64,000 nt of DNA from Paenibacillus spongiae (lineage in GTDB: Bacteria > Bacillota > Bacilli > Paenibacillales > Paenibacillaceae): positions 3,366,501 to 3,430,500 of the forward strand of contig NZ_CP091430.1 of the NCBI RefSeq assembly GCF_024734895.1, written 5' to 3'. The position numbers were made by a program, and so were the translations under genes. Below the pieces are notes generated by a model. That model was not told where the DNA came from and did no database searches. It saw only the letters and a list, made by a program, of their open reading frames with translations. Below are positions 1 to 64,000 of this stretch, in pieces (position 1 is the stretch's first letter; each line of letters starts with the position of its first letter).

Positions 1-1377
1 TTGATGACCGGGATCAATTTTATCGTCACAATTCTGAAAATGCGCGCACCCGGCATGAAGCTGATGAAGATGCCGATGTTCTCGTGGTCGGTGCTGTCGA
101 GCTGTATCGCGATCATCTTCTCATTCCCGATTCTGACGGCAACGCTTGCGCTGCTGTTCCTGGACCGTTATGCCGGCGCGCACTTCTTCACGCTGGATGG
201 CGGCGGCAATCCGATGATGTACATCAACCTGATCTGGATGTGGGGGCACCCCGAGGTGTATATTATCGTCCTGCCGGCCTTCGGTATATTCTCCGAGATC
301 GTTGCGACCTTCTCGAAGAAGAAGCTGTTCGGGTATAAATCGATGGTATATGCCATGATGATTATCAGTATCTTGTCCTTCCTTGTATGGGCGCATCACT
401 TCTTCACGATGGGATCGGGGGCCGACGTTAACGCCTTCTTCGCCTTGACGACGATGCTGATCGCGATTCCGACCGGCGTCAAGGTGTTCAACTGGCTGTT
501 TACGATGTTCCGGGGCAAGATAACGTTCGAATCGCCGATGTTGTGGACGATCGGATTCATTCCTTGCTTCATTGTCGGCGGCTTGACTGGCGTACTTCTG
601 TCCGTAGCGCCGGCAGACTTTCAATTTCATAACAGCTACTTCCTTGTCGCCCACTTCCACCAAGTTATTATTGGCGGCGTCGTATTCGGTTACTTCGCTG
701 GTCTATATTACTGGTGGCCGAAGCTATTCGGCTTCAAGCTGAACGAGCGTATCGGCAAATGGGCGTTCTGGTTCTGGAACATTGGATTCTATCTCTGCTT
801 CATGCCGCAATACGTACTTGGTCTGATGGGTATGACGCGCCGAGTCGTCTCTTACGGATGGGATAAGGGATGGTATGAAATGAATCTCGTTTCCACCATT
901 GGCGCCGTTCTGATGGGGATTGCGTTCCTGTTCCAAGTATGGCAGATCGCCCATGGGGTGAAGCATCGCAACGCCAATTTGGATACGACAGGCGATCCAT
1001 GGAACGGAAGAACGCTGGAATGGTCGATACCTTCGCCGGCGCCGCATTATAATTTTGCCGTGCTGCCGCAAGTAACCGACCAGGACGATTGGTGGGAGCG
1101 GAAGCTGCGGAAACAAGAAGGGCATGCGACGCCTGCGCCAGCGAAGCTGGAGCCGATTCATATGCCGAAAAATTCGGGCATCCCGATTATTATGTCGGCC
1201 TGCTGGTTTGTCGCCGGCTTCGGATTCGTGTTCCACTGGACACCGTTTATTATCGCGGGACTTGCAGGAGTAGCAATTAGCATGCTGGTGCATTCATTTA
1301 ACTATAAGACTGATTACTATATTCCGGTTGACGAAATCGTACGTACGGAAGCGAAGAAAGGCAGGGTGACGGGCTAA
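1..1377 (+). CDS. cyoB: Haem-copper quinol oxidase subunit I, 5'-truncated by the window
   Basis: This is the catalytic membrane subunit of a cytochrome bo3/aa3-type quinol oxidase, which reduces O2 to water and pumps protons. Only the C-terminal 458 residues are in the window; the reading frame is open at base 1, so the true start lies upstream. Visible signature residues are GHPEVY at about 82-87 (CuB His, proton-channel Glu, cross-linked Tyr), the HH pair at 132-133 (CuB ligands), a K-channel Lys near 161 in PTGVKVF, and the haem ligands H218 and H220 in [11 protein letters not shown]. Many hydrophobic segments follow. The stop overlaps the cyoC start by one base (TAATG), so translation is probably coupled. 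Whether the haem is a- or o-type cannot be read from sequence; Bacillus names the aa3 form qoxB. Confidence 0.93.
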
Positions 1378-2003
1378 TGGCACATACCAAAGCATCCGGA
1401 CCGGCACATCAAGCCGATTTGCATTCGGAGCAGCATGACCATCATGATCTGGAAGAAATGCGCACCTTAGGTTTTTGGATTTACCTGATGACCGACGTTA
1501 TTATATTCGGCACATTCTTTGCGACGTTTATTGTTCTTCAGGGCAGTACGGCGGACGGGCCGCTGCCTGCGGATCTGTTTGATATCAATGGAATTATCGT
1601 TTCAACCTTCATATTGCTTACCAGCAGCTTTACATGCGGCTTGGCGCTGCTCGCGATGAACAAAGGCAGACTGAAGGCACTCATCGGCTGGCTTGCAGTG
1701 ACTGCCTTGTTGGGAGCGACCTTCATTGGACTCGAAATCAACGAGTTTGTTCATCTGATTCACGAAGGTGCCAATATTGGAACAAGCGCATATTGGTCGG
1801 CATTCTTTACGCTGGTCGGTACACATGGCTTGCACGTGCTTATTGGACTGGTATGGATGATCGGGCTGATGATTCAATTAGCGAAGCGGGGAATTACGCC
1901 GGTCACGAAACGTAAAGTGAACATTGTAAGCTTGTTCTGGCATTTCCTCGATGTCGTCTGGATCTTTGTTTTCACGATTGTTTATTTAATGGGGGTGAGT
2001 TAG
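1377..2003 (+). CDS. cyoC: Quinol oxidase subunit III
   Basis: The 208-residue membrane protein has a His-rich hydrophilic N-terminus (about residues 1-25) and five hydrophobic segments, the usual size and layout of subunit III of bo3/aa3 quinol oxidases. Subunit III stabilises the complex in the plasma membrane and carries no redox centre. The family-like stretches FWIYLMTDVIIFGTFF near the start and FWHFLDVVWIFVF near the end are visible. It starts in a one-base overlap with cyoB and ends directly before the cyoD start, as expected for the conserved cyoB-cyoC-cyoD order. Confidence 0.93.
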   Translation: MAHTKASGPAHQADLHSEQHDHHDLEEMRTLGFWIYLMTDVIIFGTFFATFIVLQGSTADGPLPADLFDINGIIVSTFILLTSSFTCGLALLAMNKGRLKALIGWLAVTALLGATFIGLEINEFVHLIHEGANIGTSAYWSAFFTLVGTHGLHVLIGLVWMIGLMIQLAKRGITPVTKRKVNIVSLFWHFLDVVWIFVFTIVYLMGVS

Positions 2004-2330
2004 ATGGCACATACGGATTCGACGCATTCGCATGAAGAATCGCATGGCTCGCTCAAATCGTATACGATCGGCTTCTTGTGTTCAATCGTGCTGACCGTTA
2101 TTCCGATCCTGATCATCAAGAACGAATGGCTGGAGGGAACGGCAAGCGGAGTTGCGCTGATGATCGCCGCCGTCCTGCAGTTTATCGTGCAATTGCTCTT
2201 CTTCATGCATCTGCGCGAAGAGAAGAAGCCGCGATATAATCTGATATCTCTTATCTTTGGATTAATCATTCTGCTTGTTATCGTGGCCGGTTCGATGTGG
2301 ATCATGATGTACAACATGGTGGCCCACTAA
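2004..2330 (+). CDS. cyoD: Quinol oxidase subunit IV
   Basis: This 108-residue protein has a short His-rich N-terminus and three hydrophobic segments, matching subunit IV of bo3/aa3 quinol oxidases, a small assembly and stability subunit. FMHLREEKKPRYNL sits between the second and third segments, as in the family. Its ATG follows the cyoC stop with no gap, and its ribosome site (GGGGGTGAG) lies inside the cyoC 3' end. It is the last gene of the operon, since a strong hairpin follows it. Confidence 0.92.
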   Translation: MAHTDSTHSHEESHGSLKSYTIGFLCSIVLTVIPILIIKNEWLEGTASGVALMIAAVLQFIVQLLFFMHLREEKKPRYNLISLIFGLIILLVIVAGSMWIMMYNMVAH

Positions 2331-2343
2331 GTATATAGGAAAA

Positions 2344-2380
2344 AGAACAACCGCGGAGTATGATACTCCGCGGTTGTTCT
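2344..2380. terminator. Hairpin terminator between cyoD and the mocR-like gene
   Basis: A perfect 17-bp inverted repeat (2344-2360 with 2364-2380) encloses a 3-nt loop. It lies between two convergent genes and could stop transcription from both sides. The U-tract is weak on both strands. Confidence 0.75.
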
Positions 2381-2456
2381 CATATATATATAACTTCGTA
2401 CCGAGCGCAGCTCCCGGTTCGCGATGCTGCGCTACATGATGGCGGTGGGTAAGCTG

Positions 2457-3908
2457 CTAAAGAGCAGGCTTTTCACCAATTAACTCACGCAGCGCTTCCG
2501 CAAATTTTGCGATTCCGGGACCTATTTCCTCGGCTTTCGCCCGGGCATAGGTAAATCGAATGTAACCGGAATCCGAGCCGTAGACGCTCCCGGGAACGAA
2601 CACAACGCCTCTGCGAATGGCCTCCTCCAGCAGCTTGCCGTCATGCACCTCGGGGATTAGCTTGCACCATAGATGCAATCCGCCTTGAGGGATGGAGAAC
2701 GTGACCAGATCCGGGAGCTCCTTCTGCAGCGCTTCGATCAGCAGGTCCCGCTTGAATTGGAGCTGCATGCGCAGCCGTTCCAGGTGAGGAACGAAGTGAT
2801 TCGAATTTAAGAACTGCGCGGCCACCTGCTGAGGAATAACGCTAAGTCCGAAGTCCATCTGCTGTCTGGCATCCGCAAGTCTCTCCACAATGGAATTCGG
2901 AGCGACCATCCATCCGATCCGCATGCCGGAAGCGGCGATCTTGGAGAAAGAGCCGATATATAGGATGGAGCCGATCATGTCCATCGATTTCAGCGGAGAG
3001 GGCGGTACCCCGTCATAAGCGGTCAGGCTGAATGGATCATCCTCCACGATGGGCAGCCTCAATTCGCTGGCTAAGTCGAGCAGCTGCTTGCGACGCTCGG
3101 CATCGAACACCATACCTGTTGGATTCTGAAAATTCGGGTTCATAAACACCATCTTAATGCGATGCTTCTTATATAAGGCGCGAATGTCTTCCGGCCGGAT
3201 CCCCGAGCTGTCAACCGGAAGCCGGAACAACCGGAGACCGGCCGATTGAAACATGGGCAGCGAATAGCAATAAGAAGGATCTTCAATCGCAACGGCATCG
3301 CCCGGAGACAATAAGCATTGGGTGATCAAATATAATGACTGCTGAGAACCGGATGTGATCAGAATCGACGATTCGGTCGTATGGATGCCGCGATGCCGCT
3401 CAAGATACGAGACCAACGCTTGTCTAAGCGGTACGTAGCCTTGCGGATTGTCGTAGCCCAAATAGGACGTATATTTATGCTCGCTCATTAGCTTGGTGAT
3501 CTCATCATTGGGAGCCAAGTCGGCCGACAGCTCTCCGCTTGCGAAATCAATTAAGGAAGGATGCTGATGCAGCGCTTCCCGAATTCTTCGCATAAAGGGC
3601 GGGTTCGGCAGGAAGCTGCCGCCTTCGGCATACCGGCTCCAGTTCGGCGTGTGCTTGGGCGTAGCTCCCCATTTGGTTTTGCTTACGCGGGTTCCGCTGC
3701 CCGTACGGCTTTCAATAATGCCCATCGAACGTAGCTCTGCGAATGCCAAAATGACGGTGCTCCGGTTTACCCCCAATTGATCGGCTAACTTCCTTTCGGA
3801 TGGAAGCAGGCTGCCGGGCGGATATTCGCCGTACGATATTCGCTGCTCCAGGTGGTCGGCGATTTGTTGATAGAGAGGCTTCTTGCTTTGACGATCAGGT
3901 ATCCACAT
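2457..3908 (-). CDS. MocR-family (GntR HTH plus aminotransferase-like) transcriptional regulator
   Basis: The 483-residue protein fuses a GntR-type winged helix (about residues 10-75, with LPSERKLADQLGVNRSTV) to a fold-type I aminotransferase domain (about 110-475). SFSK at 320-323 supplies the PLP-binding Lys, and the NPNFQNPTG motif is present. MocR proteins such as PdxR and GabR use PLP or an amine as co-effector and usually control a neighbouring gene. The start at 3908 was chosen because GGGAAG lies just upstream and the HTH begins there; an upstream ATG at 3995 would add 29 unlikely residues. The gene is divergent from the nitrilase, with direct repeats between them, so the nitrilase is the first candidate target. 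Confidence 0.9.
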   Translation of the reverse strand: MWIPDRQSKKPLYQQIADHLEQRISYGEYPPGSLLPSERKLADQLGVNRSTVILAFAELRSMGIIESRTGSGTRVSKTKWGATPKHTPNWSRYAEGGSFLPNPPFMRRIREALHQHPSLIDFASGELSADLAPNDEITKLMSEHKYTSYLGYDNPQGYVPLRQALVSYLERHRGIHTTESSILITSGSQQSLYLITQCLLSPGDAVAIEDPSYCYSLPMFQSAGLRLFRLPVDSSGIRPEDIRALYKKHRIKMVFMNPNFQNPTGMVFDAERRKQLLDLASELRLPIVEDDPFSLTAYDGVPPSPLKSMDMIGSILYIGSFSKIAASGMRIGWMVAPNSIVERLADARQQMDFGLSVIPQQVAAQFLNSNHFVPHLERLRMQLQFKRDLLIEALQKELPDLVTFSIPQGGLHLWCKLIPEVHDGKLLEEAIRRGVVFVPGSVYGSDSGYIRFTYARAKAEEIGPGIAKFAEALRELIGEKPAL

Positions 3909-4032
3909 CTTATCACTTCCCTTGATATGCAAATAAAACAATTCTGTGATTTTTATCATACCACTGATTTTCAGAAATAGACGCACGTTATTCATCCTAA
4001 CCGTGACAAATGTTTATCCATTCATTGAACAT

Positions 4033-4098
4033 GGATGGTACGCAGCGAATGCCAAGTGGATGGTAAGTGGATGGTTGAATTCAACCGGGTTTGGATGG
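4033..4098. promoter_or_regulatory. Candidate MocR operator: four GGATGG direct repeats and a palindrome
   Basis: GGATGG occurs at 4033, 4058, 4069 and 4093, with two of the copies embedded in adjacent AGTGGATGGT units 11 bp apart. A perfect 14-bp palindrome (GGTTGAATTCAACC, 4073-4086) overlaps the array. MocR regulators commonly bind direct repeats between divergent genes. The rest of the 3909-4232 spacer shows nothing else clear. Function is inferred. Confidence 0.45.
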
Positions 4099-4232
4099 TT
4101 TATTTTTGAATGCATTCTTTTATCATAGTGATTAAGTCGGAATTGATATTTGGAAGTGAGCGCGATGACAAGTACGGAGCATAGCCGGAGTAATCATTGT
4201 CAACGAGCAAATAAGTTTATGGGGGTGGAGGA

Positions 4233-5183
4233 ATGAAGAAGCGGGAAGTGAAAGTGGCTGTCGTACAGTCTGCACCTATTCTGTTCGATAAGCAATCCGC
4301 CATGGACAAGATTGACAGCATGTCACGGGAAGCGGCTGGACAAGGGGCCGAGTTGATTGTTTTTCCTGAAGTGTTCCTGCCAGGATATCCGCGGGGGCTG
4401 AGCTTCGGCGCACGTGTCGGAAGCCGTACGGCTGACGGTAGAAGGGATTGGGAACGCTATTGGGAAAGCGCCATTAACATACCTGGCGACGAAACCGTTA
4501 TATTTGGCGAGCTGGCCAAAGAACTCGGGATCTATCTCGTTATCGGAGTGGTAGAGCGCGATCAGGAATTCAGTACGGGGACTTTATTCAATTCGATGGT
4601 GTACATCGGGCCGGACGGGAACCTGCTGGGCAAGCACCGCAAGCTTGTGCCTACAGGTTCGGAACGCCTCTTATGGGGACAAGGAGACGGCAGCACGCTT
4701 ACCGTAATCGATACGCCGCTGGGCAGGATCGGCGGTTTGATCTGTTGGGAGAATTATATGCCGCTGGCTCGAACCGCCATGTATGCGCAAGGCATTGACA
4801 TCTATATTGCTCCGACTGCAGATGCCCGCGATACGTGGCAGTCCACGATCCGTCACATCGGTTGCGAAGGGCGCTGCTATGTGATTTCTTGCAATCAGTA
4901 TGCAACCAAGGACTCCTATCCTGCTGATTTGGCCTGTTATGACGACATCAAGGAGGATGCCGATATTCTAAGCAGAGGCGGTAGCGCCATTGTAGGTCCG
5001 CTTGGCGACTATGTCGTTGAACCGCTCTATAATGAAGAAGGCATTCTGATCGCGACGCTCGATCTCGCCCAGGTCGTACAGAGCCGATTTGACTTTGATG
5101 CGGTTGGCCATTACAGCCGTCCGGACGTCTTTCAACTGGTCGTTAACGATCAGAAGCAAGACATCGTTCGTAGAAAGTCATGA
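4233..5183 (+). CDS. Nitrilase (carbon-nitrogen hydrolase superfamily)
   Basis: The 316-residue enzyme probably hydrolyses an organic nitrile to the carboxylic acid and ammonia in the cytosol. The catalytic triad of the superfamily is visible: E46 in IVFPEVFLPGYPRG, K137 in GKHRKLVPTGSER and C171 in GGLICWENYMPLAR. Length and these motifs fit the true nitrilase branch rather than amidases or beta-ureidopropionases, but the substrate cannot be read from sequence. The ATG has a strong GGGGGTGGAGG site. It stands alone, is divergent from the MocR regulator, and is followed by a terminator. Confidence 0.92.
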   Translation: MKKREVKVAVVQSAPILFDKQSAMDKIDSMSREAAGQGAELIVFPEVFLPGYPRGLSFGARVGSRTADGRRDWERYWESAINIPGDETVIFGELAKELGIYLVIGVVERDQEFSTGTLFNSMVYIGPDGNLLGKHRKLVPTGSERLLWGQGDGSTLTVIDTPLGRIGGLICWENYMPLARTAMYAQGIDIYIAPTADARDTWQSTIRHIGCEGRCYVISCNQYATKDSYPADLACYDDIKEDADILSRGGSAIVGPLGDYVVEPLYNEEGILIATLDLAQVVQSRFDFDAVGHYSRPDVFQLVVNDQKQDIVRRKS

Positions 5184-5247
5184 TACGCACAACATGATCG
5201 CCTAACATAAATGTAAACGTCGAAGAACAACTTGCTGATTGAACACT

Positions 5248-5274
5248 ACACTTCCTTTCGAGGAAGTGTTTTAT
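5248..5274 (+). terminator. Rho-independent terminator after the nitrilase gene
   Basis: A perfect 9-bp stem (5248-5256 with 5261-5269) is closed by a TTCG tetraloop and followed by TTTTA. Confidence 0.8.
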
Positions 5275-5278
5275 TGGA

Positions 5279-5518
5279 AGAAGCTGCAATGAGGATGTCA
5301 AAGATCATGCCCCCTTAATCTGGGAATATGAAGAGATGATGCATGTCTGGCCCATATTCCCCGTGCCTGAGTCTGAAGAGGGTATCAGTCGAATACAAAA
5401 AATGATTGTCTTGGATAAACACCACATTGAAATGCTCTGTTATGCAGGGAGAGTAAAACCCGGCTACACAGGCATCAAAATCATCAAGAAACGACCAACC
5501 AACTTAATGTCGAATTGA
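5279..5518 (+). pseudogene. 3' remnant of an alpha/beta-hydrolase (esterase) gene
   Basis: The open frame ending at 5518 has no plausible start. It encodes LIWEYEEMMHVWPIF and PVPES followed by an unrelated-looking tail. This resembles the C-terminus of HSL-type esterases, where a His in a GMxHVWPLF-like motif is the catalytic His and PEA...I follows. No serine nucleophile region is present upstream, where the nitrilase terminator sits. I read it as a 3' fragment left after deletion. The last 30 residues do not look like the family and may be read-through. Confidence 0.5.
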
Positions 5519-5551
5519 TCGCTTCTTGATTAAATTTTTAGTTGGTTTTTG

Positions 5552-5859
5552 GGCTCAAAACCGAAATCAGTGCTTGACGAAACAAAAGGAAAATGAAGCT
5601 ACAAGCGAAAGCATACTCGCATGAAGAATATGCGGACACCAGAGACCTTATTTGCTTCGATTCTCTGCTTTTTGCAGTACTTGCGGACATGGAGGACCTT
5701 ATTTGGCTTCAACTGTCAGGTGTAGGGTCCGTTTCACCTCTATAACGGATTCTGTGTCCATTAGAATCCAGTTTGGACTTTAATCATTGTAAATAGCGGC
5801 TTCTAGGTCCGTTGGGGTCAAGCCTGAACCCGTCAAGCACTGATTTTGAAGGTTGAGCC
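5552..5859. repeat. Foldback element with terminal inverted repeats and internal GCGGACA repeats
   Basis: An imperfect inverted repeat of about 28 bp bounds this 308-bp intergenic block (5552-5579 against 5831-5859). A perfect 14-bp core and a 7-bp outer part match exactly. Inside, two units with TGCGGACA followed by GACCTTATTTG start at about 5631 and 5682, roughly 50 bp apart. Related units in inverted orientation (GGTCCGTT) follow. No gene is visible. A relative of the internal unit recurs at 32.6-32.85 kb. It could be a MITE-like element or a long RNA hairpin. Confidence 0.6.
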
Positions 5860-5877
5860 GATTTTTGTACGGATAAA

Positions 5878-6618
5878 TTAACGAACTCCACTGAAAAGTC
5901 CAGCCATCGTGAAAGGGGCATTTTGGTCGATTAAGAATGCAACAAGAGTTGCAGTTTCAGTCACCTGAAACGGAGGCAGCTGGGAATTCGAATCCGTTAT
6001 TGCATCACCTTTGATAAGGCTATGCTCACCTACTTGAACTGCTCCTTCCATAATATAAACCCAAGGAGTCAGGCCCTGCAATGAAGGCACTTCAATAGTG
6101 TCACCAGATTGTGGATGAGCATCGTATATATAAATTTGTTGGTAAATGGTTAAAGGGGCGTTACTTTCTTCGGGCCCTCCAATCAATTTCCATTCACTGT
6201 TTCTAAAGTCTAGAGGTCGATCGTAAAATTGTACGCGTGGGGGAAGATCTTTTTCTCTAGGACGAATGAATATCTGAAGCATTTCAACTTTTTTTTCGGG
6301 AACCGCTTCTTCGTGATAAAAACTGCTACCCGCGTTCATCATCATCAAACGATTAGGTGAAATTACTACTTCTTGTCCCGTTGAATCCCTGTGTACCATT
6401 TCGCCTTTCCACATATAGCTCAATATTTCATCATTACGATGCAAGTGCATAGAAACCAAAGCCCCAACCCCTAAATTGGCATGATCAATTCTGCTGAGGG
6501 ATCCAAAAGCAGAATCATCGAGGGGCTTATGATGAATTTGACCTGGTCTAATCATACGAAGCTTAAACGTACCACCGCCCATAATAGGTGTATTTGAAGA
6601 TTTTAAAATTTGTATCAT
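5878..6618 (-). CDS. Pirin-family bicupin protein
   Basis: This 246-residue protein has two cupin halves (about 10-125 and 140-240). The first carries the metal-site pattern MHLHRNDEILSYMWKGEMVHRDS, with His at 58, 60 and 76, as in pirins and YhhW-type quercetinases. Bacterial pirins include quercetin dioxygenases and redox-linked regulators; the actual role here is unknown. Codon use is AT-rich compared with neighbours on both sides. It lies next to a broken copy of an isochorismatase-like gene and near an HxlR regulator, a combination that suggests response to quinones or aromatics, which is inference. The start at 6618 is not supported by a strong ribosome site. Confidence 0.85.
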   Translation of the reverse strand: MIQILKSSNTPIMGGGTFKLRMIRPGQIHHKPLDDSAFGSLSRIDHANLGVGALVSMHLHRNDEILSYMWKGEMVHRDSTGQEVVISPNRLMMMNAGSSFYHEEAVPEKKVEMLQIFIRPREKDLPPRVQFYDRPLDFRNSEWKLIGGPEESNAPLTIYQQIYIYDAHPQSGDTIEVPSLQGLTPWVYIMEGAVQVGEHSLIKGDAITDSNSQLPPFQVTETATLVAFLIDQNAPFTMAGLFSGVR

Positions 6619-6698
6619 ACAGGTTCACATCCCATTCTGATTTGATACCATACTATATATTGATTTTTTGATGATCTATATATACGAGCACCTTTATT

Positions 6699-7032
6699 TC
6701 ATATCTTTATTTTATAGTTGTGCAGGTCCATGAGAACACTGTACTCAGGGAAGTGCTCAGCATAAGTTTGAGCGAGAGCTTGACCAGTAGGCAAAGACCA
6801 GTCACGCTGCAGTTCGGCAGAAAGCGAAACCCAAGTCGTGAGCTTTACACCCGCTTGGCTCATTCTGAGCATAGCGGCCTGTTCAATAAGAGCGTTCCAA
6901 GTACCGGAAGCATCAAGAACGCCGTAAACATCATAACCGTCAGCCGTAGCGGCAATAGCTGGAAAAGTAAGACAGACGTCAGTTGAGATCCCCGCCATAA
7001 GCACGGTCAAAAAATTTATGAGATTGAGACAT
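6699..7032 (-). pseudogene. Internally deleted second copy of the isochorismatase-like hydrolase gene
   Basis: The block repeats the intact gene at 8167-8793 almost exactly, with about nine differences over some 280 bp of the 3' half. The first 11 codons and the AGGAGG ribosome site are also kept. A 302-bp segment, equivalent to 8460-8761, is missing at the join near 7000/7001. Because 302 is not a multiple of three, the normal ATG at 7032 runs into a stop after 17 codons, while the downstream half (catalytic Cys, DASGTWN) is in another frame. The lost part includes the Asp nucleophile-partner region. The copy is therefore non-functional and probably recent. Confidence 0.9.
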
Positions 7033-7113
7033 TGTAAGATACCTCCTATAGTTTTGTTAGTTGCTTTATTTATCTTACGACGTTTATTATGAATCAAGTA
7101 AGACAAAATAAAA

Positions 7114-7153
7114 AGTAGGTACATTTAATAATCCAGGTAAACGATATGTTACC
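7114..7153. promoter_or_regulatory. Candidate HxlR operator, copy 1
   Basis: AGTAGGTACATTT (7114-7126) and a 21-bp block (7133-7153) bounded by CCAGGT and GTTACC are repeated with the same spacing upstream of the intact hydrolase gene at 8.87-8.91 kb. The inner GGTAA-N8-TTACC is an inverted repeat. It lies 20-60 bp before the HxlR gene, so autoregulation is plausible. Confidence 0.5.
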
Positions 7154-7173
7154 GTAAACTTGAGAGGTATATA

Positions 7174-7860
7174 ATGACTTCTGATGTAGATACAAAATTT
7201 TGTGAAGCAATGATTGCCTTAGACGTAATAGTTGGTAAGTGGAAACCGATTATTTTACATCAATTAATTCAAAAAGGAACGCAAAGATTCAGTAACTTTC
7301 AAAAATTAATTCCTGATATTAATAAACGCACTCTGTCTATAAAACTTCATGAGTTAGAAGAGCAAGAGCTTGTAGAAAAGGCAATTTATGCGGAAGTCCC
7401 ACCTAGGGTGGAATATTCAATTACCGAATATGGACGTACATTAGAATCTATACTTCAAGATATGCATAATTGGGGGGAGTCCCACTTAGTATACTTAATT
7501 CAGAATAACGTTAGTTCCGATCTACCTGATTCTTATACAAAATGGTGCAGTGCTCTAACGGCTGTAGAAACAATTGTAGGAAAATGGAAACCTGTTATTT
7601 TATTCTATCTATTAAAGCTAGGAACCAAACGATTTGGTGAAATACAAAAGCTCATACCAAATATTTCAAAGAGAATACTTACTCTTCATTTGCGCGAGCT
7701 TGAAGAAATGGGTGTTATCGGGCGTACGGTGTATGAAGTCGTACCTCCGAAAGTGGAATACTTTATCACTGATTACGGACGAACATTGGAGCCAATTTTA
7801 GAAAAAATGCACGATTGGGGGGAGAAGCATCGAAACCATAGGATCCAAGTGCGAAAGTAA
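7174..7860 (+). CDS. Tandem double-domain HxlR-family transcriptional regulator
   Basis: The 228-residue protein contains two complete HxlR winged-helix domains, about residues 8-112 and 122-224. Both repeat the pattern VGKWKP.I, then a KRxL...HLRELEE-type helix, then a P(R/K)VEY-I(T)-YGRTLE wing. HxlR proteins are normally about 110-residue homodimers, so this looks like a covalent dimer. Each domain has a Cys shortly before VGKWKP (KFCEA and KWCSA), at the position used for thiol sensing in YodB/QsrR-type members; sensing here is inferred. Coding sequence is strikingly AT-rich. It is preceded by GAGAGG and lies between two copies of the isochorismatase-like gene. Confidence 0.9.
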   Translation: MTSDVDTKFCEAMIALDVIVGKWKPIILHQLIQKGTQRFSNFQKLIPDINKRTLSIKLHELEEQELVEKAIYAEVPPRVEYSITEYGRTLESILQDMHNWGESHLVYLIQNNVSSDLPDSYTKWCSALTAVETIVGKWKPVILFYLLKLGTKRFGEIQKLIPNISKRILTLHLRELEEMGVIGRTVYEVVPPKVEYFITDYGRTLEPILEKMHDWGEKHRNHRIQVRK

Positions 7861-8076
7861 TCGTTACGGTTGGTTCTCAGGTCAAGCTTGATTTTTGCAA
7901 AAAGATAGGGCGGATGTTGCTGCCTGAATAGCATCGCAGCAGAAGACAGATGGGTTGTGATCGGCAACTATTTACTTCACATTACGAAGAGTTATCTTTA
8001 TCACTTTAACATTTGATGGTTCATCGTCATGGAGCTTTGACCTTTATACATCCCAATACAGTAATAACTGCAAAAA

Positions 8077-8136
8077 CACCTCCAAGATTATGTCCATATC
8101 AACGATATGGTCAACCTGTCTTGAAGGTGATTTTTG
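8077..8136. terminator. Terminator between the convergent HxlR and hydrolase genes
   Basis: Outer arms of 11 bp (8077-8087 with 8119-8129, one mismatch) enclose a small inner hairpin and are followed by ATTTTTG on the plus strand. The remainder of the 7861-8166 spacer shows no gene. Confidence 0.55.
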
Positions 8137-8166
8137 TTTATGTTGGTAAGTCCTTGAAATTAAAAC

Positions 8167-8793
8167 TTATTTGGAGTTATGCAGGTCCATGAGAACACTG
8201 TACTCATGGAAGTGTTCAGCATAGGTTTGAGCAAGAGCTTGACCAGTAGGTAAAGACCAGTCACGCTGCAGTTCGGCAGAAAGCGAAACCCAAGTCGTGA
8301 GTTTAACACCCGCTTGGCTCATTCTGAGCATAGCGGCCTGTTCAATAAGAGCGTTCCAAGTACCGGAAGCATCAAGAACGCCGTAAACATCATAACCGTC
8401 AGCTGTAGCGGCAATAGCTGGAAAAGTAAGACAGACGTCAGTTGAGATCCCCGCCATAATCAGGGTAGTACGTCCAGTTTTCTTTACCGCATTAACAAAG
8501 TTTTCGTCATCCCATGCATTGATCAGAACACGATCAATCACTTGAACATCAGGGAACATATCAACGAGATCCTGCATCAAAGGGCCATTGGGTCCATCGG
8601 CATTGCTTGTAGTCAGAATAACAGGAATATTGTAGGCTTTAGCTAATTTGGCAAGCGCAAGTGTGTTGTTTTTCACGGCAGCACGATTCATGGATTCTCC
8701 GAGAGTAGAAATAAGACCAATTTGGTGATCAATCAGCAAAATAGCTGCATTATCAATAGAAGCACGGTCAAAAAATTTATGAGATTGAGACAT
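8167..8793 (-). CDS. Isochorismatase-family hydrolase, YcaC type
   Basis: This 208-residue protein closely follows the YcaC pattern: LLIDHQIGL with Asp22, TTSNADGPNGPL, a basic Arg88 before INAWD, and GISTDVCLTFPA with Cys121. Asp, a basic residue and Cys form the triad of cysteine hydrolases in this superfamily. The substrate of YcaC proteins is not established, and the protein lacks features of true isochorismatases of siderophore synthesis. The ATG follows a perfect AGGAGG. The upstream region carries the second copy of the putative HxlR operator. A nearly identical but broken copy lies 1.2 kb away on the same strand. Confidence 0.9.
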   Translation of the reverse strand: MSQSHKFFDRASIDNAAILLIDHQIGLISTLGESMNRAAVKNNTLALAKLAKAYNIPVILTTSNADGPNGPLMQDLVDMFPDVQVIDRVLINAWDDENFVNAVKKTGRTTLIMAGISTDVCLTFPAIAATADGYDVYGVLDASGTWNALIEQAAMLRMSQAGVKLTTWVSLSAELQRDWSLPTGQALAQTYAEHFHEYSVLMDLHNSK

Positions 8794-8873
8794 TGTAAGA
8801 TACCTCCTATAATTTTGTTAGTTGCTTTATTTATCTTACAGCCTGATTATGTACCAAGTTAAAAAAAATTAAA

Positions 8874-8913
8874 AGTAGGCACATTTCATTACCCAGGTTT
8901 ATTTTATGTTACC
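8874..8913. promoter_or_regulatory. Candidate HxlR operator, copy 2
   Basis: AGTAGGCACATTT (8874-8886) and a CCAGGT...GTTACC block (8893-8913) match copy 1 at the same internal spacing, about 80-120 bp before the intact hydrolase start. The match may only reflect duplication of the promoter region. The rest of the 8794-9135 spacer holds nothing I recognise. Confidence 0.45.
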
Positions 8914-9135
8914 TAATGTGGAGTTGGAATCATGGTTTAGCCGCTCTGCAAGCATAATTACTGTAGAAAATACAACAAAACCCGTATCATCAGCGTTATT
9001 GCCTGTCCATTGTAGTATGATATACATGATTACGACTGATCCATATTCTTCCATTCAACAAATCTGATCAAGTAAGGCAGCCCAGCTCGGTAATCTGGAG
9101 TGAAAAAATCATAATAGATCGAAAGAAGGTCAGAC

Positions 9136-9561
9136 ATGAGACGAATAAATGTTGTTTATTCATTGATCACCGACGAGACAAAATCGAAAGTCCTTATGGT
9201 TAAAAATGTAGGTCGCGATAGTTGGTCTCTTCCGGGAGGGGCCGTTGAGGAGATGGAAACGCTAGAGGAAGCGGCGATTAGAGAAGCCAAGGAAGAAACG
9301 GGATATGATATACGCGTTTATGGTATTGTCGCTCTCAACGAAGCAAAACTGAGGAAATACGAGGCGCATGCTCTATTCATTACATTCCGCGGTGAGATTG
9401 TTGGCGGAAGCCCCGAGATCACGAGACCTGAGGAGATCGGCGAGATCCAGTGGATCGAAATCGAACAGGCTGACAAGTTAATGCCCTATTATCAAGAAGG
9501 ATTAAGCGAACTCGTAACGAAAAATACGGAAATTACCTACTTTGATGAAGGAATTGTATGA
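9136..9561 (+). CDS. Nudix hydrolase
   Basis: The 141-residue protein contains a complete Nudix box, GG-x4-E...EAAIREAKEETG, at about residues 34-57, which binds metal and cleaves a nucleoside-diphosphate linkage. It is a minimal single-domain Nudix protein, so the substrate (for example an oxidised nucleotide or an NDP-sugar) cannot be told. The ATG follows GAAAGAAGG. It heads a same-strand run with a GNAT acetyltransferase, a RidA protein and another Nudix protein at gaps of 16-57 bp, which could be one transcript. Confidence 0.9.
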   Translation: MRRINVVYSLITDETKSKVLMVKNVGRDSWSLPGGAVEEMETLEEAAIREAKEETGYDIRVYGIVALNEAKLRKYEAHALFITFRGEIVGGSPEITRPEEIGEIQWIEIEQADKLMPYYQEGLSELVTKNTEITYFDEGIV

Positions 9562-9594
9562 TCGCTCGGTCATATCACAGTGTAGGGGGGGCTG

Positions 9595-10077
9595 ATGGAA
9601 TACAAGTATCCGGTTCAAAAGCCGCTAGCAATCATAAGAATGACAAGCGATTGGATAGCGGAAGCTAGTATGCTCCTTGCCTTACATATTGAGGGCGATC
9701 ATTATAGCGAAGATTTGTTCGAAAAATGCAACCAGGCTTTGGAACGCTTAATCGGATTCGACTCGGCTGAACTATATTTGGTGAAGAATGCGGATGCCTG
9801 CATCGGATTTGTATTGATTAATTGGGGATTTTCAACAACGACAGGCTGGCCTATACTAAGAATTCAGGATCTTTTTATTTTGCAGTCGAGTAGAAGAGAG
9901 GGTGCCGGTACACTATTATTAGAACATTGTATCCATTTGGTAAAATTACAGGGTGCGAATCGCATCCAGCTGGATACGAATGTCATGAACACCGCGGCGA
10001 GGAGCTTTTACGAACAAGCCGGTTTCGAATGTTTCCCAGAGAAACTGATTTATATGAAGTTCATCCATGAAACCTGA
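9595..10077 (+). CDS. GNAT-family N-acetyltransferase
   Basis: The 160-residue protein shows the GNAT acetyl-CoA site as QSSRREGAGTLLLEH (about 100-114), and the C-terminal N(T)AARSFYEQAGF motif (about 131-142). It would transfer an acetyl group to an amine of an unknown small molecule or protein. GTAGGGGGGG precedes the ATG. It sits 33 bp after the first Nudix gene and 15 bp before the RidA-like gene. Confidence 0.85.
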   Translation: MEYKYPVQKPLAIIRMTSDWIAEASMLLALHIEGDHYSEDLFEKCNQALERLIGFDSAELYLVKNADACIGFVLINWGFSTTTGWPILRIQDLFILQSSRREGAGTLLLEHCIHLVKLQGANRIQLDTNVMNTAARSFYEQAGFECFPEKLIYMKFIHET

Positions 10078-10092
10078 CAACAGGAGGCTATT

Positions 10093-10476
10093 ATGACAGA
10101 AAGAATGAGAATCTCGACCGGATCGCCATGGGAACCCGTCGTGGGGTATTGCAGAGCGGTAAGGGTCGGTAACATCGTCGAAGTTGCAGGGACTACCGCA
10201 ATGAAGGATGGGCAAGTAGTCGGTCATGGAGACGCTTATCTGCAAACCAAGCAGATCCTTTTAACCATCGAGGATGCACTTAAGCAGGTCGGAGCAAAGA
10301 TGGAACATGTCGTCAGGACCCGAATGTTTGTAACGGACATTTCCAAGTGGGAAGAGATCGGAAAGGCGCATGGAGAAGTGTTTAAGGATATCCGGCCTGC
10401 CGCTACGATGGTAGAAGTGAAGGCATTGATTGACCCGGAATTACTGGTCGAAATCGAAGTGCAAGCCATCATTTGA
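10093..10476 (+). CDS. RidA/YjgF-family protein
   Basis: At 127 residues this matches the RidA family, trimeric enzymes that hydrolyse reactive enamine/imine intermediates of PLP enzymes. The Arg of the active site is visible in VVRTRMFVTD (about residues 75-84), and the C-terminal Glu in LLVEIEVQAII, the pair that defines active members. The N-terminal SPWEPVVGYCRAVRVGN region is typical of the subfamily often paired with Nudix or acetyltransferase genes. CAGGAGG precedes the ATG at good spacing. Confidence 0.9.
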   Translation: MTERMRISTGSPWEPVVGYCRAVRVGNIVEVAGTTAMKDGQVVGHGDAYLQTKQILLTIEDALKQVGAKMEHVVRTRMFVTDISKWEEIGKAHGEVFKDIRPAATMVEVKALIDPELLVEIEVQAII

Positions 10477-10533
10477 GCCGGTTTATGCTCATGATGTTCA
10501 TGATTACTCAAATTTACTATCCGAGGAGATCAA

Positions 10534-11052
10534 GTGTTGAATATTCTTCGAGAAGAACAGGATATTGCATGGCTGCCGCTGCCGAATACGATGCAATTCG
10601 TACTGTCGGATCGGATGCCGGAACAACAATCCATAACGAGTGCCTTTGTTCTTGCCTTCCAAGGGGATGAAATGATATTAACCGATCTGCATAGCCGAGG
10701 ATGGGACATTCCAGGCGGACATGTAGAAGAAGGGGAATCGCCGGCTGAAGCTGCCCGGAGGGAATTATATGAGGAGACAGGTGCCATTGTAGATTCCGTC
10801 GAGCTGCTAGGTTATGTACGGATCAGACTGCTTGGCGAACGGCCTCTGAACTATAAGTATCCTTATCCGGACAGCTGCATGGTGTTTTATTGGGCAAGAA
10901 TTAGCCAGCTCGATGATATTGAGAGTAATGACGAGATCAGGAGCAGAGGGCTGCACAACCCGGAACAGGCACGTACGATACCGTGGATTCAAGATAACTA
11001 CGATTTTTATGAGGCTGCCTTAAGCAAGGTAATAAACAGAAAGTCGGAATAA
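10534..11052 (+). CDS. Nudix hydrolase
   Basis: This 172-residue protein carries the Nudix box GGHVEEGESP...AARRELYEETG at about residues 63-85. It starts with GTG, five bases after GAGGAGAT-type ribosome site sequence. The N-terminal 45 residues before the fold are unusual for minimal Nudix proteins and of unknown role. It ends the run that starts with the Nudix gene at 9136. Substrate unknown. The 11053-11228 stretch after it shows no recognisable gene. Confidence 0.88.
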   Translation: MLNILREEQDIAWLPLPNTMQFVLSDRMPEQQSITSAFVLAFQGDEMILTDLHSRGWDIPGGHVEEGESPAEAARRELYEETGAIVDSVELLGYVRIRLLGERPLNYKYPYPDSCMVFYWARISQLDDIESNDEIRSRGLHNPEQARTIPWIQDNYDFYEAALSKVINRKSE

Positions 11053-11228
11053 GAGTGGCCCATTAAGACAGATCGCCCAACTGGACGAAGGATCCCGCCG
11101 GCGCAAACTGCACTGCTGGGCCAGACCAGTCAACGGATTAATCTGATCGTCCGCCAATCTCATCCGGTGGCGAAGACAATCCAAAGTTTTTTTGAAAATT
11201 TGACCAAACTGAAGGAGCAGGACTATAC

Positions 11229-11831
11229 ATGTACATGACTGAAAAAGAAAAAGCAAAAAAAGGTTATTTATATGACAATAACAATGATAAACAATTGGTC
11301 GAGGAGCGTCTTCACGCTAAAGAGCTGTGCTATGACTATAACCACCTTCGTCCAAGTATGATAGCAGAGCGAGGAGAAGTCATTAGGAAGCTTTTTGCAA
11401 AAACGGGAGAAAACTTTTTGATTGAACAGCCTTTTGCATGCGATCAGGGATATAACATTGAGATTGGCGAGAATTTTTATTGTAATCATAATGCGGTAAT
11501 GCTGGATGCAGCCAAAATTACCTTTGGAGATTATGTGTTTATCGCGCCAAACTGCGGATTCTATACCGCCGGTCATGCCTTCGATGTCGAACAGCGCAAT
11601 CAAGGATTAGAAATTGCTTTTCCCATTACCGTAGGAAACAATGTATGGATTGGGGGAGGAGTGTCTGTATTACCAGGGGTTACTATCGGAGACAATACGA
11701 TTATCGGAGCCGGTAGCGTCGTTACTAAAGATATACCATCAGGGGTAATTGCAGCTGGGAATCCGTGCCGGGTCATTCGTGAAATTACGGAAGCGGATAA
11801 GGATCGATACCCGCGGTATAGTTCGAAATAA
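11229..11831 (+). CDS. Maltose/galactoside O-acetyltransferase-like protein (LbH hexapeptide)
   Basis: The 200-residue protein fits the sugar O-acetyltransferase family (Maa/LacA/NodL). It begins MTEKEKAKKGYLYD, has an N-terminal Mac domain (about 5-55), and then hexapeptide repeats forming a left-handed beta helix (about 75-185). The catalytic His is in the TAGHAFD motif, and GNPCRVIREI closes the helix. It would acetylate a sugar hydroxyl with acetyl-CoA. Two in-frame ATGs (11229, 11235) follow AAGGAG; the second fits the family N-terminus better. Coding sequence is more AT-rich than the neighbours. Confidence 0.9.
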   Translation: MYMTEKEKAKKGYLYDNNNDKQLVEERLHAKELCYDYNHLRPSMIAERGEVIRKLFAKTGENFLIEQPFACDQGYNIEIGENFYCNHNAVMLDAAKITFGDYVFIAPNCGFYTAGHAFDVEQRNQGLEIAFPITVGNNVWIGGGVSVLPGVTIGDNTIIGAGSVVTKDIPSGVIAAGNPCRVIREITEADKDRYPRYSSK

Positions 11832-12106
11832 GAGCTATACGTGGCATATAATAAATATGCTGGAGCCTCTTTAGTCCATCTAGTATTCCATAGCATCGCT
11901 TGTAATACGGGATCAACGTCCCAACCAGCCTCGAACAGTTAAGTGACAGTTATTCAAGCTAGAGAGATCTTATTTATTGAACACTGGACTATGCTTGATG
12001 GAGACGATAGTGCAATTGACTACTGGCTATCGATACAACTGCTGCCGGAACACTTTGCAGCAATCACAATGAGAAGTGGTCAGAAGTTATGGCCCGAATT
12101 GAGTGC

Positions 12107-12132
12107 AGCCGCCAATGAAGGCGGCTTTTTTT
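12107..12132 (+). terminator. Rho-independent terminator
   Basis: GCCGCC (12108-12113) pairs with GGCGGC (12120-12125) around AATGAA and is followed by seven T. It probably ends transcription from the acetyltransferase gene region. Confidence 0.8.
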
Positions 12133-12237
12133 ACTTTAACGCTTAACGATATTTGTACGTGTCTAAGGTCAAGGACAAGAACATATATCGTTTGCCGAAG
12201 CAGACTAGAACCTAAATGTGGGACATATAATGACCAA

Positions 12238-12258
12238 CAGGGACTGAAACTGTCCCTG
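12238..12258 (+). promoter_or_regulatory. Leader hairpin before the zinc-ribbon Nudix gene
   Basis: CAGGGAC and GTCCCTG form a perfect 7-bp stem with a 7-nt loop just 5 bp before the AAAGGAGG ribosome site. It has no U-tract, so it could modulate translation or mRNA stability rather than terminate. Confidence 0.35.
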
Positions 12259-12276
12259 AACAAAGGAGGATTTCAC

Positions 12277-12816
12277 ATGAACTATCCCGAAATCGTCTTA
12301 CCTCGCCTCAGGTATCAATATTGTCCAAAGTGCCGTACAGAACTAATTAAAAAGGTAATTAACGATGATAATATTGAACGTGTATGCTGTCCCTCATGCA
12401 ACTGGGTACACTTTCCTGCAAACGCAATGGGAGTAGTAATCTTGATCACTACAGAAAATGGTATTGTTTCAATTTTACCTCCAAATGCACCAAAAGAATA
12501 TCCTGCCGCTCTTCCAGGAGGCCATGGAGAATATGGCGAGTCTCCAGAAGAGGCAGCTATTCGAGAAGCATTTGAGGAAACAGGATTTAATGTTGAGATT
12601 ACTCATTTCCTTGGATGGGAATTTAAGAAGAATATGAGTTACCCAGGTCCAATGATTAATTTTTATTTTGAAGCAAAAGCAATCGCTGGAGGTATAAGAG
12701 ATAGTGAGGAAGGTCGAGTGAAAATTTTTGCTCTCGAAGAATTCCCCCCTATATCACCACAACGTGGCGGCAGTAAAAAAACAATGGAATTATATTTAGA
12801 AAGAATAAAGAATTAA
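12277..12816 (+). CDS. Nudix hydrolase with N-terminal zinc ribbon
   Basis: The start was moved to the ATG at 12277, which has an ideal AAAGGAGG site; the upstream frame has none. The 179-residue protein has a C-x2-C...C-x2-C zinc ribbon (YCPKC and CCPSC, about residues 13-42), then a Nudix fold with GGHGEYGESP...AAIREAFEETG (about 80-103). Similar zinc-ribbon Nudix proteins include NADH pyrophosphatase-like and ADP-ribose-type enzymes, but the SQPWPFPxS motif of NudC is not present, so specificity is open. The gene is AT-rich relative to its neighbours and is the third Nudix gene in 3.7 kb. Confidence 0.9.
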   Translation: MNYPEIVLPRLRYQYCPKCRTELIKKVINDDNIERVCCPSCNWVHFPANAMGVVILITTENGIVSILPPNAPKEYPAALPGGHGEYGESPEEAAIREAFEETGFNVEITHFLGWEFKKNMSYPGPMINFYFEAKAIAGGIRDSEEGRVKIFALEEFPPISPQRGGSKKTMELYLERIKN

Positions 12817-12870
12817 GAATATTGAAACTTAATTCTATTTGATGGGAACGATAGCTCAATAAGAACAGAA

Positions 12871-12895
12871 GGATCCGCCTTGGCTGATCCTTTTT
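12871..12895 (+). terminator. Rho-independent terminator after the Nudix gene
   Basis: GGATC...GATCC with an inner GCC/GGC pairing and one mismatch is followed by TTTTT. The remaining 12896-13104 stretch has no gene that I can support. Confidence 0.65.
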
Positions 12896-13104
12896 AAGTC
12901 CTCCGACGACCAATACAAAACCTTGATACATAAGACTGAATCCGATTATTGTACATCACACCCACTGCGTATGGATGGGGCATGGTTTCCTCCCATAATC
13001 CAATATTCTCTCAAAAAAACCAGAATGTAACCGCTAAATAAGAGAGCATCTGTTCTTCCTTTCGTTGTTGTTTGTGATAACTTACGAGAGTATAGGAGGA
13101 GCAG

Positions 13105-13134
13105 ATGTTTTTTGTTACGTCTCTTAGCTCTTAA
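13105..13134 (+). CDS. Possible nine-residue leader peptide
   Basis: ATG at 13105 follows a strong AGGAGG at good spacing and encodes MFFVTSLSS before TAA. It ends 43 bp before the phosphotransferase start. Short leader ORFs with strong ribosome sites precede some antibiotic-resistance genes and control them by ribosome stalling. A TATAAT at 13139-13144 offers an alternative: the promoter might lie downstream of this ORF, making it meaningless. No match to a known leader is claimed. Confidence 0.3.
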   Translation: MFFVTSLSS

Positions 13135-13177
13135 CAGTATAATAATGGTAGTTATGTATGTGGAAGGTGGTAGATGT

Positions 13178-14068
13178 ATGACGTTGAACGTTCTCCAACC
13201 CTTGTTCAATGAGATGATAGAAGAGATTACATTACTTGATCCTGGCTATTCCGGGCATGCCAGCGACGTATGGTCGGTGAAAACGGCGTCGCAAGAGGTT
13301 ATCGTACGTTCGTCAAGGCTGCGGGATGAGCCCAATCGTGAATTTTGGTGGGGCTGTAAATTCTTATTTGGGATTGATCCGAGACAAAAGCTCTACTTTC
13401 AAGAGAATGCTAAGCTTCTGAACAGGATCTCCGACATCCCCGTCCCTAACATTATCGCCCATCATATCCTGGAGGACAGGGAGTTTCTCATCGTAGAGAA
13501 GATGAAAGGAACGGTACTTCAATCTTTCACGAACCAACCTGCAGAGCTCCTGTATCATTACGGGAGATGGCTGGCTAAGGTGCACGCGAATACATACGGC
13601 TTCTATGGAAATCTTGCCAATACCCGGTCAGAGAGCAAGGGGGAGTTTCATTACGCATTAGCACAAGCCATGAGGCTGTTGGTGCAGCGGGATTATCAGC
13701 AGGATAGCCCAATCAAAGATCGATTGGAGCCAATCCTGGAGGAATTAAGGGGACTTCCTGTTCCTCCATCCTTCAGCCCAATCTTAGTGGATATGGACCC
13801 TTCGCAATTTCTGGCCGATAACGGTAAGCTATCCGCTATCGTGGACATTGAAGCGTATGTAGTGGCTCCTCGGGAATTGGATTTTGTTGGACTTGAGTAC
13901 ATTTTAGATCACGAATCGTCAAAATCTTTTGTCAGCGGCTACACGACGATTCTTGACCTGCCGGAATTATCGAGTCACAGGAGGGTATACCGATATCTTT
14001 ACCGGCTGCTTGGCGTTCAAGGATCGGTATCGTTAGATAAGTGGCTCGCGCAGCCGGAGCTGTTCTAA
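13178..14068 (+). CDS. Aminoglycoside-phosphotransferase-fold kinase
   Basis: The 296-residue protein has the APH fold: an N-lobe with VIVRSSRLRDEPNREFWW, and a C-lobe where ILVDMDPSQFLADNGKL replaces the usual HGDxxxxN catalytic loop. It keeps the Asp of the loop but has Gln where Asn normally sits; VDIEAYVVAPRELDFVGLEY gives the metal-binding DxE/DxD region. Substrate is unknown: many such genes in soil bacteria are not resistance genes. The ATG at 13178 follows GGAAGGTGG; a longer start at 13112 lacks a site. The missing His in the loop is unusual and may indicate reduced kinase activity. Confidence 0.78.
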   Translation: MTLNVLQPLFNEMIEEITLLDPGYSGHASDVWSVKTASQEVIVRSSRLRDEPNREFWWGCKFLFGIDPRQKLYFQENAKLLNRISDIPVPNIIAHHILEDREFLIVEKMKGTVLQSFTNQPAELLYHYGRWLAKVHANTYGFYGNLANTRSESKGEFHYALAQAMRLLVQRDYQQDSPIKDRLEPILEELRGLPVPPSFSPILVDMDPSQFLADNGKLSAIVDIEAYVVAPRELDFVGLEYILDHESSKSFVSGYTTILDLPELSSHRRVYRYLYRLLGVQGSVSLDKWLAQPELF

Positions 14069-14148
14069 TTCGTATACACATATTCCGCCGCGCAGATGCT
14101 GAACAGATGGGGGAGAATGATTTTATATGACGGAGAGGGGTGAATACG

Positions 14149-15060
14149 ATGCAGCTTGATCACATGAAGGAAAAGCTGGATTCGTTCTTTGGCATCAATA
14201 GACTGGATAAAGACCCGGCATTCAGTCGATTTCTGCCCATGGTGTATGACCCCCTTCAATTTCGATGGCAGGACAAGTTCGAAGCGGATTTTAATCATCG
14301 ATTCAATGGTCTGATGATAAGCGGCAGTCAAGAAGTCGAAACCATATATTTGGCTGTGTTTCCGACGGATGAAGTCATTAGGCAGTTTATTGAAGATGCC
14401 TCTGAAGGCGACTTGTTGTTCATGCATCATCCCATCCCCATGGAATGCGGCGATCCGCGGGGGAATTGGGGCAGGGGCTTCGTACCCATACCGACCGAAT
14501 TAATAGATAGAGTAATCGAAAGGAAGCTCTCGGTTTATACCTGCCACGCGCCGCTTGATTATAATCGCGAAGTCGGCACAAGCGATGCAATCGCAGAAGC
14601 CTTGGAAGCTCAGATCATAGATGAGTTCTGCAAGTATGGGAATGGCTATGCCGGGTTAATCTGTAAGACTCGTTCAACAAGTACGAAGGAACTTATTGCC
14701 CGTCTGCTAGCGTTGTTTGAAATACCTTATGTGGATTTTGAGGGTAAAGAGCATGAGGAGATCAGCAGAATTGCAATCATTGCCGGATGCGGTGACGTCG
14801 TGTCCGATATGAAATATGCGGCGAGCCTGGGAGCTCAAGCCTATATTACGGGAGAAATTCATTGTCACATCGATAATGATTACGGCAGACAAAGGTATCG
14901 AGTGATGATGGACTATGTTCAGGAGACACCGATGTCGCTCATTGGGTTATCGCATGCTGCTTCAGAGTTTTTTGTCATGAAGACTCAAATGAAACGATGG
15001 TTGGAGAAAGAAGTAACGTCAAACATCAAGCTGTTAAGACAGCGTAAATGGTGGTTCTAA
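14149..15060 (+). CDS. Nif3-like dinuclear metal centre protein
   Basis: The protein of 303 residues matches the Nif3/YqfO family, toroidal hexamers with a two-metal site. The family's metal-binding motifs are in order: LLFMHHPIPM (about 87-96), YTCHAPLDYN (about 125-134), and near the end GEIHCHIDND plus SHAASE. The molecular function of the family is not settled; some members are annotated as GTP cyclohydrolase 1 type 2. It lacks the extra PII-like middle domain of long YqfO proteins. The ATG at 14149 is preferred over an in-frame GTG at 14140, which would overlap the GGAGAGGGG ribosome site. Confidence 0.85.
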   Translation: MQLDHMKEKLDSFFGINRLDKDPAFSRFLPMVYDPLQFRWQDKFEADFNHRFNGLMISGSQEVETIYLAVFPTDEVIRQFIEDASEGDLLFMHHPIPMECGDPRGNWGRGFVPIPTELIDRVIERKLSVYTCHAPLDYNREVGTSDAIAEALEAQIIDEFCKYGNGYAGLICKTRSTSTKELIARLLALFEIPYVDFEGKEHEEISRIAIIAGCGDVVSDMKYAASLGAQAYITGEIHCHIDNDYGRQRYRVMMDYVQETPMSLIGLSHAASEFFVMKTQMKRWLEKEVTSNIKLLRQRKWWF

Positions 15061-15270
15061 AACAATCATTCGTAAAGCTGTAAAATCTAATTATTTGAAT
15101 CGACGGTTGTCATAGCTGCAAGTCAGTCAGGTCACGATAATGAATTCTCTCAAAAAACCTTTTTTTCCAAAAAGAGGGATTAAGGCGTACGGATGACGAA
15201 CATATAAGGGTCGGATCATTCAGAACCGATAGATCACTTGCATTAGGAAAGAGAAGGAGGAAAAAGTCCA

Positions 15271-16893
15271 ATGATTCATAACGTTAAACAAAATGCCGTT
15301 GTTGAATGGACGTTTCAATCCGAGAAGGATTACAATGATCCGTTCCATGATGTAAGATTCGAAGCGCTGGTGACGGGACCTGACGGTCAGGTGCGCAAGC
15401 TCCCCGGCTTCTGGGCGGGTGGAGGGAAGTGGAAGCTTCGTTATTCATCCCCCCTGATCGGCATGCATCAAATCAGGACAATATGTTCGGAGAACAATGA
15501 TTCTGGCTTACATGGGCAGACCGGCAAAGTACAGATTGAACCTTATGAAGGAGATAATCCCCTCTATAAACATGGAGCCGTGCGAGCGTCGGAATGCCGC
15601 ACATATCTGAAGCATGAAGACGGCACGCCGTTCTTCTGGCTTGCCGATACATGGTGGATGTCGCTCACCAAGCGGCTCCAATGGCCGGAGGATTTCCAGT
15701 GGCTGACCCGGGACCGTGCAGGAAAAGGCTTTACCGCGATTCAACTCGTAGCCGGATTATATCCGGATATGGCGCCATTCGACGAACGGGGGGCGGCTGA
15801 AGGCGGACAAGCTTGGGAAGCAGATTTCGCGCGAATCAATCCCGCCTTCTTCGATACGGCTGACCTGAAGATCGATTGGCTCGTTGAGTCAGGACTTATG
15901 CCATGCATAGTCGCCTGTTGGGGCTATTACTTGGATTTTGCCGGGAAGGACAATATCAAGAAGCATTGGGAATATCTTATTGCGAGATATGGCGCCTATC
16001 CGGTCGTATGGTGCATGGCCGGCGAAGCGACGATGCCGTTCTATCAATGGGATTCGTTCAACGACGCTGAGCTCAAGAAAGCCTATGTGGAACGTCTTCG
16101 TAAGGAATGGACGGATATCGCCGGTTACATTAGTGAGATCGATCCTTTCCGGAGAGCGCTTACGATTCATCCGACCGAATATGGACATGACATGGTAGAG
16201 GATGCTTCGGTGCTCGACCTGGATATGCTTCAGACAGGACATTCAGGTATCATTACCGTCGGCAGTACGGTACAGAAAATCCGGGAATCGGTTGCGCGGG
16301 AGCCGAGAATACCGGTCATCAACTCCGAGGTTTGTTATGAAGGCATCGGAGGGACGAGCTACCAAGAGGTACAGCGTATGCTGTTCTGGAACTGCATGCT
16401 GAATGGGGCATGCGGCCATACCTACGGGGCCAATGGAATATGGCAGGTCAATGACGAGAAGCAGCCGTATGGGGCTTCGCCTACCGGGATCGCATGGGGG
16501 CATACGTTCTGGAAGGAAGCGGCGCAGCTGGCGGGTTCCAGACAGGTGGGACTCGGGAAGAAGCTGCTGGAGAAATATCGCTGGTGGGAATTTCAGCCGC
16601 GCCCGGAATGGCTGAACCCTGTTCCAGAGGGTGCGGACGTCTATTCCAGAGTATACGCGGCGGGGATCGAAGGCGAAGTCAGAGTCATCTACGCGCCTAT
16701 GCATTTGGCCTTCTCCGGTGTGACGGTTAGAGAATTAGAACAGGATATTCCATACCGGGCTTATGCGTATGATCCGGCAACAGGAGATGAGTACGACATG
16801 GGGCAAATTGTTCCGAATGAAGAAGGGGCTTGGTCGACGGGACGATTAAAGATATTCCAGGATTGGGTGCTGGTGATTGAAGCCATCGCTTAA
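15271..16893 (+). CDS. DUF5060/DUF4038 glycoside hydrolase (apiosidase-like)
   Basis: The 540-residue protein begins with a beta-sandwich of DUF5060 type (about 1-90, with EWTFQSEKDYNDPF and FWAGGGKWKLRYSS). A TIM-barrel of DUF4038 type follows (about 105-430, starting FFWLADTWWMSLTKRL), and then a small C-terminal beta domain. Candidate catalytic acids are Glu252 in WCMAGEATMPF and Glu353 in VINSEVCYEG. Relatives in this group include GH140 apiosidases acting on pectin side chains; the substrate here is not known. There is no signal peptide, so it would act in the cytosol. It is a single-gene unit with GAAGGAGG before the ATG and a terminator after the stop. Confidence 0.82.
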   Translation: MIHNVKQNAVVEWTFQSEKDYNDPFHDVRFEALVTGPDGQVRKLPGFWAGGGKWKLRYSSPLIGMHQIRTICSENNDSGLHGQTGKVQIEPYEGDNPLYKHGAVRASECRTYLKHEDGTPFFWLADTWWMSLTKRLQWPEDFQWLTRDRAGKGFTAIQLVAGLYPDMAPFDERGAAEGGQAWEADFARINPAFFDTADLKIDWLVESGLMPCIVACWGYYLDFAGKDNIKKHWEYLIARYGAYPVVWCMAGEATMPFYQWDSFNDAELKKAYVERLRKEWTDIAGYISEIDPFRRALTIHPTEYGHDMVEDASVLDLDMLQTGHSGIITVGSTVQKIRESVAREPRIPVINSEVCYEGIGGTSYQEVQRMLFWNCMLNGACGHTYGANGIWQVNDEKQPYGASPTGIAWGHTFWKEAAQLAGSRQVGLGKKLLEKYRWWEFQPRPEWLNPVPEGADVYSRVYAAGIEGEVRVIYAPMHLAFSGVTVRELEQDIPYRAYAYDPATGDEYDMGQIVPNEEGAWSTGRLKIFQDWVLVIEAIA

Positions 16894-16923
16894 CTTCTTG
16901 AACTTGTTCGGCTGTAACATCGG

Positions 16924-16952
16924 ACACCGGAGCACTCGTTCCGGTGTTTATT
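16924..16952 (+). terminator. Rho-independent terminator after the DUF4038 glycosidase gene
   Basis: ACACCGGA (16924-16931) pairs perfectly with TCCGGTGT (16940-16947), followed by TTATTCTT. Confidence 0.75.
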
Positions 16953-17025
16953 CTTATCTTCGAGTGCCCGATAACAGAGCAATTTAATATCTGTGAATGT
17001 AAGCTTTATTCGACAAAAGATGCTA

Positions 17026-17054
17026 TTGACATCACTAAAAGATGGCAGTAGTAT
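17026..17054 (+). promoter_or_regulatory. Near-consensus sigma-A promoter
   Basis: TTGACA at 17026-17031 and TAGTAT at 17049-17054 are separated by exactly 17 bp. It points into a stretch without a protein gene. Confidence 0.65.
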
Positions 17055-17293
17055 AACCCTATCCGATCACGTAATCGATTACATTTGTCATCAAGAAATC
17101 TGGTTTTATCGCTCCGACTGACTCGAGATATAGAACCATAGATAGTGGAAACGATGCGGTAAGACAATGGTCTTGTAACCGACATTCGATAGGGTTTATT
17201 GTGGCAAAGGGGGCGCATCCCCCTCACATACATGCTAATAGATGCTTGGAGGTACGAATAACGATCCTTCTCCATCGAGGGATCGTTATTTTA
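17055..17293 (+). ncRNA. Candidate structured non-coding RNA
   Basis: A stretch of about 240 bases between a strong promoter and a strong terminator holds no open frame of note. AACCCTATC (17055-17063) pairs perfectly with GATAGGGTT (17188-17196), closing a domain of about 140 nt. Inside are AAGAC-AATG-GTCTT (17161-17174); just after comes GGGGG-CGCAT-CCCCC (17209-17223). The terminal hairpin is an 11-bp perfect stem (17257-17267 with 17280-17290) followed by TTATAT. It does not show tmRNA, SRP RNA or T-box signatures. It could be a small RNA or a leader of the BtrH-like gene that starts 82 bp downstream. Confidence 0.45.
17071..17082. promoter_or_regulatory. LacI-type palindrome downstream of the promoter
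   Basis: GTAATCGATTAC is a perfect 12-bp palindrome with a central CG, the form bound by many LacI-family sugar repressors. It starts 17 bp after the -10 box, a normal position for a repressor site. No LacI gene is in the window. Confidence 0.45.
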
Positions 17294-17375
17294 TATTGAT
17301 GCAATCCTGACCGATTATGGTAAAATATGAGCTCTATCACATTCATCAGAAGAACATTAGCGAGGAGGTTACTTC

Positions 17376-18389
17376 ATGGCAGACAACTCGATTCGCACCG
17401 TCATCCCTGGGCTGCAGCCAGTCAACTGGTCTGACCCCGCCAGGCAGAGCGAGTATGGCTGGAGTGTCGTATCCGCTCTTCATCAACTTGGGGAAACAAT
17501 AAGTTATGAGGATGTAATCTGCCTTTCGGGTTCGGCATTCAGAGCCTCGATTACATCATCAGGGTTTAATCCAGGCGATTATCATGTCGTACACAATATG
17601 GAAATTGTTCCGCATACCTTCAGAATGCTAGGATATGATGTGACGATTCATGAACCAAGCGATTATGAAATCGACAAGAAGCGAATTATGAACAGCATCG
17701 ACAGCGGCTATCCCGTATTGACCTTGGAAGGTGTAATTACCTGTTCAGACTGCTGCATCATAGGCGGATATGATGAAGGCGGCGAAGTGCTGCTTGGCTA
17801 TAATCCCTTTATGGATCAGCAGGATGACCATAATGAGCCGCATGACGTCACCGGTTACTTCCGGAAATCGAATTGGCATCATCGCGATTTTCAAGAATCA
17901 GGCGGCAAATATATCATTATTCATGGCCAGACCGCCAAGCTGTCGAAGAGAGACATGTATCTGGATACGATCAAGCTGGCGTGCAAGCTCATTAAAGGCA
18001 CCAAAACAGGCGAACATCTGGACGGTTTCGCAGGCCACACGAGATATGCTGAATTATTATGCGAGAAACATGAGGATCCGTTCGGGTTGTACCTCAACAT
18101 CTTGTGCCAATTAAAGCTGTATAACGATAAAATATACGTATCGACGTTCTTGAGAGGAATGAAGGATGAATTTCCCGAGTACGCAGATACATTGGAGAAA
18201 GCGGCGAATTGCTATGATGAAGTATCTTCGCTCCGATGTGCGCTTAGCAAGATCATTGCGGAGGATTTCACGCCCTTCAACAAACCACTGGAGTACCGGC
18301 AGCTGTCCCGGTATGCGGATGTCATTATACAAATAAGGGATTGGGAGCAGATGGCCAGAAATTATTTGATTATCGATTTCGACTCATAA
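17376..18389 (+). CDS. BtrH N-terminal-domain-like protein (papain-fold-like)
   Basis: The 337-residue protein resembles proteins with the BtrH N-terminal domain, a C39/papain-like fold found in butirosin-type acyl transfer and related proteins. The recognisable part is GWSVVSALHQLGETISYEDVI followed by CLSGSAFRASI at about residues 27-58, and GYPVLTLEGV...GGYDEGGEVLLGYNPF at about 108-150. The position where a catalytic Cys would be expected carries Trp-Ser (YGWS), so an active transferase is doubtful. The C-terminal half is helical and unassigned. AGGAGG precedes the ATG. It stands alone and is convergent with a phosphotransferase gene. Confidence 0.6.
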   Translation: MADNSIRTVIPGLQPVNWSDPARQSEYGWSVVSALHQLGETISYEDVICLSGSAFRASITSSGFNPGDYHVVHNMEIVPHTFRMLGYDVTIHEPSDYEIDKKRIMNSIDSGYPVLTLEGVITCSDCCIIGGYDEGGEVLLGYNPFMDQQDDHNEPHDVTGYFRKSNWHHRDFQESGGKYIIIHGQTAKLSKRDMYLDTIKLACKLIKGTKTGEHLDGFAGHTRYAELLCEKHEDPFGLYLNILCQLKLYNDKIYVSTFLRGMKDEFPEYADTLEKAANCYDEVSSLRCALSKIIAEDFTPFNKPLEYRQLSRYADVIIQIRDWEQMARNYLIIDFDS

Positions 18390-18396
18390 CGGCAAG

Positions 18397-19380
18397 TCAG
18401 AGCTTCCAATCATGCTCGTGAACCAGTTCATGAAGGATTCGAAGACGCCTGTCAAAATATGCCTCGCTCAGATTTCCGTAGGACCATTCATCGGCATGCT
18501 GACAGTGGAGCCCGACAAGCCATAGCTGCCGCGCAGCGACAAAATAGGGGATCGATGCCAGTTCCATCTCTGATAAGGGCAGCACGTGCTGGTAGGCATC
18601 CAAGTATGCTTGCCACAGCTGCCTTGCATAGTGCCGGTCGGACATATCGCGAACGGACCAATTGAAGACAGCTGCGTCATAAGCTGGCCATCCCGGCCCT
18701 TCACAATCGAAGTCAAAGAATGTCAGATTGCCTTCATTATCGGTATGACAATTACCGCCGTTCAGATCGCCGTGGCACATCCCCCACCTCAAATGAGGAG
18801 CTATGCTGTCGAGGTGTTCACGAAGGAATCGCCACACGCGGTTGACGAACAGCTGGTCTTCGGGCCTGTGCTCGAGTAACGGCAGAATCCAAGGTACGCG
18901 GTCATCCAACAGATGCTTCAGATCAATCTGATAACGGCGGTGCTTCGATACGAACGTATTCATGATTGCGTGGAGCCTGGCAGCAGCTTGTCCATACCGG
19001 CCAGCTGTTTCAGGCGATAGCGGAAGCATATGACCGGGAGCATAAGCAAACAAAGCAGCGTAACGCGTTCCTTCAGGTGCTTGAATCTCCGTTGCATATT
19101 GGCCGTCCAGCCGAGTGAGAGGAGCTGCAACGCCAATGCTTCTCGAATGCAGATACTGCAGCAGGTCTAATTCGTGCCGAATATCCTGCAAGCTGCGGTG
19201 TCCATGTCGATAAGCCCGCAGTATATAGCGTGTGCCTTCCGAATGAACGAGATAAGTATCATTCATGCCTCGAACGAGCAGCCGGCATTCTGACGGCGAT
19301 CCCCCAAAGTAATGCGGTAATACTTCAGCAGCAAGAGCACGCTGCGATAAAATTGAATGCGTGACCGGAAACAACGCCAT
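18397..19380 (-). CDS. Phosphotransferase of the APH/choline-kinase fold
   Basis: The 327-residue protein has complete kinase motifs: YILRAYRHG with the N-lobe Lys replaced by Arg, the catalytic loop CHGDLNGGNCH (about 215-225), and the metal motif FFDFDCEGPGWPAYD (about 235-249). This type is often annotated as homoserine-kinase II-like or aminoglycoside phosphotransferase; the substrate is unknown. A clear paralogue with the same LRGLNDTY/LVRGMNDTY start and same length lies at 35782. It is convergent with the BtrH-like gene, 7 bp apart. No strong ribosome site was seen before the chosen ATG. Confidence 0.82.
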   Translation of the reverse strand: MALFPVTHSILSQRALAAEVLPHYFGGSPSECRLLVRGMNDTYLVHSEGTRYILRAYRHGHRSLQDIRHELDLLQYLHSRSIGVAAPLTRLDGQYATEIQAPEGTRYAALFAYAPGHMLPLSPETAGRYGQAAARLHAIMNTFVSKHRRYQIDLKHLLDDRVPWILPLLEHRPEDQLFVNRVWRFLREHLDSIAPHLRWGMCHGDLNGGNCHTDNEGNLTFFDFDCEGPGWPAYDAAVFNWSVRDMSDRHYARQLWQAYLDAYQHVLPLSEMELASIPYFVAARQLWLVGLHCQHADEWSYGNLSEAYFDRRLRILHELVHEHDWKL

Positions 19381-19495
19381 GTTATCGTATTCCTCCCCAT
19401 AATCCCCAATAGGACCGTTTTCTGCTGTACCTTGATTGTCTCATAAATAACATATAATGTCAGTATGTATGGGTCACGGAAGCCGGTTGACATGC

Positions 19496-19523
19496 GGAAG
19501 GCCCGCGGACCGGCGGGCCTTCC
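19496..19523. terminator. GC-rich hairpin downstream of the YjcZ-like gene
   Basis: A perfect 11-bp stem (19496-19506 with 19513-19523) has a 6-nt loop. Neither side has a U-tract, so it may pause or protect RNA ends rather than terminate. Confidence 0.5.
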
Positions 19524-19577
19524 ATGGAATATATGAGGATAAACAATTCCGTGTTGCATTAGTTTGTTCGATGCTGC

Positions 19578-19736
19578 TTAGTAACCGCCTTTGCCGATTC
19601 CGCCGACTCCACCGCAGCTGCCGCCAAATCCGCCTACGAGGCCACCCATACAGCTACATGCGATAATCACCAGTAGAATGAACAGAACCAGAATCGTTCC
19701 TGTGCTTGTGAATGCTCCGCCAACAAATCCAGACAT
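19578..19736 (-). CDS. YjcZ-family small sporulation protein
   Basis: This 52-residue peptide begins MSGFVGGAF and continues with one hydrophobic helix (about 14-30). It ends in a Gly-rich tail with several Gly pairs and a final GGY. The start and the helix match the YjcZ family of small coat-associated proteins of spore formers, normally 30-50 residues. Three Cys (27, 29, 41) are present. AAGGAGG lies upstream at good spacing. It supports a spore-forming host. No sigma-E/G promoter was resolved. Confidence 0.8.
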   Translation of the reverse strand: MSGFVGGAFTSTGTILVLFILLVIIACSCMGGLVGGFGGSCGGVGGIGKGGY

Positions 19737-19979
19737 TGTGCATTGCACCTCCTTGCGTATTGGGTACTCTGTAAGTTATGCATGATTCATGCCATGTGAT
19801 TGGGTGTCTGTACCCGAGATATGTTTTCCATGTCGTTCGCCTAATAATGAATAGACGGGCAGAAAGCAGCTGACGTAATGCAGCTGTTCATTGTACCTCA
19901 ACAGTGACATCGTTCTTTATTATAGATGATTGTTACCTCGACACTTTTCATTCCTTTCCTTATGCTAGGGGTGAGGTGA

Positions 19980-20360
19980 GGAGATTGGCATACGGGAAAT
20001 GTGCTCTATGGCCTTGACAATGAGATACGGGCAGTGATGGATTTTGATTTTATCCAGCTAGCCGAACGGCTGCATGATGTTGCTTATATGCTGTGGGCTC
20101 TATTGCGTAATGGTAGTGGTCAACAGCTTGGCACGGCTTTCCTGGATGGTTACGGCGATCTTTCTTTAATGGAACAGCCATTACTTCCGGTTGCCATTGC
20201 GCGAGCCAGCTTATTCTTTATATGCACATCTTCCTTTAACTCGGATCCCGTCGAAGAGTTGATGAGGCAGCTAGAGCAGCAGGAGCCGTTCATAGAATGG
20301 ATTCTTTCGAAAGAAGGGCTTTCCGGATTTTTTAAGAAGCTGGCTTTGGACAGGCCATGA
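19980..20360 (+). pseudogene. 5'-truncated phosphotransferase (APH fold)
   Basis: The open frame begins abruptly after a TGA at 19977 and reads GDWHTGNVLYGLDNEIRAV, then MDFDFIQLAERLHDVAYML. These are the catalytic loop (GDxHxGN) and metal motif (DFD) of an APH-fold kinase, followed by an intact C-terminal part. The entire N-lobe is missing, so the product cannot bind ATP normally. A GTG at 20001 could start a 119-residue product, but it would lack the catalytic loop. I read it as a decayed gene. It is unlike the full-length paralogues at 18397 and 35782 in detail. Confidence 0.75.
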
Positions 20361-20378
20361 AGTTAGAGAGGAGAGCAA

Positions 20379-20966
20379 ATGAACACAGTGATCCATTCCG
20401 ATTTGAACGACAATATTTTCATGATCGCGTGTGAAAATATTATATTACGAGAGTATAGATACGAGGATTTGGACGCTATCCATGCGCTTACGATGCAGCC
20501 TGAGATCATCGAATTCTTGCCTGACTGGAATGTTCCTAAGGAACAACGGCGCGATTGGTTAGTAAATTACGAATTGGTTGACAATAATCGGTTCTTAGCA
20601 GCAGCTGCAGAATCCGGCAATGTTGAACAACTCCGCCTGCGGCTGGGGATTATTTTACAGGCTACAGGAGAATTTATCGGTTGGTGCTGCACCGGCATCA
20701 AAGAGGAGCTGCCGCCGCCGAGCAGAGAGATCATGTTCGCGATATCCAGCGAGCATCGAAACAAAGGCTATACGACTCAAGCGGTGCAAGGATTAGTCAA
20801 GTATTTGTTTGAGAATACCAATGTAGAAGAGCTTAACGCGATCGCTTTGCCGCGGAACCTGTCTTCGAACAGAGTCATTCAAAAAAGCGGCTTCGATTTT
20901 CTAACTATCATGATGATTGAAGGTGAGGCGTACAATCATTATAAGCTTGTTAAACGAAAAGATTGA
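20379..20966 (+). CDS. GNAT N-acetyltransferase, RimJ/RimL type
   Basis: The 195-residue protein shows the RimJ/RimL-like pattern: an N-terminal ENIILREYRYEDLDAIHAL strand-helix. Next comes EIMFAISSEHRNKGYTTQAVQGLVKYLF (about 119-146), which holds the acetyl-CoA loop HRNKGYT, and then NLSSNRVIQKSGF. It acetylates an unknown amine. GAGAGGAG precedes the ATG. It follows the truncated phosphotransferase by 18 bp and is followed by a terminator. Confidence 0.85.
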   Translation: MNTVIHSDLNDNIFMIACENIILREYRYEDLDAIHALTMQPEIIEFLPDWNVPKEQRRDWLVNYELVDNNRFLAAAAESGNVEQLRLRLGIILQATGEFIGWCCTGIKEELPPPSREIMFAISSEHRNKGYTTQAVQGLVKYLFENTNVEELNAIALPRNLSSNRVIQKSGFDFLTIMMIEGEAYNHYKLVKRKD

Positions 20967-21043
20967 TGGACCGAAAATTAATGCCGAAAAACCAATGGAT
21001 GACGCAGTCTCAAGTACAGATCACATCCAATAAATAAGAGAGG

Positions 21044-21066
21044 AGCTGCCGCGGCAGCTTCTTTTT
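21044..21066 (+). terminator. Rho-independent terminator after the RimJ/RimL-type acetyltransferase gene
   Basis: The 16-bp perfect palindrome AGCTGCCGCGGCAGCT is followed by TCTTTTT. Confidence 0.75.
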
Positions 21067-21250
21067 GTTTCTGCACAGAATTAGAATGGATGACATGTGC
21101 GCGTATAACCGAAACCTAGACGTACCGTTGATAGAAACTTTGCTGCTAGTGCTGCAACACTAAGGGCACGATGTTTTGGGTTGAAGTTGTGTTATTATAT
21201 TCATATATTCAAAAGTTAGCTATCAAGTGCTAGTCAAGGAGACGTACGCT

Positions 21251-21580
21251 ATGAATCCGAACATCCAACAGTTTAAAGCCGATTTTTTTAAAGCGCTGGC
21301 GCATCCGATGAGAATCCGTATTCTTGAGGTTCTGAGCGAAGGAGATCGAAACGTAAACGAATTGCAGAGTATTCTGGGTTCGGAAGGTTCGGCCGTGTCT
21401 CAACAATTGTCGGTATTACGAAATAAAAATGTGGTTACGGGCATAAAAGACGGAACCTCGGTCATTTATTCGTTACGCGACCCGTTGATTAAGGATCTGC
21501 TGGCTGTAACGAAGCAGATCTTCGATAACCATCTCGTCGATGCGATATCATTACTTGAGGTCATCCGGAATGAACCTTAA
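21251..21580 (+). CDS. ArsR-family winged-helix repressor
   Basis: The protein has 109 residues from the ATG at 21251, which is preceded by AAGGAG. It carries the ArsR fold: FFKALAHPMRIRILEVLSEGDRNVNEL, then SAVSQQLSVLRNKNVV as recognition helix, and a wing GTSVIYSLRD. The metal-sensing Cys of ArsR/CadC types are absent, so the effector is probably not a thiophilic metal. It lies directly upstream of a SulP anion transporter, a common pairing, and similar AT-rich TTCATATAT sites precede both genes. Confidence 0.88.
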   Translation: MNPNIQQFKADFFKALAHPMRIRILEVLSEGDRNVNELQSILGSEGSAVSQQLSVLRNKNVVTGIKDGTSVIYSLRDPLIKDLLAVTKQIFDNHLVDAISLLEVIRNEP

Positions 21581-21583
21581 CCG

Positions 21584-21630
21584 AAAAAACAAGGCATCCT
21601 GTGAAATACCAAGGATAACCTTGTTTTTTT
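21584..21630 (+). terminator. Rho-independent terminator between the ArsR and SulP genes
   Basis: AAAAAACAAGG...ATCCT pairs with AGGAT...CCTTGTTTTTT across an 11-nt loop with one bulged base, followed by a T-run. The SulP gene therefore has its own promoter. Confidence 0.8.
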
Positions 21631-21664
21631 GTTTTTCAATCGGGATCTTAGTGGATTTTAGCGA

Positions 21665-21725
21665 TTGACATTGTTCGGGGGCAGGAGTACCATTTCATAT
21701 ATATTCAAATAATCAAATATATGAA
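21665..21725 (+). promoter_or_regulatory. SulP promoter with overlapping inverted-repeat operator
   Basis: TTGACA (21665-21670), 17 bp and TACCAT (21688-21693) form a promoter. Directly after it, TTCATATAT and ATATATGAA form the ends of a 32-bp inverted repeat (21694-21725). A related TTCATATATTCAAA (21200-21213) precedes the ArsR gene. This is the expected arrangement for repression of both units by the ArsR protein. Confidence 0.6.
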
Positions 21726-21743
21726 AAAAAGAAGGTATATCGA

Positions 21744-23516
21744 ATGAAATGGACGGGAAGATTTGAAGGGTACCATACAGCCGCATTTCGCAAGGATCTC
21801 ATTTCAGGTCTGATTGTCGGCATAATCGCCATTCCATTAGGAATGGCGTTTGCTATTGCCGTTGGGGTTAAACCAGAATATGGAATTTATACAACCATCG
21901 TCGCAGGTATATTAATTTCCTTGTTCGGCGGCTCTAAATTCCAAATTGGCGGTCCAACCGGCGCTTATATTCCGATCCTCTTCGCTGTCGTCATTCAATA
22001 TGGATACGAGAATTTATTGATTGCCGGATTTCTGGCCGGCATTCTCCTTGTACTTATGGGGGTATTTAAACTTGGAGCGTTGATTAAGTTCATTCCCCGC
22101 CCGGTGACCATCGGATTTACCGCCGGCATCGCCGTGATTATTTTCAGCGGACAAATTGCCAACTTTCTAGGTCTGAGCAGCATCGAGAAACATGAGAATT
22201 TCCTCCCCAATATGAAGGAAATCGCAATTCATCTGACAACCACGAATATCTACAGTGTCATTACAGCCGTGCTTTGTCTTGTTGTCATCCTCCTTACGCC
22301 CAAATTTCTGCCGAAAGTTCCAGGTTCCTTAGTTGGCCTTGTTGTATCAAGTGCAGCGGCTGCCGTGTTCTTCAAAGGAGACGTAGCAACGATAGGATCG
22401 GCATTCGGAGCCATCCCAAGTACATTGCCTCAATTTCAATTTCCGGAAATAACGTGGGATCGCATTGAAACGTTAATCCGGCCAGCTTTCATCATTGCCA
22501 TGCTGGGCGGTATTGAGTCTTTGTTATCGGCCGTTGTTGCCGACGGCATGACCGGTAGCCGTCATAACAGCAATCGCGAGCTTATCGGACAAGGCATTGC
22601 CAATATGGTGACACCGCTCTTTGGCGGCATTCCGGCGACCGGCGCCATTGCACGGACAGCAACCAATATCAAGAACGGTGCTGTCTCGCCGCTATCGGGT
22701 ATCGTGCACGGGATTGTTGTTCTATTGGTCCTTATGATGTTCGCGCCTTATGCATCTGAGATACCGCTTGCAAGCATGGCTCCGATCCTGATGCTGGTGG
22801 CTTGGAATATGAGCGAACGCAAAGAATTTGTTCATGTCTTGAAAACAAGAACGGGCGATTCGGTTGTACTCGTCCTTACCTTCTTGCTGACTGTATTTAC
22901 GAATCTAACTACCGCGGTAGAAGTCGGACTCATTCTAGCCGTCATCTTGTTTGTGAAGCGAATGAGCAGCGTAATGAGAGTGGCCAAAGTGCTGCCCGAT
23001 CCAATGGCTAAACACGAGAAAGTTATGCCGCATATGGTAACCGAAGGCCATGATTGTCCTCAAATAAGTATCTATACCATTGAAGGCCCTCTCTTCTTCG
23101 GTGCCGCTAACATGTTTGAGAAGTCGATCATGGACACCATACATCAACGACCGAAAGTATTCATTCTACGGATGGGCAAAGTGCCCTTGATGGATACGAC
23201 CGGCGAATCTCATCTGGCCAGCCTGGCAAAACACTTCATGAAATTGGGCGGAATGCTTCTTCTATCGGGCGTTCAGCAGCAGCCTTTGGATGTTATGAAG
23301 AGAACGGGTTTATATACGTTTATTGGGGCTGGTCATTTTTTTGAGCATACGGGTAAGGCGATTGACTACGCATTACTTCAACTGGACTCCAATAAATGCC
23401 TGGGTTGTCAACACTTCGCTTTCCGTGAATGCACCTCATTATCTGACAAGGATGTCACAAGGGAAGGGGATATCCAACATCGTTTTATTCCTGATCCAAT
23501 GAAAACGCATCTTTAA
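21744..23516 (+). CDS. SulP-family anion transporter with STAS domain
   Basis: The 590-residue membrane protein has the SulP transport domain (about 1-420; opening DLISGLIVGIIAIPLGMAFAIAVGVKPEYGIYT, shown here only as the recognisable N-terminal signature). A cytosolic STAS domain follows (about 435-545, VFILRMGKVPLMDTTG). It ends with a short Cys-bearing tail (CLGCQHFAFRECTSL) not usual for the family. Substrates of bacterial SulP proteins are sulfate, bicarbonate or dicarboxylates; which applies is unknown. GAAGG precedes the ATG. Control by the adjacent ArsR protein is inferred. Confidence 0.9.
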   Translation: MKWTGRFEGYHTAAFRKDLISGLIVGIIAIPLGMAFAIAVGVKPEYGIYTTIVAGILISLFGGSKFQIGGPTGAYIPILFAVVIQYGYENLLIAGFLAGILLVLMGVFKLGALIKFIPRPVTIGFTAGIAVIIFSGQIANFLGLSSIEKHENFLPNMKEIAIHLTTTNIYSVITAVLCLVVILLTPKFLPKVPGSLVGLVVSSAAAAVFFKGDVATIGSAFGAIPSTLPQFQFPEITWDRIETLIRPAFIIAMLGGIESLLSAVVADGMTGSRHNSNRELIGQGIANMVTPLFGGIPATGAIARTATNIKNGAVSPLSGIVHGIVVLLVLMMFAPYASEIPLASMAPILMLVAWNMSERKEFVHVLKTRTGDSVVLVLTFLLTVFTNLTTAVEVGLILAVILFVKRMSSVMRVAKVLPDPMAKHEKVMPHMVTEGHDCPQISIYTIEGPLFFGAANMFEKSIMDTIHQRPKVFILRMGKVPLMDTTGESHLASLAKHFMKLGGMLLLSGVQQQPLDVMKRTGLYTFIGAGHFFEHTGKAIDYALLQLDSNKCLGCQHFAFRECTSLSDKDVTREGDIQHRFIPDPMKTHL

Positions 23517-23690
23517 ATTGGCAGGCGGACAATAAAGGTGGCGCCTACTCCCGGGGTGCTTTCAACGTGAAGATCGTAATTGTACCGTCTTGTGGCGAGC
23601 AACGGATCGCGTTGACAATGATGTTGCGAAACACTTGTGTCATCCGGTTCGGGTTGATGTGTAGCGCACGAAACCTATTGCCTAGGCACC
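23513..23690 (-). pseudogene. Remnant of a sensor histidine kinase ATPase domain
   Basis: On the minus strand one frame reads ALHINPNRMTQVF followed by RNIIVNAIRCSPQDGTITI, the N-box region of a HATPase domain. After a frameshift the sequence continues HVESTPGVGATFIVRLP and stops, the usual C-terminal end of a kinase. The G1/F boxes between these are deleted and nothing recognisable remains upstream. The stop overlaps the SulP stop region. It is a fragment, not a functional gene. Confidence 0.7.
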
Positions 23691-23735
23691 TAAATGCAGG
23701 TATAATCTTCCATACCAAAATCGGAGGAAATGAAT

Positions 23736-23955
23736 ATGGGGATTATTACGGATGCAAAAGGAAATATTTTTTTGGAATTTAGGACCATGCAAGAGGTTGA
23801 ACTTGATAAAATATCACTAGATGCGCCATTGTGAATTGGATAGCCTGGTTGATTTTATTGAAAATGACGAGGCAGAATCGATTATTTTATGGGACGGCAC
23901 ATCGGATATAGGGTATATTGAAGAAATCGATAGAGAAATTATCGAGCTGGTCTGA
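23736..23955 (+). pseudogene. Broken small gene of unknown family
   Basis: An ATG at 23736 behind CGGAGG encodes MGIITDAKGNIFLEFRTMQE and stops after 32 codons at 23834. A second frame (+1) picks up just before this stop and encodes an acidic stretch including LDSLVDFIENDEAESIILWD, ending at 23955. Together they would make a protein of about 72 residues with one frameshift. I do not recognise the family. A sequencing error at about 23820-23835 could also explain it. Confidence 0.4.
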
Positions 23956-23978
23956 CATGCGATTGAGGAGGGCGAAGA

Positions 23979-25019
23979 ATGAAAGTTGGAGTAGCGAGAG
24001 CGAAAGCTCAAGAATGGATTGCGAAGCACGCCAGCCTAGAGCCTGGTTTCTGTGGGGCGTATTTCAGCGGTTCAACGGTCGGAATGTCTGACGATGCGGA
24101 ATTGGCGGCTGCCTCGGATATCGATGTCGTCGTAATCACGTCCGACACGGAGCCCGCGCTCAAGCTTGGCAAGTTCATCTATGAAGGCGCATTAATCGAA
24201 GTGACGTATTTGTCATCGAATGATATTGCATCGGCCGAAGAAGTACTGGCATCCTACCATCTAGCCGGAAGCTTTCGCATGAACACGATTATTGCGGATC
24301 CGACCGGGCATCTCAGCAAGCTTCAAGCAGAAGTATCCGACAGCTTCAACAAGCGATTATGGGTAGATCGCCGATGCGAGAACGTCCGCTTGAAGATTGA
24401 GAACGGACTGCGTTCGATTAATCCTTCAGCACCTCTGCATGATTTGGTGCAATCGTGGCTGTTTCCGACAGGCGTCACGACACATCTCATTCTTGTAGCA
24501 GCTCTTCGGAATCCCACCGTGCGGAAGCGTTATGCTGCTGCCAGAGAAGTGCTGAGCGAATACGGTCTTGCACACGTTTATCCTGAGCTGCTGGCGCTGC
24601 TCGGCTGTACACATCTGACATCCGAGCGTATCGAGCATCATCTCGATGAGCTAACCAGTACCTTCGACGCTGCCGCCGCAGTGGCCCAGACACCCTTCTT
24701 CTTCAGCACCGACATCACCGCATCTGCGCGGCCAATCGCCATTGATGGCAGCCGTGAGCTGATCCGTTCCGGCTTACATCATGAAGCGGTCTTCTGGATC
24801 GTCGCGACGTTTGCCCGTTGTCATAAAATCTTGGCGGCAGACGCGTCAACGCAGCTGCAGCTTGCTCATAGGCCTGCTTTTGAAGCGATTATCTCTGATC
24901 TTGGCTTTACTTCTACAGGCGATTTCATTCCTCGTGCCGAGGGTGTTCTGCAATATTTGCCCAGGCTTATGGACACGGTTGAGACCATCCTTCATAAGAA
25001 TCCAGCTATTCGAACCTGA
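23979..25019 (+). CDS. Nucleotidyltransferase-fold protein
   Basis: The 346-residue protein starts with a Pol-beta-type nucleotidyltransferase motif: GAYFSGSTVGMSDDAELAAASDIDVVVI (only its ends matter: GS at about 30-31 and the DxD at about 47-49). A long helical C-terminal part (about 110-340) follows. Such proteins include aminoglycoside adenylyltransferase-like enzymes and toxin-antitoxin MNT-type proteins, but the long C-terminus fits an uncharacterised group. GGAGGGCG precedes the ATG. No HEPN partner gene is adjacent. Confidence 0.7.
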   Translation: MKVGVARAKAQEWIAKHASLEPGFCGAYFSGSTVGMSDDAELAAASDIDVVVITSDTEPALKLGKFIYEGALIEVTYLSSNDIASAEEVLASYHLAGSFRMNTIIADPTGHLSKLQAEVSDSFNKRLWVDRRCENVRLKIENGLRSINPSAPLHDLVQSWLFPTGVTTHLILVAALRNPTVRKRYAAAREVLSEYGLAHVYPELLALLGCTHLTSERIEHHLDELTSTFDAAAAVAQTPFFFSTDITASARPIAIDGSRELIRSGLHHEAVFWIVATFARCHKILAADASTQLQLAHRPAFEAIISDLGFTSTGDFIPRAEGVLQYLPRLMDTVETILHKNPAIRT

Positions 25020-25086
25020 TTCGGAATGGTTCGCAGCAAAAGGGCTGCAGCGGAAACGTGGTTTAGGCTATCGGGTAACGGTTATG

Positions 25087-25113
25087 AAACCGCTCTTAAG
25101 GAGCGGTTTTTTT
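25087..25113 (+). terminator. Rho-independent terminator after the nucleotidyltransferase-fold gene
   Basis: AAACCGCTC and GAGCGGTTT form a perfect 9-bp stem with a TTAAG loop, followed by TTTT. Confidence 0.85.
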
Positions 25114-25221
25114 GTGCGAATAAGAAAAAACATCGAGAAGCCGCCGGAATGAACATGGTACGCTACTGTCATGGCGTGTGCACCCCGATTACATATTCAT
25201 ACTATTGAAAGGTGTGGCGAT

Positions 25222-25845
25222 TTGAACGCGTACGAAGAGGTATGTCATTGGGAGAAGACCGAGGCAGCGGAGATCATGAAGCAATGCGGAGTGACAGCTG
25301 GCATGACCGTCATGGATTTCGGATGCGGCCATGGGCATTATACCATTCCAGCAGCTATTGCGGTTGGCTCAGAAGGCAGAGTATTCGGAATCGAGAAGGT
25401 GAAGAAAATCGCGAAGAAAGCCTCGCAAAGGCTGGAAGCGGCCGGTATAACGAATGCCGAAATACATCATTGCGATCATCATGGACTCCATGCTATTGCC
25501 GACGAAAGCGTAGATTTTGTCATGATGTATGATGTAATCCATCATGCTCCGCATCATGAGCTGATCCAAGCGATGAAAGCTCGTCTCAAGACGAAGGGAA
25601 TTCTATCATTCTTAGCGTTTAAAGATATTTGCGGATACAAATCATCCGAATTAGAACCGACGCTGGCGCGGGTCACGGCTGACATTGAGCGTGCCGGATT
25701 TGTACGGATGAACCCTATACCGAATACCGGCGTTCATTTCGATCACTTCCATAGCACCTACCATTGGAAGCGATATGGCGAAGTGCGATTAAGCTCGCTG
25801 GAACGCGGCACGATTTATAATTTTCAGAAGATTGAAGCCAGCTAA
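25222..25845 (+). CDS. Class I SAM-dependent methyltransferase
   Basis: The start is placed at TTG 25222, because GAAAGGTGTGG lies just before it; an in-frame ATG at 25171 has no site. The product has about 207 residues with the SAM motif I VMDFGCGHGHYTIP, an acidic motif II (VFGIEK) and a post-motif FVMMYDVIHHAPHH. The N-terminal CHWEKTEAAEIMKQCGVTAGM resembles Ubiquinone/UbiE-like methyltransferases of unknown substrate. It is a single gene, with about 120 bp to the next gene. Confidence 0.82.
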   Translation: MNAYEEVCHWEKTEAAEIMKQCGVTAGMTVMDFGCGHGHYTIPAAIAVGSEGRVFGIEKVKKIAKKASQRLEAAGITNAEIHHCDHHGLHAIADESVDFVMMYDVIHHAPHHELIQAMKARLKTKGILSFLAFKDICGYKSSELEPTLARVTADIERAGFVRMNPIPNTGVHFDHFHSTYHWKRYGEVRLSSLERGTIYNFQKIEAS

Positions 25846-25965
25846 TCGGGAATTGTATTCTATCACTGCAGCCTTATTCGATAGGAATTCTTGGTTGATC
25901 GGAGCAAACCCGAATGATACGATGCTAGATAAGTATCGAAATCTTAAGGTTGGGAGAGTACCGCC

Positions 25966-26766
25966 ATGAATTCCATTATTGAAATTAAGGACGTGACTTG
26001 GAGAAGAGACGATAAGACGATTCTTGAAGATGTAAATTGGAAGGTGAATCCGGGCGAGCATTGGGCGGTATTGGGATTGAACGGTTCGGGTAAGACAACG
26101 CTGCTCAATATGATCAATGGCTATATTTGGCCCACGAAGGGACAAGTGTCCGTATTGGGGCATCGTTTCGGCGAAGTGGATCTGCGCGATCTGCGCAAAT
26201 CGATCGGATGGGTCAGCTCCTCGCTGCAGGAACGAATCTATGCGAATGAACGTACGCAGCATGTTGTCATAAGCGGCAAGCACGCCTCAATCGGCTTGTA
26301 TGAGAAACCGACCGAGGACGATTATGCCCAAGCGGTGATGTGGATGAAGCAGCTGGGATGTGCCCATCTTTATGACCGCGTATATCAAGGCTGCTCTCAA
26401 GGGGAGAAGCAGAAAATCCTCATTGCCCGTGCGTTGATGGCTTCGCCGAAGCTGCTTGTTCTGGACGAAGCGTGCAATGGACTTGACTTTATCTCGAGAG
26501 AAGCTCTGCTCAAGAGCATCCAAGAGCTGGCTGTATCGCCTGATGCGCCTCATATTCTGTTCGTCACTCATCATATAGAAGAGATCGTTCCGGACTTCAC
26601 GCATACGGTCTTAATTCGACGGGGCACCGTATTTGCCTCAGGCCGAACTTCCGATGTATTGAGCAGCTCCGTGTTATCGGATTTTTTCGAAACGCCGGTT
26701 GAAGTGAATTGGCGGAATAATCGGGCGTGGCTTACGGCTGGTAATGATTCCTCGAACATCGAATGA
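25966..26766 (+). CDS. Stand-alone ABC ATPase (YlmA/ModF-like)
   Basis: The 266-residue ATPase has Walker A GLNGSGKTTL (about 38-47), the signature CSQGEKQK in place of LSGGQ (about 143-150), Walker B LLVLDEACNGLD (about 165-176), and a switch His in FVTHHIEEI. The fused pattern and EHWAVLGLNGSGKTTLL resemble YlmA and the PhrA/ModF group. No permease gene is adjacent, so its partner is unknown. Some members of this group lack a partner throughout. GGGAG precedes the ATG. Confidence 0.85.
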   Translation: MNSIIEIKDVTWRRDDKTILEDVNWKVNPGEHWAVLGLNGSGKTTLLNMINGYIWPTKGQVSVLGHRFGEVDLRDLRKSIGWVSSSLQERIYANERTQHVVISGKHASIGLYEKPTEDDYAQAVMWMKQLGCAHLYDRVYQGCSQGEKQKILIARALMASPKLLVLDEACNGLDFISREALLKSIQELAVSPDAPHILFVTHHIEEIVPDFTHTVLIRRGTVFASGRTSDVLSSSVLSDFFETPVEVNWRNNRAWLTAGNDSSNIE

Positions 26767-26795
26767 TTGCATGAGAAAACATATAGATTATATTA

Positions 26796-26830
26796 AAGCT
26801 GACCGATTCTGCCGCGGTTAGCTTTTTTTT
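26796..26830 (+). terminator. Rho-independent terminator after the ABC ATPase gene
   Basis: AAGCTGACCG pairs with CGGTTAGCTT (one G-U) and runs into eight T. Confidence 0.85.
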
Positions 26831-26867
26831 GAATCTTGCATCCCTCCATTAACTGGTAATGATATAA

Positions 26868-27095
26868 TGGAACGGCAATATTCACAGCCTACGTCTATCG
26901 GACCATGCCGGTTATACGGCTGAGGTTGAACTTATTCGCGATCCTCGCCATCCTGATGACGATCAACGCTCTTGGTATGCCATGGTTCCGAAGAATGCGG
27001 AACAAGAGCTTACCTTCACCGGAATCGACAACAACGGCGAGACGGTGACGGAGAGGAAGCTGAGGCGTGACGATTTCGTGAGCAAGAAAGAATAG
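26868..27095 (+). pseudogene. Fragment of an unrecognised protein gene
   Basis: An open frame of 75 codons begins right after a TAA at 26865 and has no ATG, GTG or TTG start at its head. It reads WNGNIHSLRLSDHAGYTAEV, then an acidic DPRHPDDDQRSWYAMVPKNA, and ends in a basic KLRRDDF tail. The composition looks coding. A TATAAT-like sequence (GATATAATGG) overlaps the head. I read it as a 5'-truncated gene of unknown function. Confidence 0.4.
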
Positions 27096-27133
27096 AATAA
27101 TAACCATTTCCTATCGAGAGCGAAAAGGGAGAC

Positions 27134-27927
27134 ATGCCGAAGATGGATGCATCGAAAGTATTGCTTGAACGATTAATCGCAACCAAAGGATTAGCAGTAA
27201 GAAGCAGCAGCAAGCATGATATCTACTGGTATACGTCCAGCATACCGGGTCCGTTCTATTTCAACACTCAGAACATCGCCGGAGAACACGCTGCGGGACA
27301 TATTTTAGAGAAAATAACAAACATCCTCAAAGATACAACAGCCAGAGATTTGCAAACGAAAGCAATCGCTGCAATCATCAATCAAGCCGTAATGGAGGAT
27401 CCGTTATATCGTGCATCGATCGATGCGCTTGTCGATTACTATCGGTCACAGAGCAATAACGTTCCGTCCATGAGGGCGAATCCTTGAATTGTAACGTGAA
27501 TGACATGAGGGTCTTACATGTATCTGATATTATTAATCAGGCGAGCAGCTATGTTAATCGATGGATCCCAATCTTATCTCATGCCGGAGTCAGTCTTCGT
27601 GAAACAATTACCGTAGCGGTTCGAAGTCAATCCGGCGTGGAGCGTCTGGCAAGCGAGCAAGTTCACATCGTTGCTCCTCTTAACGTAGATAAGGATTTGT
27701 TTCAACAAGCTTATAAGCTGGGATTGATTGATGCATTCGCTTATAACGAGATTATACGGTTCTATGATTCACCCCAAGAGTGGACCCGACTCTATCTCTC
27801 TGAAGCGAATCTGGAACAGTTCGACGACTGGGATCCAGTCAAGAAGGAACGCTTAAACTTCTTCAGGAAAAACGATATCTATCAATTGAAAACTGAATTT
27901 CCGTGGTTCTTCAATGGCGGCGTATAA
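27134..27927 (+). pseudogene. Phosphoribosyltransferase-like gene with its core deleted and frame broken
   Basis: Two frames overlap by four bases at 27484-27487. The first (117 residues) has FYFNTQNIAGEHAAGHILEK and ends RASIDALVDYYRSQSNN. The second (147 residues from TTG 27484) has RVLHVSDIINQASSYVNRWI, then VERLASEQVHIVAPLNVDKD. From memory of the family, these correspond to the N- and C-terminal parts of one orotate-PRTase-like protein, with the central PRPP-binding part (ISGGERRDWFFS-type) expected between them. That part is absent. A genuine two-gene arrangement is possible but less likely. Confidence 0.5.
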
Positions 27928-27995
27928 GGATAAGATTGCTTCAGAACGCATGTTCTGGTAATCTGGTATAACTACGCACGGCTGGAGGAATCGAG

Positions 27996-28652
27996 ATGGG
28001 TCATAAACAGAAGGATAAAGAATTGAAAATAGAAACGCCTAGAATACCGCAAAACTTGTCCGAACTGATCGTCGAAGATATTCAATCCGGGGATTACTTC
28101 GAAATGGGTGTCATTCAAGATGCGTTTCTTGACAATCGAACGGCGAATAAGGTCTGCTTCGATAAAGTTATTTTTCGTCATATAAATTTCACAGGCACCT
28201 CGTTTCATCAGCTCGAACTTACCGATGTTATATTCGAAAAATGCGATTTGTCGAATGTCGATTTCAGCAACGCGATTATTCATCGGGCGGAATTCAGAAA
28301 CTGTAAGCTCGTCGGCATCGACCTGTCCCATGCGACGATCATGAATGTTCTTTTCAACGAATGTATGGGCAATTATGCTACCTTCCGGTTTGCTCAGCTG
28401 AAGCAAGTGATCATTCAGGGAAGCTCGTTTCAGAGTGCGGATTTCTACACAACCAAATTGAAGAAGATAGCTTTGCACAGCACCAATATCAATAAGTCAC
28501 AGTTCTCCGGCACAAAGCTGGAGGGCATCGATTTAAGCGATTGTGAATTCAATGGGCTAGGCGTTGAGGTCGAGGATCTCAAAGGTTGTCTTATCTCCCG
28601 TGAACAAGCTTATGTATTTGCCAATCTCTTCGGACTAGTTGTGAAAGAATAA
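27996..28652 (+). CDS. Pentapeptide-repeat protein
   Basis: The 218-residue protein shows A(D/N)LXX-type repeats from about residue 50 to 185, for example VIFRHINFTGTSFHQLELTD and CDLSNVDFSNAIIHRAEFRN. These form a right-handed quadrilateral beta helix. Functions of such proteins range from DNA-gyrase protection (Qnr/MfpA) to unknown; the Qnr-type loops cannot be recognised here. TGGAGG precedes the ATG. It is a single gene between a broken gene and a transglutaminase-like gene. Confidence 0.88.
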   Translation: MGHKQKDKELKIETPRIPQNLSELIVEDIQSGDYFEMGVIQDAFLDNRTANKVCFDKVIFRHINFTGTSFHQLELTDVIFEKCDLSNVDFSNAIIHRAEFRNCKLVGIDLSHATIMNVLFNECMGNYATFRFAQLKQVIIQGSSFQSADFYTTKLKKIALHSTNINKSQFSGTKLEGIDLSDCEFNGLGVEVEDLKGCLISREQAYVFANLFGLVVKE

Positions 28653-28705
28653 CGATTATATTCCCGAGAACGGATCCTTGAACCTCGGATGGAGCGTGAT
28701 GCACG

Positions 28706-29314
28706 TTGATTTTGACTTGCGAATCGAATTTTTGGGATGATTACTTGGCAGAATCGGACGAGGTGGACTATCGTCATGATTCCATTCAAGAGATAGCTAC
28801 CGAATTATTTGCCGCATCAACGGACGAGAATGATTATGTGAAGAGAGCCTTTGAATTTGTTCGTGACGAAATCAGCCATTCATGGGACATCCAAAGCACG
28901 CGAATTACCAGGAAAGCATCTGAAGTGCTGCTCTATAAGGAAGGGATTTGTTATGCCAAATCCAATCTCTTATGCGCGATATTACGTACCAAGGGCATAC
29001 CGGTCGGATTTTGCTATCAGCGGCTTACAATTGGCGATACGCCGGATACCGGATACTGCATACATGCTATGAATGCGGTCTTCTTCAAGTCGCATGGAGC
29101 GTGGAAGCGTTTGGATGCCCGCGGTAATAAAGCTGGAATCGAAGCGGAATTCAATTTGGATGAAGAGAGACTGGCTTTCCCGGTAAGGCAGGAATATATG
29201 GAAGCGGATTATCCGGTTATTTATATGGACCCGAATCCCAACACGATGAATACGTTGAAGCAGCATACCGACTGCTTAACGATGTACCTTCATGGTTTAC
29301 CTACTCATTTATAA
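28706..29314 (+). CDS. Transglutaminase-like superfamily protein
   Basis: The 202-residue protein has the papain-like triad of bacterial transglutaminase-like proteins: Cys82 in YKEGICYAKSNLL, His120 in GYCIHAMNAVFF and Asp137 in AWKRLDARGNK. Members often act as proteases or amidases; function is unknown here. It starts with TTG at 28706, preceded at a distance by GGAG. There is no signal peptide. Confidence 0.83.
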   Translation: MILTCESNFWDDYLAESDEVDYRHDSIQEIATELFAASTDENDYVKRAFEFVRDEISHSWDIQSTRITRKASEVLLYKEGICYAKSNLLCAILRTKGIPVGFCYQRLTIGDTPDTGYCIHAMNAVFFKSHGAWKRLDARGNKAGIEAEFNLDEERLAFPVRQEYMEADYPVIYMDPNPNTMNTLKQHTDCLTMYLHGLPTHL

Positions 29315-29439
29315 GAGAATCAACCTTCTTGACTGGCTACTCGTCTTATAATAGAAAATCGCCGGAGATTGGAAGGTTTATGTCACGACCCAGGATGGGC
29401 ATGTTATGAACATTGGAGTAAATGCGGGCCAATACTGAC

Positions 29440-29539
29440 GGTCGAGAACCTAGTTATAAACACAGGTCCATGTCATGCCATAATTGTATGGTCGAGAATC
29501 GAGTTTTGAATACAGAGCCCTATCATGGCGTCTTATTAT
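29440..29539. repeat. Two-copy 50-bp degenerate tandem repeat
   Basis: The unit starting GGTCGAGAA at 29440 recurs at 29490 with exact 50-bp spacing and roughly 70% identity (GGTCGAGAA, AGTT, TCATG shared). It fills part of the 29315-29571 spacer before the DUF2277 gene. Confidence 0.5.
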
Positions 29540-29571
29540 GAGACGGATTTAACGATGAAGGAGAGATAATG

Positions 29572-29853
29572 ATGTGCAGAAATATTAAGACCCTCTTTAA
29601 CTTCGACCCGCCAGCGACTGAAGATGAAATCCAAGCAGCTTCCCTGCAATTCGTAAGAAAGCTGTCTGGCTTCAATTCGCCTTCGAAGGCTAATGAAGAA
29701 GCATTTAATCAGGCAATTGAAGAAGTAACAGAGGCTGCCCGCAAATTATTGGCTTCACTCGTTACCAATGCCGAGCCTCGGAACAGGGAAGTCGAAATCG
29801 AAAAGGCACGCGTCAGAAATGCCATCCGATTCGGAAACGAAAACCAGGTGTAG
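29572..29853 (+). CDS. DUF2277-family protein
   Basis: This small protein of 93 residues begins MCRNIKTLFNFDPPATEDEI, the characteristic start of the DUF2277 family, followed by ASLQFVRKLSGFNSPSKANE. The family is a small helical domain of unknown function common in actinobacteria and bacilli. The second of two adjacent ATGs (29572) is chosen to match the family start; GGAGAG lies upstream. Confidence 0.85.
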   Translation: MCRNIKTLFNFDPPATEDEIQAASLQFVRKLSGFNSPSKANEEAFNQAIEEVTEAARKLLASLVTNAEPRNREVEIEKARVRNAIRFGNENQV

Positions 29854-29944
29854 GGGGGGAGAGCCAATAGTGATCCTATGAACACTCTACTAGCATAGCG
29901 GTTGTGTTCCACCAAACGTTCTATCCATATCGATGTTGATGTCG

Positions 29945-29976
29945 ATGCCACTCCATTTCGGGGTGGCATTGTCTTT
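29945..29976 (+). terminator. Rho-independent terminator after the DUF2277 gene
   Basis: ATGCCAC and GTGGCAT pair with additional inner TCC/GGG pairing, followed by TGTCTTTT. The 29854-30154 spacer otherwise contains only the promoter listed next. Confidence 0.7.
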
Positions 29977-30021
29977 TACGCTCGATTCGTATCGTAGAAT
30001 GGAGACAAAAATATCTTTTTG

Positions 30022-30050
30022 TTGACACATGTCGGGTATACCTTTACATT
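30022..30050 (+). promoter_or_regulatory. Sigma-A promoter of the D-amino-acid aminotransferase gene
   Basis: TTGACA (30022-30027), 17-bp spacer, TACATT (30045-30050), about 105 bp before the start codon. Confidence 0.55.
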
Positions 30051-30154
30051 CAGCATATGGCATTTTTACGGCGGCATATAGCGAAACATGTGATACCGCA
30101 TTTGCAATCAAATATAGATACATATATTTATCGGAAATCAAGGGGGAAGAACAT

Positions 30155-31015
30155 ATGTTTTTGTGGAACGGTGAATTGGTTTCGGAAGAGGAAATACAAG
30201 TTTCCTATAATGACAGGGGCTATTACTTCGGGGATGGCGTTTACGAAGTATTTCGTATTTATCGCGGACAGCTGTTTGAGAAACAAGCCCATATGAAGCG
30301 GCTGTATCAAAGTATGCATCTTGTACGAATTCATGTTCCATGGGATGAGGAGGCATTAGCCGCCAAACTCGACGAATTAGCTGCGGATTTCGGCAATGGT
30401 GACGGTTATCTCTATTTGCAAATTACGAGAGGCGCAGCGCCGAGAACGCATACCATCCCGGATCAGATCGATCCTGTTATGCTCGGCTACTGTGAACCCT
30501 ATGCGAGTCCTATCAGTCAAATAAAGCAAGGAATCCCGGCGATGACGACAGAGGATATCCGGTGGCATCAATGCAATATCAAATCGCTGAATCTGCTTCC
30601 CAACACATTAGCCAGACAGCAAGCGAAAGAAGCCGGGGCGGAAGAGGCGATCTTCATCCGGGAAGGCATGGTAACGGAAGGAAGCGCATCGAATCTGTTT
30701 ATCGTTACCGGCGGGGTCATTCGCACCCATCCTGCAGACCGGCTGATTCTGGAAGGCATCACGAGACAAGTCATTGAACGGATCGCGGAAGAGGAAGGGA
30801 TCCCGTTCGAGAATACGGCATGCTCGCAGGATGAGCTGATGGCTGCTGACGAAGTATTCCTCACAAGCACGACGAGGGAAATTACCCCTGTCATCTCCAT
30901 CGACAACCAGCCGATCGGGTCAGGAACGCCAGGACCGGTAACGAGACAATTACAGGAAGCGTTCAATCGCTTTAAACTAGTTTTTGATCGGAAGAACATT
31001 CTGTCTATACAGTGA
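30155..31015 (+). CDS. dat: D-amino-acid aminotransferase
   Basis: The 286-residue enzyme belongs to the fold-type IV PLP aminotransferases and would interconvert D-alanine and D-glutamate for peptidoglycan synthesis. Visible are YYFGDGVYEVFR with the active-site Tyr, Arg97 and His99 in PRTHTIP (the D-amino-acid carboxylate trap that separates it from branched-chain enzymes), and Lys143 in NIKSLNLLPN as the PLP Lys. Glu175 in VTEGSASN is also seen. The start at 30155 follows AAGGGGGAAG; the upstream frame is non-coding. It is a single-gene unit between a promoter and a terminator. Confidence 0.93.
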   Translation: MFLWNGELVSEEEIQVSYNDRGYYFGDGVYEVFRIYRGQLFEKQAHMKRLYQSMHLVRIHVPWDEEALAAKLDELAADFGNGDGYLYLQITRGAAPRTHTIPDQIDPVMLGYCEPYASPISQIKQGIPAMTTEDIRWHQCNIKSLNLLPNTLARQQAKEAGAEEAIFIREGMVTEGSASNLFIVTGGVIRTHPADRLILEGITRQVIERIAEEEGIPFENTACSQDELMAADEVFLTSTTREITPVISIDNQPIGSGTPGPVTRQLQEAFNRFKLVFDRKNILSIQ

Positions 31016-31062
31016 GAGGCTGCCCTACGTCATCTATGACGTAGGGAGCCTCTTCTTTTTTT
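31016..31062 (+). terminator. Rho-independent terminator after dat
   Basis: A long stem (GAGGCT...ACGTCA with TGACGT...GCCTC, one bulge) is followed by TTCTTTTTTT. Confidence 0.88.
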
Positions 31063-31128
31063 GCAAGAAAAAACATCGAGAAGGATGAAAATCATCATGC
31101 TACAATGATGCCATGGAGGTGCACATCC

Positions 31129-32550
31129 ATGCATTATCGTCAACGCATCCAGCACGTACTTGAATATATCGAAACCAACCTGTATGAAGAGCTCTCCTCG
31201 GCGAAGCTGGCCGGTATAGCCGGGTTTTCCAAGTCCCATTTTCTCAAGGTATTCGAAGCGTTGGCAGGTTACACCATTATGTCTTATATACGCAACCGAC
31301 GGCTTCATATGGCTGCTGCGGAAATTAACCGAGGAGTCAAGCGGATTGCCGATATCGCATACGATCACGGTTTCGAATCCCATGATGTATTCGGCCGCGC
31401 GTTCAAGCGCGCATACGGGATTACGCCGGAAAGCTATCGGAAACGGCAGTTCGTGCTTCCTGATTTCCACAAGATTAACCTGGAAACGGAAGATAGTGAG
31501 GAGATGATCGACGCGGTGGAAGCATCGGCATTCGTGACGATCCCCGAAATGAAGTTAATAGGCATTGAGCGCCGGATCGAGGAAGGCAGTCTATCGCCGG
31601 CCGAATTATGGCCGTATTATTTTGAGAATTGGGAAGCCCTCTTCAAGGACATCGCCAAGTTGCGAATAGAACCGGAGAAGGATATCGATTATGCATTGAC
31701 GGTTGACCGCGATGAGGAAGGGTTTACTTACTTTATTGGAATCGAGGTCTCTAGCGTGGACTACATCCCCGAAGGAGCCGCTGCGAGAATCATTCCAAAG
31801 ACCAAGTATGCGAAGTTTACAGCGGTCGGGCCGGTTCACGAATCCATTGCCAGAACCTACGGATATATTTACAAGCATTGGTTTCCTCAATCCGATTATC
31901 AACTGCAACTGTCAGCCGGCCCAATAATCGAATATTACGACATGCGCTGCGCGACGCACATCGGAATTCCGCCTGAACGGCATGAGATGGATATCTACAT
32001 TCCCATTGAGCCTGTAATAACGGAAGCGAAGGAGGTCGTCGAGCTTCCCCCTTACAAAGCAGCCTACTATAAGGCTACAGGAGCAGCGGGGAATAAATGG
32101 AAGCAGGTGAAGAAGGAAGCGTTCGACGTCATGATCGAATGGACCAGTGCCAGGGCCAGTGGCATCGATGCAGCGATCCTTCCCATTCGTACCTGGAATA
32201 ATGGCGGTGTGGCGGACAAGGATTTTTACTATGAGGTATTCATGGACGTTACGGGCCTGGATCTTCCTGCTTCAGGCGATGAGCGCGTTCAAATGATCGA
32301 GATGGCAGGAGGATTGTATATGGTCACTCCAACCCTTCATCGAACGCTGGAACCGACAGGTAGAGCAGCATGGAATTGGTTCGAGAGCAGTCATGAATAT
32401 GCATGCGTTCACTGTGAAGGCTTCGAGGAATTTCTGATCGTGGATGACAAGGTCACACTGGAAACCATGATCCGGATTCATATCCGGGCTGAGCGGAGGT
32501 CCGTACCTGGAAGCGTAGACTCTCCATCAGCGGCGGTGCCGACAAGATAG
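31129..32550 (+). CDS. AraC-type regulator with two C-terminal GyrI-like domains
   Basis: The protein has 473 residues from the ATG at 31129, which follows TGGAGGTG. An AraC-type DNA-binding domain comes first (about 1-105, with KLAGIAGFSKSHFLKVFEAL and RIADIAYDHGFESHDVFGRAF). It is followed by a GyrI-like effector domain (about 130-300, MKLIGIERRIEEGSL...HEMDIYIPIE). A second, more divergent GyrI-like half comes after (about 310-465, YKAAYYKATGAAGNKW...). Known relatives such as Rob or BmrR-type sensors have one such domain. The duplicated sensor suggests a drug-like or amphipathic ligand, which is inferred. The gene has its own small transcription unit and no divergent partner. Confidence 0.83.
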   Translation: MHYRQRIQHVLEYIETNLYEELSSAKLAGIAGFSKSHFLKVFEALAGYTIMSYIRNRRLHMAAAEINRGVKRIADIAYDHGFESHDVFGRAFKRAYGITPESYRKRQFVLPDFHKINLETEDSEEMIDAVEASAFVTIPEMKLIGIERRIEEGSLSPAELWPYYFENWEALFKDIAKLRIEPEKDIDYALTVDRDEEGFTYFIGIEVSSVDYIPEGAAARIIPKTKYAKFTAVGPVHESIARTYGYIYKHWFPQSDYQLQLSAGPIIEYYDMRCATHIGIPPERHEMDIYIPIEPVITEAKEVVELPPYKAAYYKATGAAGNKWKQVKKEAFDVMIEWTSARASGIDAAILPIRTWNNGGVADKDFYYEVFMDVTGLDLPASGDERVQMIEMAGGLYMVTPTLHRTLEPTGRAAWNWFESSHEYACVHCEGFEEFLIVDDKVTLETMIRIHIRAERRSVPGSVDSPSAAVPTR

Positions 32551-32610
32551 GTTAGGTGACAAGGGAAGTGCGTGGTAGTTCGAGTCAGCGTTCTCTGCCA
32601 ACTATTGAAC

Positions 32611-32850
32611 AAGCTGCGGACATACGATTCGCTTTTACTGGATTTAGGCCAATTTGGAACTAGTTGCGGACACCAGATCCTTTATTTGCTCCAAATCCGA
32701 CTGATTGGGGGCGTTGTTGCTCAAATTGCGGATCACACGTCCGATAAGGCTCACAACCTCCCCATTGATTTCAACAATAGCGGATCTCATGTCCGTTAGG
32801 AGCACAAAACGTAACATCACTGCGCACTGTTCGGTTAGAGCGGATGTTGC
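32611..32850. repeat. Degenerate GCGGA repeat array
   Basis: Units with (T)GCGGA occur at about 32615, 32665, 32727, 32779 and 32839, spaced 50-62 bp. The first two are closest to TGCGGACA-N-CAGATCC-TTTATTTG, the same unit as in the foldback element at 5.6 kb. Half-units in inverted form (GTCCG) are interspersed. No gene is visible in 32551-32915. Confidence 0.55.
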
Positions 32851-32915
32851 GCCCCTAATTGTGAACATTTAGCGGCACCGACTATGGAATTGATTCAAAT
32901 GAATAAAAATCACTG

Positions 32916-32946
32916 TTGCCCTTGACGTTACGTCAAGGGCTATACT
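32916..32946 (+). promoter_or_regulatory. MerR-type promoter with 19-bp spacer and operator palindrome
   Basis: TTGCCC (32916-32921) and TATACT (32941-32946) are separated by 19 bp, the long spacer typical of MerR-activated promoters. A 21-bp near-perfect palindrome (32919-32939, CCCTTGACGT...ACGTCAAGGG) fills the spacer. Confidence 0.75.
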
Positions 32947-32967
32947 TTGTGTAGGGAGGCGGATGAG

Positions 32968-33786
32968 ATGGAGAAAGAGAAGGGAAAGCAGAGTAAGCTG
33001 TATTCGATCGGTGCATTCGCAAAGCTGACAGGCGTTACGGAACGGACGCTGCGTTATTATGACCGACAGGGGCTGTTGAAGCCTTCCATCCGGAATGAAT
33101 ATGGGCATCGCTTCTACACGAATCATGATTTATTTCTGCTGCAAAAGATATTGACGCTTAAATTTTTAGATTTTTCACTGGACGATATAACCGACTATCT
33201 GAATAAACCGGGCGAACAGTTTCAGCAGACGCTGGCGTCCCAACTCGAGCTGCTGTTGAAGAAACGCCAGCAGTTGAATAAAGTCATCGATACGATTGAG
33301 CGCATGCAGTATATGATGCAGGATGCAGGAACGGTGGACAGCGACCTATTGCTCGTCTTTATGCACGCGATCCAGCATGAGGAGGTACAGAAGGAATATC
33401 TGTCCGGACAGCTGCCCAGCTCTCTTATTGATGCGATCTATATGGAGGGGAAGGAAGAAGAGCGTCTGGAGATTGAGCGTACCATTGCGGCCAATATCGT
33501 GAAACTGAAGCAATTCTGCAAGGATGGCAGGGATGCGAAGGATGAAGAGGTACTGGCCTGTGGCTGGCAGCTGCTGTCGATTGTAGAGAAAATCGTCGGC
33601 CCCTCGATGGAAGAGATGACTGAGCAGCAGCTGGAGCAGCTTGAGATGGGGGATGCGCTCGATCCCGTATTATTCCCGAATGCGTTCACGCCGGAGGAAG
33701 AGGCATACTTCAAGGAACTGTTCGATTACATGGAAACGTTGAAGAAACAGGAAGAGGCGGGTGGTCGCGGTGGAAACAACGAATGA
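32968..33786 (+). CDS. MerR-family transcriptional activator
   Basis: The 272-residue protein has a MerR DNA-binding domain (about 10-80, YSIGAFAKLTGVTERTLRYYDRQGLLKPS). A coiled coil follows (about 85-130), and then a long C-terminal ligand domain of TipAS-like size. It would dimerise and activate the promoter with a 19-bp spacer directly upstream. The ATG at 32968 follows GGGAGGCG; earlier in-frame starts lie inside the promoter-leader. Its end overlaps the ABC exporter start, so it most likely controls that exporter together with itself in response to a drug. Confidence 0.88.
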   Translation: MEKEKGKQSKLYSIGAFAKLTGVTERTLRYYDRQGLLKPSIRNEYGHRFYTNHDLFLLQKILTLKFLDFSLDDITDYLNKPGEQFQQTLASQLELLLKKRQQLNKVIDTIERMQYMMQDAGTVDSDLLLVFMHAIQHEEVQKEYLSGQLPSSLIDAIYMEGKEEERLEIERTIAANIVKLKQFCKDGRDAKDEEVLACGWQLLSIVEKIVGPSMEEMTEQQLEQLEMGDALDPVLFPNAFTPEEEAYFKELFDYMETLKKQEEAGGRGGNNE

Positions 33787-35584
33787 TGCCAAATCTATGA
33801 ACGAGCAAGAAGCTTTGGATGGAACCCAGTTCTTTCGCCTGATTATGAAGCATAAACCGTCCAACCTGCTGCTGATCGGAGCGGTCGTCCTCGGGCTTGG
33901 AGAGACGCTTCTCTCGTTGATCATTCCGCTGCTAACGATGAATATGGTCGAGCAGCTGACGGCCTCGAGTCTGAAAGCGATGACGATCGTTCTGCTTGGC
34001 GCCGTATTTCTGCTCCAGACAGCGATGGCCGGCTTCTCCGTCTATACGATGTCGTATGTGGGACAATATGTTGTGGCCGGCTTGCGCCGGGAAACTTGGG
34101 AGAGGGTGCTGAAGCTGCCGGTATCCTTCTTCGACCGGAATTCATCGGGTGAAACCATGAGCCGTGTTACGAATGATACGAACGTCATCAAGGATTTCAT
34201 TACAGGCCATGTGATTTCGTTCGTGAGCGGGATCGTATCGGTCATCGGGGGAATCGTGCTTCTGATCACCATCGATTGGAAAATGACGCTGTTCATGCTG
34301 ATCGCCGTCCCGATCGCCTTGCTCGTATTGTGGCCGCTCGGTGCCAAGATGTTCAAGGTATCGCGCTCCATGCAGGATGAAACGGCCTTGTTCCAAGGAG
34401 ACCTCGGGCGAGTTCTCTCCGACATCCGGCTCGTGAAGGCATCGCTCGCCGAGAAAGTAGAGCAGCGTCAGGGGGACAAACGAATTTCCAGCCTGTTTAC
34501 GTTCGGCCTTCGTGAAGCTAAGTATGTCGCGATCGTCACGCCGATCATGATGAGCATCATGCTGCTTATCCTTGTATTGCTGATCGGATACGGCGGCGTG
34601 CGGGTTGCGCAGGGCTCGCTCAGCGGCGGCGAGCTTGTCGCAATCATATTATACATGTTCCAGATCGTCGTTCCATTCACCCAAATGGCCTCATTCTTCA
34701 CGCAATTCCAGAAGGCGAGAGGCGCTTCGGAGCGCATTCAACAGCTGCTGAATGAATTGCCGGAGCAATCGGAGGTGCAGTTATTCGATAAGATTAATAC
34801 AGCGAAGGGTCATTCCGATGAGTCCGCGGCGCAGCCGCTAATCTTCGATCATGTTAGCTTCGGTTACAGTATAGACCGGCCATTGCTGTATGGACTTTCC
34901 TTCCGTGCAGAGGCCGGACAAATGACCGCCTTCGTCGGACCGAGCGGAACGGGAAAGACGACGTTATTCTCCTTGATTGAGCGTTTCTACGAGCCGACAT
35001 CTGGAGCGATTCGGTATGGCAATAAGCAGATTGCCGACTTATCGCTGGACGAATGGCGCCAGCGGATTGCTTATGTATCGCAGGAAAGTCCGATGATGTC
35101 CGGTACGCTCCGCTACAATTTGACTTATGGTCTTGCCGTAGTGGACGAGGAGCTGATGAAGCGGGCGGTCGACCAAGCCAATTTGACCGCATTCGTGGAG
35201 TCATTGCCTGATGGCTATGAAACGGAGGTGGGAGAGAGAGGCATTATGCTGTCCGGCGGCCAACGGCAGCGGTTTGCCATCGCGAGAGCGATATTGCGGG
35301 ATCCGGATATACTGCTGCTGGATGAAGCAACGGCCCATCTGGACAGCGAGTCTGAGCAGCTCGTGCAAGAGGCGCTTCAAGAGCTGATGAAGGGACGAAC
35401 AACCTTGGTTATTGCCCATCGGCTCTCGACCATACGCGGAGCAGATAAGATTATCGTGCTGGAGAAGGGGGAGGTAAGCGGACAAGGCACACATGCCGAG
35501 CTGATCGAATCCCACTCTCTATATAATAAGCTTGTGCAGCTGCAGCTTATTACGGATTACCATCTGCAGAAAGAAGGAGCCTAG
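33761..35584 (+). CDS. ABC-type exporter, fused permease and ATPase
   Basis: The 607-residue half-transporter has six membrane segments (about 20-320) and an ATPase domain (about 355-590). The ATPase domain shows Walker A GPSGTGKTTLF, Q-loop AYVSQESPMMSGTLRYNL, the signature LSGGQRQRFAIARAIL, and Walker B ILLLDEATAHLD. This is the BmrA/MsbA/LmrA type that dimerises and exports hydrophobic drugs or lipids. It begins with GTG 26 bp inside the MerR gene (another GTG at 33770 is possible). Coupling to a MerR activator supports an induced drug-resistance role. Confidence 0.92.
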   Translation: MVAVETTNDAKSMNEQEALDGTQFFRLIMKHKPSNLLLIGAVVLGLGETLLSLIIPLLTMNMVEQLTASSLKAMTIVLLGAVFLLQTAMAGFSVYTMSYVGQYVVAGLRRETWERVLKLPVSFFDRNSSGETMSRVTNDTNVIKDFITGHVISFVSGIVSVIGGIVLLITIDWKMTLFMLIAVPIALLVLWPLGAKMFKVSRSMQDETALFQGDLGRVLSDIRLVKASLAEKVEQRQGDKRISSLFTFGLREAKYVAIVTPIMMSIMLLILVLLIGYGGVRVAQGSLSGGELVAIILYMFQIVVPFTQMASFFTQFQKARGASERIQQLLNELPEQSEVQLFDKINTAKGHSDESAAQPLIFDHVSFGYSIDRPLLYGLSFRAEAGQMTAFVGPSGTGKTTLFSLIERFYEPTSGAIRYGNKQIADLSLDEWRQRIAYVSQESPMMSGTLRYNLTYGLAVVDEELMKRAVDQANLTAFVESLPDGYETEVGERGIMLSGGQRQRFAIARAILRDPDILLLDEATAHLDSESEQLVQEALQELMKGRTTLVIAHRLSTIRGADKIIVLEKGEVSGQGTHAELIESHSLYNKLVQLQLITDYHLQKEGA

Positions 35585-35642
35585 ACAGCAGGACGATATG
35601 ACTCGTCCGGCCGGCAGGAAACCAAGATAGTAAGCGAAGAAA

Positions 35643-35664
35643 CCGCGGATAACGCGGATTTTTT
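35643..35664 (+). terminator. Rho-independent terminator after the ABC exporter gene
   Basis: CCGCG (35643-35647) pairs with CGCGG (35653-35657) and is followed by ATTTTTTG. Confidence 0.7.
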
Positions 35665-35781
35665 GCAATTATTAAGAACGTGATTCCGCTCTCTTAGCGG
35701 TATAGTTAAACTCTACCTTTATCCATCGTGCAGACTGGTATATGATGTTGTTAAACAAGTTAAAGGGGTAACGACGCCTCC

Positions 35782-36765
35782 ATGTACACACAACCATTAG
35801 CTTTACGATCCGTGCTGGATCCCAAATATTTAACGCACTGTTTAAGCAGTCATTATGATATCGGAGCGTGGAGAGAAGTCTTATTCTGGCTGCGGGGACT
35901 AAATGATACTTATCGGGTAAGAACCTCTAAAGGATATTATATCCTTCGCATCTATCGTCACGGTATTCATGAAAGCGACGTATCGTATGAGCTGGCCTTA
36001 TTGAAACAACTGCAAGCGATCCTGAGATCCGAACGCACCAATGTCGCCGAGCCAATCGACAAGATCGATCGCAGCGGCTATACCGTTCTAGATGCGCCAG
36101 AAGGAAAACGGATCGCCGTTATGTTCCGATTTATTGATGGAACAGAGAATGGTCTCGTGGATGAGAAGGCTTGTCATGCATTCGGTCAGTCTGCCGCTGA
36201 ACTGCATGCCGCAATGGATCAAGTGATGCTGAACCAGCGCCGGAACGATTTGGATACCCGGTTTCTTATCGATCAACCGTTGGAACGGATTATGAACTAC
36301 ATAGGTGAGAAAAGCGAAGCGGCGCCATTTTTGCAGCAATTTGCGCATCAATTGAAGGAGCGTATCATCGATGCATCCCATCAAGGGTTGGATTGGGGAA
36401 TATGTCATGGCGACATGCATGGGAATAATAATGCCTTCCAAGAAGGCGCCCTGTTCACCCATTACGACTTCGAGTGGGCGGCGAAAGGCTGGCGTGCCTA
36501 TGACTTGGCGCAAGTGAAGGCAAGAAAGCGGCAAACGGCCGATAATAAGGAAGTACTGTGGCAGGCGATTCTATCGGGTTATCGCTCGGTTCGAGATCTC
36601 TCAGCTCAAGACGAATCGGCGATTGATTTATTTATAGCTGCCCGAAGATTATGGGTAATGAGTCTTGATGTCGCATTCATTCCTAATGATATGGGAGCTC
36701 TTGATTACGCCGAAGATTGGCTAAGCGGTTTTATGGATGAATTTCGCAACATTATCCTTGTATAA
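35782..36765 (+). CDS. Phosphotransferase of the APH/choline-kinase fold, paralogue
   Basis: The 327-residue protein has the catalytic loop CHGDMHGNNN (about 210-219) and the metal motif HYDFEWAAKGWRAYDLAQ, and an N-lobe LRGLNDTYRVRTSKGYYIL with an Arg-rich strand. Length, start region and motif spacing match the gene at 18397, with which it forms a paralogous pair of unknown substrate. A ribosome-site-like AAAGGGG lies upstream of the ATG. It is followed 38 bp later by a methyltransferase gene on the same strand, possibly co-transcribed. Confidence 0.83.
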   Translation: MYTQPLALRSVLDPKYLTHCLSSHYDIGAWREVLFWLRGLNDTYRVRTSKGYYILRIYRHGIHESDVSYELALLKQLQAILRSERTNVAEPIDKIDRSGYTVLDAPEGKRIAVMFRFIDGTENGLVDEKACHAFGQSAAELHAAMDQVMLNQRRNDLDTRFLIDQPLERIMNYIGEKSEAAPFLQQFAHQLKERIIDASHQGLDWGICHGDMHGNNNAFQEGALFTHYDFEWAAKGWRAYDLAQVKARKRQTADNKEVLWQAILSGYRSVRDLSAQDESAIDLFIAARRLWVMSLDVAFIPNDMGALDYAEDWLSGFMDEFRNIILV

Positions 36766-36803
36766 TGAACCTTATCAGATGACGCAGTCAGGAGATGAGA
36801 AGC

Positions 36804-37538
36804 ATGAAACAGAATAAATATGACGATCCCGGCTTCTTCAGAAATTACAGCCAGATGCCGCGTTCAACCGGCGGATTGAATGCAGCCGGGGAATGGCCTG
36901 CCTTCCGTGCGCTATTTCCCGACCTGCGCGACAAGAATGTGCTTGATCTTGGCTGCGGCTTCGGCTGGCATAGCCGGTATGCCAGCGAGCAGCAGGCCAG
37001 ATCGGTTCTTGGAGTCGATCTCTCTGCGAATATGATTACGCGTGCAAGGGAGCTTACAGACGATGCCGCGATCGAATACCGTCAGCTTGCGATCGAAGAC
37101 ATCGACTTTGCCGCCGGACAATTCGACGTGGTGATCAGTTCGCTTGCACTACATTATGTTGAGAGCTTCGATAGCATCTGCCGCAAGATTCATCACTGCC
37201 TAACCCCAAGGGGAAACTTCGTGTTTTCGGTTGAACATCCGATCTTCACCGCGCTTGCCGCACAGGATTGGTATTACGGACCACAGGGCGAGCGTTTGCA
37301 TTGGCCCGTCGACAATTATCAGGATGAAGGCTTGCGGCAGGCGAGGTTTCTTGACAACGACGTCATCAAATATCACCGTACCATCGAAACCTATATGAAT
37401 GCGTTAATTGACGCCGGCTTCCGGATCGTCAAGGTATCCGAGCCAGAGCCGACCGAAGAAGCGGTGGTCCAGTATCCCGAGATGAAGGACGAAGCACGCC
37501 GTCCGATTTTTCTCTTGATCGCTGCGGTCAAGGAATAA
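36804..37538 (+). CDS. Class I SAM-dependent methyltransferase
   Basis: The 244-residue enzyme shows motif I VLDLGCGFGWHSRYA (about 46-60), GVDLSANMI, and FDVVISSLALHYV. The C-terminal part, SVEHPIF...YHRTIETYMNALIDAGF, is typical of a UbiE/COQ5-like subgroup with unknown small-molecule substrates. The ATG at 36804 follows CAGGAGATG. A terminator follows. Confidence 0.88.
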   Translation: MKQNKYDDPGFFRNYSQMPRSTGGLNAAGEWPAFRALFPDLRDKNVLDLGCGFGWHSRYASEQQARSVLGVDLSANMITRARELTDDAAIEYRQLAIEDIDFAAGQFDVVISSLALHYVESFDSICRKIHHCLTPRGNFVFSVEHPIFTALAAQDWYYGPQGERLHWPVDNYQDEGLRQARFLDNDVIKYHRTIETYMNALIDAGFRIVKVSEPEPTEEAVVQYPEMKDEARRPIFLLIAAVKE

Positions 37539-37606
37539 TGGTTGGCCATTTGGATCCGATCTGTCGCGCGCCCTTCGTCTATCGTTCATCCATTCGTAAT
37601 TTCTAC

Positions 37607-37638
37607 AGGACTGCCGGATACATCGGTGGTCCTGTTTC
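37607..37638 (+). terminator. Rho-independent terminator after the methyltransferase gene
   Basis: AGGACTGCCG pairs with CGGTGGTCCT (two wobbles), followed by GTTTCT. Confidence 0.6.
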
Positions 37639-37786
37639 TATTCATGCCAGCAAATAACTTGTTCAAGTGAGTCGAAAGCTTGTGTTATATTAATCATACC
37701 AATTAACCTTATCATGTAAGGGAGTTTTGTACCGTCAGTCAGCTGGAGCATTCCTTCATAACTCAACTAAAAGGACGATGGCCTAT

Positions 37787-39340
37787 ATGTGCAAAATACT
37801 CATTGTGGACGATGAGAAGTTTGAAAGAGAAGGCGTGAAATTCCTCATCGACAAATATAACCTGGATCTGGAGGTATATGAAGCGGATAGCGGGGAGAAG
37901 GCTCTTGCTTATATGCAGCATAATCCGGTCGAAATCCTGTTCACGGATATCCGCATGAAAGGAATGGATGGGCTGCAATTAGCCGAGCAAGTGAGGGAAA
38001 TGAAGCTGCCCGTCAAGGTGATTTTCATGAGCGCCTACGGAGAGTTTGAATATGCCAAGCGGGCAATCGATTTGAAAGCGATTCATTATATATTAAAGCC
38101 TGTCGAAGTAAGCGAATTTTTGAAAGTGGTTTCAGAAGTCATTGAGATGGTTGAACAGGAACGGAAGGACAAGGAAGAGCAGGAAAGGGTCCAGGAAATT
38201 TACGGCAAGGGGCTTCGCTATGAACGAAAGATAATTTTTTCGCAGCTGCTTCACGGCGGGAACCATGATGCCGAGGATGAACAGGTAGAGCCGTCTGGAC
38301 CAGCATTTAAGTTTACCGGTTCGAAGCCGGTCCGAATGATGATGCTGGATACCCGGGAACGGTTCTTCGATTTGACCGGTTCCGAATTTGACGCCTGCCT
38401 GGCAGATCTGCTCGACAGGCCATTCGACGCAGTGAACCTGAACGAATGCCAAAGTCTCTTGTTTATTGAAGTTTCGGAGGGAGAGAGCGATTACGATCTG
38501 GAGTCGCTGGGCAATCGCTTGATCCAATGGTTCAAGGAAACCTACATCCGAGACGTATATATTGTGTGCAGCGGCCACATTCAACATGTCGGGCAAATAC
38601 GCGATGTTTATAATGAATTCGAATCGATCCTGGAATGTAAGTTCTTCAATGAGCAAGGGATCTTCATGTTTACCGGCAGCGCATTGTCGGATGACGGCAG
38701 TTCAATCGATGTGGAGCAATTGTTGGATGAAATCAGGAATGACGTGGAGAGGAATGAATATAGTTCCGTTCGGACACGATTTGAACGGTTGTATGACAGC
38801 TTGCAGGGGGGTAGACAAGTATCTTCAATATACTTGAAATACATCTGCATGGAAATCGTGAAAAGCATGTACGGCGCTTCATCGAGGAAAGACGCGAACA
38901 GCTTCAAGAATAACGTGCAATTAATCTACAATACGAATAAATTAAGCGATTTGATTAAAATTATGATTTCGGTGATCGACAATAGCGAATTTACGGACAA
39001 GAACGCTCCGGATTCGATACGCAAAGTGATCGATGACGTTACGAAGCTGATCAGAAGTGAGTACCATCGGGATCTGTCGGTCGAGGAGATTGCCGAGAAG
39101 GTTTATTTATCCCCTAATTACTTGAGTCATTTGTTCAAGAAGCATAGCGGCGTAAGCATTATTAAGTTCATTACGTCGACACGGATGGAGAAAGCCAAGC
39201 AGCTGCTGACCCAAACGAATAAGAAGGTCGCCGACATTAGCGAAGAAACAGGCTACAGCAATGTGGCTTACTTCTGCACCTTGTTCAAGACGTATCACGG
39301 CAAGACGCCGACTCAGTTCAGAGAAGATCTTGGCGTATGA
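37787..39340 (+). CDS. YesN-type response regulator with AraC DNA-binding domain
   Basis: The 517-residue protein has a receiver domain (1-120) with Asp8, Asp9 and the phospho-acceptor Asp54 in ILFTDIRMKGMDG. A long middle region with no recognisable domain follows. The C-terminal AraC-type domain (about 415-515) shows SVEEIAEKVYLSPNYLSHLFKKH and VADISEETGYSNVAYFCTLFK. It would bind the promoter of the sugar importer when phosphorylated. The start is placed at 37787 because it gives a canonical MCKILIVDDE; an in-frame ATG at 37778 is too close to the AAGGA site. It overlaps the kinase gene by four bases. Confidence 0.9.
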   Translation: MCKILIVDDEKFEREGVKFLIDKYNLDLEVYEADSGEKALAYMQHNPVEILFTDIRMKGMDGLQLAEQVREMKLPVKVIFMSAYGEFEYAKRAIDLKAIHYILKPVEVSEFLKVVSEVIEMVEQERKDKEEQERVQEIYGKGLRYERKIIFSQLLHGGNHDAEDEQVEPSGPAFKFTGSKPVRMMMLDTRERFFDLTGSEFDACLADLLDRPFDAVNLNECQSLLFIEVSEGESDYDLESLGNRLIQWFKETYIRDVYIVCSGHIQHVGQIRDVYNEFESILECKFFNEQGIFMFTGSALSDDGSSIDVEQLLDEIRNDVERNEYSSVRTRFERLYDSLQGGRQVSSIYLKYICMEIVKSMYGASSRKDANSFKNNVQLIYNTNKLSDLIKIMISVIDNSEFTDKNAPDSIRKVIDDVTKLIRSEYHRDLSVEEIAEKVYLSPNYLSHLFKKHSGVSIIKFITSTRMEKAKQLLTQTNKKVADISEETGYSNVAYFCTLFKTYHGKTPTQFREDLGV

Positions 39341-41052
39341 AAAACATGCTGTATCGATGGATCAACCGGATCCGGTTGAAGCAGAAGCTGTTCCTGTCCT
39401 ATTTAATCGTCATTATCATTCCCATTACGGTGCTGGGCATCTATAATTACTGGCAGTCCAAGCAGCTGCTTGGCGTTCAAGCCGAACAGTCACTGGAACG
39501 CAGCGCGGATACGATCGCCCAGAATATGAACTTCAAGCTGGAGCAGTATAGGAATACCGCCAACATTATTTTGTATAACAGCGCCATTCAAAAAATTGTA
39601 AGCACGACGTACCTCGATTATGTCAATTTGCGATGGGATTTGGACCAGTATTTATACCAGCAGTTCAAGATGATCGTTGCTTTGAACAAAGAAATCGTGC
39701 ATCTTACGATTTATACAGAAGCGGATATACCGGAATCCGGAACAGCGCTTGTGTCAGCCACGCGTGTTGCCAACGAAGCCTGGTACAAGCAAGCGGTCGG
39801 CCATTCGGCGCCGGTATGGGGGTGGGATTCCGGTCATGTTTACCTGGCTAGTCCATTCCCAAGCTTAATGGTCAATGGGAAGAACAACGTATTATACATG
39901 AATATTGACTATGACCAATTCTTCGCTCCCATCAGCCAGCTAACGAGTGATTTAGGAATTATCGTGGCTGATACTGCCGGGGAAATCATCTATTCGAATC
40001 AGGGGCAAATCGATGACCGGCTAGGCATGGCTGATATGAAAGAGCAAGATATCATCAAGTCCGATGGAGGCACATCCTTGATCGGCGGCCAACGTATGCT
40101 TGTCGTGAAGAATGCCATCTCTCAGGGCAATTGGTTCATGTACACTTACGTACCCGTGAGCCAGGTTTCTCCCGACGCCGGCAACATCATCAAGGCGACG
40201 CTAATCGTAATCGGACTTTGCCTATTGCTTCTGATCGGCATTATATTACTTTTATCCAACACGATGATTAAGCGCATTCATCTCCTGCTGACCTGGATGA
40301 AACGGGTGGAACAGGGCGAGCTTAACTTGCAAATCAAAACCACATCGACCGACGAGATCGGAGATCTGACAGTTCGTTTCGGCAATATGCTGCATCGTCT
40401 GAACAATCTGATTCAGGAAGTATACGCCAATACGATCGTCCAGAAGGAAGCGGAGCTGCGGGCGCTGCAAGCGCAAATCAGTCCTCACTTTCTCTATAAT
40501 ACGTTATCCTTTATCAACTGGAGGGCGCTAAGAAGCGACGAACATGAAATCAGTCATGTCGTCACCTCCCTGTCCAAATTTTATCGGACGGTATTGAATA
40601 AAGGGGATCAAATCATTGCGGTGAAGGATGAGATCGACAACATCAAATCTTACCTGGACATCGTCCGGATGATGAAGGATAACAGCTTCGACGTCATCTA
40701 TGAAATTGATGAGCGGATCTATTCCTACCGGATGATCAACTTCATCCTGCAGCCGCTCGTCGAGAATGCGATTCAACATGGCATCGAGAAAGATGATTCG
40801 GACAAAGGGATACTGAGAATTACGGCTTCGCTGGAGCAGGACACGATCCTGTTCACGGTAGAGGATAACGGAGTCGGAATTCCGGAGGAAATCATCGGAG
40901 AGCTATTAACAGCACAAAGCTCCGGTTATGGATTGAAGAATGTAAACGAACGCATTCAATTGAAATTCGGTTCGGAATACGGCATCGAAATTAGCAGTCA
41001 AATCGGGAAAGGCACGGTCATGAAGGTTGTCATTCCGCGCATTACCCGATAG
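39337..41052 (+). CDS. YesM-type sensor histidine kinase
   Basis: The 571-residue membrane kinase has a first transmembrane segment near 15-37, an extracytoplasmic Cache-like sensor (about 40-285), and a second segment (about 288-308). A HAMP linker, a His-kinase domain with the phospho-acceptor in ISPHFLYNTLSF (His384), and the ATPase boxes EDNGVGIPEE and SGYGLKNVNERI follow. The start (ATGA overlap with the regulator) means both are made together. It senses an extracellular glycan or binding-protein signal, by analogy with YesM/YesN systems for carbohydrate uptake; the actual ligand is unknown. Confidence 0.9.
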   Translation: MKNMLYRWINRIRLKQKLFLSYLIVIIIPITVLGIYNYWQSKQLLGVQAEQSLERSADTIAQNMNFKLEQYRNTANIILYNSAIQKIVSTTYLDYVNLRWDLDQYLYQQFKMIVALNKEIVHLTIYTEADIPESGTALVSATRVANEAWYKQAVGHSAPVWGWDSGHVYLASPFPSLMVNGKNNVLYMNIDYDQFFAPISQLTSDLGIIVADTAGEIIYSNQGQIDDRLGMADMKEQDIIKSDGGTSLIGGQRMLVVKNAISQGNWFMYTYVPVSQVSPDAGNIIKATLIVIGLCLLLLIGIILLLSNTMIKRIHLLLTWMKRVEQGELNLQIKTTSTDEIGDLTVRFGNMLHRLNNLIQEVYANTIVQKEAELRALQAQISPHFLYNTLSFINWRALRSDEHEISHVVTSLSKFYRTVLNKGDQIIAVKDEIDNIKSYLDIVRMMKDNSFDVIYEIDERIYSYRMINFILQPLVENAIQHGIEKDDSDKGILRITASLEQDTILFTVEDNGVGIPEEIIGELLTAQSSGYGLKNVNERIQLKFGSEYGIEISSQIGKGTVMKVVIPRITR

Positions 41053-41068
41053 TAGATGGTGATCCATG

Positions 41069-41110
41069 CAGTCTCGTCTCTCCCTATGTGAGAGAGGGGC
41101 TGCTTTTATT
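41069..41110 (+). terminator. Terminator between the two-component genes and the importer operon
   Basis: GCAG...CTCTC pairs with GAGAG...CTGC and runs into TTTTATTTT. It separates regulatory genes from the structural operon, which needs its own promoter in 41111-41255. Confidence 0.65.
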
Positions 41111-41255
41111 TTCGTAATCGGGGGATGAAAATAAGGTGCGAAGAAAATTGAAACAGATCGAAGATATCTGATAATTACCCTCATTTCATGGCATGGTATA
41201 GTCAATTACATGAGCTGGCCGAACATCATTGCCGACTGGAAGGAGGGACACACCA

Positions 41256-42179
41256 TTGAATGAGATCGTTTTCAAGCGTGACCGAAAGAAATGGAAGCAA
41301 TATCGCGTACTGTTTATCATGCTGATTCCCGGAATGATTTATTATCTGATCTTTCATTACATTCCGATGTACGGTGTGGTCCTGGCTTTTAAGGACTACC
41401 GATTGCTGGAAGGGATTATGGCGAGTCCATGGGTCGGGTTCCAACATTTCGAGAGCCTCTTCTCGGATCCGTATTTCTACTCCGTTCTGAAGAACACGAT
41501 CATTATCAGTTTCTACAAACTTATTTTCGGATTCCCGATACCGATCCTGTTCGCCTTATTATTGAGTGAAATTATGAGTACGAAATTCAAGAAAGTCGTG
41601 CAAACGGTTTCTTATTTGCCGCACTTTATTTCATGGGTCGTATTCGCAGGCATATTCTTCACGATCTTTTCCTTGGAAGGACCGATTAACTCGATTGTTC
41701 AAGCGTTTGGCGGCGATGCGGTTCTGTTCTTGGCCGATGACCGGTACTTCAGGACGATCCTCGTCATCACCAGCATCTATCAAGGATTCGGCTGGGGCTC
41801 GATCATTTATTTCGCGGCCATCTCCAATATCGACTCGCAATTATATGAAGCAGCTATTATTGACGGAGCAGGAAGGTTCAAACGGATGTTCTATATTTCG
41901 ATTCCGATGCTGCTCCCGGTCATATCCATTATGCTGATTCTATCGATGTCAGGCGTTCTGGATGCCGGCTTCGACCAAATCTTTAACATGTACAACACGC
42001 AAGTCTACAGCGTTGCGGACATCATTGACACGTATGTTTACCGCCAAGGGCTGGTGGAGATGAATTACAGTACGGCTACGGCGGTCGGGCTGTTCAAATC
42101 GCTGGTCGCTCTGATCCTCATAATCGTTGTCAACAGTATCGTGAAGCTGATGGGACAAAAAGATCATGCTTTGTGGTAG
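41256..42179 (+). CDS. Sugar ABC importer permease, LplB type
   Basis: The permease of 307 residues has six membrane segments and the EAA-loop ANIDSQLYEAAIIDGAGRFKR (only EAAIIDGAG is the conserved core, about residues 205-213). It resembles LplB and YteP, which import oligosaccharides. The start was set at TTG 41256, behind AAGGAGGGA; the upstream frame contains no better start. It is the first gene of the structural operon and pairs with the permease at 42207. Confidence 0.88.
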   Translation: MNEIVFKRDRKKWKQYRVLFIMLIPGMIYYLIFHYIPMYGVVLAFKDYRLLEGIMASPWVGFQHFESLFSDPYFYSVLKNTIIISFYKLIFGFPIPILFALLLSEIMSTKFKKVVQTVSYLPHFISWVVFAGIFFTIFSLEGPINSIVQAFGGDAVLFLADDRYFRTILVITSIYQGFGWGSIIYFAAISNIDSQLYEAAIIDGAGRFKRMFYISIPMLLPVISIMLILSMSGVLDAGFDQIFNMYNTQVYSVADIIDTYVYRQGLVEMNYSTATAVGLFKSLVALILIIVVNSIVKLMGQKDHALW

Positions 42180-42206
42180 ATTTTCTGGAATTGGGAGGCA
42201 GCACAT

Positions 42207-43103
42207 GTGATTAACGTAAAAAAATCGCCGGGAGACAAAATCATTGATGCCGTATTGTATCTTCTGATGACTGTGATCATACTGGTGACGTTGTATCCAT
42301 TTTGGACGCAAGTGGTCATTTCGCTCGATGGTTCGGGAGCGAAAAGCGCGGCGTATTCATCCGGTTTGGTTCTGTTTCCCAAAGAGATCTCTTTCGGAAG
42401 CTACTCGCTTGCCTTTCAATACGATGCGTTGTGGAGCGGCTATTGGAACACCATCGTACGTACAGTGCTAGGCGTCATTTTGGCGGTGACCTTCACCTCT
42501 ATTACGGCATATCCGCTAGCCAAGAAGGATTTACCTTATAATCGGGTCTTTACCGGAATCATCTTATTTACCATGCTGTTTGGCGGCGGGTTAATTCCGA
42601 CTTACTTGTTGATTAAAGAGCTCGGCATGTATAACACGGTATGGGCACTGGTCGTTCCGGGCATGATCAGCGCATTCAACGTCTTGATCATCCGCAATTT
42701 CTTCCGGGCGATTCCAGAGGAATTGGAGGAGTCGGCCCGGGTGGATGGCGCCGGTTATAGCCGGATTTTCATCCAAATCGTGCTTCCATTATCGAAGCCG
42801 GTTCTGGCAACGATTGCCTTGTGGGTAGGGGTAGGACACTGGAACGCCTGGTTCGACAGCATGATCTATATTTCCGATCCCGATAATCAAGTGCTGCAGA
42901 TGGTGCTTCGAAAAATCATTATCGAGAACAATACGACGGACTTGACGGTATTGATGCAGAACCTGTCGAACCAATCGGATTTCTCGGGCAGGCAGCTGCA
43001 GTCGACCATCATTATGTTCTCGATTATTCCGATGCTTCTTATTTATCCGTTTATCCAGAAATACTTTGTTAAAGGTGTTATGATTGGCGCTGTTAAAGGG
43101 TGA
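42207..43103 (+). CDS. Sugar ABC importer permease, YtcP type
   Basis: This is the second permease of the importer, 298 residues and six membrane segments. Its EAA loop reads EELEESARVDGAGYSRIF, typical of the YtcP/AraQ-like partner. It starts with GTG behind GGAGG, 27 bp after the LplB-type gene. The importer has no ATPase gene in the window; a shared MsmX-like ATPase elsewhere would have to supply it. Confidence 0.88.
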   Translation: MINVKKSPGDKIIDAVLYLLMTVIILVTLYPFWTQVVISLDGSGAKSAAYSSGLVLFPKEISFGSYSLAFQYDALWSGYWNTIVRTVLGVILAVTFTSITAYPLAKKDLPYNRVFTGIILFTMLFGGGLIPTYLLIKELGMYNTVWALVVPGMISAFNVLIIRNFFRAIPEELEESARVDGAGYSRIFIQIVLPLSKPVLATIALWVGVGHWNAWFDSMIYISDPDNQVLQMVLRKIIIENNTTDLTVLMQNLSNQSDFSGRQLQSTIIMFSIIPMLLIYPFIQKYFVKGVMIGAVKG

Positions 43104-43172
43104 TTTCAATCCAGTTGGGAGAATCCTTCTAATAGAATGTTGGACTTCATAATAAAGAAGGGGCTGGTTAAG

Positions 43173-44792
43173 GTGAAAGGGAACAAGGTACTTATTAGCG
43201 GGGCCATATGCCTTGCGATGTTCACAACCGTTCTTGCAGGATGCGGAAACGGCAATCAGAAGGAGGATTCATCCGCTCCCGGCAATACGTCGAACAAGAC
43301 GGCAAATTCGGAAGCAAACGCCCAGGGAACGCCGAAATTAACGTTCTGGTCATTCAGTCCGGAGCGAATTAAGGAGGATTCGCCCGGGGTAACCGCGGTG
43401 AAGGAGAAGTTCGGCGTCGATGTCGAGTTTGTCCCGACCACAAGCGATTCGAATCAAGAGAAGCTGAATCTGATGATCGCATCCGGCGACGTTCCCGATT
43501 GGATGAAGGAACCGAAGCCGGCCGAGTATGAGAAATATATTAAGCAAGGTGTGGCAGCAGAAATACCGCAGGAACTGATCGAGCAGAATATGCCGAAGTA
43601 TATGGAATGGATTAAACGCTTTATCGATAAAGACAATCCGTTCAAATATGTGAAGCGCGACGGGAAAATATACGGTTTGCCAACGGTTTGGGATTTGGGC
43701 ATCGACGGTCTGCAGCTTGGCTTCCGTCAAGATTGGCTCACGAAAGTCGGCATAACGAAGATACCGGAAACCATTGAAGAAATGGAAGCCGCATTGACGA
43801 AATTCCGCAATGACGATCCGGACGGCAACGGCAAGAAGGATACGTATGGAATTACGGGCACGGCCGAGAATTTGTCCAGCATGTTCAGCTCCGTGTTCGG
43901 CGCATATGATGCTTTTCCAGGCATTTTCCGTGAGAAGGACGGTAAAATTGTCAGAGGCGAGATTGAACCTGGCGCAAAACAAGCTTTGGAAGTGTTGAAC
44001 CGCTGGTATAAGAACGAATTGATCGATCCTGAGTTTGTCGTGAACAAAGGCAACAATTTCGAAGATAAAATGCTTACAGGAAAAGCCGGTGCAGGCGAAT
44101 ATTACTGGTGGGTGTTCATCCCGGGCAACGCTTTTCTCGGCGGAGAAACATGGTACGACAAGCTCCATAAACTGGATCCTAATTTCAACTGGTTGACTAC
44201 CGGCGGCGTGAAAGGTCCGGATGGAAAATTCGGTATTTCGCAAAGTCCTCCGGGATCGGGTACGGGTCTCATGTTCGGCAAACAGCTGGAGAAGGATCAA
44301 GAGAAGCTGACCAAATATTTGCAAATATTCGAAGCGACTCAGTTTGACCCTGAAATTTATGAATTATTGAATTTTGGCGTCAAGGGCACCCATTGGAATT
44401 TGAACGACAAAGGTATCGTAGAGTACATCAAGCCATACGACGATCAGAAAGAACGCGATAAGCTTGGCATTGCCGGCGGCTATTCGATGTCTGGATCCTT
44501 TAACGATTATGATTTCCAAACGTCGTATACTTCCGATAAGTCGCTGCGCCAATTAGCCAAGGACACGAGAGCGAAGGGCACTCAAATCTATGATATATTG
44601 AACGCTTATCAGAAACCGGTCTTAAACGAGTATCAGGACAGACTGACTCAATTTACGCTGCAAAACTACATCGATTTCATTACGGGACGCAAATCGTTAA
44701 CCGAATTCGATCAATATGTTGCAGAGTGGAAGAAGATGGGCGGAGATAAAGTAATGCAGGAAGCGGAAACGTTGTATAATCAAAATAAGTAA
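43173..44792 (+). CDS. Extracellular solute-binding lipoprotein
   Basis: The 539-residue protein has a lipoprotein signal peptide: a basic N-terminus (MKGNKV), a hydrophobic core and the lipobox LAGC at about residues 21-24. A Ser/Asn-rich spacer leads to the binding domain. DPDGNGKKDTYGITG gives an EF-hand-like calcium loop seen in such LplA-type proteins. GTG at 43173 is preferred because it directly heads the signal peptide; an ATG at 43137 would add 12 residues. It delivers an oligosaccharide or glycopeptide fragment to the two permeases. Confidence 0.9.
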   Translation: MKGNKVLISGAICLAMFTTVLAGCGNGNQKEDSSAPGNTSNKTANSEANAQGTPKLTFWSFSPERIKEDSPGVTAVKEKFGVDVEFVPTTSDSNQEKLNLMIASGDVPDWMKEPKPAEYEKYIKQGVAAEIPQELIEQNMPKYMEWIKRFIDKDNPFKYVKRDGKIYGLPTVWDLGIDGLQLGFRQDWLTKVGITKIPETIEEMEAALTKFRNDDPDGNGKKDTYGITGTAENLSSMFSSVFGAYDAFPGIFREKDGKIVRGEIEPGAKQALEVLNRWYKNELIDPEFVVNKGNNFEDKMLTGKAGAGEYYWWVFIPGNAFLGGETWYDKLHKLDPNFNWLTTGGVKGPDGKFGISQSPPGSGTGLMFGKQLEKDQEKLTKYLQIFEATQFDPEIYELLNFGVKGTHWNLNDKGIVEYIKPYDDQKERDKLGIAGGYSMSGSFNDYDFQTSYTSDKSLRQLAKDTRAKGTQIYDILNAYQKPVLNEYQDRLTQFTLQNYIDFITGRKSLTEFDQYVAEWKKMGGDKVMQEAETLYNQNK

Positions 44793-44810
44793 TAAATGCC
44801 AGCACATCTC

Positions 44811-44849
44811 GCACAGAAGGGACATCATAAGCAGATGTCCCTTCTGTGC
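44811..44849 (+). terminator. Strong hairpin between binding protein and GH101 genes
   Basis: A perfect 16-bp stem (44811-44826 with 44834-44849) and a 7-nt loop stand in the 150-bp gap. There is no U-tract, so it likely acts as a partial terminator or an mRNA-end stabiliser. That would keep the binding protein in excess over the enzymes. Confidence 0.6.
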
Positions 44850-44942
44850 TGTTGTAACGGAATACCCGCTGGCTTCGTCCTACTTACCGGCACCGGTGAC
44901 GTATAACAGAGTGGAAAATACGCTTTGAATGAGGTGAATACG

Positions 44943-47900
44943 ATGTGGAATATCGTGAAAGGCGCTGGACATTGGAAGGCGGCGGAGGAAGCGATCGAGT
45001 TGAAAGCGAATGGTTCCGATACGCTGATCGTGAATGTGAGCAGTCCCGCATTGGCGGATGGCGAGCTTGCTTTTACGCTCACGCCATTGAATCCGCAAGG
45101 AAAGATTGGCGCGCTGATTCGATATGCTTCGCCGGAGTCCTGGGTATTCATCGGCTGCGACAAGCCGATGGACCCGTTTGGCCAAAGCACGTGGATTTGG
45201 TCACTCCCAAGCGGTGAGCAAGGCATTCTATTTAAGAGAGATCCGCTGTATGAGGGGAAAGCATACCGGATCAAGCTTCGGTATATGGGCTCGCTGCTCA
45301 CGGTATGGATCGACGATTATCAGGCTTATCATGGGCATATTCCTCAGATGAAACAGGAGACGGGACGCACCGGGTTTCGGGTATGGGCTTCTGAGGCAGA
45401 TCGGGAGCAAGATGAAGGATATGGACGGATAAGCGGGATTAAAGAAGACGCCGTTTCAAGTTTATTCGATGATCGTGCAAATTCAGACGATGTAGAGCTG
45501 CAAGCATGCGATAACGTCTTCCATCACATCCTTGCGTCGGAAGAGCTGGAAGTACGTGTGGATGATTCGTTTCCGAAAGTGCTGGAATACCGGTGGAGGG
45601 CAACAGGCGCTGTGTTGTATGGTCAAGATAAGCGCCTTGCCTGCTTGCTGATCAACGGCGATGGCTACGAGCCGGTCGTAAGATTCCACATGAGCGGGAA
45701 TGAGGCGTCATATCGGCTTTCCTTTCCTGAGATTCAAGTGGACATGACCGTGATCTTCAAGGTTAATGACACCATGCTTGAGATGAGCATAACCGATATT
45801 CGAGAAACGGGCGAATTTCGGGTCATGACGATCGAGTTTCCCCATCATAGCCTCGTATCCGTACGAAGCGTGCAGGAGAGAGCTCATGCCGCTTGTGCGG
45901 AAGGCATTAAAGGCGATCATCTATTTGCTGTTAACGGGCAAGAAGAAGCTCCGGTTCATGCGTATTATTCCATTGCCATTCTCAATACGAATGAGCTGGC
46001 TGCGACCGTTCTAAATAACGTGCTGACGAATCGCAGACGGGTCTGTGTTCGAACGGTTCGCAAGAACGGCTTTATGGAGACCGGACTATGGAACAGTTAT
46101 TGGACGTATCGGGGGCCTGACGGCGAAGTAGTCGGAGAGCCTTGGGCCAAGGTTGTCATCACGTCCGACCGGAACGGTGACGGAATCGTCGATTGGCAGG
46201 ATGGAGCAATTGCTTATCGGGAAGTGAAAGGCACGATACCCGGCGCGGAAATGCTGAGAAACAGCTACGCGCATATCGCCATGAATTTTGCCAGCATGGC
46301 TCAGAATCCGTTTCTACGCATCTTGGATCATGTGAAGAAGTTTTACCTGTACTCAGACGGCTTCGGTCAGATGATCGAACTGAAAGGCTATCAATCGGAA
46401 GGCCATGACAGCGGGCATCCCGATTATGGAAGCATTAATGGCAGGGCAGGCGGTATAAGCGATTTGAATCTTCTCGTTGACCGATCGCTCGCGTATGGCG
46501 CTGCCATTGGCGTTCATATCAATCACAGCGAAGCATATCCGGAAGCGGAAGCGTATACAGATTCCATCATGACGACAACGCCGGGGTGGAGATGGCTGGA
46601 TCAGTCCTTCTATATCGATCGAGAGAAGGACATCATGTCCGGCGGATTCGATCGGCGGCTGGATGAGCTGAGAGAGAATGTGCCCAATGTCAGCTTCGTG
46701 TATGTCGATACGTATCGGGACGAGCATTGGGCTGCTTACAGACTGGTGAAGAAGCTTCATGACAATGGCTGGGTCATATGGACGGAAGAGGCGGATATGC
46801 TGGATCAGCACGCGATATGGACGCATGACAGTACCGGGGACAGTGTGGTTTCCAGATTTATACATCATACGGATAAGGATGCTTACGACGTTCATCCATT
46901 GCTCAAAGGCGGATATACCCGTGCCGTTGATAACGGCTTTATGGGCTGGCAGCGGGAGCGGGATCTTACCGCCGCCATTGAATCCTTCTTCACCAAACAG
47001 CTTCCATACCGCTATCTCATGCATTTCCCGATTATGAAATGGATGGATGCCGAAATCATTTTAGAAGGGAATGTGATCTCACGATTAGAGGACGGGGAAG
47101 CACATCTTTACCGTAACGGCATCAGGATGGCATCGGGCAATACCGTCTTCATACCATGGGACCCCCATAAGGAGGATAAAATATATCATTGGAATCCTGC
47201 TGGCGGCGAGAGTACATGGACCTTGCCGGAGAGTTGGCAGAAGCGGGTGCAGGTGACGGAATCTGATCATAAGCAATCATGGAATCATGTGAAATTGTAC
47301 AGATTGACGGATTTGGGGCGTGTGTTTGTCAGCGACCTGCCGGTAACTGAGGGGACGGTTACAATTAGCGCCGAAGCCCGCACACCGTATGTTATCTATC
47401 CTTCGGAAGCTCCCCCGCTGGCAGAGATAATCTGGGGAGAAGGCAGTCCGGTTAAGGACATGGGCTTCGACAGCCACGGGTTTATATATTGGAAGAAATC
47501 GTCGACGTCACCAAGTACGGATCATATTTCGATCCGGAACACCCGTTACGGTCAATCCTATTTGCACATATCCGGTAACGGCGGTGCAGACGCTGAAGTA
47601 TCGCAGGAGATGACGGGATTGGAATACGGGAAAACATACTCCGCTTCCGTATGGGTGCAAGTATCGGAAGGCAGATCGGCAGCAATAATCGTTGCCCAAT
47701 ATGGCGGACCCGACGTGATCAAGGAAATTAACCGGACCGCAGTCGTCAATTGGGACATCGACTCCGGCAGGCGGGAGACGTATTATCAGAGGCTTCGTTT
47801 GACCTTTACGATCCCTGATGCTGCTGTTGGTGTCGATGGAACGCGTCCCATTCTTGTCTTGAGAGCGGGAGCGGGTGATACGGATTCCTATGTCCACTTT

Positions 47901-48410
47901 GACGATGTCCGGGTAAGGGAACTTGGGAATTCGATCCAACAGGATTGTGATCGAGACCATTACTACTATGAAGATTTCGAGGATGTGGATGAAGGATGGG
48001 GCCCGTTCGTAAGCTCTAACAGCATGATCGGAAAAACCCATCTATCCCGGCGGCATGCCGGATACACGAACGATACGATCGGCGGGGACTGGTCGATGAA
48101 GACGATGGATGAGAGGTCCGGCGAACTGTTCCGGACATTGCCCTCCACGGTGCTCTTCGATCCTAATCAGAGGTACCGGATCATGTTCGATTACAAGGCA
48201 GACCATGAAGGACAATATACGGCCGTTATCAGAGCTGTGGATGGCGATACGTTAATGGAATGCGCCAGTACAGCCTTGAAGGAAGGATTACACCGCTTCG
48301 AGATGGAATTTATGACTAATCGCGGGCAGGATCATTATTTTGCCATCGTTAAGAACGATGATGCCCGGGGAGCGCTAGTGTTGGACCATTTTACCGTCGA
48401 TTACGGCTAA
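44943..48410 (+). CDS. GH101-type endo-alpha-N-acetylgalactosaminidase, non-secreted
   Basis: This 1155-residue protein has an N-terminal beta-sandwich (about 1-170, with WVFIGCDKPM) and a beta-supersandwich region. The TIM barrel (about 420-700) has the GH101 hallmarks FVYVDTYRDEHW, with Asp589 as likely nucleophile, and NGWVIWTEEAD, with Glu615 or Glu616 as acid/base candidate. C-terminal jelly-roll carbohydrate-binding-like domains follow (about 820-1150). GH101 enzymes release the Gal-beta-1,3-GalNAc disaccharide from mucin-type O-glycans. Known members are large secreted proteins, whereas this one starts MWNIVKGAGHW with no signal peptide. The ATG at 44943 follows GAGGTG. Family assignment rests on motifs only; a related clan member is possible. 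Confidence 0.75.
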   Translation: MWNIVKGAGHWKAAEEAIELKANGSDTLIVNVSSPALADGELAFTLTPLNPQGKIGALIRYASPESWVFIGCDKPMDPFGQSTWIWSLPSGEQGILFKRDPLYEGKAYRIKLRYMGSLLTVWIDDYQAYHGHIPQMKQETGRTGFRVWASEADREQDEGYGRISGIKEDAVSSLFDDRANSDDVELQACDNVFHHILASEELEVRVDDSFPKVLEYRWRATGAVLYGQDKRLACLLINGDGYEPVVRFHMSGNEASYRLSFPEIQVDMTVIFKVNDTMLEMSITDIRETGEFRVMTIEFPHHSLVSVRSVQERAHAACAEGIKGDHLFAVNGQEEAPVHAYYSIAILNTNELAATVLNNVLTNRRRVCVRTVRKNGFMETGLWNSYWTYRGPDGEVVGEPWAKVVITSDRNGDGIVDWQDGAIAYREVKGTIPGAEMLRNSYAHIAMNFASMAQNPFLRILDHVKKFYLYSDGFGQMIELKGYQSEGHDSGHPDYGSINGRAGGISDLNLLVDRSLAYGAAIGVHINHSEAYPEAEAYTDSIMTTTPGWRWLDQSFYIDREKDIMSGGFDRRLDELRENVPNVSFVYVDTYRDEHWAAYRLVKKLHDNGWVIWTEEADMLDQHAIWTHDSTGDSVVSRFIHHTDKDAYDVHPLLKGGYTRAVDNGFMGWQRERDLTAAIESFFTKQLPYRYLMHFPIMKWMDAEIILEGNVISRLEDGEAHLYRNGIRMASGNTVFIPWDPHKEDKIYHWNPAGGESTWTLPESWQKRVQVTESDHKQSWNHVKLYRLTDLGRVFVSDLPVTEGTVTISAEARTPYVIYPSEAPPLAEIIWGEGSPVKDMGFDSHGFIYWKKSSTSPSTDHISIRNTRYGQSYLHISGNGGADAEVSQEMTGLEYGKTYSASVWVQVSEGRSAAIIVAQYGGPDVIKEINRTAVVNWDIDSGRRETYYQRLRLTFTIPDAAVGVDGTRPILVLRAGAGDTDSYVHFDDVRVRELGNSIQQDCDRDHYYYEDFEDVDEGWGPFVSSNSMIGKTHLSRRHAGYTNDTIGGDWSMKTMDERSGELFRTLPSTVLFDPNQRYRIMFDYKADHEGQYTAVIRAVDGDTLMECASTALKEGLHRFEMEFMTNRGQDHYFAIVKNDDARGALVLDHFTVDYG

Positions 48411-48430
48411 GAGGAGAGGATCAGTCTATT

Positions 48431-50569
48431 ATGCAAACCCAAATCAATGAACTTCCCTATAAACAGCATCAATCGTATTCGTCTGCGAATCCGGATTGGC
48501 TTATTCATCCTGAATCTTACAAAGCCGGCATTTACCGTGGCGAGCATGATCATGAAATCGTCATGACGAACGGTTTGATTAGCCGAACCTGGCGGATAAA
48601 GCCCAATGCAGCAACTGTAGCTTTCCACAATCTAATGACGGACGAAACGATAATCCGCGGCGTGAAGCCGGAAGCGATATTGCGAATATCCGGAGAGGAT
48701 GTCGCTGTTGGCGGTCTGGTCGGGCAGCCGGATTATGCGTACCTGCGGCCGGAATGGGTGGATGGTCTGACTTCAGACCCGACTGCATTCCAATGCACCG
48801 GCTTCGAGACGGACCTGACCAAAGAGCGGTTCCCGTGGAAGAAGAATCATGTCTCGGCGAACAGGCCATGGCCTGCACCCGGTGTATCCTTGGTCTTTCA
48901 TTACGAATCCGCAGCGGAAATAACAAGCGGCCTGTCCGTAAGCGTTCACTATGAGCTGTATGACGGCATACCGCTTCTCTCCAAGTGGCTGCAAGTTCAT
49001 AACAATGGCAGCAGTTGCGTGAAGCTGGAATCGTTCACGAGCGAGCTGTTAGCCGTAGTGGAATGGGAGTCCCCCGTCGAGTCTCCGGATCGATGGGAGT
49101 ATCCGAACCTGCATGTCGAGAGCGATTATTCGTTTCAAGGAATGGCGCAGAAGAAGGCGAACCGGACCACGCATTGGGTACCGGATCCGGACTACAAGAC
49201 TCAGATCAACTATGATTGTCTGACGCCAGCCCTGTTGGAAAGCCGTCCCCCGATCGGTCCGAATGTGGAGCTTGAGCCCGGGGAGACGTTCGACACGTTC
49301 CGTACGTTCGTGCTTGTCCACGACAGCACGGACAGGGAACGAAAAGGGCTTGCCCAGCGGAAGATGTACCGTACCAATGCCCCGTGGATCGAAGAAAATC
49401 CGATCTTTATGCATGTCCGCAGCATGGATCCGGCTGTCATTCGCGAAGCGATCGACCAATGTGCGGAAGTCGGGTTCGAAATGGTTATTCTATCGTTCGG
49501 CAGCGGGCTGAATATGGAAGAGGAGGATCCCGCTTATATCGCGGCCTTGAAAGAACTGGCGGACTACGCGCACGGCAAGGGGATCGCGATCGGCGGTTAT
49601 TCGCTGCTTGCCAGCCGTTCGATTAGCCCCGAGCACGATATCGTAAATCCGGATGGCGCCTATTACGTGCATTCGCCATGCCTGGAGAGCCGCTGGGGAC
49701 AAGCGTATTTCCGCAAGCTGCAGTCTTTCTTCGAACGGACGGGCTTCGATATTCTGGAGCATGACGGATCTTATCCGGGCGATATATGCGATTCAACCGA
49801 TCATCCGGGACATCATGGCCGGCATGATTCTCAATGGAAGCAGTGGAAACGGATATCCGGTTTTTACCAATGGTGCAGAGGCCAAGGTATCTACTTGAAT
49901 GTTCCGGACTGGTATTTCCTGTCCGGATCCAATAAAGCCGGGATGGGCTACCGGGAAGTCAACTTCGCGCTGCCGCGGGACCGGCAGGTTTTACTTTCGA
50001 GACAAAATATATACGATGGGACATGGGAGAAAGCGCCGAGTATGGGATGGATGTTCGTCCCATTAACGGAATATCACGGCGGCGGACCGGAGTCGACTTT
50101 GGAACCGCTTAGCGAGCATCTGGACACTTACGATGCCCATCTCATGAATAATTTCACGGCAGGCGTGCAGGCGAGCTATCGCGGGTTCCGGTTGTATGAT
50201 ACCGAGGAAACCAAGCAGGTCGTTCGCAAATGGGTCGATTTCTATAAGCAATACCGCGGTATTTTGGAATCGGATCTGATCCATGTAAGAAGGCCGAGCG
50301 GACGGGATGTTGATTGCATGCTGCACGTGAATCCGATGCAGAAGCATAAGGGAATGGCCTTTGTCTATAATCCGTTGGATAAGGAAATCGAGCAGACGTT
50401 GGAGCTGCCGTTATACTACACAGGGATAAGCACCAGAGCTATGATTCGGGAGCAGGAAGGGGAGCTTCGAGAATATGAGCTTGACCGTAATTATCGCGTA
50501 CAGGTACAACTGTCCATCGCTCCGAAGAGTATGACCTGGTTCGTGATTGAAGGATCAGTAGGAGGTTGA
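48431..50569 (+). CDS. Alpha-galactosidase-like glycosidase (clan GH-D-like TIM barrel)
   Basis: The 712-residue protein has an N-terminal beta-sandwich (about 20-310), a TIM barrel (about 320-600) and a C-terminal beta domain. Barrel strand residues IREAIDQCAEVGFEMVIL and FDILEHDGSYPGD (Asp445 as candidate nucleophile) resemble alpha-galactosidase/alpha-N-acetylgalactosaminidase barrels, but the exact GH family is not assigned by eye. It lacks a signal peptide. It lies 20 bp after the GH101 gene with AGAGGAG upstream, so both are co-transcribed and probably work on the same imported glycan. Confidence 0.65.
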   Translation: MQTQINELPYKQHQSYSSANPDWLIHPESYKAGIYRGEHDHEIVMTNGLISRTWRIKPNAATVAFHNLMTDETIIRGVKPEAILRISGEDVAVGGLVGQPDYAYLRPEWVDGLTSDPTAFQCTGFETDLTKERFPWKKNHVSANRPWPAPGVSLVFHYESAAEITSGLSVSVHYELYDGIPLLSKWLQVHNNGSSCVKLESFTSELLAVVEWESPVESPDRWEYPNLHVESDYSFQGMAQKKANRTTHWVPDPDYKTQINYDCLTPALLESRPPIGPNVELEPGETFDTFRTFVLVHDSTDRERKGLAQRKMYRTNAPWIEENPIFMHVRSMDPAVIREAIDQCAEVGFEMVILSFGSGLNMEEEDPAYIAALKELADYAHGKGIAIGGYSLLASRSISPEHDIVNPDGAYYVHSPCLESRWGQAYFRKLQSFFERTGFDILEHDGSYPGDICDSTDHPGHHGRHDSQWKQWKRISGFYQWCRGQGIYLNVPDWYFLSGSNKAGMGYREVNFALPRDRQVLLSRQNIYDGTWEKAPSMGWMFVPLTEYHGGGPESTLEPLSEHLDTYDAHLMNNFTAGVQASYRGFRLYDTEETKQVVRKWVDFYKQYRGILESDLIHVRRPSGRDVDCMLHVNPMQKHKGMAFVYNPLDKEIEQTLELPLYYTGISTRAMIREQEGELREYELDRNYRVQVQLSIAPKSMTWFVIEGSVGG

Positions 50570-50783
50570 GAGAGTAGCATTAGAAGGCGGACAGGTCGTC
50601 GCTGACGCAATCAGGCATGTAAGTGTTCTCATCAACTGGCTGTTCACCAATGGCGGCATGCATGGCGGGAATCGATGGGCAAAGGCAGTCTGTGGGGCGA
50701 CGAGAAGTAATAGCGGAGGAAGTCGTCGTCAGCGGGGCGCTCATTGAATTACGGTTGAGTCCCGCTTCAACAAATGACATAAG
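50570..50783. other. Spacer without a recognised gene
   Basis: The stretch after the glycosidase operon has open frames on both strands but none with recognisable family features. A 66-codon minus-strand frame would be read through the terminator hairpin as its ribosome site, which makes it doubtful. Confidence 0.4.
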
Positions 50784-50838
50784 AGCCTCCTGCAGCGTGC
50801 ATATTCGCGCGAAGCAGGAGGTTCTTTCTTTTTTTTTG
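50784..50838 (+). terminator. Terminator of the glycan operon
   Basis: GCCTCCTGC pairs with GCAGGAGGT across a long loop that can form smaller pairings, followed by TCTTTCTTTTTTTTT. Confidence 0.75.
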
Positions 50839-51083
50839 AGAAATTTGAACATAATAGGAAGTTTGCAATTTGATATAATGGAAACCAAGACAGCAGGAGG
50901 GCGCAGCAAGGAATCGTTGTTGGGAGGGAATAGGTGATGGGCCAGAATGCGAAGCTCGGACAGACGGATGAGAGAGTTTACCCGTCACGAAGAAATCCAA
51001 GCAGCTACAGGCCGGTTCGGGTACCCGCCTCACTCAAGGTATACGCTCGGGGAACGACAAACTGGAATAAAGGAGATATAACG

Positions 51084-51872
51084 ATGGATCCTACTAAAAG
51101 TCCGATCGATAACGCAGTTGATAGCGTCTTCATTCATGTATCCGATCTTCGCCGATCTGCCGAGTGGTACAGTATGGTCATGGGATTGCCGCTATTGGAA
51201 GAGAGGTTGAACGGCGGCAACGTATATTGGATGATGCTCCAAGGCGGGACCGGCATCATCCTCGATGATAATCGGAGCAATACGTCGGAGACGCCTCATG
51301 TCAGATACATGTACCCGACCTCGGACATTGAGCAAGCGCATCGTCACTTGGATAACCTGGGCGTACTTTCTTTAACGCCGATCGATCGGCCGCATTCGGG
51401 CTTGGCTTTCTTCCGTTTCTCCGATCCGGACGGGAATTCGCTAATGGTGACCCAATCCGATTATGTATCCGATGTGGTGGAGAAATTGGAAGAAACGGAT
51501 AGTCCGATTAAGAACCGGATCTGCGGCGTCTTTCTGAATGTGACCGACATGAACCGGGCCATTCGGTATCACAGCGAAGTGCTGCGCTTGCCCTATCATG
51601 AAGTCGGGTCAGGGCAGGAGAATTCCATCTATGATCTGCAGATGAAGAGAGGCAGCGGCGTGCTGCTCGACGACAACCGTTTCCGGCAAGGAGATGATTA
51701 CGAGACGCTCTTCATGTTGGCAACTCCTGATGTGGACGGCTCGAAGGCTTATCTCGAAGCGAATGGCGTGCCGGTCTTCACCGACATCGAGAGACATGGC
51801 AGTGAACTTGCTTTCTTTACCGTCAAGGATCCGGATGGGAATGTGATTATGATCTGCTCCGAAATGGAGTAA
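51084..51872 (+). CDS. Two-domain VOC-fold (glyoxalase/dioxygenase-type) protein
   Basis: The protein of 262 residues consists of two VOC modules (about 8-125 and 140-262). Each has the pattern beta-alpha-beta-beta-beta ending in a DPDGN motif (FSDPDGNSLMV and VKDPDGNVIMI). The ATG at 51084 follows AAGGAG; the longer frame to 50934 has no site. Some metal-ligand positions typical of glyoxalase I are replaced, so a binding or resistance role is as likely as catalysis. Confidence 0.85.
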   Translation: MDPTKSPIDNAVDSVFIHVSDLRRSAEWYSMVMGLPLLEERLNGGNVYWMMLQGGTGIILDDNRSNTSETPHVRYMYPTSDIEQAHRHLDNLGVLSLTPIDRPHSGLAFFRFSDPDGNSLMVTQSDYVSDVVEKLEETDSPIKNRICGVFLNVTDMNRAIRYHSEVLRLPYHEVGSGQENSIYDLQMKRGSGVLLDDNRFRQGDDYETLFMLATPDVDGSKAYLEANGVPVFTDIERHGSELAFFTVKDPDGNVIMICSEME

Positions 51873-51964
51873 TGGAAGTAAGCTGCTCTTTGAACCTGTT
51901 GGCGGGCAAAAGCATTAAGATGGACTGGATACGCTAACTTATCAAATAAAGGTGGTGGATATTC

Positions 51965-52129
51965 GTGAGTGAACAAGTCGCTGCATTTCATTTTCAATGT
52001 ACCGATGTGGTAAAGGCACATCGGTACTTAAAAGAGAGCGGCGTAAAAGTAACTGATATTTCAGATGATGGTCACGGGTTTGAATTCTGGGATACTGAGG
52101 GTAACAAGTTACATACAATGTCGATATAA
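51965..52129 (+). CDS. Half-size VOC-domain protein
   Basis: A GTG behind AAAGGTGGTGG starts 54 codons: SEQVAAFHFQCTDVVKAHRY, then GHGFEFWDTEGNKLHTMSI. This is the C-terminal half of a VOC module (helix, then the DPDGN-like strand end). A strong ribosome site argues for translation; loss of the N-terminal half argues for decay. It is too small to bind metal as a monomer; a dimeric half-VOC is possible. Confidence 0.5.
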   Translation: MSEQVAAFHFQCTDVVKAHRYLKESGVKVTDISDDGHGFEFWDTEGNKLHTMSI

Positions 52130-52166
52130 ATTGGGTAAACGAACGGAAATCATAGCTGAAGAAACA

Positions 52167-52193
52167 AACCGCCCTAACAAGGCGGTTCTTCTT
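52167..52193 (+). terminator. Rho-independent terminator after the half-VOC gene
   Basis: AACCGCC and GGCGGTT form a 7-bp stem with a 7-nt loop, followed by CTTCTT; an outer GAA/TTC pairing extends it. Confidence 0.7.
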
Positions 52194-52241
52194 ATGCCGA
52201 AAATCTGCATTCCAATTTAACATAGGCTTGAATAAAATAGC

Positions 52242-52298
52242 TTTACACGCGAGTAACCGCGGGTTATATTATAACCAACGGTTAGTAACCGTTGGTTA
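52242..52298 (+). promoter_or_regulatory. Promoter with three TAACCNNNGGTTA operators
   Basis: TTTACA (52242-52247), 17 bp, TATATT (52265-52270) form a promoter. TAACCNNNGGTTA occurs at 52254-52266 (over the spacer and -10), 52272-52284 and 52286-52298. The last two together form a perfect 29-bp palindrome (52271-52299 with one central base). The spacing suits a TetR-type repressor binding two or three dimers. No TetR gene is present in the window. Confidence 0.7.
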
Positions 52299-52321
52299 TT
52301 TTTCATGAGGGGAGATTCATG

Positions 52322-52414
52322 ATGAGCTTTATCGTATTAATGCTTTTGTTTGCAATCAGAGCGGGATGGTTGGATGCCAAAGCCAGATTAACCCAACAAG
52401 GGAGTGTGAAATAG
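52322..52414 (+). CDS. Small 30-residue membrane peptide
   Basis: ATG 52322 (or the adjacent ATG 52319) follows GAGGGGAG and encodes MSFIVLMLLFAIRAGWLDAK followed by a polar tail of ten residues. It has one hydrophobic segment. It ends one base before the next gene's ATG, so translation is probably coupled. It heads the operon behind the triple operator. No family is recognised. Confidence 0.5.
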   Translation: MSFIVLMLLFAIRAGWLDAKARLTQQGSVK

Positions 52415-52415
52415 T

Positions 52416-52970
52416 ATGTTTGCAGGTCATTTCGGTTTGGCTGCAGCCGTAAAATCCAAGTCGCCGGAGGTGCCGCTTTGGGCGCTCGTCGTGAGTACGC
52501 AGCTGCTTGATGTGTTCTTCGTTCCGCTCTTTCTGTTAAAAGTGGAAACGACGGAAGGCAGCGGCTATGGCGGATTAATTATTCATGCCGATTACACGCA
52601 TTCATTAGTTGGGGCATTACTGCTGGCGGTTTTGGCCGGATTGCTTTCGGGGCGAATATGGGGCAAGAGAGGCGGCCGTATCGTGGCAGCGCTCGTATTT
52701 AGTCATTGGCTGCTGGATTTAATCGTGCATCGGGCGGATATGCCGATACTGCCAGGGAATATCGGAAGTTTGCCGTTGCTCGGCTTTGGCGTTTGGGAGC
52801 ATTCGTACGTAAGCATCGCATTGGAAGCTGCGCTCATCGGAACCGGACTATTTCTATATACGAGATCCTTATTAAGAACAAGTAAGAACAAAGGATGGGC
52901 GATCGGATCCGGAACTGTTATGGGGATTCTGCTGGTTCTATCTTTAGTTGCAGATCTATGGAGTGTCTAA
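52416..52970 (+). CDS. Multi-pass membrane protein, YdjM-like metal-dependent hydrolase type
   Basis: The 184-residue protein has four to five hydrophobic segments and His-containing motifs FAGHFGLAAAV, HADYTHSLVGALL and FSHWLLDLIVHRAD. These are reminiscent of membrane-bound YdjM/LexA-binding hydrolase-like proteins with a His-rich metal site. Function is unknown. It lies in a small operon controlled by the triple TAACCNNNGGTTA operator. AAGGGAG precedes the ATG. Confidence 0.6.
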   Translation: MFAGHFGLAAAVKSKSPEVPLWALVVSTQLLDVFFVPLFLLKVETTEGSGYGGLIIHADYTHSLVGALLLAVLAGLLSGRIWGKRGGRIVAALVFSHWLLDLIVHRADMPILPGNIGSLPLLGFGVWEHSYVSIALEAALIGTGLFLYTRSLLRTSKNKGWAIGSGTVMGILLVLSLVADLWSV

Positions 52971-53038
52971 TAATGAAATGAGGAATATGTGGTGTATGAT
53001 GAGAGGGTCATTCTTTGTCGCAAAAGGGGGAACATGAT

Positions 53039-53386
53039 ATGGAATGGGTGAAGTATGCCAATCTTGGATTGCGTTTTATCATGGAGCTGTGCGCTTTATT
53101 CGCCATCGGGTATTGGGGGTTTCATACCGGAAGCGGATATGTAGTGAAGATAATACTCGGACTTGGATTGCCTATGCTCGCAGCCATTATTTGGGGAATG
53201 TTCGTCTCTCCTAAAGCATCCATTCCAACTACAGGCTTCATCCGACTTCTGTTAGAAATCGGGGTTTTTGGGGCAGGCGGAATAGCGCTCTACGCGGAGA
53301 AGCATTACAAGCTTGCCCTCATCTATGGTATCGTGATGATCGTTAATCTGTCGCTTACTTACTTTTGGAAGCAGCATGCTGCATAA
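53039..53386 (+). CDS. YrdB-like (DUF2568) membrane protein
   Basis: This 115-residue protein has four hydrophobic segments and the sequence WVKYANLGLRFIMELCALFA followed by YWGFHTG, matching the DUF2568/YrdB family of unknown function. The ATG at 53039 follows AAAAGGGGG. It lies 68 bp after the YdjM-like gene and may belong to the same operon. Confidence 0.8.
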   Translation: MEWVKYANLGLRFIMELCALFAIGYWGFHTGSGYVVKIILGLGLPMLAAIIWGMFVSPKASIPTTGFIRLLLEIGVFGAGGIALYAEKHYKLALIYGIVMIVNLSLTYFWKQHAA

Positions 53387-53405
53387 TTGCCGATGCATTC
53401 CAAGG

Positions 53406-53483
53406 TATGATTCGAAGAACGGCTTCGGCACGTTCCATATCTATGATCCGGATGGCAATCGGCTTAATTTCTGGCACAATTAA
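53406..53483 (+). pseudogene. VOC-domain C-terminal fragment
   Basis: Reading from 53406, the frame gives YDSKNGFGTFHIYDPDGNRL followed by NFWHN and stops. This is the last strand pair of a glyoxalase-type VOC protein with the DPDGN motif. Nothing of the rest of the gene is present; the DUF2568 gene ends just before. It is the second VOC piece within 1.5 kb. Confidence 0.65.
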
Positions 53484-53645
53484 TCGGGACGGTTACAGGC
53501 GCGAACAAGGCGATTACAATTTGTGTATCGCCTTATTTGCATGCCTGTGCAATCGATCTTTCCCTGTCGAAATATTGCTATCCTATCTTGGCGCACTACT
53601 ACTGGGATGAAGATTGGCTTATACTGTGGAAGTGAGGTGAGAGGA

Positions 53646-54212
53646 ATGAATGAGCAATTATTTGACCTCGTTTATCAATCCGTCGTTAACCGGGATTCGA
53701 CCTACGACGGCGTATATTACACCGGGGTGAGGACAACGAAGATCGTCTGCAGGCCGACATGCCGGGCCAAAACCCCGCACGCCGCCAATGTGACGTTCTA
53801 CCGATCGCTGGATGATGCGCTGCAAGCGGGCTTTCGGCCTTGCAAGCGATGCAAGCCCGATGAGAACGGAGCGCTTCGTCCGGATGCGGCGTTGGCTGCG
53901 CAGGTCGATGCAATCATTACGGCGCGATTCAGCGATAAACTGACGCTGCCGCAGATTGCCGCCTCGCTTGCCATTAGCCCTTACCATCTGCAGCGAATCT
54001 ATAAGCAGGTGACAGGACTTTCACCGGCGGAGAAGACCGAGCATATTCGATTAACGCACGCGAAGAAGCTATTGGAACAATCCGATCTGACAATCGCGGA
54101 GATTGGTGCGGAAGCGGGTTACGGCAGTCCGTCCCATTTCACATCCTGGTTTCAAAGGAAAACGGGGCTTTCTCCGACGGCATATCGGAATGGACATACA
54201 GGAGGAGATTGA
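53646..54212 (+). CDS. adaA: AdaA: methylphosphotriester-DNA methyltransferase and activator
   Basis: The 188-residue protein has the Ada zinc domain with Cys35, Cys39, Cys66 and Cys69 (VCRPTCRA and PCKRCKP), where the first Cys accepts methyl groups from DNA phosphotriesters. An AraC-type HTH follows (about 85-180, LTLPQIAASLAISPYHLQRIY and IAEIGAEAGYGSPSHFTSWF). Methylated AdaA activates its own operon. The ATG at 53646 follows GAGGTGAGAGG. It is followed directly by adaB, as in Bacillus. Confidence 0.93.
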   Translation: MNEQLFDLVYQSVVNRDSTYDGVYYTGVRTTKIVCRPTCRAKTPHAANVTFYRSLDDALQAGFRPCKRCKPDENGALRPDAALAAQVDAIITARFSDKLTLPQIAASLAISPYHLQRIYKQVTGLSPAEKTEHIRLTHAKKLLEQSDLTIAEIGAEAGYGSPSHFTSWFQRKTGLSPTAYRNGHTGGD

Positions 54213-54213
54213 A

Positions 54214-54777
54214 TTGGCAGCCAAAGATAATCAATTCTATCGTCATACGGTCATCGGCATGAATCAGCCCTGGACGATTATCGCGAGTGAACAAGGCATC
54301 AGCCATTTGCTATATCCGCCTCATCTGGAATCATTGGCACCTAAAGGGTTGAATCATGAGTTGATTCGCAATGAACGAATCGTTGAGAACGAGAGCTTGT
54401 TTCATGAATTCGGCATCGTGGACTTGCTGGAGCAGTATTTCGCAGGGCACCCGGTCAGCTTCGATAAAGTCCCGTTGGATGCAGCGGGCACGCCGTTTCA
54501 ACATAGCGTCTGGACGGGGTTAAGCCGAATCCCGCATGGAGAAGCATGGACGTATAAGCAGCTTGCGGAATCCATTGGCAAACCAGCTGCGGTGCGGGCT
54601 GTAGCTGCTGCCGTCGGACGCAATCCTTTGCCGATTGTAATTCCTTGTCATCGAGTGGTCGGATCGGACGGTACGTTAACAGGGTTTAGAGGAGGCCTCC
54701 AAATGAAGAAAGACATCCTTGCATTGGAAGGGATAACCAATATGAAGGCGGTTGGACATGAGCGTTTCCGGTTTTGA
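54214..54777 (+). CDS. adaB: AdaB: methylated-DNA-protein-cysteine methyltransferase
   Basis: The protein of 187 residues repairs O6-methylguanine by transferring the methyl group to Cys145 in the motif IPCHRVVGSDG. The helix-turn-helix AWTYKQLAESIGKPAAVRAVA and the Asn hinge RNPLPI are also visible. TTG at 54214 is chosen because it follows CAGGAGGAG, one base after the adaA stop; an ATG at 54190 lies upstream of that site. It overlaps alkA by 20 bases. Confidence 0.92.
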   Translation: MAAKDNQFYRHTVIGMNQPWTIIASEQGISHLLYPPHLESLAPKGLNHELIRNERIVENESLFHEFGIVDLLEQYFAGHPVSFDKVPLDAAGTPFQHSVWTGLSRIPHGEAWTYKQLAESIGKPAAVRAVAAAVGRNPLPIVIPCHRVVGSDGTLTGFRGGLQMKKDILALEGITNMKAVGHERFRF

Positions 54778-55657
54778 GCTGCCGCTGCCGAGCCCGTTCG
54801 ACTTTCAGCAATGCTTGAAGTACATGGCCCGTTCACCGATTGAATGTTTGTATACGGCAGACTCCGAAGGGGTTAATCGGCTGCTGCGGGTCGGAACCTC
54901 CCAACGTTTAATTAGACTGTCTTGCCGTAATAATAATGCCATGCAGATACAACTGCTGCGGGGCGATGCTCTAGCGATTCGTGAGCAAGAGGAGCTGGCG
55001 CGTTATATCAGAGACTGGTTTGATTTGGACCGGGATCTTGAGCCCTTCATGCAGTTATCCAAGGGAGATCCGTTCTTGTGGCCGCTGGCAGAATCCTTTT
55101 ACGGATTACGGGTCGTCGGCATCCCCGATCTATTCGAAGCGCTCTGCTGGGCAATCGTCGGCCAGCAAGTGAATCTTACCTTTGCCTATAAGCTCAAGCA
55201 GCGGCTGACGGAACAATACGGAGAAGCTGCGGAGTGGGAGGGCGGTACATACCGTTTATTCCCGACCCCTGAGCGGTTCGCCAATGTAACGATAGATCAA
55301 TTATGCAGTTTGCAGCTCACCAGGAACAAAGCCAGAACGATAATAGAAGTGGCATCCTGCATGACGAACGGGGATTTGAGAAGAGAGGAGCTGCTCACTC
55401 TCCCCGATCCAGAATCGGTTGACAAGAGGCTCACGGCAATCAAGGGCATTGGTCCCTGGACAGCCCAATATGTGCGAATGAGATGCTTGGGCGATCAAAC
55501 GGCCCTCCCCATTGGAGATGTCGGGCTGCAGAATGCAGTAAAGCAGATGCTGGGGCTCGACAGGAAGCCCACTCCCCGTGAATTACGCGATTTATTCGAG
55601 CAGTGGCCCGGATGGGAGTCGTATATCACATTCTATCTATGGAGAACGTTATATTAG
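54758..55657 (+). CDS. alkA: AlkA-type DNA-3-methyladenine glycosylase II
   Basis: The 299-residue glycosylase excises alkylated bases. It has an N-terminal AlkA-like domain (about 1-105), a helix-hairpin-helix LTAIKGIGPWTAQYVRMRCLG, and the catalytic Asp254 in PIGDVGLQNAV. The C-terminal part is of usual length. The ATG at 54758 follows GAAGGCGG and overlaps adaB, so the three genes form one operon for the adaptive response to DNA alkylation. Confidence 0.92.
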   Translation: MSVSGFELPLPSPFDFQQCLKYMARSPIECLYTADSEGVNRLLRVGTSQRLIRLSCRNNNAMQIQLLRGDALAIREQEELARYIRDWFDLDRDLEPFMQLSKGDPFLWPLAESFYGLRVVGIPDLFEALCWAIVGQQVNLTFAYKLKQRLTEQYGEAAEWEGGTYRLFPTPERFANVTIDQLCSLQLTRNKARTIIEVASCMTNGDLRREELLTLPDPESVDKRLTAIKGIGPWTAQYVRMRCLGDQTALPIGDVGLQNAVKQMLGLDRKPTPRELRDLFEQWPGWESYITFYLWRTLY

Positions 55658-55698
55658 CGGAATTCTAAACGAATGATTCATATCGAAATTGTTGATAT

Positions 55699-55722
55699 TG
55701 GGGCCGAGGATGGCTCTTTTTT
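55699..55722 (+). terminator. Probable terminator after the ada operon
   Basis: A weak GGGCC/GGCTC hairpin is followed by nine T. Confidence 0.5.
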
Positions 55723-55854
55723 TTTGATCAAAATAGCCAAACCGAATAAATCACTGACATACTGCCGTCAACGTTAGACGCTACAATGGTTATAGAAACT
55801 GCGAAGTAAAAGATGCGTTTGAAAATAGGTGCGAATATAAGGAGGAAATCGATT

Positions 55855-56280
55855 ATGAACAACTCAACAACATTGCAAGGGTTCGCTACCATCAGTTATT
55901 GGGCAGCTGATTTGGAGGCGGCAAAGAAATGGTACGCCGAGCTGCTTGGCATTGAACCATACTTTGTCGTTCAAGGTTATGCAGAGTTTCGCATTGGCGA
56001 GTATCAACATGAGCTGGGCCTGATCGATAGCCGCTACGCACCCAATGGCGCGATAACCGGACCGGGTGGCGCGATCATGTATTGGCATGTCGACGATGTG
56101 TCATCAACGCTTGAAAAGCTGCTTGCGATGGGGGCGACAACGTATGAAGCGATCACTGAGCGCGGCGAAGGCTTCATCACGGCTTCCGTAATCGATCCCT
56201 TTGGGAACATACTGGGCATTATGTACAACTCACACTTCTTGGAGATTCAGAAGTCTAGAAAGTCCCGAGATTCCCGATAA
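55855..56280 (+). CDS. VOC-family (glyoxalase-like) protein
   Basis: The protein of 141 residues is a single VOC module: FATISYWAADLEAAKKWYAE, then YAEFRIGEYQHELGLID, and VIDPFGNILGIMYN. It has the pattern of bacterial bleomycin-resistance or lactoylglutathione-lyase-like proteins with unknown substrate. AAGGAGG precedes the ATG. Its 3' end overlaps the 3' end of the convergent AraC gene by 34 bp. Confidence 0.85.
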   Translation: MNNSTTLQGFATISYWAADLEAAKKWYAELLGIEPYFVVQGYAEFRIGEYQHELGLIDSRYAPNGAITGPGGAIMYWHVDDVSSTLEKLLAMGATTYEAITERGEGFITASVIDPFGNILGIMYNSHFLEIQKSRKSRDSR

Positions 56281-57158
56281 TAACGAGGCGACATCCCGTA
56301 ACGCCTCTTGAATGCTTTCGAGAAGTGCGAAGCATTCGCAAAACCGCAATATTCGGCAATGAGATCGAGCTTGAGCTCCTGCGTATCAAGCAGCTCCCGT
56401 GCCTTTTGCAAACGAAGATCAAGCAGGTATTGATGCGGCGTGACTCCGAAATGGGCGTTAAACAGCGTGTTAAAGTGAGATTCCGAGTACCCCGCATGCT
56501 TGGCCATCATTTCCACCGTAATCGGGGAAGACAAATTGAAGGATAAAAAGGCGTTCATCTTGGCGACTAACTGCTGATGCTCGAAATCTGCGGATCTAGA
56601 ATGCTCGCCGTCACCGAGCAGAAGCTGCAGGAGCTCCGTCGCGAGCTTCTGTACCTGCAGCATGCTGTGAATGTCGTTATGTTTGAATGCCTCGATCATG
56701 CGATACAACGTATCTTTCAGCTTCCCAGGCTGCCTGGGTACCAGCTTGACCGGAAGGTTGACCAAGGGAAAGTCGATAAGCCGAGGCTGAAGAAGATCGG
56801 CGTAACTGTCCAGGTTGGTCTGCCCGGGGGTCGTGACGAAGCTGCGCTCCCGTTCCTCGTTATAGAAAAAATCCAAATGAGCGTTAGGAACCACGCAGGA
56901 ACCAAATCCTCGTGTCGTGAATAAAACGCCCGGCTGAATGAGGGCGAATTCCCCCGGTAAAATCTCGTATTCAGCTCCGTCCACTTGGAGGATGTAGCGC
57001 CCCTCCTCCAGAAATAGAATCAAGTAATCAAGCAGCCGGCGTTCCCCTTGGAAGAAATCGGCAGCTCTAAACCGGTAGCAAAGCCGGATATAAGGCAGTA
57101 CGGGGTAGTCCTTCCAACTCTTATCCTGCAGGTTCATCGCCGCATCGCTCCCGGTCAT
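56247..57158 (-). CDS. AraC-family regulator with cupin-like sensor
   Basis: The 303-residue regulator has an N-terminal cupin (about 25-150, LEEGRYILQVDGAEYEILPGEFALIQPG). Its C-terminal AraC DNA-binding domain (about 205-300) shows TVEMMAKHAGYSESHFNTLFNAH and DLIAEYCGFANASHFSKAFKRRYG. Regulators of this type sense sugars. The start at 57158 follows AAAGAGAAG; the frame upstream to 57314 is unlikely coding. It is divergent from the dehydrogenase gene and probably activates the dehydrogenase and oxidoreductase pair. Confidence 0.88.
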   Translation of the reverse strand: MTGSDAAMNLQDKSWKDYPVLPYIRLCYRFRAADFFQGERRLLDYLILFLEEGRYILQVDGAEYEILPGEFALIQPGVLFTTRGFGSCVVPNAHLDFFYNEERERSFVTTPGQTNLDSYADLLQPRLIDFPLVNLPVKLVPRQPGKLKDTLYRMIEAFKHNDIHSMLQVQKLATELLQLLLGDGEHSRSADFEHQQLVAKMNAFLSFNLSSPITVEMMAKHAGYSESHFNTLFNAHFGVTPHQYLLDLRLQKARELLDTQELKLDLIAEYCGFANASHFSKAFKRRYGMSPRYYRESRDFLDF

Positions 57159-57287
57159 TATCTTCTCTTTAATTATATGAAGACCGTGGTTTTTGACAAG
57201 TGCATCGAAGTTTTGAACAGGATTGATCGCTGAAAGCAAGGTACAATCAAAGCTGAAATCGTGAAATGGAAGCGGAGGATGATACCA

Positions 57288-58328
57288 ATGGCAGACATAT
57301 CCAAAACGGTTCAAACCATGAGCATTCCGTTATTTGTCGGGAACGGCAAGATCGAATACGGGGAGGAGGAAATACCGGTTCCTGGAGCAGGGCAGCTGCT
57401 GCTTCAGGTGAAAGCGAATGCGCTATGCGGGTCCGACCGCGGCCAGTTCAATGGGGGAACGAGTACGACGCCGGGTCATGAGGCATCGGGGATCGTGGCG
57501 GTTGCAGGGCCGGATACGAATACAGCCGTCGGCACGCCGGGCGTCGTCTTCTTGATGGGTTATTGCGGCAAGTGTCCGAATTGCGAGCAAGGATACACCA
57601 ATCAGTGTCTGGACAAGCGTGCGGATTACGGATTCAGCCATGACGGGGGATACGGTCCATTCATGCTGATTGACGAGAACGTGTTCTTCGCCATCGATAA
57701 GTCGATTCCGATGACGGAAGCCACCATGCTTCTGGATATTATGGGTACGGGAGGACATGCAATCAAACGGGCATCACTCGTACGACCCGATATCCGTTCT
57801 GTTGCCGTTACAGGTGCAGGACCGATCGGTTTGGGTGTGCTGGCAATGGCGAAGCTGCTTCTAGGCCACGAGACGCCGGTATTCATCACGGATTTTGTTC
57901 CGTATCGCCTGGCATTGGCGGAGCGTATGGGCGCAGTTCCAGTCAACCTGAATGCCGGCTCGCTGGCGGATGCAGTTGCAGAAGCAGGCTTAAGCGGAAC
58001 GGATATTGCCATTGATACGAGCGGCCAATCGGAGGCGCGCCGCTCAGCGCTAGAAGTGCTGAACAAAAGGGGGGTTCTCGTCTGCGTCGGTCATGGACAG
58101 GATCTGCAGGTGACGAATGTATCCCATGATCTGATTGCGACTGAGCGGTCGGTGCTTGGCAGCGAATATTTCCGATATGATGAATTTGAGCCGAACCACA
58201 AGTTAATGCTTGATCATCTGCCTTATCTCAGCCAAATCATTACCCACCGATTCAAGGCAAACGAGATTCAAGAAGCCTATGAGCTGTTCTTTAATGGCGA
58301 AACGGGCAAGGTGGTCGTCGAGCAATGA
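57288..58328 (+). CDS. Zinc-dependent MDR alcohol/polyol dehydrogenase
   Basis: The 346-residue enzyme has the catalytic zinc ligands Cys and His-Glu (ALCGSD and PGHEASG), and the structural-zinc cluster CGKCPNCEQGYTNQC (about 93-107). The Rossmann motif VTGAGPIGLGVLAM is visible at about 172-185. It oxidises an alcohol or polyol with NAD(P). Substrate unknown; the neighbouring MocA-type oxidoreductase suggests a sugar or inositol-type compound. The ATG at 57288 follows GCGGAGG. It overlaps the next gene by four bases. Confidence 0.88.
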   Translation: MADISKTVQTMSIPLFVGNGKIEYGEEEIPVPGAGQLLLQVKANALCGSDRGQFNGGTSTTPGHEASGIVAVAGPDTNTAVGTPGVVFLMGYCGKCPNCEQGYTNQCLDKRADYGFSHDGGYGPFMLIDENVFFAIDKSIPMTEATMLLDIMGTGGHAIKRASLVRPDIRSVAVTGAGPIGLGVLAMAKLLLGHETPVFITDFVPYRLALAERMGAVPVNLNAGSLADAVAEAGLSGTDIAIDTSGQSEARRSALEVLNKRGVLVCVGHGQDLQVTNVSHDLIATERSVLGSEYFRYDEFEPNHKLMLDHLPYLSQIITHRFKANEIQEAYELFFNGETGKVVVEQ

Positions 58329-59308
58329 GAGAGCAGAGGATTAAAATGGCATTAATTGGCGCTGGCGGGTGGGGCTTGCAGCATGCGCGAATATTGCGCG
58401 ATCGAGCCGATGTCGATTTCTGCGCAATCGTAGGCCGACAACCGGAGAGGACGCTGGCGCGTGCCCAGGCTTTCGGCACGAATGGCTATACGGATATCGA
58501 TGAGATGCTGGAAAAGGAACAGCCGGATTTGGTCAGCATCTGTCTGCCCAATCAAGACCACTATGAAACCACGCTGAGGGTCATTCAGGCCGGATTCCCG
58601 CTTCTTGTCGAGAAACCGCTTGTTTTTGATCTGAAGGAAGCGGATAATCTACTGAGCGAAGCGGCTAAGCGCAATCTGTTCTTCGCCATTAATTTCAATC
58701 ACCGGTATGCAAAGCCGGTTCAGCTGGCTCGCGAGGCGATCCTCGCAGGCAAGCTTGGCGATCTCACCTTCGCATCATGGCGATTCGGCGGGGAAGGGAC
58801 GAGCAGCCATCCTCATGCCAATCTGATCGAGACGCAATGCCACGGTTTCGATATGCTGGAGTATTTATGCGGACCGGTCGATTCCGTGATGGCCGAAATG
58901 ACGGACATGACAGGCGGCGGTCAACGGACGATCGTACTGGCATTGCGATTCGCGAGCGGTACGGTTGGCAGTCTGATCGGTACATACGACTCCTCCTACG
59001 CGTACCCAGACACGCACCGGGTCGAGCTGGACGGTACGAAAGGGCGGGCAGTCATTCACGATACGGTCAGGCGGTACACCTATCATCCGAGAGGCAGCGA
59101 GCTTGGAGAGGTATGGGAAGCCGGCTATTTCAATGACATGGACCGTGAATTTCACCGTACGTTCGATAAGCATGTCGATGCACTCCTGGCTGCCTTCAAG
59201 GCAGGCGAGCGTCCGCCGGTACATGCTGAAGCCGGAATGAGGGCGCTCAAAATCGCGGATGCGGCCATACGGTCATGGAAGACCGGGGCAAGAGTACGCG
59301 TTGATTGA
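58325..59308 (+). CDS. Gfo/Idh/MocA-family oxidoreductase
   Basis: The 327-residue enzyme has an N-terminal Rossmann domain (MALIGAGGWGLQHARIL) and the conserved EKP motif (LLVEKPLVFDLKEAD, about 92-106), with the GGG/H region of the C-terminal domain. It would oxidise or epimerise a sugar or polyol with NAD(P). It starts four bases inside the dehydrogenase gene, so both are translated together and likely belong to one pathway under the divergent AraC regulator. Confidence 0.88.
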   Translation: MREQRIKMALIGAGGWGLQHARILRDRADVDFCAIVGRQPERTLARAQAFGTNGYTDIDEMLEKEQPDLVSICLPNQDHYETTLRVIQAGFPLLVEKPLVFDLKEADNLLSEAAKRNLFFAINFNHRYAKPVQLAREAILAGKLGDLTFASWRFGGEGTSSHPHANLIETQCHGFDMLEYLCGPVDSVMAEMTDMTGGGQRTIVLALRFASGTVGSLIGTYDSSYAYPDTHRVELDGTKGRAVIHDTVRRYTYHPRGSELGEVWEAGYFNDMDREFHRTFDKHVDALLAAFKAGERPPVHAEAGMRALKIADAAIRSWKTGARVRVD

Positions 59309-59354
59309 CGGGTAACCCTCGTTCATGGCGAAACGAACAATAAGCGAATGCTGG

Positions 59355-59384
59355 TTTACATCAGAGGGATGAATTTGTTATTAT
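59355..59384 (+). promoter_or_regulatory. Promoter of the glnS T-box leader
   Basis: TTTACA (59355-59360), 18 bp, TATTAT (59379-59384). Transcription would begin near 59392. Confidence 0.55.
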
Positions 59385-59391
59385 AGATCCA

Positions 59392-59680
59392 ATATTCAAA
59401 CGCGATGATGAGAAGAGTAAGGAAAATCGTTCTTATACAGAGAGCTCCGGCAGCTGAGAAGGAGCAAAGAGCGTATTCCCGAAACAAGCCTCTGAGCAGC
59501 AGCCCGGAACCGCAAGGGGGATGGTCTGACGGGAGCTCCCGTTACAGAGATAGAGTATAAGCATTGCCTGCAATGCCGTACTTGAAGAGGTTAATATGGC
59601 GACATATTAATGAACCTGGGGTGGTACCACGAAAATTTCGTCCCCAAGACTAGAAGTCTTGGAGGTGGGATTTTTTTTTG
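59392..59680 (+). promoter_or_regulatory. T-box riboswitch (tRNA-Gln-sensing, inferred)
   Basis: The leader has a Stem I with the AGAGAG S-turn (near 59442), the apical GGCAGCTGAG region, and two overlapping CAG triplets (59497-59502), a possible glutamine specifier. The T-box GGGTGGTACCACG lies at 59618-59631. A terminator hairpin (CCAAGACT-AGA-AGTCTTGG) then runs into nine T at 59671-59679. Uncharged tRNA-Gln would bind and allow read-through into glnS. The specifier assignment is by eye. Confidence 0.88.
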
Positions 59681-59722
59681 TATCTAAGTACCGCGAAATC
59701 ACGTTCATTAGGAGGAGTCGCC

Positions 59723-61387
59723 TTGAATAACGAGGGAAATTTTCTGGTCAAACAAATTAGCGAGGAGCTGTCGCAGAATCCATTCGGCAGGGGGATGTGC
59801 ACGCGCTTCCCTCCCGAGCCCAACGGTTATCTGCATATCGGCAACGCCTATGCGATTCATACGAATTTCACCATGGCAGAGCGATTCAATGGTTCGTTTC
59901 ATTTGCGCTTTGACGACACGAATCCGCTTAAGGAGGATATCGGGTATGTGAATGCGATTATCGACGATATCAAGTGGCTCGGCTATGATCCGGGCGAGCA
60001 TATTTACTACGGTTCCGACTATTCGGAAGAAATCTATAACGCAGCGGTCCGTCTGATCAAGAAAGGGAAAGCCTATGTTTGCGATTTGTCACCGGAGGAG
60101 CTGACGCATTATCGGGGGACATTGACGGAACCGGGCAGGAACAGTCCTTATCGCGACCGTCCTGTCGAAGAGAATCTGGAGCTCTTCGTGAAAATGAAAG
60201 AGGGCGGATTCCCAGCCTCCTCGAGCGTTCTCCGGGCCAAAATCGATATGGCTTCGCCCAATCTGAACCTGCGCGATCCCGTTATCTATCGGATCATCTA
60301 TGCGGAGCATTACAGAACGGGCCATGAGTGGTGCATCTATCCGATGTACGACTTTGCCCATCCGATTCAGGATGCGATCGAAGGGATCACGTATTCATTA
60401 TGCTCGATCGAATTCAAAGACCATCGGCCACTGTATGAATGGGTTCTTAAGGAGCTGGATATCCATGAACCTCCGAGGCAAAGAGAGTTCGGGCGGCTAA
60501 GCATAACAGGCGCTGTTACAAGCAAACGTTGGTTACGACAGCTGGCGGAAGGCGGATACGTGGATGGCTGGGACGATCCGAGGCTGCCCACCCTCCGCGG
60601 CTTAAGAAGACGGGGCTACACGCCGGCAAGCATTCGCCGCTTCATCGAAGAAGTCGGCGGCATCCGCAGCCAGAGCACGGTGGACATCTCGCTGCTGGAC
60701 CATTGCCTCCGTCAAGATCTCAAGGCATCGACAGTCAGCGTCATGACCGTACTGCAGCCATTGAAGGTCGTTATCACCAACTATCCCGAGGATGAGACAG
60801 AGCTGTTGATGATCGAGAATAACAGCGAGAACGAAACGATGGGGAAGAGAGAGGTGGCATTCTCCAGAACGGTCTACATCGAGCGCGAGGATTTCATGGA
60901 GCAGCCGCCCAAAGGCTTTCACCGTCTGAGTCTTGGCGGAGAGGTAAGGCTGAAGGGGGCTTATTTCATCCGATGCGAGAACGTGATTAAAGACCCGGAT
61001 ACAGGGGAGATCACCGAACTTCGCTGTACCTACGATCCGCTTACGAAGAGCGGCAGAGGATTCACAGGCCGCAAGGTGAAGGGGACGATCCATTGGGTCT
61101 CGGCTGATCATGCCGTAACGGCCGATGTCCATTTGTACGACAGTCTATTGCTTACGCAGAAGCTTCCGGATGAAGACAACGGGGACTGGACCGCAGCAAT
61201 CAATACGGATTCGCTTGCAGTGGTAAGCAACTGTCTGACGGAACCATTCGTCAAGCATGCCGGGCCGGAGCAAAGATTCCAGTTTTTGCGCCATGGTTAT
61301 TTTTGCGTGGACACCAAGCATACGACCGAAAATAAGCTTGTGTTCAACCGAATCGTTCCATTGAAGGATACCTGGAATAAACGATGA
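59723..61387 (+). CDS. glnS: Glutaminyl-tRNA synthetase
   Basis: The 554-residue class I synthetase has the HIGH-type motif (YLHIGNAYAIH, about 36-46) and a KMSKS-type motif (ITGAVTSKRWL, about 260-270). The GlnRS-specific C-terminal beta-barrel domains also follow. It charges tRNA-Gln directly, which is unusual in low-GC Gram-positives, most of which use GluRS plus the GatCAB amidotransferase. TTG at 59723 follows GGAGGAG; an earlier TTG at 59678 overlaps the T-box terminator. The preceding T-box controls expression. Confidence 0.92.
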   Translation: MNNEGNFLVKQISEELSQNPFGRGMCTRFPPEPNGYLHIGNAYAIHTNFTMAERFNGSFHLRFDDTNPLKEDIGYVNAIIDDIKWLGYDPGEHIYYGSDYSEEIYNAAVRLIKKGKAYVCDLSPEELTHYRGTLTEPGRNSPYRDRPVEENLELFVKMKEGGFPASSSVLRAKIDMASPNLNLRDPVIYRIIYAEHYRTGHEWCIYPMYDFAHPIQDAIEGITYSLCSIEFKDHRPLYEWVLKELDIHEPPRQREFGRLSITGAVTSKRWLRQLAEGGYVDGWDDPRLPTLRGLRRRGYTPASIRRFIEEVGGIRSQSTVDISLLDHCLRQDLKASTVSVMTVLQPLKVVITNYPEDETELLMIENNSENETMGKREVAFSRTVYIEREDFMEQPPKGFHRLSLGGEVRLKGAYFIRCENVIKDPDTGEITELRCTYDPLTKSGRGFTGRKVKGTIHWVSADHAVTADVHLYDSLLLTQKLPDEDNGDWTAAINTDSLAVVSNCLTEPFVKHAGPEQRFQFLRHGYFCVDTKHTTENKLVFNRIVPLKDTWNKR

Positions 61388-61394
61388 ATTGCTG

Positions 61395-61432
61395 AAGAAA
61401 CCAGTCTGCCAGCAGACTGGTTTCTTTTTTGA
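61395..61432 (+). terminator. Rho-independent terminator after glnS
   Basis: A perfect 14-bp stem (AAGAAACCAGTCTG with CAGACTGGTTTCTT, loop CCAG) is followed by TTTT. Confidence 0.88.
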
Positions 61433-61463
61433 CCAAACAATGGTGAGATGCTTGTCCCCTATC

Positions 61464-61506
61464 AATTAATGCCACTAAATAACATCATAAATTAATGACA
61501 TTAATT
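61464..61506. promoter_or_regulatory. Possible AT-rich palindromic operator
   Basis: AATTAATGACATTAATT (61490-61506) is palindromic except at its centre, and a half-site AATTAATG lies at 61464-61471. The region 61433-61658 has no gene. No adjacent start codon uses it clearly, so relevance is uncertain. Confidence 0.3.
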
Positions 61507-61658
61507 ATCGTGAGAGATGACAGAACAGATAAACTGCATGAACGGTTCAGGAGGCTTGGCAATCGCAGCTCACCGCCACTGGGCTCGTGAAGGATGAGAA
61601 GGATTTACGTTCGTCAGATGAATAGCGATGTGGAACGGAAGATTGTCGGAAATGCGAA

Positions 61659-62282
61659 TTAAGAGGTTACTCCGACATCGTCCTGAATTAAGTGAGTGAT
61701 GTCTGCAATGCTATGGACGAAAATATGATTGTCCTGAAATAATATCCGATGAATACAGCCATTCGGCTGATGAATCCGGATTTTTTCAAACGTAGGCATA
61801 CCAAGAATGGACTGCAGGATCATCTGATTGAGCGTTCCGTGGAGGAAGATCGCAAGCCGTTTCCCCACATAGCGCTCCTGCAGCGCCAGCACTAAGCGAT
61901 CCGCCCTGCGCCGCGCCTCGATCAGATTAAGATCGCTATTATAATGCCAGCCTGCTGTTTCCATGTCATCCCCGAAAATCGCCTCCGGAAACGATACGCA
62001 CATCGTGTCGATCGATGGGCCGATATAAGGGGGACCTGTGCGTACTTCGCAGGCTTCCTTCCAGACCTCAATGGGCAGCCCCAGCTCTCTTGCGGCAGGT
62101 GTCGCCGTTTGGAGAGCCCGATGAAGCGGACTGGCTGCAAGTATATCCGGCTTCAGCGCCGCGACCGCACGGCTTACGCTCGCCGCCTGCTGCTCACCGA
62201 GCGCGGTTAGCGGCGGATCCGGCATATCAACCGTGCTTATATTCCCTTGAGACTGGCCATGCCTGACGAGAATTAACTCCAT
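61659..62282 (-). CDS. Histidine phosphatase family protein
   Basis: The 207-residue protein has the RHG catalytic motif at the start (LILVRHGQSQGN), a second His in AIFLHGTLNQMIL near residue 150, and the ASPLHRALQTA arginine loop. These make up the phosphoglycerate-mutase-like histidine phosphatase active site. The substrate is not known. It is on the minus strand and convergent with glnS. No recognised ribosome site stronger than a GAGGAG-like sequence upstream was seen. Confidence 0.85.
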   Translation of the reverse strand: MELILVRHGQSQGNISTVDMPDPPLTALGEQQAASVSRAVAALKPDILAASPLHRALQTATPAARELGLPIEVWKEACEVRTGPPYIGPSIDTMCVSFPEAIFGDDMETAGWHYNSDLNLIEARRRADRLVLALQERYVGKRLAIFLHGTLNQMILQSILGMPTFEKIRIHQPNGCIHRILFQDNHIFVHSIADITHLIQDDVGVTS

Positions 62283-62666
62283 CCGTATTCGCTCCTCATC
62301 TTCTATATAGACAAAGAGAAATTGAAATATCAGCCGCTTCGCAGGCAGAATGTTCTTCCGATCGCTGTTGTTCCAGGATTTCTTGAATTCCCCTCATAAG
62401 GTTGAAATCAGGGAACAAAGGCGAGCGCTAACGCTTCTTCAGAATCATTCTTCCTGCTTCGCTCCGGATTCATAACAATTCCGTCTATATAACTTTTTCA
62501 CTCATTATACAAACTCTGCCAAATTAGAGCAATGACACGAACCGTATCACCTGCCTTTAACTGATGAAATGACGCTCGCTCACAAAGAATTCATTCCATC
62601 TATTAATATGACATAAGATGACGTGATTGCAGGTCTATAATGGACGAATAACAAGCGAAAGGAGCA
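62283..62666. other. Spacer between divergent genes
   Basis: This 384-bp spacer holds no recognisable gene. A TATAAT at 62636-62641 lies about 25 bp before the SDR start and is a plausible -10 box. No matching -35 was found at standard spacing. Confidence 0.35.
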
Positions 62667-63584
62667 ATGATGATGAAGCCTTTGCATGGCAAAGTAGCTT
62701 TGGTGGCAGGAGGAACGCGCGGCGCCGGGCGCGGTATAGCGGTCGAATTAGGGGCGGCCGGTGCCATTGTATATGTGACCGGACGCACGACGCGAACACA
62801 GCGCTCCGAGTATAACCGACCTGAAACCATAGAAGAAACCGTAGAACAGATACAAGCGGCAGGAGGTGAAGGCATCGCTGTTCGAGTGGATCATCTTGAA
62901 CCCGGTCAGGTTCAAGCTCTGATCGCCCGCATCGAGAAGGAGCAGGGAAGGCTGGATATCCTTGTCAACGATGTGTGGGGTGCCGAGTATATGGCGGAGT
63001 GGAACGTCCCCGTATGGGAGCACTCCCTGGAAGGGGGGCTTCGCATGCTGCGGCTTGCGGTTGGCACGCACATCATAACCAGCCACTATGCACTGCCGCT
63101 ATTAATCCGGAATAAACATGGATTGGTCGTTGAAATGACCGACGGGACGGCCGCGTACAATGATCATAACTATCGTCATTCCTTGTTCTATGATCTGGCC
63201 AAAACCTCCGTTACTCGCATGGCGCGATCGTTATCACATGAGCTGCTGCCTTATCAATGCACGGCGGTTGCCTTGACCCCGGGCTGGATGCGTTCGGAGA
63301 TCATGCTCGATCATTACGGTGTAACGGAGGCAAACTGGCGTGATGCAGCAGAGAAGGAGCCTCATTTTATCATATCGGAAACGCCGCGATATGTAGGACG
63401 TGCCGTCGCCGCTCTGGCCGCAGATCCTGAGGCTGCAAGGTGGAGCGGTCATTCCGTGTCAAGCGGTCAGCTTGCACAGGATTATCATTTCTATGATCTT
63501 GACGGCTCACAGCCAGATTGCTGGCGATATGTGGTCGAAGTGCAGGATGCAGGGAAACCGGCCGATGCTTCAGGGTACCGGTAA
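62667..63584 (+). CDS. SDR-family oxidoreductase
   Basis: The 305-residue protein has the classical short-chain dehydrogenase signature: cofactor site GGTRGAGRGIA (about 16-26), VTGRTT, and the catalytic Tyr-x3-Lys as YDLAKTSV (about 175-182). Ser-type partner residues lie earlier (MTDGTAAYND). The C-terminus is about 40 residues longer than minimal SDRs. Such extended proteins are common in bacilli, with unknown substrates. AAAGGAG precedes three consecutive ATGs. Confidence 0.88.
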   Translation: MMMKPLHGKVALVAGGTRGAGRGIAVELGAAGAIVYVTGRTTRTQRSEYNRPETIEETVEQIQAAGGEGIAVRVDHLEPGQVQALIARIEKEQGRLDILVNDVWGAEYMAEWNVPVWEHSLEGGLRMLRLAVGTHIITSHYALPLLIRNKHGLVVEMTDGTAAYNDHNYRHSLFYDLAKTSVTRMARSLSHELLPYQCTAVALTPGWMRSEIMLDHYGVTEANWRDAAEKEPHFIISETPRYVGRAVAALAADPEAARWSGHSVSSGQLAQDYHFYDLDGSQPDCWRYVVEVQDAGKPADASGYR

Positions 63585-63725
63585 TCTAACCTTAATGAAT
63601 ACCTGTGTAAATCGGACAAGAATAGCATATCCTTCGCTTCGCATTGCTGGTAAAATAAAACCAGATAATGGTCGATATTACCATCATAGAGACTGCCAAT
63701 GAAATGTAAATAGGAGGAATACACA

Positions 63726-64000
63726 TTGGTAAGTATTGAACAGTTTACACAAGTGCGAAGCGAAAAGCTTGAATCTGTTCCGTTAATGGGGTTTCTCGGC
63801 GAAATCCTGGCTGATGAGCGTCAACTATTCGACCGGCTGAAGCAAAGCATCGACATGTTGTTTTCGAACCGGAGCGTCGATCAATACTTAGTCATTTTGC
63901 CCGGACTCCGGCCGCTTGCAGCTATTGAAGCGGTAGACTCGCAGACGGTTCCTGAAGGAATGACGTTGTTCACGATACCTGAGGACAACTATGTCATTTT
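63726..64000 (+). CDS. Gene cut by the window end, unassigned
   Basis: TTG at 63726 behind AGGAGGAAT opens a frame that runs to the end of the window (91 codons). It begins VSIEQFTQVRSEKLESVPLM. No motif is decisive; the pattern is loosely like a GyrI or effector-binding domain, but this is a guess. Its 3' end is outside the window. Confidence 0.5.
   Translation, partial: MVSIEQFTQVRSEKLESVPLMGFLGEILADERQLFDRLKQSIDMLFSNRSVDQYLVILPGLRPLAAIEAVDSQTVPEGMTLFTIPEDNYVI

Follow-up and report, generated by a model that had tools for sequence, protein, structure and literature searches.

Enzymes of family GH101 are described, in the portions of the literature accessible to us, as acting outside the cell, and the locus at positions 37787-50569 of the window (the whole 64,000-nucleotide stretch of Paenibacillus spongiae DNA that was analysed) raises the question of what a GH101 enzyme without a signal peptide does beside the genes of a predicted sugar importer. 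All seven genes (7/7) are present on the + strand, which also holds for the features below. Gene calls and Pfam matches uphold the view of the first-pass annotation that a YesN/YesM pair, LplB/YtcP permeases, a lipoprotein and two enzymes make up one locus. The YesN-type response regulator (37787..39340, ATG start at 37787) comprises a receiver and an AraC HTH domain (PF00072, 4.5e-25; PF12833, 7.1e-22), and the YesM-type sensor kinase (39337..41052) has Cache-like, HAMP and His_kinase parts (PF06580, 1.9e-23; PF02518, HATPase; PF00672), with the dCache_1 match found only below its Pfam cut-off. The LplB-type permease (41229..42179; PF00528, BPD_transp_1, 5.7e-11), which may start at TTG 41256 with GGAGGG ahead of it, is followed by the YtcP-type permease (42207..43103; PF00528, 7.8e-13) and the solute-binding lipoprotein, hereafter SBP (43137..44792; PF13416, 5.7e-13; PF01547; lipobox LAGC, Cys36). 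The operon in the window contains two permeases and an SBP and no ATPase gene. Downstream lie the GH101 enzyme (44943..48410, 1155 aa) and ENZ2, a predicted glycosidase of 712 aa (48431..50569), both non-secreted as judged below. The preferred GH101 start is ATG 44943, preceded by GAGGTG, the alternative frame from TTG 44925 giving 1161 aa; an RBS-like GAGGAGAGGA at 48411-48420 stands ahead of ENZ2.

Two predicted structured elements lie between genes. A terminator-like stem-loop followed by a T-rich stretch lies 3' of yesM (41068..41112); the fold of 41060-41125 has -22.3 kcal/mol and a z of -1.73, equalled by 9/200 shuffles. This stem-loop is absent from the list of the consensus terminator scan, and the promoter/terminator scan gave a site number no higher than in shuffles. 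A 16-bp inverted repeat occupies the SBP/GH101 intergenic region (44811..44849), where the fold of 44795-44870 reaches -35.6 kcal/mol with a z of -6.3, equalled by 0/200 shuffles.

Profile search, the check proposed for the family assignment, confirmed GH101: the catalytic domain PF12905 matches at 1.1e-78 (264.9 bits against a cut-off of 25), the four accessory Pfam domains PF18080, PF17451, PF17974 and PF21466 are present, and the PDB sequence matches are EngBF and SpGH101. The NCBIfam model NF040533 of the SpGH101 type scored 356.3 bits against a curated score of 2900, and judged by sequence the window enzyme is a GH101 enzyme outside this named subtype. Alignment places D495, W555, W557, D595 and E621 (TTG-44925 frame; subtract 6 for the ATG-44943 frame) at D658, W724, W726, D764 and E796 of SpGH101, a numbering consistent with the PDB entry title E796Q. 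The nucleophile D595, the acid/base E621 and the third aspartate D495 are thus kept. Among 32 aligned rows of hand-chosen GH101 sequences, D658, W724, D764 and E796 are kept in 32/32 and W726 in 31/32; in SpGH101, W724 and W726 contribute to the binding of core 1. The surroundings differ: the sequence after the nucleophile is DTYRDE versus DVWGN in SpGH101, and the loop after the acid/base residue is shorter than that of SpGH101, a feature common to many relatives outside the clade of the window enzyme. The specificity may differ from core 1. These same differences would suit a clade that had drifted to transglycosylation or intracellular glycan recycling in an operon importing something unrelated. 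We regard this as most unlikely, given the intact catalytic pair, both tryptophans, and the import genes adjoining GH101 in 10/10 loci.

For ENZ2, called alpha-galactosidase-like in the first-pass annotation, the predicted fold is indeed GH36-like, but no Pfam or NCBIfam family matches at E 0.01. Neither the Melibiase nor the GH36 N and GH36 C Pfam models match ENZ2 of the window, and GH36N appears, weak and below cut-off, in 6/8 ENZ2 relatives scanned at E 1. Set beside the alpha-galactosidases and alpha-galactosaminidases of GH36 and clan GH-D, ENZ2 is 10-14% identical in the GH36 rows; against two GH36 proteins, profile comparison gave a non-significant probability of 2.2%. Profile comparisons of ENZ2 with GH101 and with UNK798, a glycosidase-like family covered by no Pfam or NCBIfam model, were not significant either. 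Against the PDB, the A1 profile gave a best E value of 0.091 and the A2 profile none. D445 and D529 of ENZ2, candidates for a GH36-type catalytic Asp pair, are invariant in 38 sequences and align by sequence with Asp in a 28% paralogue. At E<=0.001, 6,459 relatives of ENZ2 and 1,652 of UNK798 were found among those scored, and the ENZ2 relatives with names belong to Planctomycetota/Phycisphaerae, KSB1 and Paenibacillus. Separately, the equal-size contigs (6534) of P0029 and P0132 hint at ENZ2 adjoining GH101 in another lineage.

Where do the two enzymes work? Upstream of their ATG codons, only 12 (GH101) and 23 (ENZ2) codons are open before an in-frame stop, with no hydrophobic stretch there, which rules out a classical signal peptide on both, in agreement with the first-pass annotation. 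Signal peptides were judged throughout by a hydropathy script (N-terminal cut-off 1.9) and by reading, not by SignalP. A census of 295 genomes of the host's family, counting GH101 matches at E<=1e-50, yielded 46, nine of them in the window's clade and 37 others. None of the nine clade members bears a signal (0/9; top N-terminal hydropathy 1.64), compared with 36/37 of the others. The contrast has a Fisher value of 9e-9 with shared ancestry ignored; as the clade members all belong to a single lineage, the absence of signals among them amounts to one observation. In a tree of 152 rows, support is 98 for the 11 clade rows and 89 once P0131 is included. The second GH101 of genome G265 (locus L011), a candidate signal-less enzyme, was rejected because its full region shows a signal peptide.

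In a database sample, 98/109 GH101 sequences outside the clade were signal-bearing, seven unclear and four without a signal, and nine of 11 clade members scored none and two unclear; in the latter two, the hydrophobic stretch falls within the first domain, with its start at about residue 28-33. That relatives outside the clade bear signals (36/37 in the census, 98/109 in the database) might suggest that this GH101 also works outside, leaving the cell through lysis or along an unrecognised route that needs no signal. The signal-less clade members in both samples, the short upstream open frames (12 codons in the window, 17 in L033, four in L035 and one in L036) and the fixed link of GH101 to an importer make such an exit very unlikely. 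Lacking a classical export signal, GH101 and ENZ2 therefore probably act in the cytoplasm.

The neighbourhood of the clade points the same way. Orthologues of YesM, LplB, YtcP and the SBP adjoin the signal-less GH101 in the window and in 9/9 other clade loci, whose SBPs are 64-89% identical to that of the window, and this fixed link to one transporter type supports the proposed import followed by cutting inside the cell. Over the 10 loci, the companions are sulfatase (7), UNK798 (7), GH29 (6, plus one fragment), GH116 (3) and ENZ2 (3). The window operon contains no sulfatase, GH29 or GH116, families that are present elsewhere in its genome; one checked copy each of sulfatase, fucosidase and GH116 from the sister operons showed no signal. 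Two further loci, L060 and L063, hold orthologous transporter operons with ENZ2 and no GH101 in the stretch read, and the transporter ligand therefore need not be the GH101 substrate. The PDB entries that the SBP matches best by sequence are 5xs8, named only as SBP family 1, Smon0123 (5gub), AlgQ1 and AlgQ2, of which the last two bind alginate. Smon0123 of Streptobacillus moniliformis is an importer SBP for GAG disaccharides, according to the available part of PMC5430744.

What is imported is less clear. The GH112 phosphorylase model, which would mark a galacto-N-biose route, has no match in the window genome and matches 84/295 family genomes (13/30 genomes with other GH101 types versus 1/9 with the clade). 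This absence is not decisive, because an intracellular glycosidase such as GnbG can also hydrolyse galacto-N-biose (PMC5583593, accessible text). An M60 peptidase was likewise without a match in the window genome, the control for this search matching in E. coli, and the AgaS-like matches, at 91.7 and 32.4 bits, stay far below the cut-off of 529.2. Upstream release and GalNAc catabolism are therefore putative steps here. The assignment to O-glycan utilisation consequently stands in part, weakened by these searches and by the two operons lacking GH101, and the first-pass annotation was right to allow for a substrate other than mucin. The AgaS and M60 results, the operons of L060 and L063, the sulfatase, GH29 and GH116 genes that accompany GH101 in sister operons and the named ENZ2 relatives would also fit the import of a polysaccharide fragment that is no glycopeptide. 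Its source would be a glycan of plants, algae, fungi or bacteria that carries sulfate and fucose, and in the cytoplasm GH101 and ENZ2 would break alpha-Gal or alpha-GalNAc linkages joining one sugar to another. We consider this somewhat unlikely, as the window enzyme keeps the SpGH101 catalytic residues and both tryptophans, and O-glycans are the substrates of characterised GH101 enzymes in the available text of PMC4365749 and PMC11861894. For an O-glycopeptide or O-glycan as substrate we see about even chances, the O-glycopeptide being our best guess.

Altogether, the cluster joins two-component regulation and predicted sugar import to a signal-less GH101 and ENZ2, which fairly likely act on an imported glycan or O-glycopeptide. 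YesM would sense the glycan and YesN turn the operon on. General proteases or glycosidases would free a small soluble glycopeptide or glycan outside, to be captured by the lipoprotein and carried in by LplB/YtcP with energy from an ATPase whose gene lies elsewhere. Next, GH101 would cleave the core-1-like linkage that holds alpha-GalNAc on Ser/Thr or on a different aglycone, and ENZ2, a putative alpha-glycosidase by its modelled GH36-like fold, might take off a sugar in alpha linkage. Removal of sulfate, fucose and beta-linked sugars would fall to the enzyme families found in sister operons and elsewhere in the window genome. More tentatively, and at somewhat less than even chances, this may be a Gram-positive route for O-glycoproteins in which sulfated, fucosylated O-glycopeptides enter the cell intact and lose their sugars in the cytoplasm to a dedicated signal-less GH101 clade, ENZ2 and UNK798. 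If so, O-glycoproteins would be edible via uptake of whole glycopeptides, with the sugar hidden from competitors; a GH101 clade would have lost its export signal and become tied to import genes; and the widespread ENZ2 and UNK798 families would be placed in a testable pathway. The clade enzymes could also serve as O-glycan tools, because their active-site surroundings are unlike those of SpGH101.

Among known systems, a literature search with most subscription journals outside its coverage found no intracellular GH101 pathway, in line with the first-pass annotation, which knew of no such pathway. EngBF of Bifidobacterium longum and SpGH101 of Streptococcus pneumoniae share with the window enzyme the Pfam GH101 domain set and D764/E796, D658 and W724/W726; however, EngBF is extracellular (PMC7674204, in the part available), whereas the window enzyme has no signal peptide and adjoins import genes. 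NgtS-P1-P2 of Streptococcus pneumoniae and Smon0123 resemble the window system in the ABC import of host-glycan pieces, but their ligands, an N-glycan for NgtS-P1-P2, are other than that predicted here (accessible portions of PMC5215778 and PMC5430744). The bifidobacterial galacto-N-biose pathway likewise pairs ABC import (the LNB/GNB importer) with GH101; there, by the available text of PMC7674204, extracellular GH101 comes first, followed by import and intracellular enzymes, the reverse of the order proposed here, where GH112 is without a match. The PUL BT4240-50 of Bacteroides thetaiotaomicron, as far as the accessible part of PMC11992087 describes it, uses SusC/D import to the periplasm, GH2 with GH109/GH31 and a surface M60 peptidase, and that genome has no GH101 annotated, in contrast to the cytoplasmic route proposed here with M60 unmatched. 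Nevertheless, it is modelled as importing T/Tn O-glycopeptides before stripping them, as in our proposal, and although it lacks GH101, it is the nearest published model for import first and cleavage afterwards.

The locus (window positions 37787-50569, + strand) contains the seven genes given in the first-pass annotation: YesN, YesM, two permeases (LplB-type and YtcP-type), a binding lipoprotein, a GH101 enzyme (ATG at 44943) and ENZ2 (48431..50569), a second predicted glycosidase with a GH36-like predicted fold. A terminator-like stem-loop lies 3' of yesM, and a perfect 16-bp inverted repeat (44811-44849; -35.6 kcal/mol, z -6.3), far more stable than shuffled sequences, separates the lipoprotein gene from the GH101 gene. 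This repeat could be a site where transcription or decay is tuned to favor the binding protein over the enzyme.

Profile search assigned the GH101 protein to PF12905 (1.1e-78), with the further Pfam domains PF18080, PF17451, PF17974 and PF21466. Its PDB sequence matches include EngBF of Bifidobacterium longum (6.8e-98) and SpGH101 of Streptococcus pneumoniae (4.5e-92 to 5.3e-91), and it falls outside the NCBIfam SpGH101 subtype (356 vs 2900 bits needed). SpGH101 numbering was carried over via a Streptococcus marimammalium relative (L046) aligned to 3ecq; the title of 5a59 names E796Q. All five residues D658, W724, W726, D764 and E796 are present; in an alignment of 32 selected rows, W726 is conserved in 31 and the other four in all. 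W724 and W726 are lid residues. The nucleophile stretch DVWGN of SpGH101 corresponds to DTYRDE in the window protein, and the loop following the acid/base residue is shorter than in SpGH101, a short form common to many relatives outside the clade of signal-less enzymes described below. With active-site residues kept in differing surroundings, core-1 specificity is likely, not assured.

The claim that neither glycosidase carries a signal peptide also held, as only 12 (GH101) and 23 (ENZ2) codons are open between the preceding in-frame stop and the ATG, without a hydrophobic stretch. In related loci, four (L035) and one (L036) codons are open 5' of GH101; L034 and L037 have longer open frames (119 and 73 codons) that overlap the preceding gene, and hydropathy found no signal at their GH101 N-termini read from the first start codon. 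Among 120 GH101 relatives sampled from a database, the 11 closest to the window enzyme, all from Paenibacillus, scored as nine without signal and two unclear (the window's own and P0123, both with a hydrophobic stretch that begins near residue 28-33), compared to 98 with signal, seven unclear and four without among the other 109. Our census of 295 genomes, evenly drawn from the window's family, gave 46 GH101 matches at E<=1e-50. None of the nine clade members bears a signal (top score 1.64 vs cut-off 1.9; G045 was assessed through the identical GH101 of L035), whereas 36 of the 37 others read as signal-bearing, including G001 and G280 from a later start only and the G194 copy on contig C5 despite a score of 1.71; in the last, G019, the 5' end could not be read. 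Fisher's test gave 9e-9, but the clade is a single lineage and so represents one event. In a quick tree (152 rows out of 165 trimmed from 166; several branches flagged as long, including P0131), the clade was united at support 98, or 89 with P0131. Its neighbor is a 77-row group and the surrounding rows are mostly signal-bearing; we infer signal loss in the clade as the simplest history. A second, separate GH101 lineage (P0191, P0216 and P0218; 964-972 aa; support 100) scored as two without signal and one unclear, possibly reflecting wrong starts in metagenomic genes.

The clade enzyme adjoins YesM-LplB-YtcP-lipoprotein genes in nine other genomes (L033, L034, L035, L036, L037, L049, L051, L052 and L055), with lipoproteins 64-89% identical to that of the window; together with the window, these comprise all nine census clade genomes plus LHD-38 (L033). 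Companion counts over these ten loci are lower limits, since the loci span ~20-23 kb and some are incomplete: arylsulfatase and UNK798, another glycosidase-like family, in at least seven each; GH29 and a xylose-isomerase-like gene in at least six each, with one further fragment of each; CutC in at least five; asparaginase II in at least four; GH116 and ENZ2 in at least three each; and an ENZ2 paralogue in at least two. In L034 (one copy each), sulfatase (1.26), GH29 (0.73) and GH116 (1.65) score under the 1.9 signal cut-off; UNK798, at 2.09, exceeds it, but over residues that form the first strands of its folded domain in the model. L034 16166-23127 encodes CutC, asparaginase II, xylose-isomerase-like, GH29, sulfatase and GNAT-like proteins, in an order shared by L034, L035, L037 and L052.

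The link to GH101 is not strict. Orthologous operons in L060 and L063 (lipoprotein identity 65 and 67%) both have ENZ2, with UNK798 additionally in L060, and no GH101 was found in the stretch read. ENZ2 or its paralogue occurs in 12/295 genomes at 1e-20, in several apart from GH101. The transporter system is thus older or broader than GH101, and its ligand may be a glycan for which GH101 is needed only at times. Some ENZ2 relatives (P0077, P0109, P0117 and P0093) carry a fusion to a BNR or S9 peptidase-like domain, or a large insert.

GH112, the galacto-N-biose phosphorylase, occurs in 84/295 genomes. It is present in 13 of the 30 genomes with other GH101 types, within 10 kb of GH101 in five (G074, G094, G115, G189 and G253), compared to one of nine clade genomes, G265, which additionally has a secreted GH101. 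Both types coexist in G105, G194, G261 and G265. This distribution indicates that the secreted type often fits the known export-first route, whereas the signal-less clade does not.

Most likely, YesM/YesN would sense the substrate, the lipoprotein would capture it for import, and GH101 and ENZ2 would cut it inside the cell, aided by enzymes encoded elsewhere. By sequence match, the alginate-binding AlgQ1 and AlgQ2 are among the lipoprotein's closest relatives in the PDB, as is Smon0123. The latter binds unsaturated chondroitin and hyaluronan disaccharides (PMC5430744). By analogy with these relatives, import of charged oligosaccharides is plausible. The window genome, a single contig of 7.6 Mb with Paenibacillus as its closest named relatives, has nine GH29 matches, seven at 1.7e-31 or better. 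Sulfatases account for 36 match rows, with more than one row for a gene (best, 65% identity). It has no M60 peptidase match for upstream release, and its matches to AgaS of GalNAc catabolism lie far below cut-off. A paralogous operon carries an ENZ2 paralogue and GH20C; its UNK798 (L057 6884-9314; C1:5702919-5705304) is split over three reading frames, and an intact UNK798 (C1:5671608-5673995) adjoins GH2 ~30 kb away. GH2, a 751-aa protein with no Pfam family above cut-off and UNK798 form a recurring set in L065, L066 and L111, which comes after the ENZ2-paralogue operon in L065 and L066 and stands in another order in L111.

No intracellular GH101 pathway was found in the literature searched. 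An existing model of import-first O-glycopeptide use, that of B. theta, is set in the periplasm and does not involve GH101 (PMC11992087), whereas the window operon places a signal-less GH101 beside importer genes.
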